Assembly (NCBI RefSeq): GCF_000380065.1
Contig: NZ_KB904376.1
Location: 1 to 64,000, forward strand
Direction: 5' to 3'
Origin: Streptococcus massiliensis DSM 18628
GTDB taxonomy: Bacteria; Bacillota; Bacilli; Lactobacillales; Streptococcaceae
Length of the DNA: 64,000 nt
Shown here: positions 1 to 64,000 of the stretch, in pieces
Layout: every line of letters begins with the position of its first letter
How positions within the stretch are numbered: the stretch's first letter is position 1
Notes under the pieces: model-generated
What the model was told of the DNA's origin: nothing
The model's database searches: none
Seen by the model: only the letters and a program-made list of their open reading frames with translations
Program-made: the position numbers and the translations under genes

Positions 1-216
1 ACGACCTGAGCTCTTGGAACCTCGTAAGTCTCGCTTGAGTAAGGTTGGATTTTCTCTATATTTCCTCGTCCAATTCCGAACTTGACTATCTGATTTTAAG
101 CCATATTTTTTCACGATAGAGGACATCCCTCCACTTTGTCCGCTGAGGTAGTCTTCCACTACCTGTAACTTAAACTCAGGTGAATACCTTGTAAAGCGAC
201 TCCCTTTTTTAGCCAT
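1..216 (-). CDS. IS3-family transposase OrfA (helix-turn-helix protein), partial
   Basis: The 72 visible residues begin MAKKGSRFTRYSPEFKLQVV and continue through a helix-turn-helix of the insertion-element OrfA type (…YLSGQSGGMSSIVKKYGL…, then VRNWTRKYRENP). In IS3 elements OrfA binds the ends, and an OrfA-OrfB fusion made by programmed frameshifting is the transposase. An AGGAGG-like site lies just upstream of the ATG at 216. The frame stays open to the window edge, so the C-terminal leucine zipper and OrfB cannot be assessed. Whether the element is intact is unknown. Confidence 0.75.
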   Translation of the reverse strand, partial: MAKKGSRFTRYSPEFKLQVVEDYLSGQSGGMSSIVKKYGLKSDSQVRNWTRKYRENPTLLKRDLRGSKSSGR

Positions 217-300
217 AACAAAAGAACCTCCTTATAGAACAGTAGCATACATGTTTTATACTGTCCATTATAAGCGGTTCTTTTCACCTTGGGGTCGTTT
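1..300 (-). mobile_element. End of an IS3-family insertion sequence, cut by the window edge
   Basis: The first 216 bases encode the N-terminal part of an IS3/IS150-type OrfA on the minus strand. About 85 bases of non-coding DNA follow before the next gene, with a minus-strand TATAAT near 270-275. The outer end of the element should lie in the C-run/T-run around 290-300. I cannot place the terminal inverted repeat exactly, because the other end is outside the window. The boundary is therefore approximate. Confidence 0.6.
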
Positions 301-311
301 TTTTCTTGTCC

Positions 312-944
312 TTAAAAATGTTGGAGAAGGGAGAATACTTCCTGTGGCGTTCTGGCAAGGAAGTCTGCCCCATTTTCAATCAAATCTGCTTTCTTACCAA
401 AGCCCCAGAGAGCTCCCAGTGTTTTGATACCGACTGTTTTTCCACCAATCATATCAAACTTGGTGTCACCGATGATGACAACTTGGCTCAAGTCGGCCTG
501 GCTTTCTTTAATGGCTCGCTTGATGACATCAGCCTTGTGGTAAGAATGAGGCAGTGAGCCCAAAATACCTGCAAAATAATCGTTAATCTGTAGATTTTCA
601 GCCATTTGCAGAGCAGTTGGCTCGTTTTTGCTGGTGGTGATATACAGGCTATAACCTGCTTGTTTCAGACTTTCTAGAAGTTCTGGGATACCCTTGTATA
701 GCTCAACTTCGTAAATCCCCTCTTCCTTGTAGTATTGCCTGTAATAATCAATAGCGCTTGAGACATCCTCTGGCTTGACAACCGTTGCAAAGCTAACTTC
801 AAGCGGCGGCCCAATAAAACTATCAATGACGCTCTCGTCAGGTATCTCTTGTCCCAGGCTTTGAAAAGTATGGGCGAAGGACGCTTTAATTCCCTTTGAG
901 CTATCAACGAGCGTACCGTCTAAATCGAAAAAAATGTATTTCAT
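312..944 (-). CDS. HAD-family phosphatase (phosphoglycolate phosphatase-like)
   Basis: This 210-residue protein starts with the HAD nucleophile motif FFDLDGTLVDSS. It has a helical cap (about 15-85), a threonine/serine motif (ITTSKNE) near 105 and the acidic motif VIIGDTKFDMIGG near 160, so all four HAD motifs are present. The length fits the Gph/PpaX subgroup, which hydrolyses small phosphate esters such as phosphoglycolate or pyrophosphate. The substrate cannot be read from sequence. The ATG has an AGGAG site 7 bases upstream. Its start overlaps the stop of the histidine phosphatase gene by 4 bases, suggesting translational coupling. Confidence 0.85.
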   Translation of the reverse strand: MKYIFFDLDGTLVDSSKGIKASFAHTFQSLGQEIPDESVIDSFIGPPLEVSFATVVKPEDVSSAIDYYRQYYKEEGIYEVELYKGIPELLESLKQAGYSLYITTSKNEPTALQMAENLQINDYFAGILGSLPHSYHKADVIKRAIKESQADLSQVVIIGDTKFDMIGGKTVGIKTLGALWGFGKKADLIENGADFLARTPQEVFSLLQHF

Positions 945-1516
945 AAGGGAACTCCTATTTCTGTGTAAGAAGTGATTGACAAGTTTGTCAAGTTATCAAA
1001 TTCCATTTTAACTATCCAAGGAAAGACCTGTTTGATTTCTTGAAAATTCTCATAACCAAAACTAGTTTGATAGTAGTTGACAATGGTTGACAGAGCTGTT
1101 CCATGTGAGGCAATCAGTATCGTTTGTTCATTTTTCAGTAGTAAGTGCTCTAGAGCTTCGATATTTCTTTTTTGAACTTGAGCCAGCGATTCCCCATTTT
1201 CTAGTTTGTAGGAAAAATCTGCCCATTGCTTTTCTGAAAAAGTTTCAAAATCCTCAATCCAACCATTGTCAATTTTACGTTCACAAAAGTTGTCAACTAA
1301 AACAATCTCTTTCTGACGAACTTGAGCTAGTGGTTGAATGGTATCTACAGCACGTTTATAAGGACTCGAGTAAAAACCGTCAATCGAAATATTTGAAAAG
1401 AAGTTTACAAGTTTCTGAGCATCTTGTAAACCTCTGCTTGACAGCTCGCGCTGAATAGCATCATGGTTGTTATAGTTTGGCTCTGCATGACGAACAAAAT
1501 AAACAGTCGTTCCCAT
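941..1516 (-). CDS. Histidine phosphatase family protein (phosphoglycerate mutase-like)
   Basis: A 191-residue cytosolic phosphatase. The catalytic RHA/E motif VYFVRHAEPNYNN is at residues 4-16 and the second catalytic histidine lies in IASHGTAL near 138. Members dephosphorylate small metabolites or act as cofactor-dependent mutases, and the substrate is undefined. I start at the ATG at 1516. An in-frame upstream extension to 1648 would run into sdaAA and lacks family similarity. The gene follows sdaAA with a 1-base gap and overlaps the HAD gene, so the four minus-strand genes look like one transcript. Confidence 0.85.
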   Translation of the reverse strand: MGTTVYFVRHAEPNYNNHDAIQRELSSRGLQDAQKLVNFFSNISIDGFYSSPYKRAVDTIQPLAQVRQKEIVLVDNFCERKIDNGWIEDFETFSEKQWADFSYKLENGESLAQVQKRNIEALEHLLLKNEQTILIASHGTALSTIVNYYQTSFGYENFQEIKQVFPWIVKMEFDNLTNLSITSYTEIGVPL

Positions 1517-1517
1517 T

Positions 1518-2390
1518 TTATTCTCCAAAAATTTCTGCTTGTAAACGACGACCAGTAGGAGTTGTGGCAAGACCTCCTTCAGCCGTTTCACGAAAGGCTG
1601 CTGGTAGGCTAGATCCGACTTGGTACATGGCGTCAATGACCTCGTCAACGGGGATTTTAGACTCTATACCGGCGAGTGCCATATCTGCCGCGATAAAGGC
1701 GTAACTAGCCCCCATAGCATTGCGTTTGACACAAGGTACCTCAACCAAACCTGCGACAGGGTCACAAATCAGTCCCAGCATATTTTTGATAACAAAGCAG
1801 ATTGCCTGACTAGCCTGATAAGGGCTTCCGCCAGCCGCCAAAACTAGAGCAGCTGCACTCATGGCTGAGGCAGAACCGACTTCAGCTTGACAACCACCTT
1901 CAGCTCCAGAGATAGAGGCATTGTTGGCGATGACTAAGCCGAAAGCTCCAGCAGCTAATAAGAAGTTTAATTGTTCACTTTCTGACAGCCCAAGTTTTTC
2001 AATGGCTGAGGTGAGAACAGCAGGCAGGCAGCCAGCACTTCCAGCCGTTGGTGTGGCACAAACTAAGCCCATTTTCGCATTGTGCTCGTTGACAGCAATA
2101 GCGTTTCTAGCAGCAGTCAAGACAGTGTAATCGGACAAGGCTTTGCCTGTCTGGATATAGCGGTGTAGTTTAGCAGCATCGCCGCCCGTCAAGCCGCTGC
2201 GAGATTTGCTCTCGTCCAAACCCAGTTCAACAGAGGCTTTCATAACTTCCAAATTTCGCTTCATTAGCCGCAAAACTTCGTCTCGCTCACGACCAGTTAG
2301 TTCGTGTTCGGTAGCAATCATGAGCTCCGCTACGTTTCCTTGAAAATCTAGGCTAGCTTGTTCCACCAATTCTTTAATCGAATAAAACAT
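1518..2390 (-). CDS. sdaAA: L-serine dehydratase, iron-sulfur-dependent, alpha subunit
   Basis: This 290-residue protein is the catalytic alpha subunit of the two-subunit Gram-positive L-serine deaminase, which makes pyruvate and ammonia. The family's [4Fe-4S] cysteines are visible in CATPTAGSAGC (about 111-121), GCQAEVGSASAM (about 166) and CDPVAGLVEVPC (about 209-220). The glycine- and alanine-rich core is typical. sdaAB lies directly upstream with an 8-base gap, and the two subunits form the active enzyme. Length and motifs are complete. Confidence 0.95.
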   Translation of the reverse strand: MFYSIKELVEQASLDFQGNVAELMIATEHELTGRERDEVLRLMKRNLEVMKASVELGLDESKSRSGLTGGDAAKLHRYIQTGKALSDYTVLTAARNAIAVNEHNAKMGLVCATPTAGSAGCLPAVLTSAIEKLGLSESEQLNFLLAAGAFGLVIANNASISGAEGGCQAEVGSASAMSAAALVLAAGGSPYQASQAICFVIKNMLGLICDPVAGLVEVPCVKRNAMGASYAFIAADMALAGIESKIPVDEVIDAMYQVGSSLPAAFRETAEGGLATTPTGRRLQAEIFGE

Positions 2391-2398
2391 ATTTCCTC

Positions 2399-3070
2399 CT
2401 ATTTGAAGAAATTCACATTGTGAAGATGAGGGATTTTTCGGATTTTTTCAATTGCTTCTTCACAATTTCTGGAATCCACTTCAATAATCATAATCGCTTT
2501 TTCTCCAGCTTTTTCCCGTGTTACATTCATCTGAGCGATGTTGATATCGTAGTGAGATAGCTCGTCTGTTACTCGGGCAATCATACCAGGTACATCTTGG
2601 TGGACGATGATAATAGTTGGAGTGTTCATGCTTAGTGAAACTGCAAAGCCATTCAATTCTGTGACTTGGATATTTCCTCCACCGATAGAAATTCCTGTCA
2701 CGCTAATGGTTTTATGGTCATTTTTGATAGTTATCTTAGTCGTGTTTGGGTGAGGAGCATTGCTCTCCTTTTGAATGGTCCAGACAATCTTGATTCCCCT
2801 TTTGTGAGCAATTTCTAGGCTATTAGGAATGTCTGGGTCATCCGTATCCATGCCGAGTATTCCTGCCACTAGAGCCAAGTCTGTTCCATGCCCACGATAA
2901 GTTTTCGCAAAGGAGTTGAAAAGCTGAAATTCTACTTCTGTCGGTTCATCATCAAAAATAGAAGAAACGATTTTACCAATACGAACGGCTCCTGCCGTAT
3001 GGCTGCTAGAAGGACCGATCATCACAGGTCCGATAATATCAAAAACGGATTGGAATCTTAAAGATTTCAT
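2399..3070 (-). CDS. sdaAB: L-serine dehydratase, iron-sulfur-dependent, beta subunit
   Basis: A 223-residue beta subunit. It has the serine/histidine loop MIGPSSSHTAGAVRIG near residue 17 and a C-terminal ACT-type domain (from about 148, MIARVTDELSHYDINIAQMN) that in this family probably senses serine. I start at the ATG at 3070 (MKSLRFQSVFDIIGP). An upstream in-frame extension of 17 residues lies across the promoter region and is not family-like. It is the first gene of the sdaAB-sdaAA-histidine phosphatase-HAD unit. Confidence 0.93.
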   Translation of the reverse strand: MKSLRFQSVFDIIGPVMIGPSSSHTAGAVRIGKIVSSIFDDEPTEVEFQLFNSFAKTYRGHGTDLALVAGILGMDTDDPDIPNSLEIAHKRGIKIVWTIQKESNAPHPNTTKITIKNDHKTISVTGISIGGGNIQVTELNGFAVSLSMNTPTIIIVHQDVPGMIARVTDELSHYDINIAQMNVTREKAGEKAIMIIEVDSRNCEEAIEKIRKIPHLHNVNFFK

Positions 3071-3098
3071 AGCTACTCCTTGTATATAGTCTTTCTTT

Positions 3099-3104
3099 AT
3101 TATA
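3099..3104 (-). promoter_or_regulatory. -10 element for the sdaAB-sdaAA unit
   Basis: A minus-strand TATAAT lies about 30 bases ahead of the sdaAB ATG. The expected -35 position (3122-3127) has only a weak match, so this call rests mainly on the -10 box. Confidence 0.5.
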
Positions 3105-3298
3105 ACAGAGTTAGGAGACATGATGTAGTTTTTTTGATCTCAATTGTTAATTTTTCTTATAATACTCTTAAAACAAATATAAATATGCTGTCTTTTATTC
3201 TCTTTTCAATCTGACTGTAATATTCTTAATTAAATTCATAATTATTTGCAACAAAAGGAAGGTAAGATAGACACATCACAAAAAAGGAGAAAATAACA

Positions 3299-3844
3299 AT
3301 GAATGTGAAACAAATAAAAAAATCAAGAAAAATAACTTTAGCAGGTTTAGCTGTGGTAGCAGCTTTCTTAGCACCAAAACTAGTTAGTGCTGACAGCTAT
3401 ACGGTTCAATCAGGCGATACCCTGTCTGAAATTGCGAAAACCCATGGAACTACTGTAGAGAAGATTGCTGAGATTAATAAGATTGATAATATTCATTTTA
3501 TTTCAGTTGGTCAAATTTTGGAACTGGATCAGGCTAAAGAAAATAACACACAAACATCATCGGCAGAAACGACTTCAGCTTCAGCCGCAACAGAAGTGAA
3601 TACAACATCAGGTCTCAGTACAGCAGATGCTGAAGCAAAAGAATGGATTGCTCAGAAGGAGTCGAGTGGTAGTTACACCGCACAAAATGGTCAATATTAT
3701 GGCCGTTATCAACTGACAATTTCTTATTTGAATGGTGATTTATCGCCAGAAAATCAAGAAAAAGTCGCAGATGCTTATGTAGCGGGTCGCTATGGTTCAT
3801 GGTCGGCTGCTAAAAACTTCTGGTTGGCTAACGGCTGGTACTAA
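3299..3844 (+). CDS. Secreted LysM peptidoglycan-binding protein with a transglycosylase-like C-terminus
   Basis: A 181-residue exported protein. Residues 1-31 form a signal peptide (KKSRK, hydrophobic core, cleavage near VSA-D). Residues about 33-77 are one LysM domain (YTVQSGDTLSEIAKTHGTT…) that binds N-acetylglucosamine in the wall. Residues 80-115 are a Ser/Thr/Ala-rich linker. The C-terminal 65 residues (WIAQKESSGSYTAQNGQYYG to WLANGWY) match the aggregation-promoting/transglycosylase-like domain of lactic acid bacteria, where the glutamate in KESSGSY is the likely acid residue. It is probably a cell-wall hydrolase or remodelling protein. AAGGAGA precedes the ATG. The gene stands alone between its own leader and terminator. 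Confidence 0.85.
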   Translation: MNVKQIKKSRKITLAGLAVVAAFLAPKLVSADSYTVQSGDTLSEIAKTHGTTVEKIAEINKIDNIHFISVGQILELDQAKENNTQTSSAETTSASAATEVNTTSGLSTADAEAKEWIAQKESSGSYTAQNGQYYGRYQLTISYLNGDLSPENQEKVADAYVAGRYGSWSAAKNFWLANGWY

Positions 3845-3871
3845 AAATAGAAAGTTTCCGATAAGACAAAA

Positions 3872-3897
3872 GAACCTTGGCTTAGCCAAGGTTTTTA
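3872..3897 (+). terminator. Intrinsic terminator after the LysM gene
   Basis: A 9-bp GC-containing stem (AACCTTGGC / GCCAAGGTT) around a TTA loop is followed by a T-run. It lies 28 bases past the stop codon. Confidence 0.85.
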
Positions 3898-3951
3898 TAG
3901 TTTACAGAAGTGTAAATAAGATTGACAATCTCTAATTTTAATCATTGTTAT

Positions 3952-3980
3952 TTGTCCTATTTTCTCAATCGTGCTATAAT
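3952..3980 (+). promoter_or_regulatory. Promoter for mnmA
   Basis: TTGTCC at 3952-3957 and TATAAT at 3975-3980 are separated by 17 bases, with a TG one base ahead of the -10 box. Transcription should begin near 3987, giving a leader of about 80 bases. Confidence 0.75.
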
Positions 3981-3995
3981 AGAGCTTGCTTCAGC

Positions 3996-5187
<1,192 letters not shown>

Positions 5188-5188
5188 A

Positions 5189-5216
5189 TTGACAAATTTT
5201 TTGATTTTGCTACAAT
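5189..5216 (+). promoter_or_regulatory. Strong promoter ahead of the NUDIX gene leader
   Basis: A perfect TTGACA at 5189-5194 and TACAAT at 5211-5216 are 16 bases apart, with TGC immediately before the -10 box. It begins 1 base after the mnmA stop codon and predicts a transcript start near 5222. Confidence 0.85.
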
Positions 5217-5221
5217 AACAT

Positions 5222-5299
5222 TAGCGAAACTTGTGATGGTCAAAGCTCATGAGAGTTGCAGGTTTTTTTGTCCTGCACTCTTGAGGTTTGACTTTTTTT
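5222..5299 (+). ncRNA. Candidate short RNA or attenuator leader ending in an intrinsic terminator
   Basis: Between the promoter at 5189-5216 and the NUDIX start lies a long stem. Bases 5239-5262 pair with 5272-5292, with outer arms GTCAAA/TTTGAC and inner arms GTTGCAGG/CCTGCAC and a U-rich loop. Seven T residues follow at 5293-5299. This is a complete promoter-terminator unit of about 78 bases. It could be a small RNA or a leader that usually stops transcription before the NUDIX gene. I cannot identify an RNA family. Confidence 0.6.
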
Positions 5300-5316
5300 G
5301 TGGAATAGAGGAAAAA

Positions 5317-5775
5317 GTGGTACAAGATTTCCGAACTAGAGTAGATAACCAAGTCTTTGGAGTCAGAGCGACAGCCTTGATTGTGAAAGATAATCAGATT
5401 TTGCTGACCAAAGATGATAAAAATAAATATTATACCATTGGTGGAGCAATCCAAGTTGGCGAAAAGACAGAAGACGCTGTCAAACGTGAAGTGAGAGAAG
5501 AGCTAGGAATTGAAGTGGAAATTAAGCAGCTTGCTTTTATTGTTGAAAATCAGTTCTGTCAAGATAGTGTCAATTTCCATAATATTGAGTTTCACTACTT
5601 GGTAAGTCCAATAACGGAGCCTCCTTTGAAAATGAAAGGAGATGAGAAAGAGCAAATTTGTGAGTGGCTTGAGCTTGATAGATTGACAGACTATGATGTT
5701 GTTCCAGATTGTTTAAAGCAAAAATTACCAATTTTTTCAGGAGAATTGCTACATATCATCCCCAAAAATGATTGA
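5317..5775 (+). CDS. NUDIX hydrolase
   Basis: This 152-residue enzyme of the MutT/NUDIX fold contains the Nudix box GAIQVGEKTEDAVKREVREE followed by LG (about residues 42-63), including the metal-binding REVREE. Members hydrolyse nucleoside diphosphates linked to a variable moiety. The substrate is not predictable here. I choose the GTG at 5317, which has AGAGG 5 bases upstream. An ATG-initiated form from 5233 would start inside the terminator stem at 5239-5292 and would add 28 unrelated residues. The gene sits between mnmA and mnmG. Confidence 0.85.
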   Translation: MVQDFRTRVDNQVFGVRATALIVKDNQILLTKDDKNKYYTIGGAIQVGEKTEDAVKREVREELGIEVEIKQLAFIVENQFCQDSVNFHNIEFHYLVSPITEPPLKMKGDEKEQICEWLELDRLTDYDVVPDCLKQKLPIFSGELLHIIPKND

Positions 5776-5822
5776 CAAAGTTGTGAACAAAATTGACAAA
5801 ATGATAGAAGAAAGGAAGAAAA

Positions 5823-7736
5823 ATGACACATCAGTTTACAGAAGAATATGATATTATCGTTATTGGAGCAGGACATGCTGGGGTTGAGGCCTCACTTGCA
5901 GCTAGTCGTATGGGCTGTAAAGTTCTACTAGCAACCATTAACATAGAAATGCTGGCTTTTATGCCTTGTAATCCGTCAATCGGTGGCTCGGCAAAGGGAA
6001 TTGTCGTCCGTGAAGTGGATGCTTTGGGCGGCGAAATGGCTAAAAATATTGACAAAACTTATATCCAAATGAAAATGCTCAATACTGGTAAAGGTCCTGC
6101 TGTCCGTGCCCTTCGAGCTCAGGCTGACAAGGAACTTTATTCTAGAGCCATGCGTAAAACGGTCGAAAATCAAGAAAACCTGACCCTGCGTCAAACTATG
6201 ATTGACGAAATTTTGGTAGAAGAGGGCAAGGTAGTTGGAGTGAGGACAGCTACTCAGCAGAAATATGCGGCAAAGGCTGTCATTGTAACGACAGGGACAG
6301 CTCTGCGTGGGGAGATTATCATTGGTGACTTGAAATATTCATCAGGGCCTAACCATAGTTTAGCTTCTATTCCTCTGGCGGATAATTTGCGTGATTTGGG
6401 CTTGGAAATCGGTCGTTTCAAGACGGGAACGCCACCACGGGTCAGGGCCTCGTCTATCAATTATGAGGTGACGGAAATTCAGCCGGGCGATGAGAAAGCC
6501 AATCATTTTTCTTATACCTCGCGTGATGAAGACTATGTCAAAGACCAAGTGCCTTGTTGGTTGACCTACACAAACGAAACCAGCCATGAAATTATTCAAA
6601 ACAATCTGCACCGTGCGCCCATGTTTTCAGGAGTGGTCAAGGGAGTAGGCCCGCGCTATTGCCCCTCTATTGAGGATAAAATCGTTCGTTTTTCGGATAA
6701 GGAGCGGCACCAGCTTTTCCTAGAGCCTGAAGGGCGTGACACCGAGGAAGTTTATATTCAGGGCTTGTCAACCAGCTTGCCTGAAGACGTACAAAAAGAC
6801 TTGGTTCATTCCATTAAAGGCTTGGAAAATGCTGAAATGATGCGGACGGGTTATGCTATTGAGTACGATATGATTTTGCCACATCAGCTGCGGGCAACGC
6901 TTGAAACCAAGAAAATATCTGGTCTCTTTACAGCCGGGCAGACCAACGGTACGTCTGGCTATGAAGAGGCTGCAGGTCAAGGGATTATCGCAGGCATCAA
7001 TGCGGCTTTGAAATTGCAAGGGAAAGCAGAGCTGATTTTGAAGCGGAGTGACGGCTATATCGGGGTGATGATTGATGACTTGGTGACCAAGGGGACGATT
7101 GAACCGTATCGTTTGCTGACTAGCCGAGCGGAGTATCGCTTGATTCTTCGTCATGACAATGCGGATATGCGCTTGACAGAAATGGGTCGCGCCATTGGCT
7201 TGGTGGATGATGAGCGTTGGCAACGTTTTGAAATCAAGAAAAATCAATACCTAACAGAAATGAAGCGCTTGGAGTCTATCAAGTTAAAGCCTGTAGCAGA
7301 GACCAATGCTAGGGTGGTAGAACTTGGTTTCAAACCTTTGACGGATGCTGTGACTGCTAAAGAATTCATGCGTCGGCCAGAAGTGACCTATGCAGATGTA
7401 GTGAAATTTATTGGCCCAGCGGCAGAAGAATTGGACGAAAAAATCATTGAACTGATTGAAACGGAAATCAAGTACGAGGGCTATATTTCTAAGGCTATGG
7501 ATCAAGTTGAAAAGATGAAGCGAATGGAAGAAAAGCGCATTCCAGCTAGCATTGACTGGGATGATATTGACTCGATTGCGACTGAGGCACGGCAGAAGTT
7601 CAAAAAAATCAATCCTGAAACGATTGGACAAGCTAGTCGTATCTCAGGTGTCAATCCAGCAGACATCTCTATTTTAATGGTCTACTTAGAAGGGAAATCG
7701 CGCAGCATTTCAAAAAATCAAGCAAAAAATAGATAG
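5823..7736 (+). CDS. mnmG: tRNA uridine-5-carboxymethylaminomethyl(34) synthesis enzyme MnmG
   Basis: This 637-residue FAD enzyme, also called GidA, works with MnmE to modify wobble uridine 34 of tRNAs. The Rossmann FAD motif [11 protein letters not shown] is at residues 14-24. The conserved SIGGSAKG segment (about 51) and the cysteine-bearing [10 protein letters not shown] motif (about 280) are present. The C-terminal helical part that contacts MnmE is complete. AGGAAG precedes the ATG. Its thiolation partner mnmA is 640 bases upstream, with only the NUDIX gene between them. Confidence 0.97.
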
Positions 7737-7737
7737 T

Positions 7738-7768
7738 AAAAGAGCCAATTAGGCCCTTTTATTATTTT
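7738..7768 (+). terminator. Intrinsic terminator after mnmG
   Basis: The stem AAAAGAGCC / GGCCCTTTT has one mismatch and an AATTA loop. A T-rich tract follows. Confidence 0.75.
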
Positions 7769-7818
7769 TAGATATGAAGTTACACAACTCATTTGAAATG
7801 AATGGAAAAAATAGAATA

Positions 7819-7867
7819 TTGACACTTTTGTAAAGCTGTGTTTACAAAAAAAGAAACACTTGTAAAC
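7819..7867. promoter_or_regulatory. Inverted and direct TGTAAA repeats between mnmG and gdpP
   Basis: TTGTAAA (7828-7834) and TTTACAA (7841-7847) form perfect 7-base inverted arms. A further TTGTAAAC follows at 7860-7867 and a TGTAAA near 7872. A TTGACA at 7819-7824 has TTACAA 17 bases later, so a promoter overlapping an operator is possible. I do not recognise the regulator. Confidence 0.4.
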
Positions 7868-7977
7868 GTGCTGTAAATAATTATTCTTTTAGTTTAAGAA
7901 GATTTTTAACTAAAAGCATCATTTTCTATTTTGTTATTATACTAAAAGGCAGTTGCTACTCGCTTTTTTTGCCACTT

Positions 7978-7988
7978 TATGGTAAAAT
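7978..7988 (+). promoter_or_regulatory. Extended -10 promoter element for gdpP
   Basis: TATGG-TAAAAT matches the streptococcal extended -10 form. No good -35 box is needed or seen. It lies 20 bases before the chosen gdpP start. Confidence 0.55.
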
Positions 7989-8007
7989 GGCGTCCAAGAG
8001 GTTTATG

Positions 8008-9984
8008 ATGAAAAAAATTCGTTTAGCTCCGATTCACTTTATAATTTTGGGTTTGATCTCTTTTGGAATATTAGCCCTTGTGGAAAGATTATCTGACGAT
8101 GGGATGGCTGTTCTTTGGGCTGCTCTTCTTATTTTGACAGGTTTAATAGTGCTCTTCATTTATCAACAACAGCTCTACCAGATCAATGAAGTCGAGCATA
8201 TTCAATATATCAATGATCAAGCTGAAGACAGTTTAACCTCACTTCTTGACAAAATGCCGGTAGGTGTTTTCAAGGTAAGTGAAAAAACTGGCGAGGTTGA
8301 ATGGTTTAACCCTTATGCAGAATTAATTTTGACGACGGATGATGGGGATTTTGATCAGGATATTATCAAAAAACTCCTTCAATCATCATTCGAGGAAACG
8401 GGTCACTATGTAACGATTGGTCAGCAACGCTATGCGGTATATTTGGATCAGGCGTCTCATGTTGTCTATTTTTTCAATGTTTCAAATGAGTATGAAGCAA
8501 CTGTTGGTTTGGCGACGACTCGACCTGTTATTGGGGTTGTTTCGGTTGATAATTATGATGACTTGGAAGATGCAGTATCGGACTCTGATATTAGTCAGAT
8601 TAACAGTTTTATAGCAAATTTTATTTCTGAATTTGCGGAACGCTATCAGATTTTTTACCGTCGTGTTGGAGTAGATCGTTTTTATCTTTTTACAGACTAC
8701 ACTGTTTTGCAACAGCTTATGGACGATAAGTTTGCTATTATTGACCAATTTCGTTCAGAAGCGAAAGAACGCGAACTGCCATTGACACTTAGTATGGGCT
8801 TTTCTTATGGTGATGGAAAGCACGATGAAATTGGTCGTGTGGCTCTTTTGAATCTCAACATGGCAGAGGTACGTGGAGGAGATCAGGCTGTTGTCAAGGA
8901 AAATGATGAAAGCAAAAACGCTGTTTATTTCGGTGGGGGTACTGCTTCCGCTGTTAAACGGACTAGAACGCGAACGCGAGCGATGATGACAGCCATATCG
9001 GATAAAATTAGAAGTGTGGATCAGGTTTTTATTGTCGGTCATAAAAATCTAGACATGGACGCCTTGGGATCGGCTGTGGGGATGCAGGTTTTCGCTGGGA
9101 ATGTTATTGATCGAACTTATGCCGTTTATGATCCTGAGCAGATGGCTCCAGATATTGAGCGAGCAGTTAACAAACTAATCGCAGATGGGGTGACAAGTCT
9201 TCTGCCGGTTCAAGAGGCAATGGCTATGGTAACCAAGCGTTCACTCCTCATAATGGTAGATCATTCTAAAACACACTTAACCCTATCAAGAGAGTTTTAT
9301 TCCCTTTTTAGTCAGACAATTGTGATTGATCATCATAGGCGGGATGAAGATTTTCCAGATAATGCTCTTATCACCTATATTGAGAGTGGGGCAAGTTCAG
9401 CTTGTGAATTAGTGACGGAATTAATCCAATTTCAAAAGGCGAAAGCAAATCGCCTAAGCAAGATTCAGGCTAGTGTCCTCATGGCTGGAATGATGTTAGA
9501 TACTAAAAACTTTACTTCACGTGTGACCAGTCGGACTTTTGATGTGGCTAGCTATTTACGCACACGCGGTAGTGATAGTGTTCTGATACAAGATATTGCT
9601 GCAACGGACTTTAATGAGTATAAAGCTGTTAATGAACTTATTCTCAAGGGTGAGAAGATTATGCCAGATATTTTGGTGGCTAAGGCAGATGAGGATAAAG
9701 TTTACTCAACGGTGACTATCAGTAAAGCAGCTGATAGTATGTTAGCTATGTCGGGGATTGAGGCGAGCTTTGTGATTAGTCGAACAAGTGAGGGAAATGT
9801 GTCTGTGTCCGCTCGTAGTCGTAGCAAGGTGAATGTTCAGCGGATTATGGAGGAAATGGGCGGCGGTGGTCACTTTAATTTGGCAGCTGCGCAGATTGAA
9901 GGTAGAACCATCGACGATATTGCTCGGGAATTAACAGAATTAATTGTCAGTGAAGTAACAAAAGATAAGGAGACCCCAGAATGA
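8008..9984 (+). CDS. gdpP: Cyclic-di-AMP phosphodiesterase GdpP (DHH family)
   Basis: This membrane-anchored enzyme of about 658 residues degrades c-di-AMP, which controls potassium, osmotic and wall homeostasis. Two hydrophobic segments occupy roughly residues 8-55. A PAS-like region and a degenerate GGDEF-like domain follow. The DHH domain carries [15 protein letters not shown] and [10 protein letters not shown]. The DHHA1 domain ends with the [12 protein letters not shown] motif. I start at the second ATG of the ATGATG pair (8008), 6 bases after AAGAGG. It overlaps rplI by 4 bases. Confidence 0.95.
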
Positions 9985-10433
9985 AGGTTATTTTTCTAGT
10001 GGATGTTAAAGGTAAAGGGAAAAAGGGTGAGATTAAGGAGGTACCAACTGGTTACGCTCAAAATTTCTTGATTAAGAAAAATCTTGCTAAAGAAGCGACA
10101 GCTCAAGCGATTGCCGAGTTGCGCGGTAAACAAAAATCGCAAGAAAAAGCTCATGCAGAAATGGTTGCAGAGGCACAAGCAATTAAGGCCAAATTGGAAG
10201 AAGAAGCGACGGTTGTCGAATTTACCGAAAAAGTGGGACCAGACGGTCGGACTTTCGGCTCAATTACCAGCAAGAAAATTGCTGAGGAATTACAGAAGCA
10301 ATTTGGAATTAAAATTGATAAGCGAAATATTCAAGTAGATCATCCAATTCGGGCGATTGGTTTGATTGATGTTCCAGTTAAAATTTATCAAGATGTAACA
10401 GGAGTCATCAATCTTAGCGTTAAGGAAGGATAG
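9981..10433 (+). CDS. rplI: 50S ribosomal protein L9
   Basis: A 150-residue L9 with the rRNA-binding N-domain ([20 protein letters not shown]), the long connecting helix and the C-domain ([16 protein letters not shown]). It is translationally coupled to gdpP through an ATGA overlap and followed 23 bases later by dnaB. This order is conserved in streptococci. Confidence 0.97.
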
Positions 10434-10456
10434 TTTATCAGGATTAAGGAGAGGCT

Positions 10457-11809
10457 ATGGCAGAGATAGAAGAATTGCGGCTGCAGCCGCAAGATATTTT
10501 GGCGGAGCAGTCTGTGCTAGGCGCTATCTTTTTGGATGAGAGTAAGTTGGTCTTTGTGCGAGAGTATATCGAACCAACAGACTTCTTTAAATATGCTAAC
10601 CGCTTGATTTTTAAGGCCATGATTGACTTGGCGGATCGTGGAGATGCCATTGATGCAACGACGGTCAGAAATATTTTAGACAGCCAAGATGATTTGCAAA
10701 ATATCGGCGGTTTGACTTACTTAGTTGAAGTAGTTAATGCAGTACCGACCAGCGCCAATGCAGAATACTATGCTAAAATTGTTGCAGAAAAGGCGACCTT
10801 GCGTCGCCTGATTTCGCGTTTGACAGAGTCTGTCAATCAGGCTTATGAAGCAGCAAATTCGGCGGATGAAATCATTGCGAGTGCCGAAAAAGCATTGATT
10901 GATGTTAGCGAGAATGCCAACCGCAGTGGTTTCAGAAATATAAAGGATATTCTTAATCTAAATTTTGAGAGCCTTGAAGTGCGTTCGCAACAGTCATCTA
11001 GCATTACAGGAATTGCGACGGGTTATCCAGAATTGGATCGTATGACGACTGGTTTGCATGAAGAAGAACTGATTATTTTGGCAGCTCGTCCCGCTGTGGG
11101 GAAGACAGCCTTTGCCCTCAACATTGCTCAGAATATCGGAACTAAGTTAAATAAATCAGTGGCGATTTTTTCTTTAGAGATGGGGGCTGAAAGTCTGGTC
11201 GATCGGATGCTGGCATCTGAAGGTTTGATTGAGTCGCACTCCATTCGGACGGGACAATTAACCGAGGAAGAATGGCAGAAGTATACTATTGCTCAGGGAA
11301 ATTTGGCTGGCGCAGGGATTTATATTGATGATACACCGGGGATTCGGATTACCGAGATTCGTTCGCGGGCGCGTAAGCTGGCTCAAGAAACAGGGGATCT
11401 GGGTTTGATTTTGATTGACTATTTGCAGTTGATTACAGGAACTGGGCGGGAAAATCGTCAGCAGGAAGTTTCTGAAATTTCGCGTCAATTAAAGATTTTA
11501 GCTAAGGAATTAAAAGTTCCTGTGCTTGCTCTCAGTCAGCTCTCGCGTGGTGTGGAGCAACGTCAGGATAAGCGCCCCGTGCTGTCAGATATTCGTGAGT
11601 CGGGCTCAATTGAGCAGGATGCGGACATCGTTGCCTTTCTCTATCGTGATGATTATTACGAGCGGAACGGTGGAGACGAAAATGCTATTCCCAACAACAA
11701 GGTTGAAGTCATCATTGAGAAAAACCGGAGTGGGGCGCGTGGGACAGTCGAGTTAATTTTCCAGAAAGAGTATAATAAATTTTCAAGTATTTCCAAAAGG
11801 GAGGGCTAA
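10457..11809 (+). CDS. dnaB: Replicative DNA helicase DnaB
   Basis: This 450-residue hexameric helicase unwinds DNA ahead of the replication fork. The N-terminal domain (LRLQPQDILAEQSVLGAIF) spans residues 1-150. The RecA-like ATPase domain has Walker A ARPAVGKTAF near 213 and Walker B LILIDYLQLI near 321, followed by the DnaB motif LSQLSRGVEQR. Length and motifs are normal, and no intein is present. AAGGAG precedes the ATG. Confidence 0.97.
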   Translation: MAEIEELRLQPQDILAEQSVLGAIFLDESKLVFVREYIEPTDFFKYANRLIFKAMIDLADRGDAIDATTVRNILDSQDDLQNIGGLTYLVEVVNAVPTSANAEYYAKIVAEKATLRRLISRLTESVNQAYEAANSADEIIASAEKALIDVSENANRSGFRNIKDILNLNFESLEVRSQQSSSITGIATGYPELDRMTTGLHEEELIILAARPAVGKTAFALNIAQNIGTKLNKSVAIFSLEMGAESLVDRMLASEGLIESHSIRTGQLTEEEWQKYTIAQGNLAGAGIYIDDTPGIRITEIRSRARKLAQETGDLGLILIDYLQLITGTGRENRQQEVSEISRQLKILAKELKVPVLALSQLSRGVEQRQDKRPVLSDIRESGSIEQDADIVAFLYRDDYYERNGGDENAIPNNKVEVIIEKNRSGARGTVELIFQKEYNKFSSISKREG

Positions 11810-11812
11810 AGT

Positions 11813-12112
11813 ATGAGTGATGCATTCACAGATGTTGCAAAAATGAAAAAAATCAAAGAGGATATTAAAAATCATGAGGGTGGACTTGTGTCCATGACTC
11901 TAGAGAATGGCCGTAAGCGCCAAAAGGATAAAATTGGCCGTTTAACAGAGGTTTATCCATCCCTTTTTATCGTGGAATATACTCAAGATGGGTCCATCCC
12001 TGTTGAAGGCTCAACGACCTACGTGGAATCTTATACGTATTCAGATATTTTGACGGAAAAGAATCTGATCCGCTATCTGACTGATGAAGAAGCAGCTGAA
12101 TTGAAAGGATAG
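11813..12112 (+). CDS. Veg family protein
   Basis: A small cytosolic protein of 99 residues matching the Veg family of Firmicutes (DVAKMKKIKEDIKNHEG near the start, then FIVEYTQDG). Veg in Bacillus has been linked to biofilm gene control, but its biochemical role is unsettled. It starts 3 bases after the dnaB stop and so is probably co-transcribed. GGGAGG lies in the end of dnaB. Confidence 0.8.
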   Translation: MSDAFTDVAKMKKIKEDIKNHEGGLVSMTLENGRKRQKDKIGRLTEVYPSLFIVEYTQDGSIPVEGSTTYVESYTYSDILTEKNLIRYLTDEEAAELKG

Positions 12113-12130
12113 CTATCCTAAGCAAAACGG

Positions 12131-12159
12131 TTGACATTTAGTCATGTTTGCGCTATCAT
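12131..12159 (+). promoter_or_regulatory. Promoter of the thiamine-precursor transport operon
   Basis: TTGACA at 12131-12136 and TATCAT at 12154-12159 are 17 bases apart. The predicted start at about 12166 is just ahead of the riboswitch. Confidence 0.85.
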
Positions 12160-12171
12160 GAATATACAATA

Positions 12172-12250
<79 letters not shown>

Positions 12251-12304
12251 AAAAGATTTGATGCTAAAACTTAGTATCATCTATTTTGATGAGGTAATCA
12301 TGCG

Positions 12305-12335
12305 ACGCGATTTTCATAGGAAAGTCGCGTTTTTG
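12305..12335 (+). terminator. Riboswitch-controlled terminator
   Basis: The stem ACGCGATTTTC / GAAAGTCGCGT has one G-T pair and is followed by a T-run. It sits between the TPP aptamer and the first structural gene, which is the usual arrangement for transcriptional control by TPP. Confidence 0.8.
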
Positions 12336-12352
12336 TTATAGGAGAAAATGAA

Positions 12353-12643
12353 ATGAAGGCGAGCATTGCTTTACAAATTTTACCTTTGACGGCAGGCGAA
12401 AGTCGCTTGGCTGTGATTGACAAGGTCATTGATTTTTTAAATCAACAACAAGTGAAAACGGTTGTCACACCCTTTGAAACTGTTCTAGAAGGAGAGTGGG
12501 AAGAGCTGATCCATATTCTCCAACAAGCTATAGAACTGGCAGGAGAAGAAGCGGACAATATCTTTGCCAATGTGAAAATAAATTATGGAGAGATTTTATC
12601 AATTGATGAAAAACTTGAAAAATATCGCACGACAGCAGATTAG
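12353..12643 (+). CDS. Thiamine-binding protein, MTH1187/YkoF-like family
   Basis: This 96-residue single-domain protein (ASIALQILPLTAGESRLAV…) belongs to the family related to one half of YkoF, which binds thiamine or its pyrimidine precursor in the cytosol. It is the first gene after the TPP riboswitch and overlaps the permease gene, which supports a role in sensing or handling imported precursor. GGAGAAAATGAA precedes the ATG at 12353. The ligand is inferred from context. Confidence 0.8.
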   Translation: MKASIALQILPLTAGESRLAVIDKVIDFLNQQQVKTVVTPFETVLEGEWEELIHILQQAIELAGEEADNIFANVKINYGEILSIDEKLEKYRTTAD

Positions 12644-13364
12644 CCTGCTAGGAATGCTAGCTCTGCTCTTACTGTGGCAGTTACTGGGCTTTCTGCATTT
12701 GCTGCCCAAGTTTATTTTACCGACGCCTTTGGAAATCTTGGCTGCTTTTGGGCGCGATAGTTCGCTCCTCGCCTTTCATACTTGGGCAACCTTGAAAGTC
12801 GCCCTCTTGGGGCTCTTTTTAGGCGTGTTAATCGCTTGTCTGCTAGCTGTGCTCATGGATAGCCTATCTTGGCTCAATGATTTGATTTATCCGCTCATGG
12901 TGGTGGTGCAGACCATTCCGACTATTGCCTTGGCGCCAATTTTAGTCCTGTGGCTGGGTTATGGTATCTTGCCTAAGATTGTCCTTATTATCCTGACAAC
13001 AACCTTTCCAATCATTGTCAGCATTCTCGACGGTTTTAGGCATTGCGATAAGGACACGCTTCTGCTCTTTCAGCTCATGCGAGCCAATCGCAGGCAAATT
13101 CTCTGGCATTTTAAAATTCCAGCCTGTCTGCCTTATTTTTACGCGGGCTTGCGGGTCAGCGTTTCCTACGCTTTTGTCACAACCGTTGTGTCGGAGTGGC
13201 TGGGCGGTTTTGAAGGGCTCGGTGTCTATATGATTCAGTCTAAAAAGCTTTTTCAGTACGACACCATGTTTGCCATTATTATTCTGATTTCGCTGATTAG
13301 CCTCCTGGGCATGAAATTAGTCGATGTCAGTGAAAGATACGTCATTAAATGGAAAAGAGCCTAG
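12606..13364 (+). CDS. ABC transporter permease, thiamine precursor uptake
   Basis: A 252-residue permease of the binding-protein-dependent (SsuC/ThiX-type) family with about six membrane segments. The coupling segment is ATKE-like, around MRANRRQILWHFKIPACLPYFYAG split near residue 160 and carrying the conserved glycine. The start is uncertain: ATG at 12585 adds 7 residues, while ATG at 12606 is preceded by GGAGAG at a long distance. I prefer 12606. The gene overlaps the end of the thiamine-binding gene and is followed by the lipoprotein gene. Confidence 0.85.
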   Translation: MKNLKNIARQQISLLGMLALLLLWQLLGFLHLLPKFILPTPLEILAAFGRDSSLLAFHTWATLKVALLGLFLGVLIACLLAVLMDSLSWLNDLIYPLMVVVQTIPTIALAPILVLWLGYGILPKIVLIILTTTFPIIVSILDGFRHCDKDTLLLFQLMRANRRQILWHFKIPACLPYFYAGLRVSVSYAFVTTVVSEWLGGFEGLGVYMIQSKKLFQYDTMFAIIILISLISLLGMKLVDVSERYVIKWKRA

Positions 13365-13390
13365 TCTCTTCCACAAAAAAGGAGAACATC

Positions 13391-14395
13391 ATGAAAAAAT
13401 GTCGATTTTTATGGACAAGTTTTAGTGTAGCCTTGCTTGTTTTGCTAGCTGCTTGTGGGCAAAAGGGTGGGCAGTCTGCTGCTGGGCAGAAAATTGATTT
13501 TATCCTCGATTGGTCACCCAACACCAATCATACGGGGCTTTATGTGGCCAAAGAAAAGGGTTATTTTAAGGAAGCGGGACTGGATGTGGACATCAAGTTG
13601 CCGCCCGAGGACAGTACGTCTGACCTGATTATCAACGGCAAGGCGCCTTTTGGGATTTATTTTCAAGACTCCATGGCGAAAAAGTTGGAAAAGGGGGCAG
13701 AGATTACAGCAGTAGCTGCTCTGGTTGAGCACAATACCTCAGGCATTATTTCCAAAAAATCTGCCAATATCAAGAGTCCCAAAGATTTGGCTGGCAAAAA
13801 ATACGGCACTTGGAATGACCCGATTGAGCTGGGCATGATAAAGACTTTGGTTGAGTCGCAAGGCGCTGCTTTTGACCAAGTGGAAAAAGTTCCTAACAAT
13901 GACTCCAATTCAACGACGCCGATTGCAAATGGCCTTTTTGATGCGGCTTGGATTTACTACGGCTGGGACGGGCTCATGGCTAAGTCGCAGGGAATGGAGA
14001 CCTATTTCTTCTACATGCGCGACTATGTGCCAGAATTTGACTACTATTCGCCAGTGATTATCGCCAACAACGACTATCTGAAAAACCATAAAGAGGAAGC
14101 CAAAAAGCTGGTTCAGGCGATTAAAAAAGGCTATCAGTATGCCATGGAACATCCAGAAGAAGCGGCTGATATGCTCATTAAAAATGCACCAGAGCTCAAA
14201 AGCAAGCGTGATTTTGTCCTTGAGTCGCAGCAATATCTCTCCAAGCAATACGCTGAAAAGAAAGAAAGCTGGGGGCAATTTGATGCAAGCCGCTGGAATG
14301 CTTTCTACAAGTGGGCAAAAGACAATGATTTGGTCAAAAAAGACCTGACAGACAAAGGATTTACCAACGAATTTGTGAAAGATGACAAAAATTGA
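13391..14395 (+). CDS. ABC transporter substrate-binding lipoprotein, NMT1/THI5-like
   Basis: This 334-residue lipoprotein has the lipobox LLAAC with the modified cysteine near residue 19. The mature part matches the NMT1/THI5-like fold (DFILDWSPNTNHTGLYVAKE, then ISTGK-type segments), which in ThiY-type proteins binds formylaminopyrimidine or hydroxymethylpyrimidine. I start at the ATG at 13391, which has AAGGAG upstream. An in-frame earlier ATG overlaps the permease and lacks a signal peptide. It is the extracytoplasmic receptor of the system. Confidence 0.88.
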   Translation: MKKCRFLWTSFSVALLVLLAACGQKGGQSAAGQKIDFILDWSPNTNHTGLYVAKEKGYFKEAGLDVDIKLPPEDSTSDLIINGKAPFGIYFQDSMAKKLEKGAEITAVAALVEHNTSGIISKKSANIKSPKDLAGKKYGTWNDPIELGMIKTLVESQGAAFDQVEKVPNNDSNSTTPIANGLFDAAWIYYGWDGLMAKSQGMETYFFYMRDYVPEFDYYSPVIIANNDYLKNHKEEAKKLVQAIKKGYQYAMEHPEEAADMLIKNAPELKSKRDFVLESQQYLSKQYAEKKESWGQFDASRWNAFYKWAKDNDLVKKDLTDKGFTNEFVKDDKN

Positions 14396-15107
14396 GATTA
14401 GAAATGTAAACTATGCTTACGATAGCGAAAAAATTTTACAGGATATAAGCCTGCAAGTGGCTTCGGGCGAAATTGTCTCTATTTTGGGGCCGAGCGGCGT
14501 GGGCAAAACGACCCTCTTTAACTTGATTGCAGGGATTTTGCAGCCGCAGGCAGGCTCAATCATCCTTGACGACCAAGAAAATCCCAAGGGGCGGGTCAGC
14601 TACATGCTGCAAAAGGACTTGCTCCTGGAGCACAAGACCGTTCTTGGCAATGTTGTCCTGCCCTTGCTCATTCAAAAAGTGCCCAAAAAAGAAGCGTTCG
14701 AGCGGGCAGATGAGATTTTGTCTACCTTTCAGCTGGACGGTGTGCGGGACAAGTATCCGCATGAACTGTCAGGCGGCATGCGGCAGCGCGTGGCTTTGCT
14801 GCGTACCTATCTCTTTGGGTACAAGCTCTTCTTGCTGGACGAGGCTTTTTCTGCCTTGGACGAATTGACCAAAATGGAGCTGCACCGCTGGTATCTGGAT
14901 ATTCACGAGCGGCTGGGCCTGACGACTCTCATTATCACCCACAGCATTGAGGAAGCGTTGACTCTGAGTGACCGGATTTATCTCTTGAAAAATCGTCCCG
15001 GACAAATCGTGGCAGAGCTAGACTTGGCTTGGACGGACACCGAAGACAAAGAAATCCAAAAGCTAGCCTACAAGCAGGAGATTTTAAGGATTTTGGGGTT
15101 GGAGTAA
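14382..15107 (+). CDS. ABC transporter ATP-binding protein, thiamine precursor uptake
   Basis: A 241-residue ATPase with Walker A GPSGVGKTT (about 36-44), signature LSGGMRQR (about 128), Walker B LFLLDEAFSALD (about 148) and the switch histidine in IITHSIEEA. It overlaps the lipoprotein gene by 14 bases and closes the operon. Its last 125 bases are repeated, with 92% identity, at 17562-17686 on the far side of the rgg-MFS pair. Confidence 0.92.
   Translation: MTKIEIRNVNYAYDSEKILQDISLQVASGEIVSILGPSGVGKTTLFNLIAGILQPQAGSIILDDQENPKGRVSYMLQKDLLLEHKTVLGNVVLPLLIQKVPKKEAFERADEILSTFQLDGVRDKYPHELSGGMRQRVALLRTYLFGYKLFLLDEAFSALDELTKMELHRWYLDIHERLGLTTLIITHSIEEALTLSDRIYLLKNRPGQIVAELDLAWTDTEDKEIQKLAYKQEILRILGLE
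14977..15101 (+). repeat. Direct repeat, copy A (3' end of the thiamine ATPase gene)
   Basis: These 125 bases match 17562-17686 without gaps and with 10 substitutions by my count. Copy A ends the intact ATPase gene. Copy B is an isolated in-frame tail in front of the rpsD promoter. Together they bracket the rgg-MFS pair. Confidence 0.9.
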
Positions 15108-15125
15108 AAACTACTCCAACTTTTT
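15098..15125 (+). terminator. Intrinsic terminator of the thiamine transport operon
   Basis: GTTGGAGTA / TACTCCAAC is a perfect 9-bp stem with a 5-base loop followed by five T residues. The left arm includes the ATPase stop codon. This hairpin is present after copy A but not after copy B of the repeat. Confidence 0.85.
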
Positions 15126-15157
15126 GTTATAATGAGATTAAAAGAGAGGAGTAAGGT

Positions 15158-16030
15158 ATGCAAGATTTATTTCACATGGGACAGATTTTTAAGGAATTGC
15201 GGATAGGAAGAAATATATCGTTAAAAGAAGCTACAGGAGATCAATTTTCATATTCTATGCTCAGCCGATTTGAAAATGGAGAATCTGATTTATCTGCTCA
15301 GAAACTACTGGTTGCACTTGAAAATATACGTACAGACTTGTCGGAATTTGTTTATCTAGTAAGAGGTTTTAAACCAACAGCTTATACTCGTTTAAAGAGA
15401 GAAATTTGGCATTATCAGGAAAAAAAAGATCAAGAAAGTCTAACTAAATTATATGAACAAGAAATTACGAATTATCAAGCCAATCCTAAACAACCTTATC
15501 ATTTGTTGAATGCTATCCTTATCAAAGGTCATATGGTTATGTTTGATGAGAGTATTGAAGCTACGTCGGAGGAATTATCTTTCTTATATGACTATCTTTT
15601 TTCTGTTGAGATATGGGGACTTTATGAGTTGAGTTTTTTTGCGGATGTTTCGCCTCTTTTGAACTTAGATCTTTATTTTCGCTATACGAGGGAAATGTTA
15701 CAAAGAGTCGATTTTTTTGTAAGCCTAGAGGAGCATCGAACCTACATTCAATCAATTTTACTAAATGGTTTTCTTAAGTCGATTGATGAAAAGAATAGTA
15801 TGCGCGCTTCGTATTTCCAGAAGAAAATAGAGGAGTATTCTTTTACAGAAAATAGTATGTATCTCAGGACTGTACATTTATTTGCAACAGGACAGTTTGA
15901 GCACGTCAAGGGAAATCAAGCACAAGGAGTTTCTAAAATGAAAGATGCAATTCGAATCTTTCGACTATTGAACTGTACAGAAAGTGCTGATTACTATGAA
16001 GAGGGGCTGAAAGCCATATTGAAAATTTGA
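15158..16030 (+). CDS. Rgg/GadR/MutR family transcriptional regulator
   Basis: This 290-residue regulator has an N-terminal helix-turn-helix (MGQIFKELRIGRNISLKEAT to LSRFENGESDLS, residues 7-48) and a long helical repeat domain that in Rgg proteins binds peptide pheromones. GAGGAG precedes the ATG, and a TATAAT at 15128-15133 is the probable -10. It lies upstream of an MFS gene with a palindrome between them. I find no obvious hydrophobic pheromone ORF beside it. Low-GC codon use differs from the GC-richer thiamine genes, in keeping with insertion. Confidence 0.88.
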   Translation: MQDLFHMGQIFKELRIGRNISLKEATGDQFSYSMLSRFENGESDLSAQKLLVALENIRTDLSEFVYLVRGFKPTAYTRLKREIWHYQEKKDQESLTKLYEQEITNYQANPKQPYHLLNAILIKGHMVMFDESIEATSEELSFLYDYLFSVEIWGLYELSFFADVSPLLNLDLYFRYTREMLQRVDFFVSLEEHRTYIQSILLNGFLKSIDEKNSMRASYFQKKIEEYSFTENSMYLRTVHLFATGQFEHVKGNQAQGVSKMKDAIRIFRLLNCTESADYYEEGLKAILKI

Positions 16031-16074
16031 ATAAATGCAAACACATATTATTTTTAGGAATAAATAATTTATAC

Positions 16075-16114
16075 AAAACTAGTGTAGGGGTTAGCCTTAG
16101 ACTAGTTTTTTTTG
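16075..16114 (+). terminator. Intrinsic terminator after rgg
   Basis: The stem AAAACTAGTGTAGGG / CCTTAGACTAGTTTT has two imperfect positions and a GTTAG-type loop, and runs into a stretch of eight T residues. Confidence 0.8.
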
Positions 16115-16124
16115 TATAAAAAAG

Positions 16125-16146
16125 TTCTTTGAATATTTTCAAAGAA
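16125..16146. promoter_or_regulatory. Perfect palindrome upstream of the MFS gene, candidate Rgg operator
   Basis: TTCTTTGAA and TTCAAAGAA form perfect 9-base arms around TATT. No T-run follows, and it lies 25 bases upstream of a TATACT -10-like box (16171-16176). The position suggests an operator for the neighbouring Rgg. That is inference. Confidence 0.5.
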
Positions 16147-16186
16147 TCAGCAAGATGGTAAAAATCAGCTATACTAGTTTTATCAA

Positions 16187-16375
16187 ATGAATGGTAAAAG
16201 CATAACAAAAGAGTTAATGATAAGTTGTGCAATCCTGTCTGATAAGGATGAAAAGTTGCAAAAAGAGCTCTTATGTGTTGTAGGACATTATAAAGAAATT
16301 ATAGGTGAAAAGAATGCGTCTTTTAAAAACAAATCCACTCTACCGAGTGATAACCATCTCACGTATGCTGAGTAG
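16187..16375 (+). CDS. Doubtful 62-residue hypothetical ORF upstream of the MFS gene
   Basis: The ORF encodes a mostly hydrophilic peptide (MNGKSITKELMISCAILSDK at its start) and overlaps the first 62 bases of the MFS gene in another frame. No Shine-Dalgarno sequence precedes its ATG. The amino-acid composition is protein-like over the first 44 residues. It may be a remnant or a short leader ORF. I do not recognise it. Confidence 0.25.
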   Translation: MNGKSITKELMISCAILSDKDEKLQKELLCVVGHYKEIIGEKNASFKNKSTLPSDNHLTYAE

Positions 16376-17552
16376 TTTAGGTTCTTATATTTATAATCTT
16401 GTATTCGTGATTTATGCTGCCAGTATGCCTCATAAAAATATAGCAATTTTTATTGCTAATCTTATTATGGTATTGCCAACCATGTTTACTTTTTTTGTAG
16501 GTATTCAGGCTGATCGAACAGAAAAAAAGGCTCGAAACCTTCTTGTTATAGGTTTTATACAGGCTGTTCTTTTTCTCTTAGTCGCGATTATTATTGCCAA
16601 TCAAACTTTTTTGATTTTTTCTACAGTGTGTATTATAAATCTAGTAACGGATATATTGAGTGATTATTCAGCTGGTTTGAGAATGCCTATTATTCAAAAT
16701 AATGTGGCAAAAGATGACCTTTATGTAGCTTATTCGTTTACTCAATTTACATCTTATATTTGTAATATCGCAGGTCAAACTTTTGGAGTTTGGTTATTGA
16801 CAACATCTGGAAATAATTTTGCTTTGGTGGCCTTGGTAAATGCTCTATCTTTTCTAGTTTCTTCCATTGTCCTCTTGCGTCATCGTCAGGTGTTAACACA
16901 TGAACCAGTTCAGAAAAAGGAAAAGGAATCCTTGTTTGTTCTCTTACATGTAAATTTTAGACAAATGGAAAGGATTTTTAAAGAGGCAGAAGGCACCTCT
17001 TTAATTAGGCTCTTATCAGCAATTCTTTTAATGAATGCAGTTGGTGGGGCAATTACAGGGATTTATAATTTTTACTTTTTGGAACACACTTTATTAGGAT
17101 TGAGCTATGGTCAATCTTTACTAGCGATAGAGATTATCATGCTTGTTGGAGCTATTTTAGGAAGTTTAGTGACTAATGATTATTTTAGTAAGCAATCTTT
17201 TTCTTTCTTGCTTTCTTGTAATAGTATTTTATTTACACTTGTTGGTTTAGTAAATCTTTCAGGAATTGCCGATTGGTTGGGGCTAATTCTTCTGTTTTTG
17301 GCAGCTTATTTGATGGGGAAATCTATGCCTAAGTTAGATGCTCTTCTTATGGCTAATCTTCCAGCAGATACATTGGCACAGAGCAACAGCTTATTGACAA
17401 TGCTTTTTACTCTAACTTTGCCACTAGGAACGGCGGCATTCTCTCTCCTTGCTACTGTCAATATGAAATTATGTTGGTTAATATTTAGTTTCATAGCAGC
17501 TATAGCAATGATTATTGCCATAGTTCGTCCCACAAAGCAACCTCGGACTTGA
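16314..17552 (+). CDS. MFS transporter
   Basis: This membrane protein of 412 residues has about twelve hydrophobic segments and an MFS-type cytoplasmic loop after segment 2 (GIQADRTEKKARN, about 63-75). It resembles drug or small-molecule efflux permeases found beside Rgg regulators. I start at the ATG at 16314, 6 bases after AGGTG; a GTG at 16305 would overlap that site. The substrate is unknown. It probably belongs to the regulon of the upstream Rgg. Confidence 0.85.
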   Translation: MRLLKTNPLYRVITISRMLSSLGSYIYNLVFVIYAASMPHKNIAIFIANLIMVLPTMFTFFVGIQADRTEKKARNLLVIGFIQAVLFLLVAIIIANQTFLIFSTVCIINLVTDILSDYSAGLRMPIIQNNVAKDDLYVAYSFTQFTSYICNIAGQTFGVWLLTTSGNNFALVALVNALSFLVSSIVLLRHRQVLTHEPVQKKEKESLFVLLHVNFRQMERIFKEAEGTSLIRLLSAILLMNAVGGAITGIYNFYFLEHTLLGLSYGQSLLAIEIIMLVGAILGSLVTNDYFSKQSFSFLLSCNSILFTLVGLVNLSGIADWLGLILLFLAAYLMGKSMPKLDALLMANLPADTLAQSNSLLTMLFTLTLPLGTAAFSLLATVNMKLCWLIFSFIAAIAMIIAIVRPTKQPRT

Positions 17553-17561
17553 ATAATTGAG

Positions 17562-17689
17562 TTTATCTCTTGAAAAATCGTCCCGGGCAAATCGTGACAG
17601 AGCTAAACTTAACTTGGACAGATACCGAAGACAAAGAAATCCAGAAACTAGCCTATAAGCAGGAGATTTTAAGGATTTTGGGGTTGTAA
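17562..17689 (+). pseudogene. 3' fragment of a thiamine-precursor ATPase gene (copy B of the direct repeat)
   Basis: These bases read in frame as the last 41 residues of the ATP-binding protein (LLKNRPGQIVTELNLTWTDT…, ending ILGL and TAA). They match 14977-15101 with 10 substitutions and no gaps. Several are silent and others conservative, so it looks like a once-functional allele rather than random decay. No start or upstream gene body remains. The rpsD -35 box overlaps its end. Confidence 0.85.
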
Positions 17690-17712
17690 GCTCAAGCTAA
17701 ATGTGTTATAAT
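17684..17712 (+). promoter_or_regulatory. rpsD promoter
   Basis: TTGTAA at 17684-17689 and TATAAT at 17707-17712 are 17 bases apart. The -35 box overlaps the stop codon of the ATPase gene fragment, so any insertion upstream had to keep this tail intact. Confidence 0.75.
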
Positions 17713-17716
17713 AGCT

Positions 17717-17813
17717 TTCGTGCGAAATAATAGCAGGGCAAAATAAAGCTCGTCAACAGGTGTCTTGAAAGACAAGTAACCTTGGCTGTTTAGGCGAAGG
17801 GCATCTGCACGAA
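17717..17813 (+). ncRNA. Structured rpsD leader RNA, probably for S4 autoregulation
   Basis: TTCGTGC (17717-17723) pairs with GCACGAA (17807-17813) to close a domain. This contains an inner hairpin, TGTCTT/AAGACA (17761-17774), and GC-rich segments. In Firmicutes, rpsD leaders bind S4 and repress their own expression. I assign that role by position and structure, not by a covariance model. Confidence 0.6.
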
Positions 17814-17867
17814 TTAGGTTTGCTCAAGATTATTTCCCTCAAAAATAATCTATCAGGAGGACATAAC

Positions 17868-18479
17868 ATGTCACGTTATACAGGACCGTCTTGGAAACAA
17901 GCACGTCGTCTCGGCCTTTCATTGACAGGTACAGGTAAAGAGCTTGCTCGCCGTAACTATGTACCAGGTCAACACGGACCAAACAACCGCAGCAAATTGT
18001 CAGAATACGGTTTGCAATTAGCTGAAAAGCAAAAACTTCGCTTCACCTACGGTGTTGGTGAAAAACAATTCCGTAACTTGTTCGTACAAGCTGCAAAAAT
18101 CAAAGAAGGAACCCTTGGTTTCAACTTTATGACTCTTCTTGAACGCCGTTTGGACAATGTTGTTTACCGTCTTGGACTTGCAACTACTCGTCGTCAAGCG
18201 CGCCAATTCGTAAACCACGGTCACATCCTTGTGGACGGCAAACGCGTGGATATTCCTAGCTACCGCGTATCTGTCGGTCAAGTCATCTCTGTTCGCGAAA
18301 AATCAGCTAAAGTGCCAGCTATCCTTGAAGCAGTTGAAGCAACTCTTGGACGTCCAGCTTTCGTATCATTTGATGCTGAAAAATTGGAAGGATCACTCAC
18401 TCGCTTGCCAGAACGCGATGAAATCAATCCAGAAATCAACGAAGCACTTATCGTTGAATACTACAACAAACAACTTTAA
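17868..18479 (+). CDS. rpsD: 30S ribosomal protein S4
   Basis: This 203-residue primary 16S-binding protein begins [20 protein letters not shown]. The S4 RNA-binding domain lies at about residues 93-155 ([20 protein letters not shown]). The zinc cysteines of some S4 proteins are absent, as is usual in streptococci. I start at the ATG at 17868 after AGGAGG. An upstream ATG in frame falls in the leader. It is a single-gene unit with its own promoter and terminator. Confidence 0.97.
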
Positions 18480-18489
18480 TTTCGATTAC

Positions 18490-18519
18490 AAAAAGATTGG
18501 GTTTCCCAGTCTTTTTTTG
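18490..18519 (+). terminator. Intrinsic terminator after rpsD
   Basis: AAGATTGGG / CCCAGTCTT with a TTT loop, followed by seven T residues. Confidence 0.9.
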
Positions 18520-18644
18520 TTTTGAAAATGAGCTGGGTTAATCTTATTCTTTTTGAAATATTGTCACAGAACGTCGTCTGTTTGTTATCTTTCCTTAATA
18601 GTGGCTTGTTATGATAGAGTTACTCAAGGAAAGGAAGAACAAAT

Positions 18645-18788
18645 ATGAGACAGTTTAAGATTTCAAATCACAAGATAGTAGAAGTGAGCCCACAGGCAGA
18701 TTTGACAATTAAAAACTTTCGCTTTAAAAAGAAATCAAGGTTATTGGAAAAAATATCACAACTTCTGCTGACAGGAAGAATTACATAA
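18645..18788 (+). CDS. Small basic hypothetical protein, 47 residues
   Basis: An ATG preceded by AAGGAAG encodes a lysine/arginine-rich 47-residue peptide (MRQFKISNHKIVEVSPQADL at the start, ending LLLTGRIT). No signal peptide or membrane segment is clear. A TATGAT at 18610-18615 may be its -10 box. It shares a bidirectional terminator with the convergent 31-residue gene. I do not recognise the family. Confidence 0.55.
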   Translation: MRQFKISNHKIVEVSPQADLTIKNFRFKKKSRLLEKISQLLLTGRIT

Positions 18789-18789
18789 G

Positions 18790-18822
18790 AAAACAGGCTG
18801 TCTTTGTGCAGCCTGTTTTTTA
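18790..18822. terminator. Bidirectional terminator between two convergent micro-genes
   Basis: AAAACAGGCTG / CAGCCTGTTTT with an 8-base loop, flanked by A- and T-runs on the two sides. It can end transcripts from either direction. Confidence 0.85.
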
Positions 18823-18828
18823 GAATTA

Positions 18829-18924
18829 TTATTTGCGATACTGTTTGATCAAATGAATAATAAGGAAAAGAAGAATAAGAAGACCAATGAGAAAAATGAG
18901 AGATAAAAAGAAAGATATAATCAT
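18829..18924 (-). CDS. 31-residue hydrophobic membrane peptide
   Basis: A near-perfect AGGAGG lies 6 bases ahead of the ATG at 18924. The peptide is a single membrane helix (MIISFFLSLIFLIGLLILLF at the start) with a basic C-terminus, HLIKQYRK. A minus-strand TATAAT lies upstream near 18960. Size and layout resemble type I toxins or holin-like peptides, but it does not match a family I can name. No antisense RNA promoter is evident. It is too short for routine gene callers. Confidence 0.6.
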   Translation of the reverse strand: MIISFFLSLIFLIGLLILLFLIIHLIKQYRK

Positions 18925-18999
18925 AGCCCGCCTCCTATTTGTCATGACATCCTACTTACATTATAGTATTAAAATTTGTTTATACATGGAATAGGAGGT

Positions 19000-19536
19000 C
19001 TAATTTAACATTTTGACCAAAAATTGAGCCATCTCTTCAGGGCTTTCTACTGTACCACGCGCGAGCCACATTTGGCAGACACCGAAAAAGGCATTGGTGA
19101 AATAGATCGTACTATACTCTTGCTCGGTGCGGGTGAGTTCTTCATGATGGTTATTATAACGCCCTTGTAAATCCTGAGATAACATAAGTTGGAGTTTATG
19201 ACGTAAAAAAGTTTGAATTTCTCTCGTTCCATTTTCTGACAAAAGACTAGCAAGAAGCGGTTCTTGTTTGAGCAGACCAAAGACATGGACGATCGCTTCA
19301 TACCGGTCTTGACCATAAGTATCAAAAATATGCTCTAACTCAGTAAATAGTTTTTCTTGATAACGCTCAATCATATCATATTTATCCTTGTAATGAGTAT
19401 AAAAGCTGCTCCGACTAATCCCAGCTGCTCTTGCCAACTTAACTGTGCTAATCTGGTCAAAAGAGTTTTCTTGTAGCAGTTGAACCATGGCTTGTTCAAT
19501 GATCTTTTTTGTTTTGAGGCGTTTGTTACTTTCCAT
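19000..19536 (-). CDS. TetR/AcrR family transcriptional regulator
   Basis: This 178-residue protein has a TetR helix-turn-helix at about residues 9-50 (TKKIIEQAMVQLLQENSFDQ, then GISRSSFYTHYKDKYDM). A helical ligand domain resembling the TetR C-terminal type near YhgE genes follows. It is divergent from the YhgE/Pip gene with a 142-base gap containing two inverted GACACa/TGTGT-like half-sites, so local repression is likely. AAGGAG precedes the ATG. Confidence 0.88.
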   Translation of the reverse strand: MESNKRLKTKKIIEQAMVQLLQENSFDQISTVKLARAAGISRSSFYTHYKDKYDMIERYQEKLFTELEHIFDTYGQDRYEAIVHVFGLLKQEPLLASLLSENGTREIQTFLRHKLQLMLSQDLQGRYNNHHEELTRTEQEYSTIYFTNAFFGVCQMWLARGTVESPEEMAQFLVKMLN

Positions 19537-19575
19537 TTGAAAGTCTCCTTTTCATAAATGATTATACAAAATTAT

Positions 19576-19661
19576 ACACTGTGTCTAAAAATTAATTTTA
19601 AGACTTGCAGAAATTTTCTGAAAGGGTATAATCAATTATATCAAAAATTTAGACAATGTGT
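19576..19661. promoter_or_regulatory. Candidate TetR operators flanking the YhgE/Pip promoter
   Basis: ACACTGTGTCTAAA (19576-19589) and its near inverted copy TTTAGACAATGTGT (19648-19661) flank the promoter (TTGCAG 19605-19610, 16 bases, TATAAT 19627-19632). Binding here by the divergent TetR protein is inferred from symmetry and position. Confidence 0.6.
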
Positions 19662-19678
19662 TTAAAAAAGGAGCAAAA

Positions 19679-22417
19679 ATGTTTAAAGAATGGAAGGCAA
19701 TTTTTAAAAAACCACTTTTTATTGTTGTAATGGTGGGGATCTCCCTCATTCCAGCGCTTTATAATGTGATCTTTTTGAGTTCGATGTGGGATCCATATGG
19801 GAAAGTGTCTGACTTGCCTGTCGCCGTTGTCAACAAAGATAAGGCAGCTAGCTTTAATGGTAAAGAGTTGACGATTGGTCAAAATATGGTCAAGTCGCTT
19901 AAGAAAAACGAAGCTCTTGATTATCATTTTGTTAGTGAAAAAACTGCTAAGGCGGGTTTAAAAGCGGGTGATTACTATATGGTGATTACCTTGCCGAGTG
20001 ACTTGTCGCAAAAAGCAGCTAGCATTTTGACCAGCCAGCCTGAGCAAATGACGATTGACTATCAAACCTCGAGCGGGCATAGTTTTATCGCTAGTAAGAT
20101 GAGTGATAGCGCTATGGAAAAGCTAAAGTCAACTGTTGCAAAAAATATAACTAACACTTATACAAGTAGTCTTTTTGAAAGTATGGGAACCTTGAAAGAG
20201 GGTATCAATCAAGCAGCAGGGGGAAGTACACAAATAGCTGAAGGAGCAACTCAGTTGCAGGCTGGAAGCCAGACGATTACCACAAATCTGACTACTTTAG
20301 CAAACTCTAGTCTGACTTTTCAAAATGGGGCAGATAAACTGACTACAGGGTTGACAACTTATACCGATGGGGTCAAGACTCTATCTAATGGCCTGGGAAC
20401 TCTCTCAACAGGTTTGGAACAATATACTGACGGAGTTAGTCAACTTAGCCTAGGCTTAAATCAGTTGATTCCCGGCATTAAGCAATATACAGGAGGGGTC
20501 AGTCAGCTGAATGCTGGTCTAACTGCTCTAGATGCTGCTGCGGGACAATATCAGGCAGGGTTATCCCAATATACAACTGGAGTTGGTCAACTTAGTACAG
20601 GTTTGGGAACAGTATCAACAGGCTTAAACCAGTACACGACAGGGGTAAATAATTTATCCGTGGGAGCGGCTGAGCTCAACAACCAGTCTCAACCTTTGGT
20701 AGATGGGGCAAACCAGTTGGCAGCTGGGCTTAAAAAATTGAGCGATACGGTCAACTCTAACTCTCTCACAGAAGAAGATAAGGTTCAGTTAACCAGCCTT
20801 TCGACTAGCCTGTCCAACCTGCAAAGCAGTCTAGCAAATTTACCAGACCAAGTGGGAGGGCAAAGTAATATTGCTGCTGAAATAGATAATATGATAACAA
20901 CGGCGCAGAATATTGTTACAAGTGCTCAAGCGGATCAAACAACGGTATTGACAAATATTCAGGCAACAAGCGCCTATCAGAAATTATCCGCTGATGAGCA
21001 GGCAGAACTAACAACAGCTGTGAATCATTCGCCTAGTCAAGTGGTTAGTCAAGCGCAGGCAATGATCAGTACTTTAACCAGTATGAAAACTAGTCTAGCC
21101 ACAAATACGATGACAGATCTGACAGGTCTAAAATCTTTAGTTGGTACGGCAAATACGGATACAGCTAAGCTAACGGCAATAATCAATGCTTCATCACAAA
21201 TCCAGACTGTACTTAATACTCAACTGGTTCCTGCAAGTAGCAAGCTCGCTAATGGTGTGACTAGCTATACAGCAGGTGTAGGTCAAATTACCGGTAGTGC
21301 CAATATTTTGGCAAGCAAAAATGATCAGCTGAATCAGGGTTTTGGCAATCTAGTAACGGGTGCTGGAGCCTTAGCAGCTAACAGTGCGAGCATCGCAGCA
21401 GCTACCAACCAATTAACCACAGGCATTACAACAGTGACCGATGGTTCGGCTACTCTAGCAGGTAAAAATGATCAATTGAATGCAGGAATTGGCAAAGTAG
21501 CCATGGGTGCAAATACCCTTGTGAGCAAAAATGACCAACTAACATCTGGGACAAATCAAGTAGCCGCAGGTGCGAACAAACTAGATACTAACTCAGCTCA
21601 ACTACTTTCAGGGAGTCAACAGTTGTCTGATGGGGCGACTAAAATTGCGGACGGTTCAGAAAAATTAGCAGATGGTAGCTCTACCTTGACGGATGGACTG
21701 GGAAGTCTGGTGACAGGTGCTGCTCAGCTCGGTCTTGGTTTGAGTAGCGCAGGAGACAAGCTCGGTACGGTTACTACTAAGGATAGCAATGCGGATCTGC
21801 TCGCGAATCCTCTGACCTTGAAGAAAACAGACAAAGATAATGTCGGCAAAAACGGAGTAGCTATGGCTCCATACATGCTATCGGTTGCTCTCTTTGTCGC
21901 AGCCTTATCAACCAATATGATTTTTGCAAAATTGCCGTCTGGTAAGACGCCAAGCAGTCGTAGAGAATGGCTCAGAAGTCGTCTGGAAGTCAATGGTGTT
22001 ATTGCTGTGATAGCAGGTGTTTTGGTCTATGGAGCAGTTCATTTGATCGGACTCACAGCTAATCATGAAATCAAAACTTTGCTTCTACTGGTTCTTACTA
22101 GCGTAACCTTTATGGCACTGGTAACAGCTCTAACAACCTGGAACAACAAAGTAGGGGCTTTCTTCTCCTTGATTTTACTTCTTCTTCAACTGGCATCAAG
22201 CGCCGGAACTTATCCGCTTCAGTTGACCGAAAAAATTTATCAATGGATCAACCCAATCTTGCCTATGAGCTATAGTGTATCTGGATTGCGACAAACGATT
22301 TCTATGGGCGGTGCCATTAGTGGGCAAATCACCTTCTTAACTCTTGCTTTGCTTGTTTTCGTCTTAGCTGGTTATATGGCATATAACCCTCAAAAAGCTT
22401 TAGCAGAGAATGAATAA
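19679..22417 (+). CDS. YhgE/Pip domain-containing membrane protein
   Basis: This large protein of 912 residues has a YhgE/Pip N-terminal part with one membrane segment (FIVVMVGISLIPALYNVIFL region, about 12-32). A long extracellular middle (about 190-700) follows, built of LxxG/YTxGVxxL repeats that predict extended helical or coiled structure. Five to six membrane segments lie after about residue 730. The family includes the phage infection protein of Lactococcus and EsaA-like exporters. The role here is unproven. I start at the ATG at 19679 (MFKEWKAIFKKP) after AAGGAG. Confidence 0.85.
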   Translation: MFKEWKAIFKKPLFIVVMVGISLIPALYNVIFLSSMWDPYGKVSDLPVAVVNKDKAASFNGKELTIGQNMVKSLKKNEALDYHFVSEKTAKAGLKAGDYYMVITLPSDLSQKAASILTSQPEQMTIDYQTSSGHSFIASKMSDSAMEKLKSTVAKNITNTYTSSLFESMGTLKEGINQAAGGSTQIAEGATQLQAGSQTITTNLTTLANSSLTFQNGADKLTTGLTTYTDGVKTLSNGLGTLSTGLEQYTDGVSQLSLGLNQLIPGIKQYTGGVSQLNAGLTALDAAAGQYQAGLSQYTTGVGQLSTGLGTVSTGLNQYTTGVNNLSVGAAELNNQSQPLVDGANQLAAGLKKLSDTVNSNSLTEEDKVQLTSLSTSLSNLQSSLANLPDQVGGQSNIAAEIDNMITTAQNIVTSAQADQTTVLTNIQATSAYQKLSADEQAELTTAVNHSPSQVVSQAQAMISTLTSMKTSLATNTMTDLTGLKSLVGTANTDTAKLTAIINASSQIQTVLNTQLVPASSKLANGVTSYTAGVGQITGSANILASKNDQLNQGFGNLVTGAGALAANSASIAAATNQLTTGITTVTDGSATLAGKNDQLNAGIGKVAMGANTLVSKNDQLTSGTNQVAAGANKLDTNSAQLLSGSQQLSDGATKIADGSEKLADGSSTLTDGLGSLVTGAAQLGLGLSSAGDKLGTVTTKDSNADLLANPLTLKKTDKDNVGKNGVAMAPYMLSVALFVAALSTNMIFAKLPSGKTPSSRREWLRSRLEVNGVIAVIAGVLVYGAVHLIGLTANHEIKTLLLLVLTSVTFMALVTALTTWNNKVGAFFSLILLLLQLASSAGTYPLQLTEKIYQWINPILPMSYSVSGLRQTISMGGAISGQITFLTLALLVFVLAGYMAYNPQKALAENE

Positions 22418-22420
22418 GAA

Positions 22421-22797
22421 AAGGGAGTGGGACAGCTCCAATAGTCTGGGAGACTATTGGAGGTTGTGGATAAAGCAAGCGAAGCTTGCCACAAAAAAAT
22501 GAAAAGGAATAGTTCGTCAGCTTTCTTGTTTCTAAGCTGACGTTTAAACAGTCCACTGGACTGTGTAAGGTTGCGAATAAAACAAGCAAGGCTTGTGTCA
22601 AAATCCGGAGTCTGTAAAGACGAACGAAGCTTCAAGGCATTCAATGAATGACTTGAAAAAAGGAAGAGACCTGAAGCAGGAAGCTCACGAAGATTGAGTG
22701 AGCGTTTAGCGTAAGGAACTCTGACGCGGCTACCGCGTCTTGCAGATAATCCGAATTAATTTTAGAGGCTAAGAACTATTGTCCCAGCCTCTTTTTA
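22421..22797. repeat. Dispersed streptococcal repeat element, copy 1
   Basis: The 377-base gap after the YhgE gene begins GGGAGTGGGACAG and ends TTGTCCCAGCCTC, giving inverted ends. It includes a hairpin (CTCCAATAGTCT…AGACTATTGGAG, 22437-22463) and shares the segments AAAAGGAATAGTTCGT and GGCTACCGCGTCTTG with the element at 51201-51377. It has no convincing ORF. Its right end overlaps the stop of the rgg pseudogene and may act as a terminator. Confidence 0.75.
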
Positions 22798-23633
22798 GGT
22801 ATAATCTTGTATTTCTCTTTGCAGTTGATTAACAAGAGCTGTCTCATTGGTTAATTCTAATAGTTGCACTCCTTTATTAATTAAGGCTCTATCTTTCGTG
22901 CAAATTCCAATCCGAACTTGGGAAAAACCTAATTGATCATAACGTTTTTGTTCAAGAGCAAGATCGAATGCTTGTTGGCTCAATTCTAAGCATTTATCTT
23001 TATGGGCATTATAAAGGTAAATTGTTGCTAATTAGAGAGAATAGAGAAATGAACTTTTTGTAAATCTATATAGTCACGATAACGAGCTAAACTATCTAAA
23101 ATTTTTCCAGTCGTCTCCTGAATAGTTTCAAAATCAAAAGAATAAAGGATGGCTCCTAGCATACGTAAGTCACTTTCATACCAAGTATCTCGTCTTTTCA
23201 AATCTTGCCAGATAATATCAGCTAGTTGATAGGCTTTTTCAGAAGGACCATTGGTGCGAATTTCTATGAAAACTCTAACTAAATTTAAAACATTTTGGAT
23301 TGGCAGATCTTCCATTTCTTGTAGATATTCTTCGCAAAGTTGAGCAATTTCTTTTAGCTCATCTGTATCTACTGCAGAGGAGTATTTGGATATTCTGACG
23401 AGGATATTTTTTCTTTTGCTTGGCTTGTAATAGTTGCAGATGTAGTCAAATTCTCCGAAGGTCATATCAATCTGTCGTAAAAGGTGTTCCATAAGTTCGT
23501 AACTAGGAACATCTTTATTTTTTTCGATATTAGATAAATGTCCTCTGGAACAAAAATTACCAGCTGCTTGGCTTTGTGAAATTCCTTTAGATTTACGAAT
23601 CTTTTGATAGACTTGACCGAAATCCCATCTCAT
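22795..23633 (-). pseudogene. Rgg-family regulator, disrupted by a frameshift
   Basis: The N-terminal 201 residues (HTH start MRWDFGQVYQKIRKSKGISQ) read from an ATG with AGGAG upstream and stop at 23028. The remaining 78 residues of an Rgg C-terminal domain (LATIYLYNAHKDKC to LQREIQDYT) continue in another frame down to 22795. Restoring one base near 23026-23030 would give a protein of about 279 residues, the normal length. The truncated form would lack the end of the pheromone-binding domain. It is divergent from the Trp-rich peptide gene. Confidence 0.85.
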
Positions 23634-23659
23634 ACATTATCTCCTGAAACAAAAATGCG

Positions 23660-23672
23660 TGTATTTTATACA
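23660..23672. promoter_or_regulatory. Palindrome between rgg and the Trp-rich peptide gene
   Basis: TGTAT-TTT-ATACA lies in the 95-base divergent gap. On the minus strand it overlaps a TATAAA -10-like box for rgg. It is a candidate operator, inferred only from symmetry and position. Confidence 0.4.
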
Positions 23673-23728
23673 TATTTAGCGAAAGAGTTACCTTGATGTT
23701 ATTATATAGAAAAAAGGAGGCAAAGTCT

Positions 23729-23818
23729 ATGAAAAAAGGGAAATGGTTCAATATTTTGTCACTCTTATTAGTGATAGTAACCCTTTTAGGCGAGGGTTGG
23801 CCGTGGTGGCCATGGTGA
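23729..23818 (+). CDS. 29-residue Trp-rich peptide, candidate Rgg-associated pheromone precursor
   Basis: An ATG with AGGAGG 8 bases upstream encodes a peptide with a basic start (MKKGKWF), a hydrophobic core (NILSLLLVIVTLL) and the C-terminus GEGWPWWPW. This layout matches short hydrophobic peptides encoded beside rgg genes. The tryptophan cluster recalls the WW motif of ComS/XIP and the Trp-X-Trp motif reported for RtgS. The mature signal is probably within the last 8-9 residues. It is divergent from the rgg pseudogene, as in many Rgg pairs. No computed hit supports this; the call is by structure and context. Confidence 0.72.
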   Translation: MKKGKWFNILSLLLVIVTLLGEGWPWWPW

Positions 23819-23869
23819 TATAAAAGGCAAGGAAAGATAGGTGAGTCCAACGGACAGTTGAGATTAGAT

Positions 23870-23956
23870 ATGTTGGCATTGTTGTTTATTTTCTTTTGTG
23901 TAGGGAGTAATAATACAGGGAAAATCAATAACTTTAAGGCATATCACCATAAGTAA
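23870..23956 (+). CDS. Doubtful 28-residue ORF downstream of the peptide gene
   Basis: An ATG ORF with a short hydrophobic start (MLALLFIFFCVG) and a hydrophilic tail lies in the same frame as the Trp-rich peptide, 51 bases after its TGA. The frame is open between them. No good Shine-Dalgarno site is present. It could be chance or a decayed downstream gene. Confidence 0.2.
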   Translation: MLALLFIFFCVGSNNTGKINNFKAYHHK

Positions 23957-24066
23957 GTATTTCGATTAGTTATTAACGAGTGGTTGTTTCATTCTTACAC
24001 TTTTTAGTCTTATGCAAGAAACTTCAAGTATTTTCGTTCTCATTATAAATTTACAAAAGGCTAATG

Positions 24067-24095
24067 TTCCAAAATATATTTATTAGTGCTATAAT
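24067..24095 (+). promoter_or_regulatory. Promoter for the 55-residue membrane peptide gene
   Basis: TTCCAA at 24067-24072 and TATAAT at 24090-24095 with a TGC just before are 17 bases apart. The -10 part is strong and the -35 weak. Confidence 0.55.
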
Positions 24096-24147
24096 TACAT
24101 TGGTAAAACGCTTACTTAAATATTTTTAATTTTTTTGGAGGTGTACG

Positions 24148-24315
24148 ATGAAAAAAAAGAATGTAATGTTTTGGGGATTTCTTATATTGCTGGCATTTAA
24201 TGTGTTTTTACTTTATTCAGGGATTGTAGTTAAGAATGTATTTTTAATATTATCAAGTATAACATTAATAATGGTTTCTCTTGTAAGCTTGAGAAATATA
24301 TTAAGGAGATTTTAA
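24148..24315 (+). CDS. Small two-helix membrane protein, 55 residues
   Basis: A GGAGG site 7 bases upstream of the ATG and a promoter at 24067-24095 support expression. The peptide begins MKKKNVMFWGF, has two hydrophobic stretches (about 8-24 and 30-48) and a basic end, NILRRF. Its size fits immunity-like or accessory peptides of bacteriocin and Rgg loci, but I see no diagnostic motif. Confidence 0.55.
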   Translation: MKKKNVMFWGFLILLAFNVFLLYSGIVVKNVFLILSSITLIMVSLVSLRNILRRF

Positions 24316-24437
24316 GTCAAATCAAGACAGATGAGCTTTATCAGAAACTTCTTTCAGTTCTGAACAACAGCCGCAAGTACTATGCGGAAATTCTCACTCG
24401 CCGCAAAGGAAAAGAAATGAAAGAAATAACGGAATAA
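24284..24437 (+). pseudogene. C-terminal remnant of an unidentified gene
   Basis: In a second frame overlapping the end of the 55-residue gene, an open stretch encodes a charged helical tail (KLEKYIKEILSQIKTDELYQ at its start, ending RRKGKEMKEITE) with no usable start codon. It ends shortly before a terminator. It looks like the 3' end of a deleted gene joined to the small membrane gene. The parent family is not recognised. Confidence 0.4.
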
Positions 24438-24447
24438 TCATTAAATC

Positions 24448-24483
24448 AACAAGGGATTAGCTAGCTTTTCCCTTATTTTTTAT
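24448..24483 (+). terminator. Intrinsic terminator closing the peptide/rgg accessory locus
   Basis: AAGGGATTAGCT / AGCTTTTCCCTT with two mismatched positions, followed by a T-run. Confidence 0.75.
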
Positions 24484-24563
24484 CAAAAAAGTAGAGGAAG
24501 CATAGAAGCTTGTTTTTTTTAGTAATAAATCTGAAAAATATCTCAGGAAATCTGGGATATTTT

Positions 24564-24600
24564 GTTTTCTTTTTGTTTTCTTTCAGTTTTCTTTAGTTTT
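24564..24600 (+). promoter_or_regulatory. Helically phased GTTTTCTTT repeats upstream of the VTC gene
   Basis: GTTTTC-type repeats begin at 24564, 24575, 24586 and 24596, so they are spaced 11, 11 and 10 bases apart. Repeats of one helical turn are typical of response-regulator binding arrays. They end about 65 bases before the VTC gene. No partner regulator is encoded nearby. Confidence 0.5.
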
Positions 24601-24664
24601 GGTTTAAGCTTTCTTCCGTAAACTAGGGGACACTTAACTATCAATGAAAGAATGAGGGCCTATT

Positions 24665-25387
24665 ATGGCAAAGAAGACTTTTAAAGACAAATTTCAGCGG
24701 TTTGAAACCAAATATGTCATTTCCAAGGAAACGCTGGTGCTTTTGTTGGCAGAATTTGAGGGGAACATGTTAGAGGATGAGCATGCCTACTCGACTATCG
24801 GCAATCTCTACTATGATACACCAACCTATCAGATGATTCGTGAATCTTTGGAGAAACCGTATTTTAAAGAAAAATTGCGTGTGCGAACCTATGACGCAGA
24901 TCCGATAGAGAACAGTCAGGTATTTTTAGAAATCAAGAAGAAAGTACGCAAGATTGTCTACAAACGGCGGATAGCAACTGACTTGTTGAGAGCAGAGAGT
25001 TATCTAGCAGGGCGTGAAGTTTGCCTTGATGATTCGCAAATCAAAGAAGAAATTGACTGGTTGTGTGAGCGTTATGGTGGTGTGCAACCTATGATGTATA
25101 TTTACTACAATCGCTATTCTATGAAAGGAAAAGAAGATGAAAATGTTCGGATCACGATTGATCACGATGTGACCTACCGAAATTATGATTTGAGTCTTTT
25201 GGACGGAAGGCATGGTCAAGCACTTTTGCCGGATAATCATGTCATCATGGAAATCAAGGTGCCGGGAGCTTATCCACTTTGGCTGAGCGAGATTTTAGAT
25301 CGTCATCGGGTTTTTCCTAAATCTTTTTCCAAGTACGGCGTCGCTTATAAGAAAATAAGTCATCAAATGCCAGTCGGAGCGCGCTAA
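24665..25387 (+). CDS. VTC-domain protein (polyphosphate polymerase-like)
   Basis: This 240-residue protein has the tunnel-fold signature of VTC domains: FETKYVISKE at the start, YYDTPTY (about 48), KLRVRTY (about 70), LEIKKKVRKIVYKRR (about 87), a YNRYSM strand, and MEIKVPG near 200. In eukaryotes VTC4 polymerises polyphosphate from ATP. In bacteria this domain occurs with DUF4956 and surface proteins, where its product is not established. It is the first gene of a three-gene set. Confidence 0.85.
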   Translation: MAKKTFKDKFQRFETKYVISKETLVLLLAEFEGNMLEDEHAYSTIGNLYYDTPTYQMIRESLEKPYFKEKLRVRTYDADPIENSQVFLEIKKKVRKIVYKRRIATDLLRAESYLAGREVCLDDSQIKEEIDWLCERYGGVQPMMYIYYNRYSMKGKEDENVRITIDHDVTYRNYDLSLLDGRHGQALLPDNHVIMEIKVPGAYPLWLSEILDRHRVFPKSFSKYGVAYKKISHQMPVGAR

Positions 25388-25478
25388 GGAACTTTTAAGT
25401 GAGAAGTTGAGAACCAAAGATTTGAGCTAAAATTTTCAATTTTTCAACCCATATTATTTATAAAATAAGGAGTTATGT

Positions 25479-26156
25479 ATGTCCAATCTTTTTTACGATG
25501 TTTTTACTGATACCTCAGTGGATCCGATCATGATGTTGCTATCCATTGGTGTTGCTTTGCTTTTGGGGCTGGTCATTGCTAAGGTTTATCAGTACAAAAC
25601 AGTTTATAGTCAGTCTTTTGTTTTGACTTTAGCACTTTTGCCAGTTTTAATTGCGATAGTCATTTTCCTTGTCAATGGTAGTCTGGGTGCTGGTGTTGCT
25701 GTGATGGGTGCTTTTAGCTTGATTCGTTTTCGTTCAGCACCTGGTGGCGCCAAGGAACTTCTGGCGGTCTTTCTGACCATGACAGTCGGGATTGCCATTG
25801 GGATGGGCTACATCATCTTTGCGGTGATCTTTACGGCTATCATGTCAGTGGCTATGTTGCTTTTAGAAGTGAGCAATTTTGGTCGGATGAAGCACAAGAT
25901 GCGTCAACTGACCGTGGTTATTCCAGAAAGTCTGGGCTACGATAGTATTTTTGACGATATTTTTGAAAAAGCAGCGAACCATGTCGAGTTGGTTAATGTG
26001 AAAACATCTGATATGGGAAGTCTCTTTAAGCTCAAATACATTATTCAGTTAAATGGAGGCATGTCTGAAAAGCAACTGATTGATGCTCTGCGCACTCGCA
26101 ATGGGAATCTAGAAATTGCTATTAGTCGCCATATTACTAAGGAAAACGAGCTATGA
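25479..26156 (+). CDS. DUF4956 domain-containing membrane protein
   Basis: A 225-residue protein with about four membrane segments in residues 15-130 (including VALLLGLVIAKV and GYIIFAVIFTAIMSVAML) and the conserved loop GAFSLIRFRSAPGGAKEL near 78. A soluble C-terminal domain of about 85 residues follows. This is the usual partner of VTC-domain proteins. It may form a channel or export path for the polymer, which is inference. AAGGAG precedes the ATG. Confidence 0.85.
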   Translation: MSNLFYDVFTDTSVDPIMMLLSIGVALLLGLVIAKVYQYKTVYSQSFVLTLALLPVLIAIVIFLVNGSLGAGVAVMGAFSLIRFRSAPGGAKELLAVFLTMTVGIAIGMGYIIFAVIFTAIMSVAMLLLEVSNFGRMKHKMRQLTVVIPESLGYDSIFDDIFEKAANHVELVNVKTSDMGSLFKLKYIIQLNGGMSEKQLIDALRTRNGNLEIAISRHITKENEL

Positions 26157-26216
26157 TTGAATCACCATTTAACCGAGGAAAGTTTACATTTTCATTTTAT
26201 TAGAAAGAGGCCTTTT

Positions 26217-27704
26217 ATGAAGAAAAAAGACAAAATAAGATTAATGGTACCTTTGGCACTCCTGGCACTGTCGCTTGGAGCTTGTAGCTTAACTAAGAGC
26301 AGTACTAGCACAAGTAAAAGTAGTAGCCAAACTAGCCAGACAAGCACTAAGACCGATACGACTAAGTATTTCACAGACCGTGACCAAGATGCGTCATACG
26401 ATGAGGCGTCAGCTACAAAGATCACTTTATCTGGTTCCAGCGCCAAATCTTCTGGCTCTGGAGCAACAGTTGATGGCTCGACAGTAACCATAACAGCGGC
26501 AGGGACTTACGTGATTTCAGGAACGAGTAAAAATGTGCAAATCGTTGTCAAGGCGGGTGATCAAGACAAGGTGCAGATTGTCCTTAATGGTGTGACCATG
26601 ACAGGAACGGACGCGGCCATTGTAGTGGAAAATGCTGATAAAACTTTCTTGACCCTAGCAGAAGGTAGCAAGAACAGTATCTCTGACTCGGCTAGTCACA
26701 AGAACACCGACTACGACGCAGCAATTTATTCCAAGGACGACCTGACGCTCAACGGTTCTGGTAGCTTGACGGTCGAGGGTAATTACGGCAATGCTATTGA
26801 GTCCAATGATGATCTACGGATCACGGGTGGTACCTATACTATTAAAGGATATAAGAATGGTCTTTCTGCCAATGATGCACTGAATATCAAAGATGCTACT
26901 CTCAATATTACGGCGACAGAAGACGCTCTGCACGCAGATAATGACGATGATACCAGCCTTGGCAATCTTTATATTCAGTCTGGTACGATTACGATCAATG
27001 CTGGTGATGACGGCATGCACGCCTCAAATATTGCTCTTATCGACGGCGGAACCATTAAGGTTGAAAAGAGCGAAGAAGCGCTGGAAGGAAAGACGGTTAC
27101 CATTAATGGTGGGGATTTGGATTTGACATCAAATGATGATGGGATCAATGCTTCTGACGGTAGCAGCAGTGAGGGTGGCAATGCACCCGGTCAAGCAAGC
27201 TACGGCGTGAGCCTGACGATTACAGGAGGGAAAATCAAAGTCAATGCCAATGGTGACGGACTGGATTCTAATGGCGATCTGACCATTTCAGGCGGAGAAG
27301 TCTATGTAGATGGCCCAACCGATGGAGGCAATGGTGCTCTTGACTATGACGGTAATGGGACGATTACAGGTGGGACAGTGATGATTGTCGGAAGCAACGG
27401 CATGGCAATGGGCTTCGGCTCAAACTCTAGCCAAGCTTCAATTTTGACCAACGTATCTGGAAGTGCAGGCTCCAAGGTGACGATTACGGATTCGTCTGGT
27501 AAAGAAATCCTCAGCTATACCGCAGCCAAGTCTTTCCAATCAGTTCTAGCTAGCTCGGCGGATATGAAGGATGGCGAGACCTACACTATTACGGTAAATG
27601 GACAATCAACCACAGCAACTGCCAGTCTCTCAACTCAAAGTGGCAATGGTATGGGTGGCGGACCTGGCGGCAACCCAGGCGGGAACGGCGGTCCGAGAGG
27701 CTAA
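26217..27704 (+). CDS. Carbohydrate-binding (Cthe_2159-like) lipoprotein
   Basis: This 495-residue surface lipoprotein has the lipobox LSLGAC with the cysteine near residue 23, then a Ser/Thr/Lys linker. A long right-handed beta-helix built of repeated G-D-G/N-D-D turns follows (SNDDLRI, ADNDDD, GDDGMHA, SNDDGINASDG, GDGLDSNGD). The family includes a pectin-binding Clostridium protein. A glycine/proline-rich tail ends the protein. It follows the DUF4956 gene closely, so the three products probably act together at the surface. I start at the ATG at 26217, where the signal peptide begins. Confidence 0.85.
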   Translation: MKKKDKIRLMVPLALLALSLGACSLTKSSTSTSKSSSQTSQTSTKTDTTKYFTDRDQDASYDEASATKITLSGSSAKSSGSGATVDGSTVTITAAGTYVISGTSKNVQIVVKAGDQDKVQIVLNGVTMTGTDAAIVVENADKTFLTLAEGSKNSISDSASHKNTDYDAAIYSKDDLTLNGSGSLTVEGNYGNAIESNDDLRITGGTYTIKGYKNGLSANDALNIKDATLNITATEDALHADNDDDTSLGNLYIQSGTITINAGDDGMHASNIALIDGGTIKVEKSEEALEGKTVTINGGDLDLTSNDDGINASDGSSSEGGNAPGQASYGVSLTITGGKIKVNANGDGLDSNGDLTISGGEVYVDGPTDGGNGALDYDGNGTITGGTVMIVGSNGMAMGFGSNSSQASILTNVSGSAGSKVTITDSSGKEILSYTAAKSFQSVLASSADMKDGETYTITVNGQSTTATASLSTQSGNGMGGGPGGNPGGNGGPRG

Positions 27705-27718
27705 TAGTAACAGTACAG

Positions 27719-27753
27719 AAACTACAGATTCGTAAAAGATTCTGTAGTTTTTC
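27719..27753 (+). terminator. Intrinsic terminator after the VTC gene set
   Basis: AAACTACAGA / TCTGTAGTTT is a perfect 10-bp stem followed by a T-run. Confidence 0.85.
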
Positions 27754-27849
27754 TTAACAGACGACCTTTTCTAATTGCAAAATGCTTGCTTTTTCTTTTT
27801 TTATGTTAAATTTTTTGGTAAAATGGTACAAAAGCTAAGGAGGTGCTTA

Positions 27850-29022
27850 GTGGATTTAACCAAACGTTTTAATAAAAATTTAGACAAGATTCAGATTTCG
27901 CTTATTCGGCAGTTTGATCAAGCGATTTCAGAAATACCAAATGTGTTGCGTTTGACTCTGGGCGAGCCTGATTTTACAACACCTGAGCATGTAAAAGAGG
28001 CGGCCAAACGAGCTATTGATGCGAATAAAAGTTACTACACAGGCATGAGTGGGCTTTTAGAGTTGCGACAGGCAGCCAGCAATTTTGTCCGTGAAAAGTA
28101 CAACCTCCACTATAATCCTGAAAATGAAGTTTTAGTGACGATTGGGGCGACAGAGGCCTTGTCAGCGACTTTGACGGCAATCTTAGAAAAAGGCGATACA
28201 GTGCTCTTGCCAGCGCCAGCCTATCCGGGCTACGAGCCGATCGTCAATCTAATGGGGGCTGAAATTATTGAGATCGATACGACAGCCAATGCCTTTGTTT
28301 TGACGCCAGAGATGTTAGAAGAGGCGATTTTGGAGCAAGGCGACAAGCTAAAGGCAGTTATTCTTAACTATCCAGCCAACCCAACTGGCGTAACCTACAC
28401 GCGCGAGCAGATGAAGGCTCTGGCAGAGGTGCTGAAAAGGTACGACATTTTTGTCATCTGCGATGAGGTTTACTCTGAACTGACTTATACAGGACAAGCC
28501 CATACATCGCTAGCTGAGTTTTTACCTGAGCAGACAATTGTGGTTAACGGACTTTCCAAGTCTCATGCCATGACTGGTTGGCGCTTGGGCCTGATCTTTG
28601 CACCGGCTGTTTTGACGGCACAGCTGATCAAGAGTCACCAGTATTTGGTTACAGCGGCGAATACCATGACCCAATATGCGGCGATTGAGGCATTAACTGT
28701 TGGGAAAGATGATGCAGAACCGATGAAAAAAGAGTACATCAAGCGGCGAGACTATATCATTGAGCATATGACAGCCTTAGGCTTTGACATCATCAAACCT
28801 GACGGCGCTTTCTATATTTTTGCGAAAATTCCAGACACGCACGAGCAAGATAGTTTTGCATTTTTGAGAGCTCTGGCTAAGGAAAAAGCAGTAGCCTTTA
28901 TCCCTGGTGCGGCCTTTGGACAATACGGCGAAGGCTATGTGAGGGTCTCTTATGCGGCAAGCATGGAGACGATTGAGGAGGCCATGAAGCGTTTGGCAGC
29001 ATTCATGGAGGAGCATGCTTAG
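27850..29022 (+). CDS. Pyridoxal-phosphate aminotransferase (aromatic/aspartate type)
   Basis: This 390-residue class I/II aminotransferase has the PLP lysine in [16 protein letters not shown] (about 236), the aspartate in ICDEVYSEL and the arginine in GYVRVSYA near the C-terminus. It resembles AraT, which sits in front of recO in streptococci. Substrate range is not provable. I choose the GTG at 27850, 6 bases after AAGGAGG. An ATG at 27775 would add 25 unlikely residues ahead of the promoter-like TAAAAT. It overlaps recO by 8 bases. Confidence 0.88.
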
Positions 29023-29806
29023 ACCGTTTGAAACCAAAGGTTTGGTGCTCTACAACCGCAACTTTCGTGAAGAGGATAAGCTAGTCAAGATCTTTACAGA
29101 GCAGGCAGGCAAACGGATGTTTTTTGTCAAGCATGCAGCAAATTCTAGGCTGGCTTCGGTTATTCAACCATTGATAGTGGCAGATTTGCTTGTTAAGATC
29201 AACGATGAAGGCTTGAGTTATATTGAGGATTACCATAGTGTGGCGACCTTTCCCAAAATTAATCAAGATCTTTTTAAACTCGCTCATGCAACCTACATCG
29301 CAGCTTTAGCTGACGCGAGTATTCATGATAACCAGATAGATCCTGCGCTTTTTGCTTTTTTATCAAAGACTTTGGATCTGATGGAAAAAGGGCTCGATGA
29401 AGCTATTTTGACAAATATTTTTGAAATTCAGATTTTGTCTCGCTTTGGTGTTTCGCTCAATTTTCATGATTGTGTTTTTTGCCACCGAGTTGGTCAACCT
29501 TTTGACTTTTCATTTCGCTATAATGGAGTGATTTGTCCAGAACATTATGGGAAAGATTCACATCGCTGCCACCTTGATCCAAATGTTCCTTACTTGCTAA
29601 ATCAGTTTCAGGCGGTACGATTTGAAGATTTGGAGACCATTTCTCTTCATGACGAGATGAAAGCAAAGCTCCGCCAATTTATCGACCAACTTTACGAAGA
29701 ATATGTAGGGATTCATCTTAAACCCAAAAAGTTTTTAGACTCACTCCAAGATTGGGGACAAATTTTAAAGAAAAATGAGGAACAAAATGAAACGAATAGC
29801 CATTGA
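29015..29806 (+). CDS. recO: DNA repair protein RecO
   Basis: A 263-residue recombination mediator that with RecR loads RecA on SSB-coated DNA. The N-terminal OB fold ([20 protein letters not shown]) and the zinc-binding-like CVFC…CPEH cluster near residues 152-172 are visible. It overlaps the aminotransferase gene and the start of plsX, so the genes are likely coupled. Confidence 0.93.
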
Positions 29807-30788
29807 TGCTATGGGTGGGGACAATGCTCCCCAAGCAGTCATTCAGGGTGTGAACCAAGCTCTGAAAGATTTTGACGATATAGAAATCCAGCTTTATGGA
29901 GATGAAGCGAAGATCAACCCGCTTTTAGAAATGAATAATCGTGTGAGCATTATCCATACCGAGGAGAAAATCACCTATGATGATGAGCCTGCGAAAGCTA
30001 TTCGTCGTAAAAAGGATGCTAGTATGGTGCTGGCAGCAAAGGCCGTCAAGGATGGTCAGGCAGATGCTCTCTTTTCGGCTGGGAACACCGGAGCTTTGCT
30101 CGCCGCAGGATTCTTCATCGTGGGGCGAATCAAAAATATTGATCGTCCAGGTTTGATGTCAACCTTGCCAACCATTGACGGCAAAGGCTTTGATATGATG
30201 GACTTGGGCGCTAATGCAGAAAATACGGCACATCATCTCTATCAGTATGCGATTATGGGTTCTTTCTACGCCCAGCATGTCCGTGGGGTGGCTAAACCTC
30301 GCATTGGTCTGCTTAATAATGGTACCGAGGAAAGTAAAGGCGATCCATTGCGGAAAGAAGCCTTTGAACTACTTGCGGCGGATTCTAATCTCAATTTTAT
30401 CGGTAATGTCGAAGCGCGTGATCTCATGTCTGGTGTGGCAGATGTGGTTGTTACGGACGGATTTACTGGAAATGCAGTGCTGAAAACAATGGAGGGAACG
30501 GCTATTGGAATCATGAGCCAGCTCAAACAAACGGTGCTAGCTGGTGGTTTCAAGGCCAAGCTAGGAGCCTTGCTTTTGAAGAAGGATCTTAAAAAGCTAA
30601 AGAGCTCGCTTGATTATTCCGATGCGGGTGGGGCTGTTCTCTTAGGTCTCAAAGCGCCCGTTGTCAAAGCGCATGGTTCAAGTGATGCCAAGGCGATTTA
30701 CAGCACTATCCGCCAAATTCGTTCCATGCTCGATAGTGACTTAGTTGAAAAGTCTGTTCAAGAATTTGAAAGACTAAAAAACGACTAA
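29787..30788 (+). CDS. plsX: Phosphate acyltransferase PlsX
   Basis: This 333-residue enzyme converts acyl-ACP to acyl-phosphate for phospholipid synthesis. The N-terminal motif [12 protein letters not shown] and [15 protein letters not shown] near 97 are characteristic. An ATG at 29775 would add four residues. I prefer 29787, which has GAGGA 5 bases upstream and the family start. acpP, which provides its substrate carrier, follows. Confidence 0.95.
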
Positions 30789-30866
30789 CATTTATATTTC
30801 TGTTTATACATTCTCACAAACAAGTCTTGGACAAAGCTTGTCATTGCACATTAAAGGAGAAAAAAG

Positions 30867-31106
30867 ATGACTAAAGAAGAAATTTATAACCGTGTTGAAG
30901 TTCTCATCAAGGAACGTCAGAGTGACCTAGTAGTTACTCCTACTTTGCGCATCAAAGAAGATTTAAACGCTGACTCTGTGGACTTAATGGAGTTTATCAT
31001 TGCCTTAGAAGACGAATTTCAGATTGATATTCCAGACCCTGAAGCGGACACTCTTGTTACTTTGCAAGATGTGGTGGACTATGTGGCAGGAAAATTAGAA
31101 GGATAA
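30867..31106 (+). CDS. acpP: Acyl carrier protein
   Basis: A 79-residue acidic four-helix carrier. The phosphopantetheine serine is Ser37 in NADSVDLMEF, a variant of the common DSL motif. It lies behind plsX, as in other streptococci, where a second ACP normally sits in the fab cluster. AAGGAG precedes the ATG. Confidence 0.93.
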   Translation: MTKEEIYNRVEVLIKERQSDLVVTPTLRIKEDLNADSVDLMEFIIALEDEFQIDIPDPEADTLVTLQDVVDYVAGKLEG

Positions 31107-31119
31107 AATAGGAAAAGAG

Positions 31120-31143
31120 AACCTGAGCTAAGCTCGGGTTTTA
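31120..31143 (+). terminator. Intrinsic terminator after acpP
   Basis: AACCTGAGC / GCTCGGGTT with a TAA loop and a short T-rich tail. Confidence 0.8.
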
Positions 31144-31155
31144 TTGTTCGGATTT
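31143..31155 (-). promoter_or_regulatory. PurBox (PurR site) upstream of purC
   Basis: Read on the minus strand, the bases are AAATCCGAACAAT, a full match to the PurBox consensus AWWWCCGAACWWT. In lactococci and streptococci PurR binds such boxes and controls pur genes in response to PRPP. A weaker copy may lie at 31186-31198, with 3 mismatches. Confidence 0.75.
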
Positions 31156-31201
31156 TTGTCATAACTTTCTAGAAGAACAAGGAGTAACATTCGATTATTT
31201 C

Positions 31202-31230
31202 TTGATTTAAAAATACTTGTATGCTAGAAT
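31202..31230 (+). promoter_or_regulatory. Promoter of the purine operon
   Basis: TTGATT at 31202-31207 and TAGAAT at 31225-31230 are 17 bases apart, with the extended -10 TATGC directly ahead. It is about 47 bases downstream of the PurBox. Confidence 0.8.
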
Positions 31231-31262
31231 AATTGTATAATAAGCGGAAAGGCGAACGATTA

Positions 31263-31970
31263 ATGAAAAAAGAACGTATTTATTCAGGAAAAGCCAAGGA
31301 TATTTTCAGCACAGAAGATGAAAATACGATTGTTTCGGTATATAAGGACCAGGCGACAGCCTTTAATGGTGTGAAAAAGGAGAGAATTGTGGGCAAGGGT
31401 GTCCTCAACAATCAGATTTCCTCCTTTATTTTTGAAAAGTTGAATGCGGCTGGTGTGGCAACTCATTTTATCGAAAAATTGTCTGACACAGAGCAGTTGA
31501 ATAAAAAGGTAAAGATTATTCCGCTGGAAGTCGTGCTGCGCAACTACACGGCGGGTTCTTTTTCCGAGCGTTTTGGGCTGGAAGAAGGGCTTAAAATGGA
31601 GACGCCAATCGTGGAATTTTACTATAAAAATGACGACTTGGATGACCCTTTTATCAACGACGAGCATGTGCGCTTCTTGAACATTGCGGATGAGGAGCAG
31701 ATTGCCTTTCTAAAAGAGGAAACACGGCGCATCAATCTTCTTTTGACCGACTGGTTCCAGCAAATCGGGCTGACCTTGATTGATTTTAAGCTGGAATTTG
31801 GCTTTGACAAGGACGGCAAGATTATTCTGGCGGATGAATTTTCGCCTGATAATTGTCGCTTGTGGGATGCGGACGGCAATCACATGGATAAAGATGTTTT
31901 TCGTCGTGGTCTGGGTGATTTGACAGATGTGTACGAGTTGGTTTGGGAAAAGTTACAGGCGCTGAAGTAG
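31263..31970 (+). CDS. purC: Phosphoribosylaminoimidazole-succinocarboxamide synthase
   Basis: SAICAR synthase, 235 residues, joins aspartate to CAIR in purine synthesis. The ATP/substrate motifs are YSGKAKDIF near the start, NYTAGSF near 89 and [11 protein letters not shown] with DEFSPD near 180-197. I start at the ATG at 31263, because an upstream in-frame start at 31233 lies inside the likely transcript start region. It is the first gene of purC-L-F-M-N-H. Confidence 0.96.
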
Positions 31971-31987
31971 ATAGAGGAAAAAGTAAA

Positions 31988-34900
31988 ATGGATAAACGGA
32001 TTTTCGTTGAAAAAAAGGCGGATTTTCAGGTCAAGGTAGAGAGTTTGCTTGCAGAATTGCAGCATCATTTGCAGTTGGCTAGCTTGAAAGAATTGCGACT
32101 GGTGCAGGTTTATGATGTTTTTCATCTGGAAGAGGAGCTTTTGGCGCAGGCTGAAAAGCATATTTTTGCGGAGCAAGTGACGGACACGCTTCTGTCTGCT
32201 CAAGAAGTAGCAGCGGCTTTGACAGAGTATCAGTTCTTTGCGATTGAGGCTTTGCCGGGGCAATTTGACCAGCGCTCAGCCAGCAGTCAGGAAGCTCTCT
32301 TTTTGCTGGGGGCAGGCTCAGACGTAGTGGTCAAGACCGCTCAGCTCTACTTGGTCAATCAAGATGTGACCGAGTCTGATCTTGCTGCCATGAAAAAATA
32401 CCTGCTCAATCCAGTGGATTCACGGTTTAAGGATATTGAAAAGCCCCTGGGCTTGGAGCGATTTTCTCAGTCTGACAAGACCATTCCAGTCTTGGACTTT
32501 TTTGCCAGCTATACCGAGTCTGATTTTGCTGACTATAAGCAGGAGCAGGGGTTGGCTATGGAAGTGGCAGACTTGCTCTTCATTCAGGATTATTTCAAGT
32601 CTTTGGGGCGCTTTCCGACTGAAACTGAGCTGAAAGTGCTGGATACCTACTGGTCCGACCACTGTCGGCACACGACTTTTGAGACAGAGTTGCGGGGAAT
32701 TGACTTTTCTGCATCGAAATTTAAGGAACAGTTGCAGGCGACCTATGATAAATATCTTGCCATGCGGGACGAATTGGGGCGCAGCGCAAAGCCGCAAACG
32801 CTCATGGATATGGCGACGATTTTTGGGCGTTATGAGCGTGCCAAGGGACGCTTGGACGACCTAGAAGTGTCCGATGAAATCAACGCTTGCTCGGTTGAAA
32901 TTGAAGTTGATGTCAACGGCGTCAAAGAGCCTTGGCTGCTCATGTTTAAAAACGAAACCCATAATCATCCGACCGAAATCGAGCCTTTTGGTGGGGCTGC
33001 GACCTGTATCGGTGGCGCCATTCGTGACCCCTTGTCAGGGCGTTCTTACGTTTATCAAGCCATGCGGATTTCGGGTGCGGGCGATATTACGCAGGCACTT
33101 TCTGACACACGGGCAGGGAAATTGCCGCAGCAGGTCATTTCGAGAACAGCCGCCCACGGTTATTCTTCCTATGGAAATCAAATCGGGCTAGCGACAACTT
33201 ATGTCAAAGAGTATTTCCACCCAGGCTTTGTGGCCAAGCGTATGGAGCTGGGGGCAGTTGTCGGGGCAGCGCCTAAGGAAAATGTTGTTCGCGAAAAGCC
33301 TGAGGCAGGAGACGTCATTATCCTGCTCGGTGGAAAAACGGGGCGCGACGGTGTTGGCGGCGCGACGGGCTCATCCAAGGTGCAGACAGTCGAATCTGTA
33401 GAAACGGCTGGCGCTGAGGTGCAAAAAGGGAATGCTATCGAGGAGCGGAAAATTCAGCGTCTCTTTAGAGACAAGGCAGTGACCCGTCTTATCAAGAAGT
33501 CCAATGACTTTGGAGCTGGCGGGGTCTGTGTTGCTATCGGTGAGCTGGCAGACGGTTTAGAGATTGATTTGGACAAGGTTCCGCTCAAGTATCAGGGGCT
33601 CAATGGTACTGAAATTGCCATTTCTGAGTCGCAAGAGCGCATGGCGGTCGTTGTGCGTCCAGCAGATGTGGAAGCCTTTATCGCAGCAGCAGCCAAGGAA
33701 AACCTGCTGGCAGTGGTTGTAGCGACGGTGACAGAAAAAGCAAACCTAGTTATGCGTTGGAATGGTGAGACGATTGTGGATATTGAGCGTGCCTTCCTTG
33801 ATACCAATGGCGTGCGCGTGGTTGTGGATGCGACGGTTATTGACGATGAGGAAAGTTCACTAAAAGAGCTGAGCACCTCTGAAGCGACCCTTGAAGCAGA
33901 CCTTAAGGGCTTACTTTCTCAGCTCAATCACACTAGCCAAAAAGGCTTGCAGACTATTTTTGATAGCTCGGTGGGGCGCTCTACCGTTAATCAACCAATC
34001 GGTGGACGTTATCAAATCACACCAGCCGAAAGTTCGGTGCAAAAATTGCCTGTTGAGCATGGCGTGACCGAGACCGTTTCGGTTATGGCGCAGGGTTATC
34101 AGCCTGACGTGGCGGCTTGGTCGCCTTACCACGGTGCGGCTTACGCTGTCATCGAAGCCACTAGCCGCTTGGTTGCGACGGGCTCTAACTGGCAGCAAGC
34201 GCGCTTTTCTTACCAAGAATATTTCGAGCGCATGGATAAAAAAGCAGAGCGCTTCGGCAAGCCCGTGGCAGCACTCTTGGGCTCGATTGAGGCGCAAATT
34301 CAGCTGGGGCTGCCGTCTATCGGCGGGAAAGACTCCATGAGCGGGACTTTTGAAGAATTAACCGTGCCACCGACCTTGGTTGCTTTTGGCGTGACGACTT
34401 CGACGGTTGACCGTATCTTGTCACCAGAGTTTAAGGCGGCTGGAGAAAATATCTACTATCTGGCAGGACAAGCCCTGTCAGCAGACATTGACTACGACTT
34501 GATAAAATCCAACTTTGAAACCTTTAGTCGCTTGCAGCAGGAGCACAGCATTACGGCGAGCGCTGCTGTCAAATATGGTGGCTTGGCTGAAAGCCTCGCT
34601 CTCATGAGCTTTGGAAATCATATCGGTGCCCGGGTGCAGGTGGATAATGTATCCACACTTTTACAAGCGCAGCTAGGTGGTTTTGTCTTTACCAGTCCAG
34701 AAGAAATTGCTGGCGCGGTTAAGCTGGGACAAACGACAGAGCAGTTTGATTTGCTGATCAACGATGTCCGTCTCAGCGGACAGGACTTGCTGGCAAGTTT
34801 TGAAGGAGCCTTGAGCGATATTTATCCGACAGAATTTAAGCAAGAAAGTGTGATTGAGGAAGTACCTCAGGTGGCAACTGAAGTGGCGCAAAGAGCGCCT

Positions 34901-35713
34901 GAACAAGTAGACCAGCCTTTGGTCTACATCCCAGTCTTTCCGGGAACCAACTCCGAGTACGACTCAGCTAAGGCTTTTGAGGAAGCAGGCGCCAAGGTCA
35001 ACTTAGTACCCTTTGTGACTTTGGACGCGGCAGCGATTGAGGCTTCAGTAGCAGAAATGGTTACCCAAATCAGCCAAGCGCAGATTATTTTCTTTGCGGG
35101 TGGCTTCTCAGCGGCAGATGAGCCAGACGGCTCAGCCAAGTTCATCGTCAATATCTTGCTCAATGAGCGGGTGAAAACGGCGATTGACAGCTTCATTGCG
35201 CGGGGTGGACTCATCATCGGTATCTGTAATGGTTTCCAAGCCTTAGTCAAATCAGGGCTCCTGCCTTATGGTAATTTTGAAGAAGCAGGCGCGACCAGTC
35301 CAACGCTCTTTTACAATGATGCCAACCAGCACGTTGCTAAAATGGTTGAAACCCGCATTGCCAACAACAATTCGCCTTGGTTGTCGGCTGTGGAGGTCGG
35401 AGACATTCATACCATTCCAGTTTCGCACGGCGAAGGGAAATTTGTTGTGACGCCAGAGGAATTTGCAGAACTCCGTGACAATGGTCAAATTTTCAGCCAA
35501 TATGTGGATTTTACTGGGCAAGCAAGCATGGACAGCCGCTACAATCCCAACGGCTCGCTCTACGCTATCGAGGGTATTAGCAGTAAAAACGGTCAGATTA
35601 TCGGGAAAATGGGGCATTCTGAGCGTTACGAAGACGGTTTATTTAAGAACATTCCAGGGGTCAAAGACCAAGGGCTATTCCGCAGCGCGGTCGAGTATTT
35701 CACTGGAAAATAA
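31988..35713 (+). CDS. purL: Phosphoribosylformylglycinamidine synthase, large single-chain form
   Basis: FGAM synthase of 1241 residues. It has the N-terminal linker, the two AIR-synthase-like halves (motif [20 protein letters not shown] near 325) and a C-terminal glutaminase domain with nucleophile cysteine in [11 protein letters not shown] and a later histidine-glutamate (PVSHGEGKF). The single-chain form is used here rather than the PurSQL three-part form of Bacillus. It begins 17 bases after purC. Confidence 0.96.
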
Positions 35714-35724
35714 GAGGAAAAAAA

Positions 35725-37164
35725 TTGACATATGAAGTAAAATCTCTCAATGAAGAGTGCGGTTTGTTTGGGATTTGGGGTCATCCGCAAGCTGCTCAAG
35801 TGACTTATTTCGGGCTCCACAGTCTGCAACACCGCGGGCAAGAAGGGGCAGGTATTCTCTCCAACGACCAAGGAAAGCTCAAGCGCTACCGCGATTTGGG
35901 CTTGGTAGCAGAGGTTTTTAAAAATCCCAGCGACTTGGAAAGTTTGACGGGGCAAGCAGCGATTGGGCATGTTCGCTATGCGACTGCTGGCGGTGCTTCA
36001 ATCAATAATGTCCAGCCCTTTCTCTTTGACTTTTACGACATGCAGCTGGGCTTGGCGCACAATGGCAATCTGACCAATACCCAAACCCTCAAGCGAGAAT
36101 TGGAAGAGCAGGGAGCGATTTTTTCCAGCTCCTCGGATACGGAAATTCTCATGCATCTGATTCGCCGCAGCAAAAAAGCGACTTTTCTGGATAAGCTAAA
36201 GGAGGCTCTGAGCACGGTCAAGGGCGGCTTTGCCTATCTGGTCATGACGGAGGACAAGCTCTATGCGGCGCTTGACCCCAATGGTTTTCGTCCCTTGTCT
36301 ATCGGGCGGATGAAAAATGGTGCTTGGGTTGTGTCCAGCGAAACCTGTGCCTTTGAAGTAGTTGGTGCCGAGTGGGTCAGAGATGTGCAGCCGGGCGAGG
36401 TCATTATCATTGACGATGCGGGCATCACCTACGACCACTACACGACGGACACCCAGCTATCTATTTGCTCCATGGAGTATGTCTACTTTGCGCGGCCTGA
36501 CAGCGTCATCAATGGGGTCAATGTCCATGCGGCGCGCAAGCGCATGGGGCGCAGGCTCGCTCAAGAATTTCAGCACGAGGCAGATATCGTTGTCGGCGTG
36601 CCCAATTCCTCTCTGTCAGCGGCGTCAGGCTTTTCTGAGGAATCGGGTCTGCCCAACGAAATGGGACTTATCAAAAATCAATACATCCAGCGGACCTTTA
36701 TCCAGCCGACCCAAGAATTACGGGAGCAAGGCGTGCGGATGAAGCTGTCGGCTGTGTCCAGTATTGTCAAGGGCAAGCGCGTGGTCATGGTGGATGATTC
36801 GATTGTTCGCGGAACGACCAGTCGGCGGATTGTCCAGCTGTTGCGCGATGCGGGAGCGGCAGAAGTTCATGTGGCTATCGGTAGCCCAGAGCTTAAATAT
36901 CCATGTTTTTATGGGATTGACATTCAAAATCGGCGCGAGTTGATTTCAGCCAATCACAGCGTGGAGGAAGTCTGCGAGATTATCGGGGCAGACAGCCTGA
37001 CCTATCTTTCGCTGGAAGGCTTGATTGAGTCGGTAGGCATTGACACGGATGCCCCTAACGGCGGGCTCTGCGTTGCCTACTTTGACGGCTGCTATCCAAC
37101 GCCTCTTTACGATTACGAAGAGCGCTATCTGGAAAGTTTGAAAGAAAAGACCAGCTTTTATTAA
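35725..37164 (+). CDS. purF: Amidophosphoribosyltransferase, TTG start
   Basis: PurF, 479 residues, makes phosphoribosylamine from PRPP and glutamine. A propeptide of about 11 residues precedes the N-terminal catalytic cysteine ([10 protein letters not shown]), as in self-processed PurF proteins. The PRPP-binding motif [14 protein letters not shown] is near 355. The frame lacks an ATG near the start; the TTG at 35725 has AGAGGA about 6 bases upstream. Confidence 0.95.
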
Positions 37165-37177
37165 AAAGGAGAAAATC

Positions 37178-38197
37178 ATGTCAAAAAATGCTTATGCCCA
37201 ATCGGGAGTAGATGTCGAAGCGGGCTATGAAGTGGTGGAGCGCATCAAAAAGCACGTAAAAAAAACTGAGCGGCTCGGTGTCATGGGGGCTCTCGGTGGC
37301 TTTGGTGGAATGTTTGATTTGACCGAGCTTGATGTCAAAGAACCCGTTCTCATCAGCGGAACGGACGGCGTTGGCACCAAGCTCATGCTGGCTATCCAGT
37401 ATGACAAGCACGATACGATTGGACAGGACTGCGTGGCCATGTGTGTCAATGATATTGTAGCGGCAGGCGCGGAGCCTCTCTATTTTCTGGACTATATCGC
37501 GACAGGCAAAAACGAGCCAGAAAAGCTGGAGCAGGTTGTCAAGGGTGTCGCAGACGGTTGCTTAGAAGCAGGTGCTGGGCTTATCGGTGGCGAAACGGCA
37601 GAAATGCCTGGTATGTACGGCGAAGACGATTATGACTTGGCTGGCTTTGCGGTCGGCGTCGCTGAAAAATCACAAATTATCGACGGCAGCAAGGTAGCGG
37701 CTGGTGATGTTCTCTTGGGGCTCGCCTCTAGTGGGATTCACTCCAATGGTTATTCCTTGGTGCGGCGCGTGTTTGAGGATTACACAGGCGACGAGATTTT
37801 GCCAGAGCTAGGCGGCAAGGCGCTCAAGGACGTATTGTTAGAGCCGACACGCATTTATGTGCAAGCTCTCCTGCCTCTTATCAAGCAAAATCTGCTCCAC
37901 GGCATTGCCCACATCACAGGCGGTGGCTTTGTGGAAAATGTCCCTCGCATGTTTGCGGACAATTTAGCAGCGGAAATCGAAGAAGACAAAATCCCGGTTT
38001 TACCGATTTTTCAAGCCTTGGAAAAATATGGCAACATCCCTCATGACCAAATGTTTGAAATTTTCAATATGGGATTGGGCATGATTTTGGCAGTGGCTCC
38101 TGAAAATGTTGAAGCCGTCAAAGCCCTGCTGGACGAAGAAGTCTATGAAATCGGGCGGATCATTCTCAAAGAAGAGCAAAGCGTGGTGTTCAAATGA
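37178..38197 (+). CDS. purM: Phosphoribosylformylglycinamidine cyclo-ligase
   Basis: AIR synthase of 339 residues with the N-terminal [12 protein letters not shown] and [14 protein letters not shown] motifs and a C-terminal half containing [19 protein letters not shown] precedes the ATG. It overlaps purN by 4 bases. Confidence 0.96.
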
Positions 38198-38760
38198 AAA
38201 AAATAGCTGTTTTTGCTTCAGGCAACGGCTCTAATTTTCAAGTTTTGGCGGAGCAATTCCCCATCGAATTTGTCTTTTCTGACCACCGAGACGCCTATGT
38301 GCTTACACGGGCAGAAAAGCTAGGCGTGAAGAACTACGCCTTTGAGCTCAAGGAATTTGCAGATAAGGCGGCTTACGAGGCGGCACTTGTCCAGCTTTTG
38401 GAGCAGCACCAGATTGACTTGGTTGTGCTGGCGGGCTACATGAAAATCGTGGCAAGCACGCTTCTCGCCAAATACGAAGGGCGCATGATTAACATTCACC
38501 CGGCCTATCTGCCCGAATTTCCTGGTGCGCACGGTATTGAGGACGCTTGGGCGGCGGGTGTCAAAGAGTCTGGCGTAACCGTTCACTGGGTGGACTCGGG
38601 CATCGATAGCGGACAGATTATCCGTCAGAAGCGCGTGCCACGCCTTGAGAGTGACACGATTGAGACCTTTGAAGCACGCATTCATCAAACCGAGTATGCG
38701 CTTTATCCAGAGGTGTTAGAAAGTTTAGGAGTGGCAAGGAAGCCGAATGGCTCTATTTAA
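38194..38760 (+). CDS. purN: Phosphoribosylglycinamide formyltransferase
   Basis: GAR transformylase of 188 residues using 10-formyl-tetrahydrofolate. It shows ASGNGSNFQ at the start, catalytic [17 protein letters not shown] near 104 and the aspartate in [12 protein letters not shown] near 140. It is coupled to purM through an ATGA overlap. Confidence 0.95.
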
Positions 38761-38789
38761 AGAGAGTATTGTAAATAAGGAGAGCAATC

Positions 38790-38957
38790 ATGATAAAAAA
38801 GGTTTTGCTTTCGATTGTCATTTTTGTTATTGGCGCTTTTATTTTTAATGCGCTTCTCGGAAGTTTGGAAAATCCTTGGCGCTTGATTTTAGCCTATCTT
38901 TTTGGCATGATAGCATGCGCTGTTGTTGATTGGCTCATTTTTTACAAAAGGAAATAG
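38790..38957 (+). CDS. Small two-helix membrane protein between purN and purH, 55 residues
   Basis: An ATG with AAGGAGAG upstream encodes MIKKVLLSIVIFVIGAFIFN, a short polar turn (GSLENPW), a second helix (LILAYLFGMIACAVVDWLIF) and KRK. It ends 15 bases before purH, so it is part of the pur transcript. In pneumococci a VanZ-type gene occupies this slot. This protein is unrelated by eye. The function is unknown. Confidence 0.7.
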   Translation: MIKKVLLSIVIFVIGAFIFNALLGSLENPWRLILAYLFGMIACAVVDWLIFYKRK

Positions 38958-38972
38958 AAAGTAGGTATATTC

Positions 38973-40520
38973 ATGACAAAACGTGCACTAATCAGTGTAT
39001 CAGACAAAACAGGCATCCTTGACTTTGCCCAAGAACTGAAGCAACTCGGCTGGGAAATTATCTCAACGGGCGGTACCAAAAAAGCTCTGGATGAGGCAGG
39101 GCTTGCGACCATCGCCATTGATGACGTGACTGGCTTTCCAGAGATGATGGACGGTCGGGTCAAAACTCTGCATCCCAAGATTCACGGAGGGCTTCTAGCG
39201 CGGCGCGATTTGGATAGCCACTTGGACGCTGCCAAGACCCATGCCATTGAGTTGATTGACCTGGTCGTAGTTAATCTTTATCCTTTCAAGGAAACCATTT
39301 TGAAGCCTGATGTGACTTATGCAGAGGCGGTCGAAAACATTGATATTGGTGGGCCGTCTATGCTGCGCTCAGCTGCTAAAAATCACGCTAGCGTAACAGT
39401 CTTGGTTGACCCAGCGGATTATGCGCCAGTTTTGGCTGAGTTGACTGAAAATGGAGCAACGACGCTTGACACGCGCAAACGCTTGGCTGCCAAGGTTTTT
39501 CGCCACACGGCAGCTTACGATGCCTTGATTGCGGATTATTTCACGGAGCAAGTCGGAGAAAGCAAGCCTGAGAAGCTGACCTTGACTTATGAGCTCAAGC
39601 AGCCGATGCGCTATGGGGAAAATCCGCAGCAGGATGCCGATTTTTACCAAACGGCGCTGCCTTTGGACTACTCTCTGGCTGCTAGCAAGCAGCTCAATGG
39701 GAAAGAATTATCCTTCAACAATATCCGTGATGCCGATGCGGCCATTCGGATTATCCGTGATTTCAAGGAGCAGCCGACCGTTGTGGCGCTCAAGCATATG
39801 AACCCTTGCGGCATCGGGCAGGCAGACAGTATTGAGAAAGCTTGGGACTACGCTTATCAGTCTGACCCTGTTTCCATTTTCGGCGGCATTGTCGTGCTCA
39901 ATCGTCAAGTGGACGCTGCTACCGCTGAAAAAATGCATAAGATTTTCCTAGAAATTATCATCGCACCGAGCTACACGGCTGAGGCGCTGGAAATTTTGAC
40001 CAATAAAAAGAAAAATCTGCGGATTTTGCAGCTAGACTTTGCGGCTCAAGACCAGTCGACCAAGGAAAAAGAAGTAACGGGTGTGCTGGGCGGTCTCTTG
40101 GTGCAAAACCAAGATGTCATCGCAGAAAAACCAGCCGATTGGCAGGTTGTGACCAAGCGTCAACCGACCGAAACGGAGCGCCAAGCGCTGGAGTTTGCTT
40201 GGAAGTCCGTCAAATATGTCAAATCAAACGGCATTATCATCACAAACGACCGCATGACTTTGGGGGTCGGTCCGGGGCAGACCAATCGCGTGGCTTCAGT
40301 CAAGATTGCCATTGAGCAGGCTCAAGACCGCCTAGACGGCGCAGCTCTTGCCAGCGATGCTTTCTTCCCCTTTGCTGATAATATTGAAGAAATTGCTGCC
40401 GCAGGTATCAAAGCCATTATCCAGCCCGGTGGCTCTGTCCGCGACCAAGAATCCATTGAGGCCGCCGATAAACACGGTCTGACCATGATTTTCACTGGTA
40501 TGCGGCATTTTAGACACTAA
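38973..40520 (+). CDS. purH: Bifunctional AICAR formyltransferase/IMP cyclohydrolase
   Basis: PurH, 515 residues, does the last two steps to IMP. The N-terminal IMP cyclohydrolase domain (residues 1-195; [20 protein letters not shown]) is followed by the formyltransferase domain with [11 protein letters not shown] near 275 and a C-terminal [11 protein letters not shown]. It closes the pur operon, followed by a terminator. Confidence 0.96.
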
Positions 40521-40533
40521 AATAAATGTAAAG

Positions 40534-40568
40534 AAACTCCAAGTGTAAATAGGTTCTTGGGGTTTCTT
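40534..40568 (+). terminator. Intrinsic terminator of the pur operon
   Basis: AAACTCCAAG / CTTGGGGTTT pair with G-T wobbles around a 12-base loop. A short T-rich tail follows. Confidence 0.7.
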
Positions 40569-40639
40569 ATATGTAGGAAATTGATGTAAAATGTTTCAAA
40601 TAATATAAAATAAACAAAGTTTAAACAAAAATTAAAGGA

Positions 40640-40653
40640 AGAAAACGTTATCA
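40640..40653. promoter_or_regulatory. cre-like site upstream of the pilus operon promoter
   Basis: AGAAAACGTTATCA matches the catabolite-response consensus TGWAANCGNTNWCA except at the first base. It lies about 80 bases upstream of the pilus -35 box. CcpA control is a possibility only. Confidence 0.35.
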
Positions 40654-40733
40654 AAAAATAGCTGAGAATGCAGGATTTATCAGTATTTTTTTATTTCAAT
40701 ATAGAAATAATTTGAAAATTAAATTTTTTTGAC

Positions 40734-40762
40734 TTGTCTTAATTAAATAAATGTGCTATAAT
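40734..40762 (+). promoter_or_regulatory. Promoter of the pilus operon
   Basis: TTGTCT at 40734-40739 and TATAAT at 40757-40762 with TG ahead of the -10 are 17 bases apart. The predicted start near 40769 leaves a 320-base leader before the first pilin gene. Confidence 0.75.
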
Positions 40763-40856
40763 GCAGTTAGGATTGTATTTATCAAGGTTTTGCACTTGTA
40801 TAAGTATGTAACACAGCCAATGATTGAAAGTGTCCAGTGTGTAGGAAAGCGTTAAC

Positions 40857-40910
40857 TTGTTTTAGCTAACAAACAGCATGAGGGGCTCTCGTTTGTTGGG
40901 CTTTTCTTTT
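40857..40910 (+). promoter_or_regulatory. Attenuator-like structure in the pilus operon leader
   Basis: Two hairpins compete for the same AACAA segment. One is TTGTT (40857-40861) with AACAA (40868-40872). The other is a terminator-like stem AACAAAC (40868-40874) with GTTTGTT (40891-40897), followed by a T-rich tract up to 40910. Mutually exclusive pairing plus a T-tract is the form of a transcription attenuator. Short ORFs without clear ribosome sites lie at 40820-40855 and 40878-40922. Confidence 0.55.
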
Positions 40911-40966
40911 GGACTTCGTTAAATCAGGGTCCTAGAGGGAATAGCATGACTTCCATACAGAAATAA

Positions 40967-40993
40967 ATTTCATAAAGAGCTGTTTTATGAAAT
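40967..40993 (+). other. Leader hairpin just ahead of the TA repeat
   Basis: ATTTCATAAA (40967-40976) pairs perfectly with TTTATGAAAT (40984-40993). It is 8 bases upstream of the TA repeat. Confidence 0.6.
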
Positions 40994-40994
40994 G

Positions 40995-41047
<53 letters not shown>

Positions 41048-41088
41048 TTTCGTCCGGAATGTGAAATAAACTTAGAAAAGGAGAGGCA

Positions 41089-44000
41089 ATGAAGAAAAAA
41101 GGCAGTATATTTTTAGTTCTGATTCTGCTTATGAACACAATTTTACAAGGAGTGAGTGGTGCTTCTCTTGCCTTCGCACAAGAACAGACCAGCCCGTCTT
41201 CTGCTCTAGTAAGTAATCCTGCTGAAACTGCCAAAAAAGAAGACTCGGAAAGTTCTAGTAGTGAAACTCAGAAAAGCACTGTCAACGAGAGTCAGGAAAC
41301 CCCTAGTAGTTCTAGTCAAGAAAGTAGCAGCTCAACGAGCCAAACGACTTCAGCTGCGGCTAAATCAGAAGATGATGACGCTGCATTACCACCGGGACCT
41401 CCTCCTACGCCAACGGCAACAGTTCCAACTGTCACGATAAAGCCAAATACAAAGACGGCTTATCGTACAGATGAACAGATTACCACTTATGTGGATATTG
41501 ATGGAACTAGTTTAACCTCAGACATAGAAGAACCTTATCTAGATATTGAAATGCCAACCACTCTATATCAGGGCGGTAAGGTGCTGAACACAGATGCTTA
41601 TCTAGATAACTTTACAGTTCCGACCGAAGGTATCACTCTAATCAAAAGTGCAGAAAAAGTAGTGGAAAATGGGAAGACGATTTATCGTATTCGTTTCAAT
41701 TCCATTACATCAACAACCAAGATTAGCATACCTTATGTTTTTAGCTTTACAAACGGGTTAGTTCCAAAAGACTATAAGCTACGACCAAAGGTTACTCTTA
41801 AGGATAAGAATGGTGGAGTTCTATACACAGGAAATGATCAGGAGTATACTCCAACTTATCCAAATATGAACCTAACAAAGGTAGTTGCTACTAGTAGCGA
41901 AGATGGTCAGCTTCTCTACGGAGGGACAGCTAAGACAGGAGATTCGACTAGGATTTCTGAAACCGGTGCAGAGCCTATACCGTTCAGTTTCACCTATCAA
42001 GTGCAGGCGAATTCAGGTCAGCAGCGGATGATGAAAAAAGTCGTCATCAAGGATACGCTACCGACTTATACGAATAGTCAGGGTCAAAAGGTTACTGCTA
42101 AATTTGACCAAGCCCTTAATCCTGGCTGGACTTACGATAGTAGCACTGGCACAGTGACCTATACAAAGGAATTCTTAGAAAGTGAATTTGATACGGACTT
42201 CCGTCACAATATTGACGTCAGTAAGGCTATGTTGTACCTATCTTTTCCAGATGCTAAGTACAAAGACGGCAACAACAAACCTAATTTTACAAATAAGGCG
42301 GATATCACAGCAACTCCTTTCAATCCATCGCCAAATGAAGAATATAAAAATAGTGACGATATAACTTTTAATCTCATTGCAGATGATTTCAGTGGGACGG
42401 GGCTTCTTTCCAAGAGGACAGAACACCAGACGGTGCAACACGATGTAGCTGGACTTTACGCACAGCGACTAGACTATACAGTCAAGGTAGAAAACAAGCT
42501 ATCAAAACCGATGCAAGAGATCACTCTGGTTGAAGATGCCAGCAAGTTTGACTCAAGACTGTATTTCACTAGTGTTGATTCTTTCTTTGAAAGACAAGGC
42601 TCAAATAGTAAACCTATCAATGATAAGATGGAAATACGTGCCTATAAGAGCGATGGAACTTATGACACTTTTGCTCCGGGGGATCAAATTAATAAGGATG
42701 CACAAGACGAACTAAATGCTGCGGCTGAAAAGATCCGAAATGGTGAGTTAACGGAAGCAGCAGTACCGGCGGTTACTCCAAAATATACTAAAATAACCAT
42801 CCACTTTATTAAGGGCTATGAATTACCAGTTGGAAAGTACATTGATGGTTTCGTCTATATGGCTTTTAAAGACCCTTATCATGTTCCTTATTCTGCTGCA
42901 AAGGATATAAAAAATGTGGTCGGTCTTGAAGCGAAAGTGAAAAACTCTCAAAATCAAGATGTTCCAATTAATATATCCGATGAATGGAACAAACAGTTTG
43001 TACCATTTGTAGAAAAGATTCGTCTATCAAAGAATACAGATGGACAAACTTCAGGTATTGAGGGAGAATCAGTCTTCTTCCTATTGGGATTGAATTTTGA
43101 ACAGCTTTCTAAAGCACGCTACCTAAAGAATCCAACGCTTGTTGATCTTCTTCCTAAGGGGGTTAGTATTGCACCAGGTGTAGACAAAACAAAAGCGGAA
43201 GATATGCTCGAAGCAATTGGGCTAGCAAATCTGGCCATGATTGATAAATTTTCAGTCATTGAAAACTACAATGGTAGTGGTCGGACAGCGATCAAAATCA
43301 AATTAAAATCAGGTCTGGTAAAAGACTTAAATAACGGGACAGGTTATGCTTTCAAACTAAAGGGATTAAAAATCAATAGTGACATTATCCCAAGTAAGGC
43401 AGAGACCTCGACCTTCAATAACACGAATGAACTTTATTTCTACCAAGACAATGGTCAACCGTTCCCGGATGCCATTCATTCCGATTCAAATCAGATTGTG
43501 GATGACGAAAGAGACATCAATATGAATGGTGACACTACGGACAAGGTCGTAAAGGCAACTTCAGAGGTTATAGGGAATGTAACAGAAAGTCTGCAGAGTG
43601 TTAAGATGATCCGTAGCACAGAACCATTGGTTGAAGGTGGAGCTTTGTACTATGGCAGGTCTTTCACCAAGGGTGAGATTGAAACAGATTACAGTGGTAT
43701 AATTAATAATTCGGGTCACTTCCAATATGACCTGCAAGTGCGAAATTACTACGATCGTGATCTGACAAGAGTAGAAATCTACGATGTTCTTCCTCATGTT
43801 GGAGACAGCGGTCGGACGACTGCGGGTGGTGCCGAATCTGCCTTTTCAAACACCTTGACAGGCCCAATCACTGTGAAAGTTGGTGATAAAGATAAGACGG
43901 CAGATTTTGATATTTACTATCGAACAGATAAATATCCAACCATGAATGCTGCTACAGAGGTAAATAGTTCAAATTGGACAAAGAATCCAGGCGACTACGA

Positions 44001-45015
44001 AAAAGTAACAGCGATCAAGATTGTTTCTAAAACGGGAACGGTCATTCATAAGTACACCATTTTGCATGCAATTCTAAATATGAAAGCTCCGGCTTATGAC
44101 AAGAATAACAATGTTGGTGGCAAGACGGCTGTTAATACTTTCCAAGTAAAATATAATACCGAACCAAAATTTGGTGAATCTAATGTAGTTACCAATAAAG
44201 TCAACAAGCGGATTACCATTCCGGTTGAGAAGAAGTGGCGTGACTCTGAAACAACACATTCTAAAATAACGGCACAGCTCTACGCGACTTGGAAGGAAGA
44301 CGGTGTTGCAAAAGAAGAGCTTAAAGAGGAAAAAGAGCTCTCTGGAAACAATAACTGGAAAGACACCTTTAGCCCGATACCAGATGAGGAATCTGCTACG
44401 AAACTATTACAAAAAGAAGCAGCAGAGAAGAAAATCACCGACTTTAAATACGTGGTCAGGGAAAAGGAGATTCCGCCTGAATATGATGTCGATTACAGTG
44501 GTGACGCTCGGAATGGCTTTGTCATCACCAACACGAGGTATCCGTCAATCAAGACCCAGAAGCTCTGGTATGACAAGGACGGCAATCAGATTACAAATGA
44601 CCAGCTACCTAAGAAACTAGAGGTTAAGTTGTACCGGACAACGGACGGACAAACTCAAAACGGAGAGCTTGTTGAGACAATTCAGTTGGAACGAACTGCA
44701 GCGGCTCCATATCTCTGGGAATCTACAAAACGCTACCCACCTAAGGATAAGACCACCGGTAAGTACTATACCTACTACATTGAAGAGGTTGTTCCAAAGT
44801 ATTACTTAGAGATCAGTAATGCGTCTGAAAAGAAAGTAACCTTTACGGATGCAAATGTCGGAGAAACAGCAACCTTGACGGTGAAGAACAAGGTGAACCC
44901 GACTTATCCAAATACGGGTGGCTCAGGTATCCTACCATATATTTTGATGGGAACTTTAACATTAACATTGGCAGCAATTTTACATTATATGCAAAAAAAT
45001 AGAAAGGCTTTTTAG
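41089..45015 (+). CDS. Large ancillary pilin / surface protein with cell-wall sorting signal
   Basis: This 1308-residue surface protein has a signal peptide (1-31), a Ser/Thr-rich linker (32-95) and a proline run (LPPGPPPTP). A long region of adhesin-like beta domains follows. Two Cna_B-type domains lie near the C-terminus (about 1040-1150, KWRDSETTHSKI, and 1150-1265, TQKLWYDKDG). A sorting signal YPNTG at about 1273, a hydrophobic segment and a KNRK tail end the protein. I see no von Willebrand MIDAS motif. It is first in the pilus operon and is probably the tip or accessory pilin. GGAGAG precedes the ATG. Confidence 0.88.
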   Translation: MKKKGSIFLVLILLMNTILQGVSGASLAFAQEQTSPSSALVSNPAETAKKEDSESSSSETQKSTVNESQETPSSSSQESSSSTSQTTSAAAKSEDDDAALPPGPPPTPTATVPTVTIKPNTKTAYRTDEQITTYVDIDGTSLTSDIEEPYLDIEMPTTLYQGGKVLNTDAYLDNFTVPTEGITLIKSAEKVVENGKTIYRIRFNSITSTTKISIPYVFSFTNGLVPKDYKLRPKVTLKDKNGGVLYTGNDQEYTPTYPNMNLTKVVATSSEDGQLLYGGTAKTGDSTRISETGAEPIPFSFTYQVQANSGQQRMMKKVVIKDTLPTYTNSQGQKVTAKFDQALNPGWTYDSSTGTVTYTKEFLESEFDTDFRHNIDVSKAMLYLSFPDAKYKDGNNKPNFTNKADITATPFNPSPNEEYKNSDDITFNLIADDFSGTGLLSKRTEHQTVQHDVAGLYAQRLDYTVKVENKLSKPMQEITLVEDASKFDSRLYFTSVDSFFERQGSNSKPINDKMEIRAYKSDGTYDTFAPGDQINKDAQDELNAAAEKIRNGELTEAAVPAVTPKYTKITIHFIKGYELPVGKYIDGFVYMAFKDPYHVPYSAAKDIKNVVGLEAKVKNSQNQDVPINISDEWNKQFVPFVEKIRLSKNTDGQTSGIEGESVFFLLGLNFEQLSKARYLKNPTLVDLLPKGVSIAPGVDKTKAEDMLEAIGLANLAMIDKFSVIENYNGSGRTAIKIKLKSGLVKDLNNGTGYAFKLKGLKINSDIIPSKAETSTFNNTNELYFYQDNGQPFPDAIHSDSNQIVDDERDINMNGDTTDKVVKATSEVIGNVTESLQSVKMIRSTEPLVEGGALYYGRSFTKGEIETDYSGIINNSGHFQYDLQVRNYYDRDLTRVEIYDVLPHVGDSGRTTAGGAESAFSNTLTGPITVKVGDKDKTADFDIYYRTDKYPTMNAATEVNSSNWTKNPGDYEKVTAIKIVSKTGTVIHKYTILHAILNMKAPAYDKNNNVGGKTAVNTFQVKYNTEPKFGESNVVTNKVNKRITIPVEKKWRDSETTHSKITAQLYATWKEDGVAKEELKEEKELSGNNNWKDTFSPIPDEESATKLLQKEAAEKKITDFKYVVREKEIPPEYDVDYSGDARNGFVITNTRYPSIKTQKLWYDKDGNQITNDQLPKKLEVKLYRTTDGQTQNGELVETIQLERTAAAPYLWESTKRYPPKDKTTGKYYTYYIEEVVPKYYLEISNASEKKVTFTDANVGETATLTVKNKVNPTYPNTGGSGILPYILMGTLTLTLAAILHYMQKNRKAF

Positions 45016-45026
45016 GAGGCAAAACA

Positions 45027-46511
45027 ATGAAAAACGTAAAACGATATTTCCTCTCGTTCTTAGCAGCTCTTAGTATCGTGCTTTTAGCACTTGGAGCAGT
45101 TAAAACCTTTGCGGAAGACAACACACCGGGTGAAAACGACACTTATGATGTTGTTTTGACTAAAGTCAAATTGACAGACTTAAGTAAATGGAATGCTCCA
45201 ACAGGAACAACTACTGGTCTTGATGGCAGCTCTTACACAGGTCAAAAACTAGACCGCGCTAAATATTTCGGTACAACTGAAACATTGGCAAATGTTTGGT
45301 TTGATGTCTACAAAGACACTCCAACAGGTACTCCTGTAGCTGGAAAAGCAACAGGAGCAGATGGTACAGTTACATTTACCGGTCTCAAAGCTGGTAAATA
45401 CTATATCGTTGAAAACAAAGCAAAATCAACACTTACTTCAGATGAACAATTGGCTAACTCAGCTGCTGTTCCTGTGGAAATCAATCTTCCAGTCTTCAAA
45501 GCTGAAGGTGGATGGTACACAACTGGTACTGACGCTGTTCACGTTTATCCAAAGAATACCGTTGACAAACCAAGTATTAACAAAGTAGTTAGCGAAGACG
45601 CTAAACACGATACTGCTCTTGTTGGTGAAACAAAGACCTTCAAGGTCACTTCTACAATGCCAGAAGGTATTAAAGACTATAAAGTTTTAAAATTCACCGA
45701 TACATTCACAGCAGGTTTGACTTACACAGGCAACCTTGTTGTTAAAAAAGGTGACACTGTTGTAGCTCCTTCTAACTATTCAACTGATGGTACGTCTGTA
45801 GCTGGTACAAAAGCCGCAACAATCAATGTTGCCTTCAAAGAAGATTACATCAAAACACTATCTCCAAAAGATGTTATCACTATTACTTATAACGCAGTCA
45901 TCAATGAAGACGCGGTTATGGGTGCAGCCAACCCCAATGATGTTAAGTTGACTTATGGTACTAACCCAGATTCAACAAAAGAAGTTAAACCTAATGAAAA
46001 ACCAGAACTCCACACTGGTGGTGCTAAGTTTGAAAAAGTTGACAAAGCGACATCAGCTAAACTTGCAGGGGCTAAGTTTGTTGTTACAAATGCAGAAGGC
46101 AAATATTTGAAAGTGACTGATGCAACCGCAACAACTATTGCGAAAAACGAGTGGATTGAAGCTACAGATGCTAAGGCTGCTGTTACTGCAGGTGCGAAAG
46201 TCTTCACGTCAGCTTCTAATGGTACTTTTGAAGTTAAGGGGCTTCCTTATGGTGTAAAAGGAGATGACAACACCACTGGTGAAACTAAGTACAAATTGGT
46301 CGAAGTTGAAGCACCAAATGGTTATGCTTTGTTGCAACAACCAGTTGAGTTCACTATCTCATCAACAACTTACACTGGTAAAATTAACCAAGTAAACAAC
46401 AACAAGGTAACAATTCCACAAACAGGTGGTATCGGTTCAGCTCTCGTGATTGCAGCTGGTGTCTTGGTTGTTGGTTTAGGTTTCATTGCGAAACGTCGTT
46501 CAGCTAAGTAA
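45027..46511 (+). CDS. Major (backbone) pilin
   Basis: This 494-residue protein has a signal peptide (1-30). The pilin motif lysine lies in VHVYPKN near residue 177. A fimbrial isopeptide D2-type domain (FTDTFTAGLTY) and an E-box (YKLVEVEAPNGYALL, about 431) follow, then sorting signal IPQTG at about 463 with membrane segment and KRR tail. Class C sortases join the YPK lysine to the threonine of IPQTG of the next subunit. Codon use is strongly biased, as in highly expressed genes. It starts 11 bases after the ancillary pilin. Confidence 0.93.
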   Translation: MKNVKRYFLSFLAALSIVLLALGAVKTFAEDNTPGENDTYDVVLTKVKLTDLSKWNAPTGTTTGLDGSSYTGQKLDRAKYFGTTETLANVWFDVYKDTPTGTPVAGKATGADGTVTFTGLKAGKYYIVENKAKSTLTSDEQLANSAAVPVEINLPVFKAEGGWYTTGTDAVHVYPKNTVDKPSINKVVSEDAKHDTALVGETKTFKVTSTMPEGIKDYKVLKFTDTFTAGLTYTGNLVVKKGDTVVAPSNYSTDGTSVAGTKAATINVAFKEDYIKTLSPKDVITITYNAVINEDAVMGAANPNDVKLTYGTNPDSTKEVKPNEKPELHTGGAKFEKVDKATSAKLAGAKFVVTNAEGKYLKVTDATATTIAKNEWIEATDAKAAVTAGAKVFTSASNGTFEVKGLPYGVKGDDNTTGETKYKLVEVEAPNGYALLQQPVEFTISSTTYTGKINQVNNNKVTIPQTGGIGSALVIAAGVLVVGLGFIAKRRSAK

Positions 46512-46523
46512 TAAAATGAAGAA

Positions 46524-46585
46524 GTAAGGACAATCCTTACCTCTTCACTAGGGTATTTAAAACAGTTAAATATCCTAGTGAAGAG
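46524..46585 (+). other. Strong intercistronic hairpins between backbone and minor pilin genes
   Basis: A 7-bp hairpin (GTAAGGA/TCCTTAC, 46524-46540) is followed by a 20-bp stem (46541-46560 with 46566-46585, one G-T pair, loop AACAG). No T-run follows, so a processing or stability role, or partial termination, is more likely than full termination. Confidence 0.8.
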
Positions 46586-46613
46586 TGCAAGTGCTATGTT
46601 TTAGGAGGATACT

Positions 46614-47549
46614 ATGACAAGAAAAAGAACATTGAGCAGTCTGCTATCCATACTCACGACCATTGTTATTTTGGTAACTTTACGACCATTTACAACCGTT
46701 TCATCTCAGGAAAATCAAGCCTCATCAGATGCAACCTACGATATTGTTTTAACCTTGGTTAAGTTAAAAGATTTGAATGGTTGGCCTAAAGGTGGAGGAA
46801 AAGATAGTTATTCTGGGCAGCCTTTAGATATTGAGAATTATTTTGGCAGTGAAGCCTCAACCATTGATGGCGTTGCCTTTGACATCCATAAGGATAAGGC
46901 AGACGGAGAGCTTGTTCAAACAAAGATAACTGAAAATGGCGGTCGGCTCACCTTTAGTGGTTTGAAAGCTGGAAAATACTATATCGTCGTTAATAAAGAA
47001 AAATCAAAGTTAGTAGGAAATCAGACGTTGGGTGATGCGACACCAGTTCCATTAGAAGTGGAATTGCCTGTGACCAAACCCGACGGTAGCTATTTCACGG
47101 TAGGAAATGACGCCGTCCATGTCTATCCCAAACAGGTTTTAAAACAGAGAGAGGACAAGACCAGCTTTAAAGTTCAGAAAGAATGGAAAGGTAAAAAGTT
47201 AAATAGTATCACTGTTCATCTCAAACAAAATGGGCAAGTCATTGATGAAATTGAGTTGAATGACAGCAATAACTGGGAACATACCTTTATGAACTTGGAA
47301 AAAGCAGATGCGGCAGGGAAAGACTACACCTACACAGCTGAAGAAGATGTTCCTAATGGCTATACAGCGACTTATAAAAACATGACAGATAAAATTGGCA
47401 CTGTGATTACCAATACTCTGGTACCACCGACATCACCAAGGACACCGATTATCAAAACGGGGACCTTAGCCATTTATTGGTTTTTAGGAATTGCCATCGT
47501 TTTAATCGGACTAGGATATAAGCTTTATAAAAGCGAGAAAAAACACTGA
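46614..47549 (+). CDS. Minor pilin (putative base pilin) with cell-wall sorting signal
   Basis: A 311-residue protein with a signal peptide (1-32) and an N-terminal domain clearly related to the backbone pilin (TYDIVLTLVKL… and the YPK motif VHVYPKQ near 173). A Cna_B domain (FKVQKEWKGKKLNSITVHLK, about 182-262), a proline-rich stalk, sorting signal IIKTG near 280 and a lysine-rich tail follow. Size and position fit a base pilin that ends polymerisation and anchors the fibre. AGGAGG precedes the ATG. Confidence 0.88.
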   Translation: MTRKRTLSSLLSILTTIVILVTLRPFTTVSSQENQASSDATYDIVLTLVKLKDLNGWPKGGGKDSYSGQPLDIENYFGSEASTIDGVAFDIHKDKADGELVQTKITENGGRLTFSGLKAGKYYIVVNKEKSKLVGNQTLGDATPVPLEVELPVTKPDGSYFTVGNDAVHVYPKQVLKQREDKTSFKVQKEWKGKKLNSITVHLKQNGQVIDEIELNDSNNWEHTFMNLEKADAAGKDYTYTAEEDVPNGYTATYKNMTDKIGTVITNTLVPPTSPRTPIIKTGTLAIYWFLGIAIVLIGLGYKLYKSEKKH

Positions 47550-47567
47550 TTCATCAGTGTTTTTTTA
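47537..47567. terminator. Bidirectional terminator between pilin and sortase operons
   Basis: AAAAAACACTGA / TCAGTGTTTTTT is a perfect palindrome with a TTCA loop. It contains the stop codons of both convergent genes, which end only 4 bases apart. Confidence 0.92.
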
Positions 47568-48399
47568 TGATATTCCATAGTCGCTTGGTGAAAAAGAGAA
47601 AAATCGCTGTTCCGACAATCACAATTAAATAGGGGGCTAGCCTTTGTAATTTGAAACCAAGTTTAATATGTTGGTTGCTAACAAAGGGAATCAAGGGATT
47701 AGTAGATACATTTTGCTTTTTTTCACTATCTGAAATAACTCTTTTTGCATTGACAAGGAGCCGTTTGTCATAGCTTGGTTCGTTCATACAGGTCATGAGC
47801 GTAACCATGTCTTCGTTTTCGATTGGTTTAAGTTTTTCGCCTTCGTATTCATCGATGACCTCGCCATCGGTCACTTCGTATTCTAGATTTTTTCCAAGAA
47901 TATCGAAATAAATTTTATCTCCTTTTTTGAGAGAGGGGAGAAGGTAGAAAGATATGCCATTATAATTAATTCTATGTCCTGCGATAATCGGTCGCTGTCC
48001 TTTTATACCCAAGGGAGCAGATGTTCCGACGAGAGTCGCTACGCCCTTTAGGAGCTTATCATAGTCAGCGTCAAGATAGAGGTCGAATTGTTGTCCCAAA
48101 GCAGGAATGGTCATGCGTCCGGCGACTTGATTGGTATCTAGCAGATCTGAGTAGGGCGTTTTTTGCTTGGTATCAATATCTTTTTTTGTTAGGAAAATAT
48201 CTTGGATAGCTCCGGTGACGGTGGTTTGTTCCACAGCTGTTCGTAGTTTTTGGAATGTTTCCTCGCTGGTCTGCTGATAGGTGCGCTGAGCATTGGATTG
48301 CCAAATGTCCTCTTTAATCATAGATAAAAAAGGAAAGAGGAAGAGTGCAATTCCAATTAACAGGAGGCTCAGCCCAAGTAATTGTTTTTTCTTTTTCAT
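47554..48399 (-). CDS. Sortase, third gene of the pilus sortase operon
   Basis: A 281-residue membrane sortase with an N-terminal anchor (about 5-27), catalytic histidine in IIAGHRINYNG (about 143), TLMTC with the catalytic cysteine near 202, arginine in KRLLVNAKR, and a C-terminal membrane helix. Unlike the two upstream sortases it lacks a clear DP-aromatic lid motif, so it may attach pili to the wall or process the minor pilin. Its start overlaps the upstream gene's stop by 4 bases. Confidence 0.88.
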   Translation of the reverse strand: MKKKKQLLGLSLLLIGIALFLFPFLSMIKEDIWQSNAQRTYQQTSEETFQKLRTAVEQTTVTGAIQDIFLTKKDIDTKQKTPYSDLLDTNQVAGRMTIPALGQQFDLYLDADYDKLLKGVATLVGTSAPLGIKGQRPIIAGHRINYNGISFYLLPSLKKGDKIYFDILGKNLEYEVTDGEVIDEYEGEKLKPIENEDMVTLMTCMNEPSYDKRLLVNAKRVISDSEKKQNVSTNPLIPFVSNQHIKLGFKLQRLAPYLIVIVGTAIFLFFTKRLWNIIKKH

Positions 48400-49250
48400 G
48401 AAAGTGATGTTTCTTTTCCTTTCTTTCTTAACATTTTAAAGAGTAGATAGCCTAAAAGTAGGAGGATGAGTCCGGCAGCAAGAAAGATAAACCATTTGTA
48501 TTGGGCAAAAAAGTCAATCTTTGTTTTTTTCTCCTTTTCAGCTTCGTGGAAAGGTATGCGTTTGCCTTGAACGAGTAGGCGATGAGAATTGATCATATAA
48601 GGTGTGCAAGTCAAAAGAGTGGCACGATCTTCGCCTTCTTTAACCAGTATTGGTTTGAAATCAGTGGGCTCAACAGTTAAAATCTTATCTACCTGATAAG
48701 CCAAGGTTTCCTTGATATTGGTGATGTAAAAGACATCTCCGACCTTTACCTTATCCAAGTCGGTGAAAAGTCTAGCTGTGGGAAGTCCTCTGTGGGCGGT
48801 GATGACCGTATGGGTGCTAACTCCACCGACGGGTAGGCTGGTTCCTTCTAAGTGGCCTGCTCCGTTTTGCAAGACGTTTTCAGATGACCCTGCCCGAATG
48901 GGAATTTTTTGATTGATAGAAGGGATAGTGACATAGCCAATTTTTTCTTGCAGTTGCAACATGCGAGCATACTCGGCTACGCCTTCCTCTTTTTTCCTGC
49001 TTGAGAAAGGATCTCCTATTTTTTCTGGGGACAAGGTGCTGTTATAGGCTTTAGCGAGTTCAATACGATTTTCAACATCTTGATCAACTAGTTTGCTCTT
49101 CTCGTTGTCAAATTGCTTTGTTTCTTGCATAGTCACATATTGATAATAAATCTGACTGACAAAGGGATAACAGATCATCAAGCACCCCAGAATGGTAAGT
49201 ATCTTATAGGTTAGTCGCAGCCATTTTTGGTTTTTCTTTTTTCTTGTCAT
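48396..49250 (-). CDS. Class C (pilus) sortase, second gene
   Basis: A 284-residue sortase with an N-terminal membrane anchor, a lid motif DPF (in KIGDPFSSR), histidine in VITAHRGLP, cysteine in LLTCTPYMINSHRLLVQG and a C-terminal membrane helix. The lid is typical of class C pilin polymerases. I take the ATG at 49250. A GTG at 49283 would overlap the upstream sortase further and has no better ribosome site. Confidence 0.9.
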   Translation of the reverse strand: MTRKKKNQKWLRLTYKILTILGCLMICYPFVSQIYYQYVTMQETKQFDNEKSKLVDQDVENRIELAKAYNSTLSPEKIGDPFSSRKKEEGVAEYARMLQLQEKIGYVTIPSINQKIPIRAGSSENVLQNGAGHLEGTSLPVGGVSTHTVITAHRGLPTARLFTDLDKVKVGDVFYITNIKETLAYQVDKILTVEPTDFKPILVKEGEDRATLLTCTPYMINSHRLLVQGKRIPFHEAEKEKKTKIDFFAQYKWFIFLAAGLILLLLGYLLFKMLRKKGKETSLS

Positions 49251-49261
49251 GATAGATCTTT

Positions 49262-50080
49262 CTATGCTTTTTTCGATTTCCACTTATTCCAAGCCAAAAT
49301 AATGAAAATGAGAAATAGAATTGCGAAAACGACTAGATAAAGCGGTGGAATAGAAATATGACTAATCGGACTTTTCACTTTTTCTTCACTTGGTTTGTAA
49401 GGGATACGGTGACCCCGCACAAGTAAACGGTGTGAATTAATCATATAAGGAGTACAGGTCAGCAGAGTCACATAGTCTTTGTCAGGTACAATATTTAGAG
49501 AGTCAAACTGGGTCGGCTCAATCACCGTTATGGAATCAACCTCGTAGGCAAGTGTTTCAGCGATATTTTGAATGAAAAACTTATCGCCCACCTTCATTTT
49601 ATCCAAGTCAGTGAAAAGGCGGTTGTTGGGCAAGCCCGTGTGGGCAGTTAGAACAGTGTGGGTGTTCTGCCCGCCAATCGGCAAACTGGTCCCTTCTAAG
49701 TGCCCCACTCCTTTTTGTAAAACTTCTTCACTTGAACCGGCATAGATTGGTAAGTCAACATCAATTTTGGGAATGGAAATTCTACCTATTTTTTCATGAA
49801 CAGTCAGCATTCGAGCATATTCCGCCTGTCCCTTAGCGTTTTCTTCTTTGGTATAGGGATCTGTTATTGCCAAATTTTGCAAAGAACGATTGTAGGCAGT
49901 AGCTAGCTTTATCCGTTCCGTCACATCTTCAGAAGTTAATTTTTGTGCAGACGAGTCAAAGTCCTTAACCTCTTGTTTGGTCTGGTAATTGTAATAAATT
50001 TGGCTAATAACAGGGTAGCTGATGATGAGGATACCGGCTATAATCGTTAAGTTTGTCAATAAATTAAAAAATTTTTTCAT
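49262..50080 (-). CDS. Class C (pilus) sortase, first gene
   Basis: This 272-residue polymerase has an N-terminal anchor (about 8-30), lid motif D74-P75-Y76, histidine in VLTAHTGLP, cysteine in LLTCTPYMINSHRLLVRG and a C-terminal membrane helix. It is the promoter-proximal gene of the sortase operon and closely related to the second gene, a likely duplication. AAAGGG precedes the ATG. Confidence 0.92.
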   Translation of the reverse strand: MKKFFNLLTNLTIIAGILIISYPVISQIYYNYQTKQEVKDFDSSAQKLTSEDVTERIKLATAYNRSLQNLAITDPYTKEENAKGQAEYARMLTVHEKIGRISIPKIDVDLPIYAGSSEEVLQKGVGHLEGTSLPIGGQNTHTVLTAHTGLPNNRLFTDLDKMKVGDKFFIQNIAETLAYEVDSITVIEPTQFDSLNIVPDKDYVTLLTCTPYMINSHRLLVRGHRIPYKPSEEKVKSPISHISIPPLYLVVFAILFLIFIILAWNKWKSKKA

Positions 50081-50147
50081 TATGTCCCTTTGATGTTAGT
50101 AATATTTCTGTTATTAATAAAATGGTTATATTTTTATCTATCTAACC

Positions 50148-50158
50148 ATTATATCATA
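50148..50158 (-). promoter_or_regulatory. Promoter of the sortase operon (extended -10)
   Basis: On the minus strand the bases read TATGA-TATAAT, a perfect extended -10. The sortases therefore do not depend on the leader that controls the pilin genes. Confidence 0.75.
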
Positions 50159-50267
50159 ATTGGCAGCTATATTTGCTGATTCGTTCCTAAAAAAATCCTA
50201 GCCCCAATTTCTGCCTCCTTTTTCAAAAAATGCTATACTGGTCATAAGGAAATAAGTGAGGTATTTT

Positions 50268-50705
50268 ATGTACGAATTTCAAAATCCTAGTGATTACATG
50301 ATTCAGACCTATTTGGAGACGAGTAAAGTGATTGCAGTTGTCGGACTTTCTGACCGTGAGGAAACGACTAGCAATCGTATTTCAAAGATTATGCAGGAGC
50401 TGGGTTATCAGATCATTCCGGTTAATCCTAAGTTAGCGGGTCAAAAGATTTTGGGGGAGGCGGCTTATGCGCGTTTGCAGGATATTCCTATTTCCGTGGA
50501 TATTGTCAATGTCTTTCGGCGAAGCGAATTTTTGCCGGATGTGGCGCGTGATTTTATTGAGACGGATGCCAAGATTTTTTGGGCGCAGCTGGGACTTCAA
50601 AGTCAAGAGGCAGAAGAACTCTTACGGACGGCAGGTCGTGATCATATTGTCATGAACCGTTGTATCAAGCGTGAGTACAATCGTCTGGTGAAGGAGATTG
50701 ACTAA
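50268..50705 (+). CDS. CoA-binding domain protein (YccU-like)
   Basis: A 145-residue protein with a Rossmann-type CoA-binding fold (VIAVVGLSDREETTSN… near 20, VNPKLAGQKILGEAAY near 55, IVNVFRRSE near 78). The family is widespread and its role is not established. I start at the ATG at 50268 with AGTGAGG upstream. It overlaps the next gene by 1 base. A TATACT with a TG extension lies at 50231-50239. Confidence 0.85.
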   Translation: MYEFQNPSDYMIQTYLETSKVIAVVGLSDREETTSNRISKIMQELGYQIIPVNPKLAGQKILGEAAYARLQDIPISVDIVNVFRRSEFLPDVARDFIETDAKIFWAQLGLQSQEAEELLRTAGRDHIVMNRCIKREYNRLVKEID

Positions 50706-51196
50706 TGGCGCAACTAGTCATCATTCGGGGCAATTCAGGCTCTGGAAAAACCAGTCTAGCTAAAAAATTACAAAATCATTTTGGTCGTAGGACGCTTGTG
50801 ATTTCACAAGACCTTGTCCGGCGTGAGATGCTCAAGGAAAAGGTGGAACCAGATAATTTATCTATTTCTCTAACAGAAACGATTGCTCGTTACGGTCACG
50901 AGCATGATTTGCTGGAGATTGCTGAAGGTTTTTATGAAACGGATGTTTATGGTGACATGCTGGAGCGCTTGCGGCAGCTTTTTGACAACAAGGTTTTAAC
51001 TTACTACTACGACTTGTCTTTTGAGGAAACAGTTCGTCGACATGCGACACGTTCAAAAGTAGCTGAATTTAACCCTGCTGACATGAAGCGTTGGTGGCTT
51101 GATAAAGACGTTCTCGGTTGGAAAGAGGAAATCCTGTTTACAGATGATGTGACTTTGGAACAAGCTTTTGAGCAGATATGTCAGCGGATAGAATGA
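50705..51196 (+). CDS. P-loop kinase (AAA/zeta-toxin-like fold)
   Basis: A 163-residue protein with Walker A IIRGNSGSGKTSLAKK at residues 6-21, a QDLVRREML segment (about 38) and a lid region HATRSKVAEF (about 116). It resembles small-molecule kinases annotated as zeta-toxin-like, but no antitoxin partner is present and no stable toxin signature is visible. It is coupled to the CoA-binding gene by a TAATG overlap. Confidence 0.8.
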   Translation: MAQLVIIRGNSGSGKTSLAKKLQNHFGRRTLVISQDLVRREMLKEKVEPDNLSISLTETIARYGHEHDLLEIAEGFYETDVYGDMLERLRQLFDNKVLTYYYDLSFEETVRRHATRSKVAEFNPADMKRWWLDKDVLGWKEEILFTDDVTLEQAFEQICQRIE

Positions 51197-51200
51197 TAAA

Positions 51201-51377
51201 AGGGAGTGGGACAGAACTCATTCCTTAAAAGGAATAGTTCGTTGTCCCACCCCCGCGATGCCTATTAGGCTTGTATGGAGCTGGTAAAGGCGAGCATAGA
51301 AGCCAAGAGGCTACCGCGTCTTGTACATATTCCGAACAGATTTTCGAGGTTGAGGACTTTTGTCCCAGCCCCTTTGT
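51201..51377. repeat. Dispersed streptococcal repeat element, copy 2
   Basis: The element starts AGGGAGTGGGACAG and ends TTGTCCCAGCCCCTTT. The left part folds on itself (GTGGGACA with TGTCCCAC, 51205-51249, with inner CATTCC/GGAATAG pairing), which could terminate the kinase transcript. It shares internal blocks with 22421-22797. It fills the gap between two convergent genes. Confidence 0.75.
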
Positions 51378-51378
51378 T

Positions 51379-52362
51379 TTACTGCTCAATTGAACTACTG
51401 ATTACTGTATTATTGCTGTTAGACTCAAATGCAAGATCCGTTCCTTTTGTTGAACGTAATTCTTCATAAAAAACAGTTGCGGCAAGCGTTTGATAAGGGA
51501 TAACGTAAATTCCTACTAAACCTAAGGTCAGCCCTGTCAGGATATACCAGCCGATAAAACTGAAATCCAATTTGAACCGTTTCCACTTATATCCTTTCAT
51601 TAGTTGTTTACTTTCGCGAATAACTTCAAGCGACCCTGCATAACGTCCCTCGGCAATCTGATCGTAAAGCACCCACTCTGTTTGAGAATAAGCATAATAT
51701 TTAGGCAGGTAGATAGATAGTCCAATAATGGCGAACGGGATACTAACAATGATTGCAATGATTGCTACGGCAAGCAACCCGTTGTTGAAAAGGTAATCGC
51801 TGTTAAATGTATTAGAGAGTTGATCAAAAGATTGGCTGACTATGCTGCCCCAGTGTTCGATTCCGCCATTGATTGCTACAATAAACCACATTAATACATA
51901 GATGAATACTCCAAGGGAAAAAGCTGTGATAGACAGTGTCCACATTAAGCTCCACAGGAAAAGTAGGAGCGATTTGACAAGCACTGTTACAAAGACCTTC
52001 CCGATTAAATCACTTTGAAAGCCACGAAGAGAATCTTTAAAGCTGACAATTTCTGTTTGCTTGCGGACAAGCTCAATCGTTCGGAAAATAATAGATGCCA
52101 GTGCAATCGCCAGAACAAAACTGAGAACAATAGAAAAACTAGTGGTTCTAAAAAACAGAGCATACAGTTGTCCTGGATTCATCATACTTGCAGAATCCCC
52201 TGCGCCTTGTTTCTGACTGTGGATGACTAAAATGATTATGTTTGTCAGAGATACTGTGATTGGAATCAGAAAGAGGGCATAAATTCCGGGTGTCTCGCTC
52301 AATAGTTGTCGTGCCTTAGCACGGAAATAATTGCTTTTTGGAAATGGTATCAAAGGTTTCAT
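51379..52362 (-). CDS. DUF975 family integral membrane protein
   Basis: A 327-residue protein with about six membrane segments (for example GIYALFLIPITVSLTNIIIL near 26 and IGWYILTGLTLGLVGIYVIP near 268) and the conserved YAY…AEGRY region near 224. The N-terminus has a juxtamembrane basic stretch (SNYFRAKARQLL). The function of DUF975 proteins is unknown. GAGGAG precedes the ATG. Confidence 0.85.
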   Translation of the reverse strand: MKPLIPFPKSNYFRAKARQLLSETPGIYALFLIPITVSLTNIIILVIHSQKQGAGDSASMMNPGQLYALFFRTTSFSIVLSFVLAIALASIIFRTIELVRKQTEIVSFKDSLRGFQSDLIGKVFVTVLVKSLLLFLWSLMWTLSITAFSLGVFIYVLMWFIVAINGGIEHWGSIVSQSFDQLSNTFNSDYLFNNGLLAVAIIAIIVSIPFAIIGLSIYLPKYYAYSQTEWVLYDQIAEGRYAGSLEVIRESKQLMKGYKWKRFKLDFSFIGWYILTGLTLGLVGIYVIPYQTLAATVFYEELRSTKGTDLAFESNSNNTVISSSIEQ

Positions 52363-52392
52363 AAAATCTCCTCACTATAAAATCTTTTTTCT

Positions 52393-52403
52393 AGTATAGC
52401 ATA
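52393..52403 (-). promoter_or_regulatory. Promoter of the DUF975 gene (extended -10)
   Basis: On the minus strand the bases read TATGC-TATACT. It lies 5 bases from the divergent tgt -35 box, so the two promoters abut. Confidence 0.65.
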
Positions 52404-52408
52404 ATTTA

Positions 52409-52437
52409 CTGACAGCGGGTGTATTTTTTGGTAAAAT
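52409..52437 (+). promoter_or_regulatory. Promoter of tgt
   Basis: CTGACA at 52409-52414 and TAAAAT at 52432-52437 are 17 bases apart. The start would be near 52444. Confidence 0.7.
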
Positions 52438-52484
52438 AGGCTGTTAACATAAACTAGGACTGTCTTTCCTAGTCTCGGAGGTAA

Positions 52485-53630
<1,146 letters not shown>

Positions 53631-53657
53631 AATGTTGTTTGCTGGAAAGGAGCCAAG

Positions 53658-54299
53658 ATGTCAGGTATGGAGCGATTGTTAGACCAACTAAGCATTTATC
53701 TGTCAGACGAGCAGCCGCATACGATTGGTATTTACGGTCACGGTGCTTCTGGTAAATCGGTCTTTGCAACAAAACTTTTGTCGAGGCTTGGTGAAAGTCA
53801 AGTAAATATTTTGGAGACAGACCCTTATGTTATAGCAGAGGATTATCGAAAATTGCTTTGCTTGAGCGCTTTTCCTGAACAAAAGGTGACAGCCTGTTTG
53901 CCGTCGGTCCATGAACTCAATAGTCTCAAACGTGATATCCTTTCGTTGAAGTCGGGATTAGATATTATGACGATTGAAACGACTTGGCTGCCTGCGCAGC
54001 GTCTTTCGGCGACTAAGCCAATTTTAATCGTGGAAGGGATGTCCGTTGCATTCTTGCCTAAATCCCTCTTTGATTTGTCTATTTGCTTTTACACGGATGC
54101 TGAAACCGAGTTGAGCCGCCGATTAAAATGCGACAGCACGGTTCGCGGGCGTGAAATAAAATGGATTAAGAAAGCGCATGAGGCGCGGCGAAGACAGTAC
54201 GAAGAGTATTATCAATCTTATCAAAATGAAGCCGACATTATTGTCAATCAATCGGGCAATGATTTTAAAATCGAAAAATGTACGGATATACTGAAATAA
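53658..54299 (+). CDS. Uridine kinase-like P-loop protein
   Basis: A 213-residue nucleoside-kinase-fold protein with Walker A GIYGHGASGKSVFATK (about 23-38), a LETDPYVI segment near 54, Walker B-like ILIVEGMS near 123 and an arginine-rich lid (HEARRRQYEEYY near 173). It is divergent enough that a substrate cannot be named. It follows tgt by 27 bases with AAGGAG upstream, so it is probably co-transcribed. Confidence 0.75.
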   Translation: MSGMERLLDQLSIYLSDEQPHTIGIYGHGASGKSVFATKLLSRLGESQVNILETDPYVIAEDYRKLLCLSAFPEQKVTACLPSVHELNSLKRDILSLKSGLDIMTIETTWLPAQRLSATKPILIVEGMSVAFLPKSLFDLSICFYTDAETELSRRLKCDSTVRGREIKWIKKAHEARRRQYEEYYQSYQNEADIIVNQSGNDFKIEKCTDILK

Positions 54300-54406
54300 A
54301 TAGCCCCATTGTCCCTCGTTGACAATGGTTTTTACTTTTCACAGTGTTATCTGCCTTGCTGAAAAAGTGATTTTTCAAAAAACTTGAAAAAATCTTCTCA
54401 GATCCC

Positions 54407-54435
54407 TTGCAATGTTGCCGCGCGTGTGGTATCAT
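54407..54435 (+). promoter_or_regulatory. Promoter of the S10-spc ribosomal protein operon
   Basis: TTGCAA at 54407-54412 and TATCAT at 54430-54435 are 17 bases apart, with TGTGG directly ahead of the -10. Transcription should begin near 54442. Confidence 0.8.
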
Positions 54436-54441
54436 ACTATG

Positions 54442-54570
54442 GTGCTGTGAAAAACAGTCTTTAGCTTTGATGCAAGAGGTTGCGACACGCTCGGTTGTAT
54501 TGCCACGCAAGGCTGTCGGTTTTCTTGTGGAGCTAGCCTATTATCTTAAATAGACGAAAAGGAGAAAAAG
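54442..54570 (+). other. S10 operon leader RNA
   Basis: About 130 untranslated bases lie between the promoter and rpsJ, with GC-containing segments able to pair (for example GCAAGAGGTTGCG near 54470-54483). In E. coli L4 controls this operon through its leader, but no equivalent is proven in streptococci. I see no recognised motif. Confidence 0.4.
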
Positions 54571-54879
54571 ATGGCAAACAAAAAAATCCGTATCCGTTTG
54601 AAAGCATACGAACACCGTACACTTGATACAGCGGCTGCAAAAATCGTAGAAACTGCTACTCGTACAGGTGCAGAAGTTGCGGGTCCAATCCCACTTCCAA
54701 CTGAACGTAGCCTCTACACAATCATTCGTGCGACTCACAAATATAAAGACTCTCGCGAACAATTTGAGATGCGTACTCACAAACGTCTGATTGACATCGT
54801 GAACCCAACTCAAAAAACAGTTGATGCTTTGATGAAACTTGACTTGCCAAGCGGCGTGAACGTTGAAATCAAACTTTAA
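54571..54879 (+). CDS. rpsJ: 30S ribosomal protein S10
   Basis: S10/NusE, 102 residues ([19 protein letters not shown]), is a 30S head protein and also the NusB partner in antitermination. It is the first gene of the operon, with AAGGAG upstream. The conserved hairpin motif and C-terminal [11 protein letters not shown] are intact. Confidence 0.97.
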
Positions 54880-54947
54880 TTTCTTGAGCATAAAAAACGC
54901 TCGTTAAAAACTTTTTGAATAAAAAATAGAAAAGGAAACATTTTCTC

Positions 54948-55574
54948 ATGACAAAAGGAATCTTAGGGAAAAAAGTGGGAATGACTCAAATCTTCACTGA
55001 AACTGGCGAACTAATTCCTGTAACTGTTGTTGAAGCGGCTCCAAACGTTGTTCTTCAAGTGAAAACAGTTGAAACAGACGGTTACAACGCAGTTCAAGTT
55101 GGTTTTGACGACCTTCGCGAAGTATTGAGCAACAAACCTGCACAAGGTCACGTAGCAAAAGCTAACACGGCTCCTAAGCGCTTCATTCGTGAATTCAAAA
55201 ACATTGAAGGCTTAGAAGTAGGAGCAGAAATCACTGTCGATACATTTGAAGCTGGAGATGTGGTTGATGTAACAGGAACATCTAAAGGTAAAGGTTTTCA
55301 AGGTGTTATCAAACGCCATGGTCAATCACGTGGTCCAATGGCTCACGGTTCTCGTTATCACCGTCGTCCTGGTTCAATGGGACCAGTTGCGCCTAACCGT
55401 GTTTTCAAAAACAAACACTTGGCTGGACGTATGGGTGGCAACCGTGTGACGATTCAAAACCTTGAAATTGCACAAGTTGTTCCAGAGAAAAACGTTATCC
55501 TCATCAAAGGAAACGTACCTGGTGCTAAGAAATCTCTTATCACTATCAAATCAGCAGTTAAAGCTGGTAAATAA
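54948..55574 (+). CDS. rplC: 50S ribosomal protein L3
   Basis: L3, 208 residues, starts [20 protein letters not shown]. The extended loop reaching the peptidyl-transferase region ([20 protein letters not shown]) is present. It is a primary 23S-binding assembly protein. Confidence 0.97.
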
Positions 55575-55598
55575 TAAAGAAAGGGGAAAACAGTCACA

Positions 55599-56222
55599 AT
55601 GGCAAACGTAAAATTATTTGACCAAACTGGTAAAGAAGCTGGTGAAGTAACACTGAACGATGCTGTATTTGGTATTGAGCCAAATGAAGCGGTTGTATTT
55701 GACGTCATCGTCAGCCAACGTGCGAGCCTTCGTCAAGGAACACACGCTGTTAAAAACCGTTCAGCAGTATCAGGTGGTGGACGCAAACCATGGCGTCAAA
55801 AAGGAACTGGACGTGCTCGTCAAGGTTCTATCCGCTCTCCACAATGGCGCGGTGGTGGTGTCGTATTCGGCCCAACTCCTCGTTCATATGGCTACAAACT
55901 TCCACAAAAAGTTCGTAGATTGGCATTGAAATCAGTTTACTCTGAAAAAGTTGCTGACAACAAATTCGTAGCTGTAGAAAGCCTTTCATTTACAGCTCCA
56001 AAAACTGCTGAGTTCGCAAAAGTGCTTGCAGCACTTAGCATTGATTCAAAAGTACTTGTAATTCTTGAAGAAGGAAATGAATTTGCTGCACTTTCAGCTC
56101 GTAACCTTCCAAACGTGAAAGTTGCAACAGCAGCAACTGCAAGTGTTCTTGATATCGCACATAGCGACAAACTTCTTGTTACTAAAGAAGCTATCTCTAC
56201 AATCGAGGAGGTTCTTGCATAA
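55599..56222 (+). CDS. rplD: 50S ribosomal protein L4
   Basis: L4, 207 residues, with the exit-tunnel loop [20 protein letters not shown] near 60-80, where macrolide-resistance mutations arise in streptococci. The loop looks wild type ([12 protein letters not shown]). It overlaps rplW by 1 base. Confidence 0.97.
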
Positions 56223-56521
56223 TGAATTTGTATGACGTAATCAAAAAACCTATCATCACAGAAGGGTCAATGGCTCTTTTTGAAGAAGGGAAATACGTAT
56301 TTGAAGTGGACACTCGCGCTCACAAACTTTTGATTAAGCAAGCGGTTGAAGCTGCTTTTGAAGGGGTTAAGGTTGCTAATGTCAACACAATCAACGTAAA
56401 ACCAAAAGCAAAGCGCGTTGGTCGCTACACTGGTTTTACCAACAAAACGAAAAAAGCTATCATCACTCTAACATCTGATTCTAAAGCAATCGAGTTGTTC
56501 GGAGCTGCTGAAGCAGAATAA
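56222..56521 (+). CDS. rplW: 50S ribosomal protein L23
   Basis: L23, 99 residues, forms the docking site at the tunnel exit for trigger factor and [19 protein letters not shown] and [20 protein letters not shown] are typical. It starts on the last base of rplD. Confidence 0.96.
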
Positions 56522-56538
56522 TCTAAGGAGGAAATAAC

Positions 56539-57372
56539 GTGGGAATTAAAGTTTATAAACCAACTACAAATGGTCGACGTAATATGACTTCTTTGGATTT
56601 TGCTGAAATTACAACTAGCACTCCAGAAAAGAGCTTGCTCGTTTCTCTCAAGAGCAAAGCTGGTCGTAACAACAACGGTCGTATCACTGTTCGTCACCAA
56701 GGTGGCGGTCACAAACGTCACTACCGTTTGATTGACTTCAAGCGGAACAAAGACGCTGTTGAGGCAGTTGTTCAAACAATCGAGTATGATCCAAACCGTT
56801 CAGCAAACATCGCTCTTGTACACTACACGGACGGTGTCAAGGCATACATCATTGCTCCTAAAGGTCTTGAAGTAGGTCAACGCATCGTTTCAGGTCCAGA
56901 AGCAGATATCAAAGTCGGAAACGCTCTTCCACTTGCTAACATCCCAGTTGGTACCCTTATCCACAACATCGAGTTGAAACCAGGTCGCGGTGGAGAATTG
57001 GTTCGTGCTGCTGGTGCTTCTGCTCAAGTTTTGGGACAAGAAGGTAAATACACACTTGTTCGTTTGCAATCAGGCGAAGTTCGCATGATTCTTGGAACTT
57101 GTCGTGCGACAGTTGGTGTTGTCGGAAACGAGCAACACGGACTTGTAAACCTTGGTAAAGCAGGACGTAGCCGTTGGAAAGGTATCCGCCCAACTGTTCG
57201 TGGTTCTGTAATGAACCCGAATGATCACCCACACGGTGGTGGTGAAGGTAAAGCACCAGTTGGTCGTAAAGCACCGTCAACTCCATGGGGCAAACCTGCA
57301 CTTGGTCTTAAAACTCGTAACAAAAAAGCGAAATCTGACAAACTTATCGTTCGTCGTCGCAACGAGAAATAA
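56539..57372 (+). CDS. rplB: 50S ribosomal protein L2, GTG start
   Basis: L2, 277 residues, contributes to subunit joining and peptidyl transfer. [16 protein letters not shown]-type ([19 protein letters not shown]) and [19 protein letters not shown] motifs, the latter with the key histidine, are present. The start is GTG at 56539 behind AAGGAGG. Confidence 0.97.
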
Positions 57373-57401
57373 TTTAAACAAACACATCCGCCAGCTCGGT
57401 A

Positions 57402-57419
57402 GCGCTGCGTAAGCAGCGC
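57402..57419 (+). other. GNRA-type hairpin between rplB and rpsS
   Basis: GCGCTGC / GCAGCGC form a perfect 7-bp stem closed by GTAA. It lies in an 87-base gap, with no T-run. Confidence 0.7.
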
Positions 57420-57459
57420 AAGCCGCTGTGGTACATATTTTAAAGGAGAAATATACAAA

Positions 57460-57738
57460 ATGGGACGTAGTCTTAAAAAAGGACCTTTCGTCGATGAGCA
57501 TTTGATGAAAAAAGTTGAAGCTCAAGCAAATGACGAAAAGAAAAAAGTAATCAAAACTTGGTCACGTCGTTCAACGATTTTCCCAAGTTTCATTGGATAT
57601 ACAATCGCAGTTTATGATGGACGTAAACACGTACCAGTTTACATCCAAGAAGACATGGTAGGTCACAAGCTTGGTGAATTTGCACCAACTCGTACTTACA
57701 AAGGTCACGCAGCTGACGATAAGAAAACACGTAGATAA
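57460..57738 (+). CDS. rpsS: 30S ribosomal protein S19
   Basis: S19, 92 residues ([17 protein letters not shown]), is in the 30S head near S13. [16 protein letters not shown] near the end is typical. AAGGAG precedes the ATG. Confidence 0.97.
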
Positions 57739-57752
57739 GAGAGGAGAAGAAC

Positions 57753-58097
57753 ATGGCAGAAATTACTTCAGCTAAAGCAATGGCTCGTACAGTGCGCGTT
57801 TCACCTCGTAAATCTCGTCTAGTTTTGGACAATATCCGTGGTAAAAACGTCGCTGACGCAATCGCAATTTTGAAATTCACGCCAAACAAAGCTGCTGGCA
57901 TTATCGAGAAAGTGTTAAACTCTGCAATCGCTAATGCTGAAAACAACTTTGGTTTGGAAAAAGCTAACTTGGTAGTATCTGAAGCTTATGCAAACGAAGG
58001 ACCAACAATGAAACGTTTCCGTCCACGTGCCAAAGGTTCAGCTTCACCAATCAACAAACGCACATCCCACATCACAGTGGTTGTCGCAGAAAAATAA
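57753..58097 (+). CDS. rplV: 50S ribosomal protein L22
   Basis: L22, 114 residues, has the tunnel hairpin [20 protein letters not shown] near 84-103, another macrolide-resistance site; no insertion is visible. GAGGAG precedes the ATG. Confidence 0.97.
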
Positions 58098-58109
58098 GGA
58101 GGTAAAATC

Positions 58110-58763
58110 GTGGGTCAAAAAGTACATCCAATAGGTATGCGTGTCGGTATCATCCGTGACTGGGATGCCAAATGGTATGCTGAAAAAGAATACGCGGATT
58201 ACCTTCATGAAGATCTTGCAATCCGTAAATTCATTCAAAAAGAATTAGCTGACGCAGCGATTTCAACAATCGAAATCGAACGTGCAGTAAACAAAGTAAA
58301 TGTTAGTCTTCACACTGCAAAACCAGGTATGGTTATCGGTAAAGGTGGAGCAAATGTTGATGCACTTCGTGCACAATTAAACAAATTGACTGGAAAACAA
58401 GTCCACATCAACATCATCGAGATTAAATCTCCAGATTTGGACGCTCACCTTGTCGGTGAAGGCATTGCTCGTCAATTAGAGCAACGTGTGGCTTTCCGTC
58501 GCGCTCAGAAACAAGCTATCCAACGTACAATGCGTGCAGGAGCTAAAGGAATTAAAACTCAAGTATCCGGTCGTTTGAACGGTGCCGACATCGCTCGTAG
58601 CGAAGGATACTCTGAAGGAACTGTTCCACTTCACACACTTCGTGCGGACATCGATTACGCTTGGGAAGAAGCAGATACTACTTACGGTAAACTTGGTGTT
58701 AAAGTTTGGATTTACCGTGGAGAAGTTCTTCCAGCTCGTAAAAACACTAAAGGAGGTAAATAA
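58110..58763 (+). CDS. rpsC: 30S ribosomal protein S3, GTG start
   Basis: S3, 217 residues, with N-terminal KH domain ([15 protein letters not shown] near 72) and C-terminal domain. It lines the mRNA entry channel. GTG at 58110 follows AAGGAGG. Confidence 0.97.
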
Positions 58764-58766
58764 CCA

Positions 58767-59180
58767 ATGTTAGTACCTAAACGTGTTAAACACCGTCGCG
58801 AATTTCGTGGAAAAATGCGTGGTGAAGCTAAAGGTGGTAAGGAAGTAGCATTTGGAGAATACGGTCTTCAAGCAACTACTAGCCACTGGATTACCAACCG
58901 CCAAATCGAAGCTGCTCGTATCGCTATGACTCGTTACATGAAACGTGGTGGTAAGGTTTGGATTAAAATCTTCCCACACAAATCATACACTGCTAAAGCT
59001 ATCGGTGTACGTATGGGATCTGGTAAAGGGGCACCTGAAGGTTGGGTAGCACCGGTTAAACGTGGTAAAGTGATGTTTGAAGTTGCTGGCGTTTCTGAAG
59101 AAATCGCTCGCGAAGCCCTTCGTCTTGCTAGCCACAAGTTGCCAGTGAAATGCAAATTCGTGAAACGTGAAGCAGAATAA
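58767..59180 (+). CDS. rplP: 50S ribosomal protein L16
   Basis: L16, 137 residues ([20 protein letters not shown]), lies at the A-site region of 23S and is a known site of evernimicin resistance in streptococci. The sequence looks ordinary. It starts 3 bases after rpsC. Confidence 0.97.
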
Positions 59181-59189
59181 GGAGAGGAC

Positions 59190-59396
59190 ATGAAACTTAA
59201 AGAAATCCAAGCATTTGTTAAAGAACTTCGTGGTCTTTCTCAAGAAGAACTTGCGAAGCGCGAAAATGAATTGAAAAAAGAATTGTTTGACCTTCGTTTC
59301 CAAGCAGCTGCTGGTCAATTAGAGCAAACAGCTCGTTTGAACGAAGTGAAAAAACAAATTGCACGTATCAAAACCGTGCAATCTGAAACGAAATAG
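59190..59396 (+). CDS. rpmC: 50S ribosomal protein L29
   Basis: L29, 68 residues, a two-helix protein at the tunnel exit ([20 protein letters not shown]). Complete, with AAGGAGAG upstream. Confidence 0.96.
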
Positions 59397-59423
59397 TAGA
59401 TTGGGAAAGGAGAATTTCTAAAA

Positions 59424-59684
59424 ATGGAACGTAATCAACGTAAAACCCTTGTTGGACGCGTCGTTTCTGACAAGATGGACAAAACAATCACAGTTGTAGT
59501 TGAAACAAAACGTAACCACCCAGTCTATGGTAAACGTATTAACTACTCTAAGAAGTACAAAGCTCATGATGAGAACAATACTGCCAAAGAAGGCGATATC
59601 GTTCGTATCATGGAAACTCGTCCGCTTTCAGCTACAAAACGCTTCCGCCTTGTAGAAGTTGTTGAAGAAGCGGTTATCATCTAA
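59424..59684 (+). CDS. rpsQ: 30S ribosomal protein S17
   Basis: S17, 86 residues, an OB-fold protein that binds 16S helices 7 and 11 ([20 protein letters not shown]). Complete. Confidence 0.97.
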
Positions 59685-59709
59685 TCAAACCGGAAAGGAG
59701 AAAACTTAA

Positions 59710-60078
59710 ATGATTCAAACAGAAACTCGTTTGAAAGTTGCTGACAACAGTGGTGCTCGCGAAATCTTGACAATCAAAGTTCTTGGTGGTTCAAAACGTA
59801 AGTTCGCTAACATCGGTGATATTATTGTTGCATCTGTAAAACAAGCTACTCCTGGTGGTGCGGTTAAAAAAGGTGACGTTGTAAAAGCGGTTATCGTTCG
59901 TACTAAATCAGGTGCTCGTCGTAAAGATGGTTCATACATCAAGTTTGACGAAAATGCTGCGGTGATTATCCGTGAAGATAAAACTCCTCGCGGAACTCGT
60001 ATCTTCGGCCCAGTTGCACGCGAACTGCGTGAAGGCGGCTTTATGAAGATCGTTTCACTTGCACCAGAAGTACTTTAA
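59710..60078 (+). CDS. rplN: 50S ribosomal protein L14
   Basis: L14, 122 residues ([20 protein letters not shown]), forms bridges to 16S rRNA. Complete; AAAGGAG precedes the ATG. In E. coli this gene begins the separate spc operon. Here it is 25 bases after rpsQ with no terminator. Confidence 0.97.
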
Positions 60079-60120
60079 TTTATAGTTCTAAGTAGATTTT
60101 AGAAAACTAACAAACAAGTC

Positions 60121-60151
60121 CCCTGAATTATTTTCAGGGTGCCCTCAGGGC
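60121..60151 (+). other. Alternative hairpins between rplN and rplX
   Basis: CCCTGAA / TTCAGGG (60121-60139) and GCCCTCAGGGC (60141-60151) share complementary CCCTGA/TCAGGG blocks and so can pair in alternative ways. The gap is 96 bases. Confidence 0.55.
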
Positions 60152-60174
60152 GTAAGAAATAAAAGGAGAAACCA

Positions 60175-60480
60175 ATGTTTGTAAAAAAAGGCGACACAGT
60201 TCGTGTGATTGCTGGTAAAGACAAAGGCGTTGAAGCTAAAGTTCTTACAGCACTTCCAAAAGTAAACAAAGTTGTTGTTGAAGGTGTAAACATCGTTAAG
60301 AAACACCAAAAACCAAATAACGAAAACCCTCAAGGTGCCATTGTTGAGCAAGAAGCACCAATCCATGTATCAAACGTACAAGTACTTGATAAAAATGGTG
60401 TTGCAGGACGCGTTGGCTACAAGTTTGTAGACGGCAAGAAAGTTCGTTATAATAAAAAATCAGGCGAAGTGCTTGACTAA
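60175..60480 (+). CDS. rplX: 50S ribosomal protein L24
   Basis: L24, 101 residues, starts assembly of 23S. The KOW motif [16 protein letters not shown] is at residues 2-17. AAAGGAG precedes the ATG. Confidence 0.97.
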
Positions 60481-60503
60481 TCACGAAGGAAAGGAGAAGT
60501 ATA

Positions 60504-61046
60504 ATGGCTAATCGTTTAAAAGAAAAATATCTTAATGAAGTAGTTCCTGCTTTGACAGAAAAATTTAACTACTCATCAGTTATGGCTGTGCCAAAAGTAG
60601 ATAAGATCGTTTTGAACATGGGTGTTGGTGACGCTGTTTCAAACGCTAAAAACCTTGAAAAAGCTGCTGAAGAATTGGCTCTTATCTCAGGTCAAAAACC
60701 ACTTATCACTAAAGCTAAAAAATCAATCGCCGGCTTCCGTCTTCGTGAAGGTGTAGCGATCGGTGCTAAAGTAACCCTTCGTGGCGAACGTATGTATGAG
60801 TTCTTGGATAAATTGGTTACTGTATCACTTCCACGTGTGCGTGATTTCCATGGTGTTCCAACAAAATCATTTGATGGACGCGGAAACTACACACTTGGTG
60901 TGAAAGAACAATTGATCTTCCCAGAAATCAACTTTGATGACGTTGATAAGACTCGCGGTCTTGATATCGTTATCGTAACAACTGCTAACACTGACGAAGA
61001 GTCACGTGCATTGCTTACAGGCCTTGGAATGCCTTTTGCAAAATAA
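60504..61046 (+). CDS. rplE: 50S ribosomal protein L5
   Basis: L5, 180 residues, binds 5S rRNA and contacts P-site tRNA ([39 protein letters not shown]). Complete; AAAGGAG upstream. Confidence 0.97.
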
Positions 61047-61063
61047 TCTAGGAGGTAAATAAA

Positions 61064-61249
61064 TTGGCTAAAAAATCAATGATTGCTAAGAACAAACGCC
61101 CAGCGAAGTTCTCTACGCAAGCTTATACTCGTTGTGAAAAATGTGGCCGTCCACATTCAGTTTACCGCAAGTTTAAACTTTGCCGTGTTTGCTTCCGTGA
61201 ATTAGCATACAAAGGACAAATCCCAGGCGTTACCAAAGCATCTTGGTAA
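61064..61249 (+). CDS. rpsZ: 30S ribosomal protein S14 type Z, TTG start
   Basis: A 61-residue zinc-ribbon S14 with [20 protein letters not shown], the four-cysteine site. Bacteria with this form often also carry a zinc-free S14 elsewhere, made during zinc starvation. The start is TTG at 61064 behind AGGAGG. Confidence 0.96.
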
Positions 61250-61251
61250 GA

Positions 61252-61503
61252 ATGATGTGAAGGCGTTAAAAACGCTCAGCAAAAATAGGAAATTTAGTGA
61301 CGGCGCTTGCGCCTAGATAAATTTATCTTTTTTGCCCAGCGTTTAGCCTGAACTCAAAGTTATCATGTTCACGATACAAAATCATCTAAGATGATTTGAA
61401 CACGGACTAAAAGCTGTGTAAAAAAGAGTCAATCGTCTAGGCTCAGTCGAGCCGTCACCGATTTTCCTATTTTTACTTTGCTTTTCACGTCCTTTGTATC
61501 ATA
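61252..61503. repeat. Nested palindromic element between rpsZ and rpsH
   Basis: The 305-base gap has no ORF. Its two ends, 61252-61303 and 61451-61503, are imperfect inverted repeats of about 50 bases sharing AAAAATAGGAAA and GTGACGGC. Within it lie AGATAAATTTATCT (61315-61328) and ATCATCTAAGATGAT (61381-61395). A smaller palindrome has arms near 61269-61295 and 61318-61343. Blocks are shared with the next gap (62066-62097). Confidence 0.75.
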
Positions 61504-61554
61504 ATTAACTAGCAAGTGAAAACTTCAAACTACTAGTAAGAGGAGAAAATAAAA

Positions 61555-61953
61555 ATGGTTATGACTGACCCAATTGCAGACTTTTTGACACGTATTCGTA
61601 ACGCTAACCAAGCCAACCACGAAGTGCTTGAAGCTCCTGCATCAAACATCAAAAAAGGAATTGCTGAAATTCTGAAACGCGAAGGTTTTGTGAAAAACGT
61701 TGAATACATCGAAGATGACAAGCAAGGTATCGTTCGTGTATTCTTGAAGTACGGACAAAACGGTGAAAAAGTCATCACTGGTTTGAAACGTGTTTCAACA
61801 CCAGGTCTTCGTATCTACAAAAAACGCGATGAACTTCCAAAAGTCTTGAACGGACTTGGAATTGCTATCATTTCAACATCTGAAGGTTTGCTGACTGACA
61901 AGGAAGCACGCCAAAAGAATGTTGGTGGGGAAGTTATCGCATACGTATGGTAA
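61555..61953 (+). CDS. rpsH: 30S ribosomal protein S8
   Basis: S8, 132 residues ([20 protein letters not shown]), a core 16S-binding protein, which in E. coli represses the spc operon. [20 protein letters not shown] and GGEVIAYVW at the end are typical. AGAGGAG precedes the ATG. It is isolated by palindromic gaps on both sides. Confidence 0.97.
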
Positions 61954-61967
61954 TTTTATGATACTAA

Positions 61968-62124
61968 GCCCGTAATGAACCAAGCAAAATTAGGAAGTTA
62001 GAGCAGTTTGCTTACAAACAAGCTAACTTATCTATTTTGCACAGTTCATAGGGCGAGTTCAAATCAATGATGTGAAGGCGTTTAGCCTGAACTCAAATTC
62101 ATGATAAACAGTTTAACTGTTATC
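61968..62124. repeat. Hairpin cluster between rpsH and rplF
   Basis: The 225-base gap holds three hairpins: GCCC…GTTAG with CTAAC…GGGC (61968-62054), GAGTTCA…AGGC with GCCTGAACTC (62055-62094), and GATAAACAGTT/AACTGTTATC (62103-62124). The second contains 17- and 20-base exact matches to the rpsZ-rpsH gap. No ORF is present. Confidence 0.7.
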
Positions 62125-62178
62125 ACACCCCGTGAAAACTGGCTTTACAGCCTGACAATTTAACAGGAGAAAATAAAC

Positions 62179-62715
62179 ATGTCACGTATTGGTAATAAAG
62201 TAATCGTCTTGCCTGCTGGCGTTGAAATCAGCAACAAAGACAATGTGGTTACTGTAAAAGGACCTAAAGGAGAACTCACTCGCACGTTCTCTAAAGATAT
62301 TGATATTCGTGTGGAAGGAACAGAAGTAACTCTTCACCGTCCAAACGATACAAAAGAAATGAAAACAATCCACGGAACAACTCGTGCTCTTTTGAACAAC
62401 ATGGTTCATGGTGTATCAGAAGGATTCAAGAAAGAACTTGAAATGCGTGGGGTTGGATACCGTGCTCAACTTCAAGGTAAAAAATTGGTACTTTCAGTTG
62501 GTAAATCTCATCCAGATGAAGTGGAAGCTCCTGAAGGTATTACTTTTGAACTTCCAAATCCAACGACTATTGTTGTGAACGGAATCTCAAAAGAAGTAGT
62601 TGGACAAACTGCTGCTTATATCCGTAGCTTGCGTGCTCCTGAACCATATAAAGGGAAAGGTATCCGCTACGTTGGTGAATTCGTTCGCCGTAAAGAAGGT
62701 AAAACTGGTAAATAA
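62179..62715 (+). CDS. rplF: 50S ribosomal protein L6
   Basis: L6, 178 residues ([20 protein letters not shown]), near the sarcin-ricin loop and factor site. The C-terminal [20 protein letters not shown] is conserved. AGGAG precedes the ATG. Confidence 0.97.
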
Positions 62716-62796
62716 TGTTATAAGGTTGTTTTTCAACCAAGATATTTATTTCCAACTTTGTGCTTAGGCATACAATAAAATTAAGAGGTGAAAATT

Positions 62797-63153
62797 GTGA
62801 TTTCGAAACCAGATAAAAATAAAGTCCGCCAAAAACGCCATCGTCGCGTTCGCGGAAAACTCTCTGGAACTGCTGATCGCCCACGTTTGAACGTATTCCG
62901 TTCTAATACAGGCATCTACGCTCAAGTAATTGATGACGTAGCGGGTGTAACGCTCGCAAGCGCTTCAACTCTTGACAAAGAAGTTTCAAAAGGAACTAAA
63001 ACTGAACAAGCCGTTGTTGTCGGCAAACTTGTTGCTGAACGTGCAGTTGCTAAAGGTATTACTGAAGTGGTGTTTGACCGCGGTGGATATCTATATCACG
63101 GACGTGTAAAAGCTTTGGCTGATGCAGCTCGTGAAAACGGATTGAAATTCTAA
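62797..63153 (+). CDS. rplR: 50S ribosomal protein L18, GTG start
   Basis: L18, 118 residues, joins 5S rRNA to 23S ([20 protein letters not shown]). I choose the GTG at 62797, 8 bases after AAGAGG. A GTG at 62788 would overlap that ribosome site and exceed the usual length of 118. Confidence 0.95.
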
Positions 63154-63171
63154 TAGGGAGGACACTAAAAA

Positions 63172-63666
63172 ATGGCATTTAAAGACAATGCAGTTGAACT
63201 TGAAGAACGCGTAGTTGCGATTAACCGTGTTACAAAAGTTGTTAAAGGTGGACGTCGTCTTCGTTTTGCAGCTCTTGTAGTTGTTGGTGACCGTAATGGT
63301 CGTGTTGGCTTTGGTACTGGTAAAGCCCAAGAAGTACCAGAAGCAATTCGCAAAGCAGTTGAAGATGCGAAGAAAAACTTGATTGATGTACCAATGGTCG
63401 GTACAACAATTCCTCACGAAGTAACATCAGAATTTGGTGGAGCTCGTGTCTTGTTGAAACCAGCCGTAGAAGGTGCTGGAGTTGCTGCTGGTGGTGCTGT
63501 TCGTGCCGTCATCGAATTGGCTGGTGTGGCAGATATTACATCTAAATCGCTTGGCTCAAATACTCCAATTAACATTGTTCGCGCAACTGTTGCAGGTTTG
63601 AAACAGCTTAAACGTGCTGAAGAAGTTGCTGCCCTTCGTGGTATTTCAGTTTCTGACTTGGCTTAA
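63172..63666 (+). CDS. rpsE: 30S ribosomal protein S5
   Basis: S5, 164 residues, affects accuracy and is the spectinomycin site ([20 protein letters not shown]). The spectinomycin loop looks wild type. GGGAGG precedes the ATG. Confidence 0.97.
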
Positions 63667-63680
63667 GAAAGGAGATCATC

Positions 63681-63860
63681 ATGGCTCAAATTAAAATTAC
63701 TTTGACTAAGTCTCCAATCGGACGCATTCCGTCACAACGCAAAACTGTTGTAGCACTTGGACTTGGCAAATTAAATAGCTCAGTTGTTAAGGAAGATAAC
63801 GCTGCCGTTCGTGGAATGGTCAATGCAGTATCTCACTTGGTAACTGTTGAAGAAGTTTAA
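63681..63860 (+). CDS. rpmD: 50S ribosomal protein L30
   Basis: L30, 59 residues ([20 protein letters not shown]; ending LVTVEEV). It is complete but short enough to be missed by length cut-offs. AAAGGAG precedes the ATG. Confidence 0.95.
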
Positions 63861-63884
63861 AAGATTTGTTAAACTAAAAATAAT

Positions 63885-64000
63885 AGTAGGGGATGAGAAA
63901 ATTCTCAGCCCCTAAAACTAAATATATGGTTAAGCGAGTTGTACTAGGGACACCTTTTCCCTAGTAACAGCGCTAGCATTCATTAAAAGGAGAAAATAAA
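63885..64000 (+). other. Leader of the next gene (expected rplO), two hairpins
   Basis: TAGGGGATGAGAA / TTCTCAGCCCCTA (63886-63914) and ACTAGGGA / TCCCTAGT (63943-63965) form strong stems. The window ends on AAAGGAGAAAATAAA, a ribosome site whose start codon lies just outside. rplO is expected from conserved order, which is inference. Confidence 0.55.

What the first reader, a model, noticed from the sequence alone, without database searches (positions are those of the whole stretch)
23633..23818. Tryptophan-cluster micro-peptide divergent from an rgg gene: candidate pheromone system
Seen: a 29-codon ORF with a strong AGGAGG site, basic start, hydrophobic core and the C-terminus GEGWPWWPW, divergent from an rgg reading frame across 95 bases holding the palindrome at 23660-23672. 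Known: Rgg regulators are often paired with short hydrophobic pheromone genes; ComS/XIP peptides carry WW, and RtgS peptides are reported to carry Trp-X-Trp. Inference: this is a related precursor with an unusually dense aromatic tail (four Trp and two Pro in six residues), perhaps a separate pherotype.
Basis: partly seen in the sequence, partly recalled or inferred. Interest (0 to 1): 0.85.

Follow-up and report, generated by a model that had tools for sequence, protein, structure and literature searches.

The report
Tryptophan-tailed Rgg pheromone gene, decaying locus
A streptococcus carries a tiny gene for a tryptophan-rich signal peptide of an already proposed family (Rgg/WxW), but its receptor gene is frameshifted and most of the genes it probably controlled are gone.

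Summary
The 29-codon ORF is real (23729-23818). It is the only one of 86 SD-bearing 20-40-codon ORFs in the window with two or more Trp in its last eight residues. Divergent from rgg homologues, 36 of 109 other loci carry such an ORF. The nearest relatives, including S. anginosus and S. intermedius, hold the locus beside the same VTC-domain gene, mostly with PW tails such as PWWPPFGI. This fits the "Rgg/WxW" pheromone group proposed in 2020 (RtgR/RtgS, Rgg1518, SSA_2251; PMC7018657): a new member with a new tail. Unexpected: many of these loci share a second element behind the pheromone stop, an extended Shine-Dalgarno plus a 2-14-codon ORF (21 of 37 loci against 0 of 1240 controls, with a consensus taken from these loci). 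The window keeps it at 23839-23854 with ACG for ATG. It resembles the negative regulator rio83 in position, not in sequence.

The parts
23729..23818 (+). WxW pheromone precursor ORF, 29 aa, MKKGKWFNILSLLLVIVTLLGEGWPWWPW
   Evidence: position and tail class shared with relatives
23713..23720 (+). Shine-Dalgarno of the pheromone ORF (AAAGGAGG)
   Evidence: read from the sequence
23028..23633 (-). rgg, first frame, 201 aa: HTH plus the first part of the helical repeat domain
   Evidence: predicted all-helical fold, pLDDT 80.2, pTM 0.56; Foldseek hits Rgg2, Rgg144, ComR, PlcR with TM-scores (query) of about 0.3-0.5
22801..23031 (-). rgg, C-terminal part in another reading frame (frameshifted)
   Evidence: tblastn 48% identity over 77 aa to the C-terminus of G012's Rgg
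23653..23675 (.).
   Evidence: aligned with boxes of relatives; scores 2.3 bits against 8.5-24.9 in the loci the matrix was built from
23839..23854 (+). Second conserved element AGGTGAGTCCAAcGGA: RBS and start region of a micro-ORF; ACG at 23850-23852 where relatives have ATG
24148..24315 (+). 55-aa membrane-like ORF with a strong SD, no convincing relative; possible remnant or replacement of a cargo gene
24285..24422 (+). 3' stub of a DUF6261 gene; a 252-aa frame in four of the five syntenic relatives
   Evidence: tblastn 72% identity over 46 columns; frames; family from the G004 protein
24665..25387 (+). VTC-domain gene, syntenic flank marker

Best explanation
The ORF encodes the precursor of an Rgg/WxW-type pheromone with a cytoplasmic receptor. 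By analogy with RtgS, the precursor would be exported by PptAB, trimmed to about its last 8-10 residues (around EGWPWWPW), re-imported by Ami and bound by the divergently encoded Rgg, which would then activate the pheromone promoter and the bacteriocin-like operon behind it. In this genome the locus is decaying: rgg is frameshifted, the operator match is poor, the micro-ORF start differs and most of the cargo is deleted. The cell may still make the signal but probably cannot answer it. Shown here: homology, position, synteny, the second element, the broken frames. Inferred: export, processing, binding, regulation.
For: Position and Trp tail shared with 36 of 109 other rgg loci. Synteny with G018, G280, G004, G076 and G056. 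The profile of ten regulators hits solved Rgg2, ComR and PlcR. Family-level matches for an EcsB-type exporter, oligopeptide-binding proteins and a TIGR00054 protease in the own genome. The second element is kept. Relatives carry a lactococcin-972 family gene (L123) and an ABC gene closest to L_ocin_972_ABC but below its cut-off (L085). Published function of RtgS and rio84 (PMC7018657 sections 14 and 7 read; PMC9426450 section 7 read).
Against: No transcript or peptide data. The exact tail was seen in no other genome, so this ORF itself has no direct conservation test. The operator match is weak: P 0.079 anywhere in the intergenic stretch, 0.0015 at the same place. Tail and receptor covary, but tail and DNA-binding domain do so as much (r 0.84 and 0.83 over 34 pairs), so phylogeny explains it. 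The tree places the window rgg near the anginosus-type loci only weakly. 73 of 109 other loci show no such W ORF by my criteria.
Confidence: 0.82

Rival explanations
1. The ORF is a relic: it descends from a WxW pheromone gene, but the whole locus is dead, the peptide is no longer made, and the sequence is merely young enough to look intact. (This overlaps with the best explanation and differs only on whether the signal is still made.)
For: rgg frameshift and cargo loss, weak operator, ACG in the micro-ORF start. In G056 the pheromone itself is broken.
Against: The pheromone ORF, its SD and a -10-like stretch are intact. Three of the six syntenic loci (window, G004, G076) keep a whole pheromone ORF while the rgg frame is broken; only one (G056) shows the reverse. 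Six loci are too few to settle it.
Confidence: 0.35
2. Tryptophan-attenuation leader peptide: the Trp codons sense charged tRNA-Trp.
For: Four Trp codons at the end of a short ORF with a strong SD.
Against: No trp or aromatic gene was recognised downstream: a 55-aa ORF, a DUF6261 stub and a VTC gene follow. The W tail goes with divergent rgg across the genus.
Confidence: 0.02
3. ComS/XIP-type competence pheromone.
For: WW in the tail and an acidic residue before it, as in some XIPs (table in PMC13361665, passages seen).
Against: Divergent arrangement, unlike ComS (PMC7018657); ComR_TPR is matched by 1 of 10 regulators, at E 0.13 only; relatives sit at bacteriocin-like loci.
Confidence: 0.03

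Closest known systems
RtgR/RtgS of S. pneumoniae (PMC7018657)
   Same: Short precursor divergent from its rgg, W-x-W near the C-terminus, inverted repeat in the promoter, peptide-export cargo; rtg-type loci L066, L073, L112 and others are in my set
   Different: RtgS lacks Asp/Glu (as the paper says); the window tail has Glu at -8 and two W-P-W units; start at +96 from the rgg ATG here against about +184 in the rtg-type loci; receptor broken here
SSA_2251 and its predicted pheromone, S. sanguinis SK36 (PMC7018657 discussion)
   Same: A PWWW-type tail; in the S. sanguinis loci L085 and L114 (and the similar L120) the ORF lies divergent at +89/+90
   Different: Different tail; receptor frames of 269-282 aa and cargo genes present in those loci. 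SK36 itself was not examined.
Rgg1518 with rio84 and rio83 (PMC9426450)
   Same: WxW pheromone divergent from rgg; a micro-ORF starts 43 nt after the pheromone stop in L254 and L255; similar box and -10 placing
   Different: rio83 has a plain AAAGGAGG RBS, not the AGGTGAGTCC element (best match 6 mismatches), and L256 has no rio83 there

Membership tests
Rgg/WxW pheromone group | Short ORF with basic start, hydrophobic core and W-x-W near the C-terminus | tested here: met
   W24-P-W26 and W27-P-W29
Rgg/WxW pheromone group | Divergent from an RtgR-like rgg | tested here: met
   95-bp divergent spacing; regulator at most 55% identical to homologues, many of them at W-tailed loci
Rgg/WxW pheromone group | Intact cognate regulator | tested here: not met
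   frameshift near codon 201; speaks against a working circuit in this genome, not against the peptide's kinship
Rgg/WxW pheromone group | Inverted-repeat operator in the pheromone promoter | tested here: inconclusive
   same position, weak match of 2.3 bits
Rgg/WxW pheromone group | Pheromone-controlled cargo operon next to it | tested here: not met
   only a DUF6261 stub and a 55-aa orphan lie before the VTC gene
Rgg/WxW pheromone group | Export by PptAB and import by Ami | tested here: inconclusive
   EcsB-family and SBP_bac_5 genes present, orthology not shown
Rgg/WxW pheromone group | C-terminal peptide activates the cognate Rgg | not testable with these tools
   needs a bench assay
Rgg/SHP (classical) | Asp/Glu in the mature peptide, and a regulator of the RGG_Cterm family | tested here: inconclusive
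   Glu present at -8; the truncated regulator scores 15.5 bits against a cut-off of 36.9
ComR/ComS | ComR-type TPR domain | tested here: not met
   PF18710 matched by 1 of 10 regulators, best E 0.13
trp attenuator leader | trp operon downstream | tested here: not met
   no such gene recognised
RaS-RiPP precursor | radical SAM enzyme beside it | tested here: inconclusive
   none recognised by eye in the ORF lists; not every neighbour was scanned against a library

The most novel reading that the evidence does not exclude
Many WxW pheromone transcripts carry, 10-38 nt behind the pheromone stop, a dedicated minigene: a strong, extended ribosome-binding site driving an ORF that is only two codons long in 8 of the 11 lineages I grouped by eye. 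The conserved thing is the ribosome landing site, not a peptide. It acts as a ribosome-based brake or pacing device on the quorum-sensing operon, as the differently built rio83 may do in D39, and the window shows one losing its start codon along with its receptor.
Probability: 0.25. Interest if true: 0.75.

Novelty: new member of a known kind. Interest (0 to 1): 0.5.

Why it matters
It extends the Rgg/WxW group, proposed from three cases in 2020, to many W-tailed peptides across the genus at a conserved divergent position. It gives a syntenic series in which receptor, signal or cargo is lost separately, useful for asking how quorum-sensing bacteriocin-like loci decay. The shared minigene-like element behind many of the pheromones offers a way to test, in several systems, whether the unexplained negative effect of rio83 has a general counterpart.

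Tried and rejected
Palindrome as evidence: rejected, not above chance. Mantel test for receptor-tail coevolution over 34 unique pairs: r 0.84 (P 0.0005) for the TPR part but 0.83 for the HTH part, so uninformative beyond phylogeny. First tree with two distant Rggs as outgroup: unusable; the outgroups had branches near 10 and the row called OUT_L139 was a wrong, MFS-like frame; rebuilt without them, placement still weak. 55-aa ORF: matches in 32 other genomes at E up to 0.1, the best 3.5e-4 at 32% identity, none convincing. Consensus RNA structure around the second element in 16 sequences: none found. Bacteriocin or thioredoxin remnant between pheromone and stub: no convincing match. Rgg1518-like peptides in the 109 rgg loci: none recognised; the motif scan printed five other W.W-type frames (L121, L167, L171, L196, L218) that I did not follow.

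Rows left out: of the 139 non-window rows typed's table I fetched 80; one search's answer shows and withholds further rows that I did not type. 29 more loci came from the 80, the other 51 being duplicates. The W-ORF criteria miss some members: G156, four loci with FFPWGWLL tails and G183 came up only through the second element. For one search I added six loci with a single Trp by hand to those with two or more, and collapsed identical stretches.

Full report
What is there. Of 86 SD-bearing ORFs of 20-40 codons in the 64-kb window, it is the only one with two or more Trp among its last eight residues; it has four.

The regulator. The rgg frame holds 201 aa; most homologues have about 280-300. 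The rest lies in another frame at 22801-23031, 48% identical to a relative's C-terminus over 77 aa. The two parts meet near 23028-23031, so the gene is split by a frameshift; intact copies exist in relatives. Whether this is real or an assembly error cannot be told here. Pfam sees HTH_3, and Rgg_C only below its cut-off. A profile of ten homologues hits solved Rgg2, ComR and PlcR. The predicted fold (pLDDT 80.2, pTM 0.56) has Foldseek hits to a Listeria regulator, Rgg2, Rgg144, ComR and PlcR, with modest TM-scores of about 0.3-0.5.

Conserved linkage. tblastn with the 201 aa gave matches at E 1e-20 or better in 136 of 284 genus genomes, the own one included. At +60 to +220 from the rgg start, on the divergent strand, 69 SD-bearing small ORFs were found; 36 have two or more Trp in the last eight residues and 15 have three or more. 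Elsewhere in the same loci the figures are 25 and 1 of 1495 (Fisher 1.6e-37 and 1.5e-20). The loci are related, many of them rtg-type copies, so these P values overstate independence. By locus, 36 of 109 have such an ORF; the Markov null gives 0.0006 per locus. Examples: PWEWWWL (G160), VLPWWWSWW and ALPWWWPWR (S. sanguinis), EDWWRWLWPF (G134), IPWWPPFP (G012), FPWWPPFGI (G018, and G076 = S. intermedius SK54), FPWKWPI (rtg-type). L112 ends in AIIFPWGWPI, the RtgS type A sequence printed in PMC13361665 (passages seen).

Synteny and decay. In G018, G280, G004, G076 and G056 (G056 = S. anginosus J4206, G076 = S. intermedius SK54, the others unnamed) an rgg 52-55% identical to the window's lies beside the same VTC-domain gene. 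Behind the peptide, a Cys-containing bacteriocin-like frame is listed in three of the five (G004, G018, G076), a thioredoxin-like lipoprotein in the same three (shortened in G076), a 95-aa membrane ORF in G018 (shorter in G076), and a 252-aa DUF6261-type frame in four (not G076). G280 shows a different 43-aa ORF, and G056 has lost both the peptide and most of the interval. The window's interval from the rgg start to the VTC gene is 1.0 kb instead of 2.0-3.2 kb and keeps only a DUF6261 stub (24285-24422) and an orphan 55-aa ORF. In the six syntenic loci the rgg frame is open in G018, G056 and G280 and broken in the window, G004 and G076; the pheromone ORF is whole in all but G056.

Promoter. 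The short-spacing W loci share an ATGT..ACAT-type inverted box at about +15 to +30 from the rgg start, followed by a TATNAT-like stretch; the rtg-type loci align there with a different sequence, AAAAGTTAACAAA... The window has a poor match at +20: 2.3 bits against 8.5-24.9 in the loci the matrix was built from, a comparison that favours those loci because the window was not among them. P is 0.0015 at that position and 0.079 anywhere, and the palindrome alone is matched in 277 of 500 shuffles. PMC7018657 reports an inverted repeat needed for RtgS induction (section 7 read).

Cargo in relatives. Of eight small cargo proteins given to Pfam or NCBIfam, one (L123) had a hit, lactococcin 972, over the cut-off. 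An ATPase in L085 is closest to L_ocin_972_ABC but under its cut-off (235.2 against 254.85); L112 has a C39-peptidase transporter. "Bacteriocin-like" for the others rests on size, signal-like start and neighbours.

A second element. Behind many of these pheromones lies AGGTGAGTCC(A/G)ATG with a micro-ORF of 2-14 codons. With two or fewer mismatches in the 120 nt after the pheromone stop it is in 21 of 37 unique W or PW loci other than the window, 10 of them rtg-type and 11 others, against 0 of 1240 stretches behind long ORFs (Fisher 4.6e-36). The consensus was taken from these same loci and the loci are related, so the P value is only a guide. The reverse test: the exact pattern occurs 25 times in 284 genomes, its reversed control twice. 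By the script's criteria 16 of the 25 lie 10-38 nt behind a W-tailed ORF with a divergent rgg. A seventeenth (G183) lies at L128's rgg, whose 14-aa W-tailed ORF fell under the length cut-off. Six follow another, 47-aa peptide without an rgg found within 500 nt, and two have no ORF by my criteria. Grouping by eye, the micro-ORF is exactly two codons in 8 of 11 lineages (7 of 10 if L084 and L207 are one). The chance of at least 7 of 11 is 4.3e-6 if lineages are independent. L123, L206 and rio83, which have micro-ORFs of 6-7 codons without the consensus, are not in that count; with them it is 8 of 14. The window has the element at 23839-23854, 20 nt behind the stop, with ACG in place of ATG; it is the only match in 64 kb, expected 0.03, with a pattern that I widened after seeing the window. 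No common RNA structure was found. rio83 in D39 is a 7-codon ORF at the same place, translated and apparently a negative regulator, though synthetic Rio83 does nothing (PMC9426450 section 7 read). It starts 43 nt after the pheromone stop in L254 and L255, is absent from L256, and lacks the element's consensus. Against a general rule: 16 of the 37 loci do not have the element at this threshold.

Known or new. PMC7018657 (passages, and sections 14 and 7) proposed Rgg/WxW pairs as a distinct group from three systems, so the kind is known. Seven searches of the held open-access library (RtgS/Rgg/tryptophan, Rgg/WxW/pheromone, SSA_2251, anginosus/Rgg, RRNPP/double tryptophan, rio83/Rgg1518, micro-ORF/leader peptide) showed no report of this tail or of the shared second element in the listings. 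Of the listed papers I saw parts of four: PMC7018657, PMC9426450 (passages, section 7, first part of the discussion), PMC13361665 (passages) and PMC7595303 (passages). So absence in print is only weakly supported.

Organism. The genome is 1.86 Mb in 84 contigs.

Noticed in passing
23839-23854; also L064, L066, L081, L084, L120, L124, L207 and others: AGGTGAGTCC(A/G)ATG element with a 2-14-codon ORF behind WxW pheromone genes; six further exact copies follow a different 47-aa peptide ending GIDTGAYYSPG or ..SPS (G101, G125, G158, G200, G268, G272).
   Followed up: partly
15158-16030: A second, intact Rgg-family regulator (Rgg_C and TIGR01716 over cut-off) followed by an MFS transporter; another Rgg at C40:9295 of the same genome (L139) also has a long MFS-like frame nearby. 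No W-tailed small ORF in the gaps scanned next to the first.
   Followed up: partly
22436-22462: Perfect 12-nt inverted repeat with 3 nt between the arms, in the stretch of about 380 bp between the large membrane-protein gene (19658-22417) and the rgg remnant; looks like a streptococcal intergenic repeat (recalled, not tested).
   Followed up: no
41089-50080: Three surface-protein-like ORFs followed by three sortase-like ORFs on the other strand, a pilus-type island by eye.
   Followed up: no
L061 and L060 (G076, G004); L058 (G056): rgg frame stops at codon 3 and codon 27 while the pheromone ORF stays whole; in L058 the reverse.
   Followed up: yes
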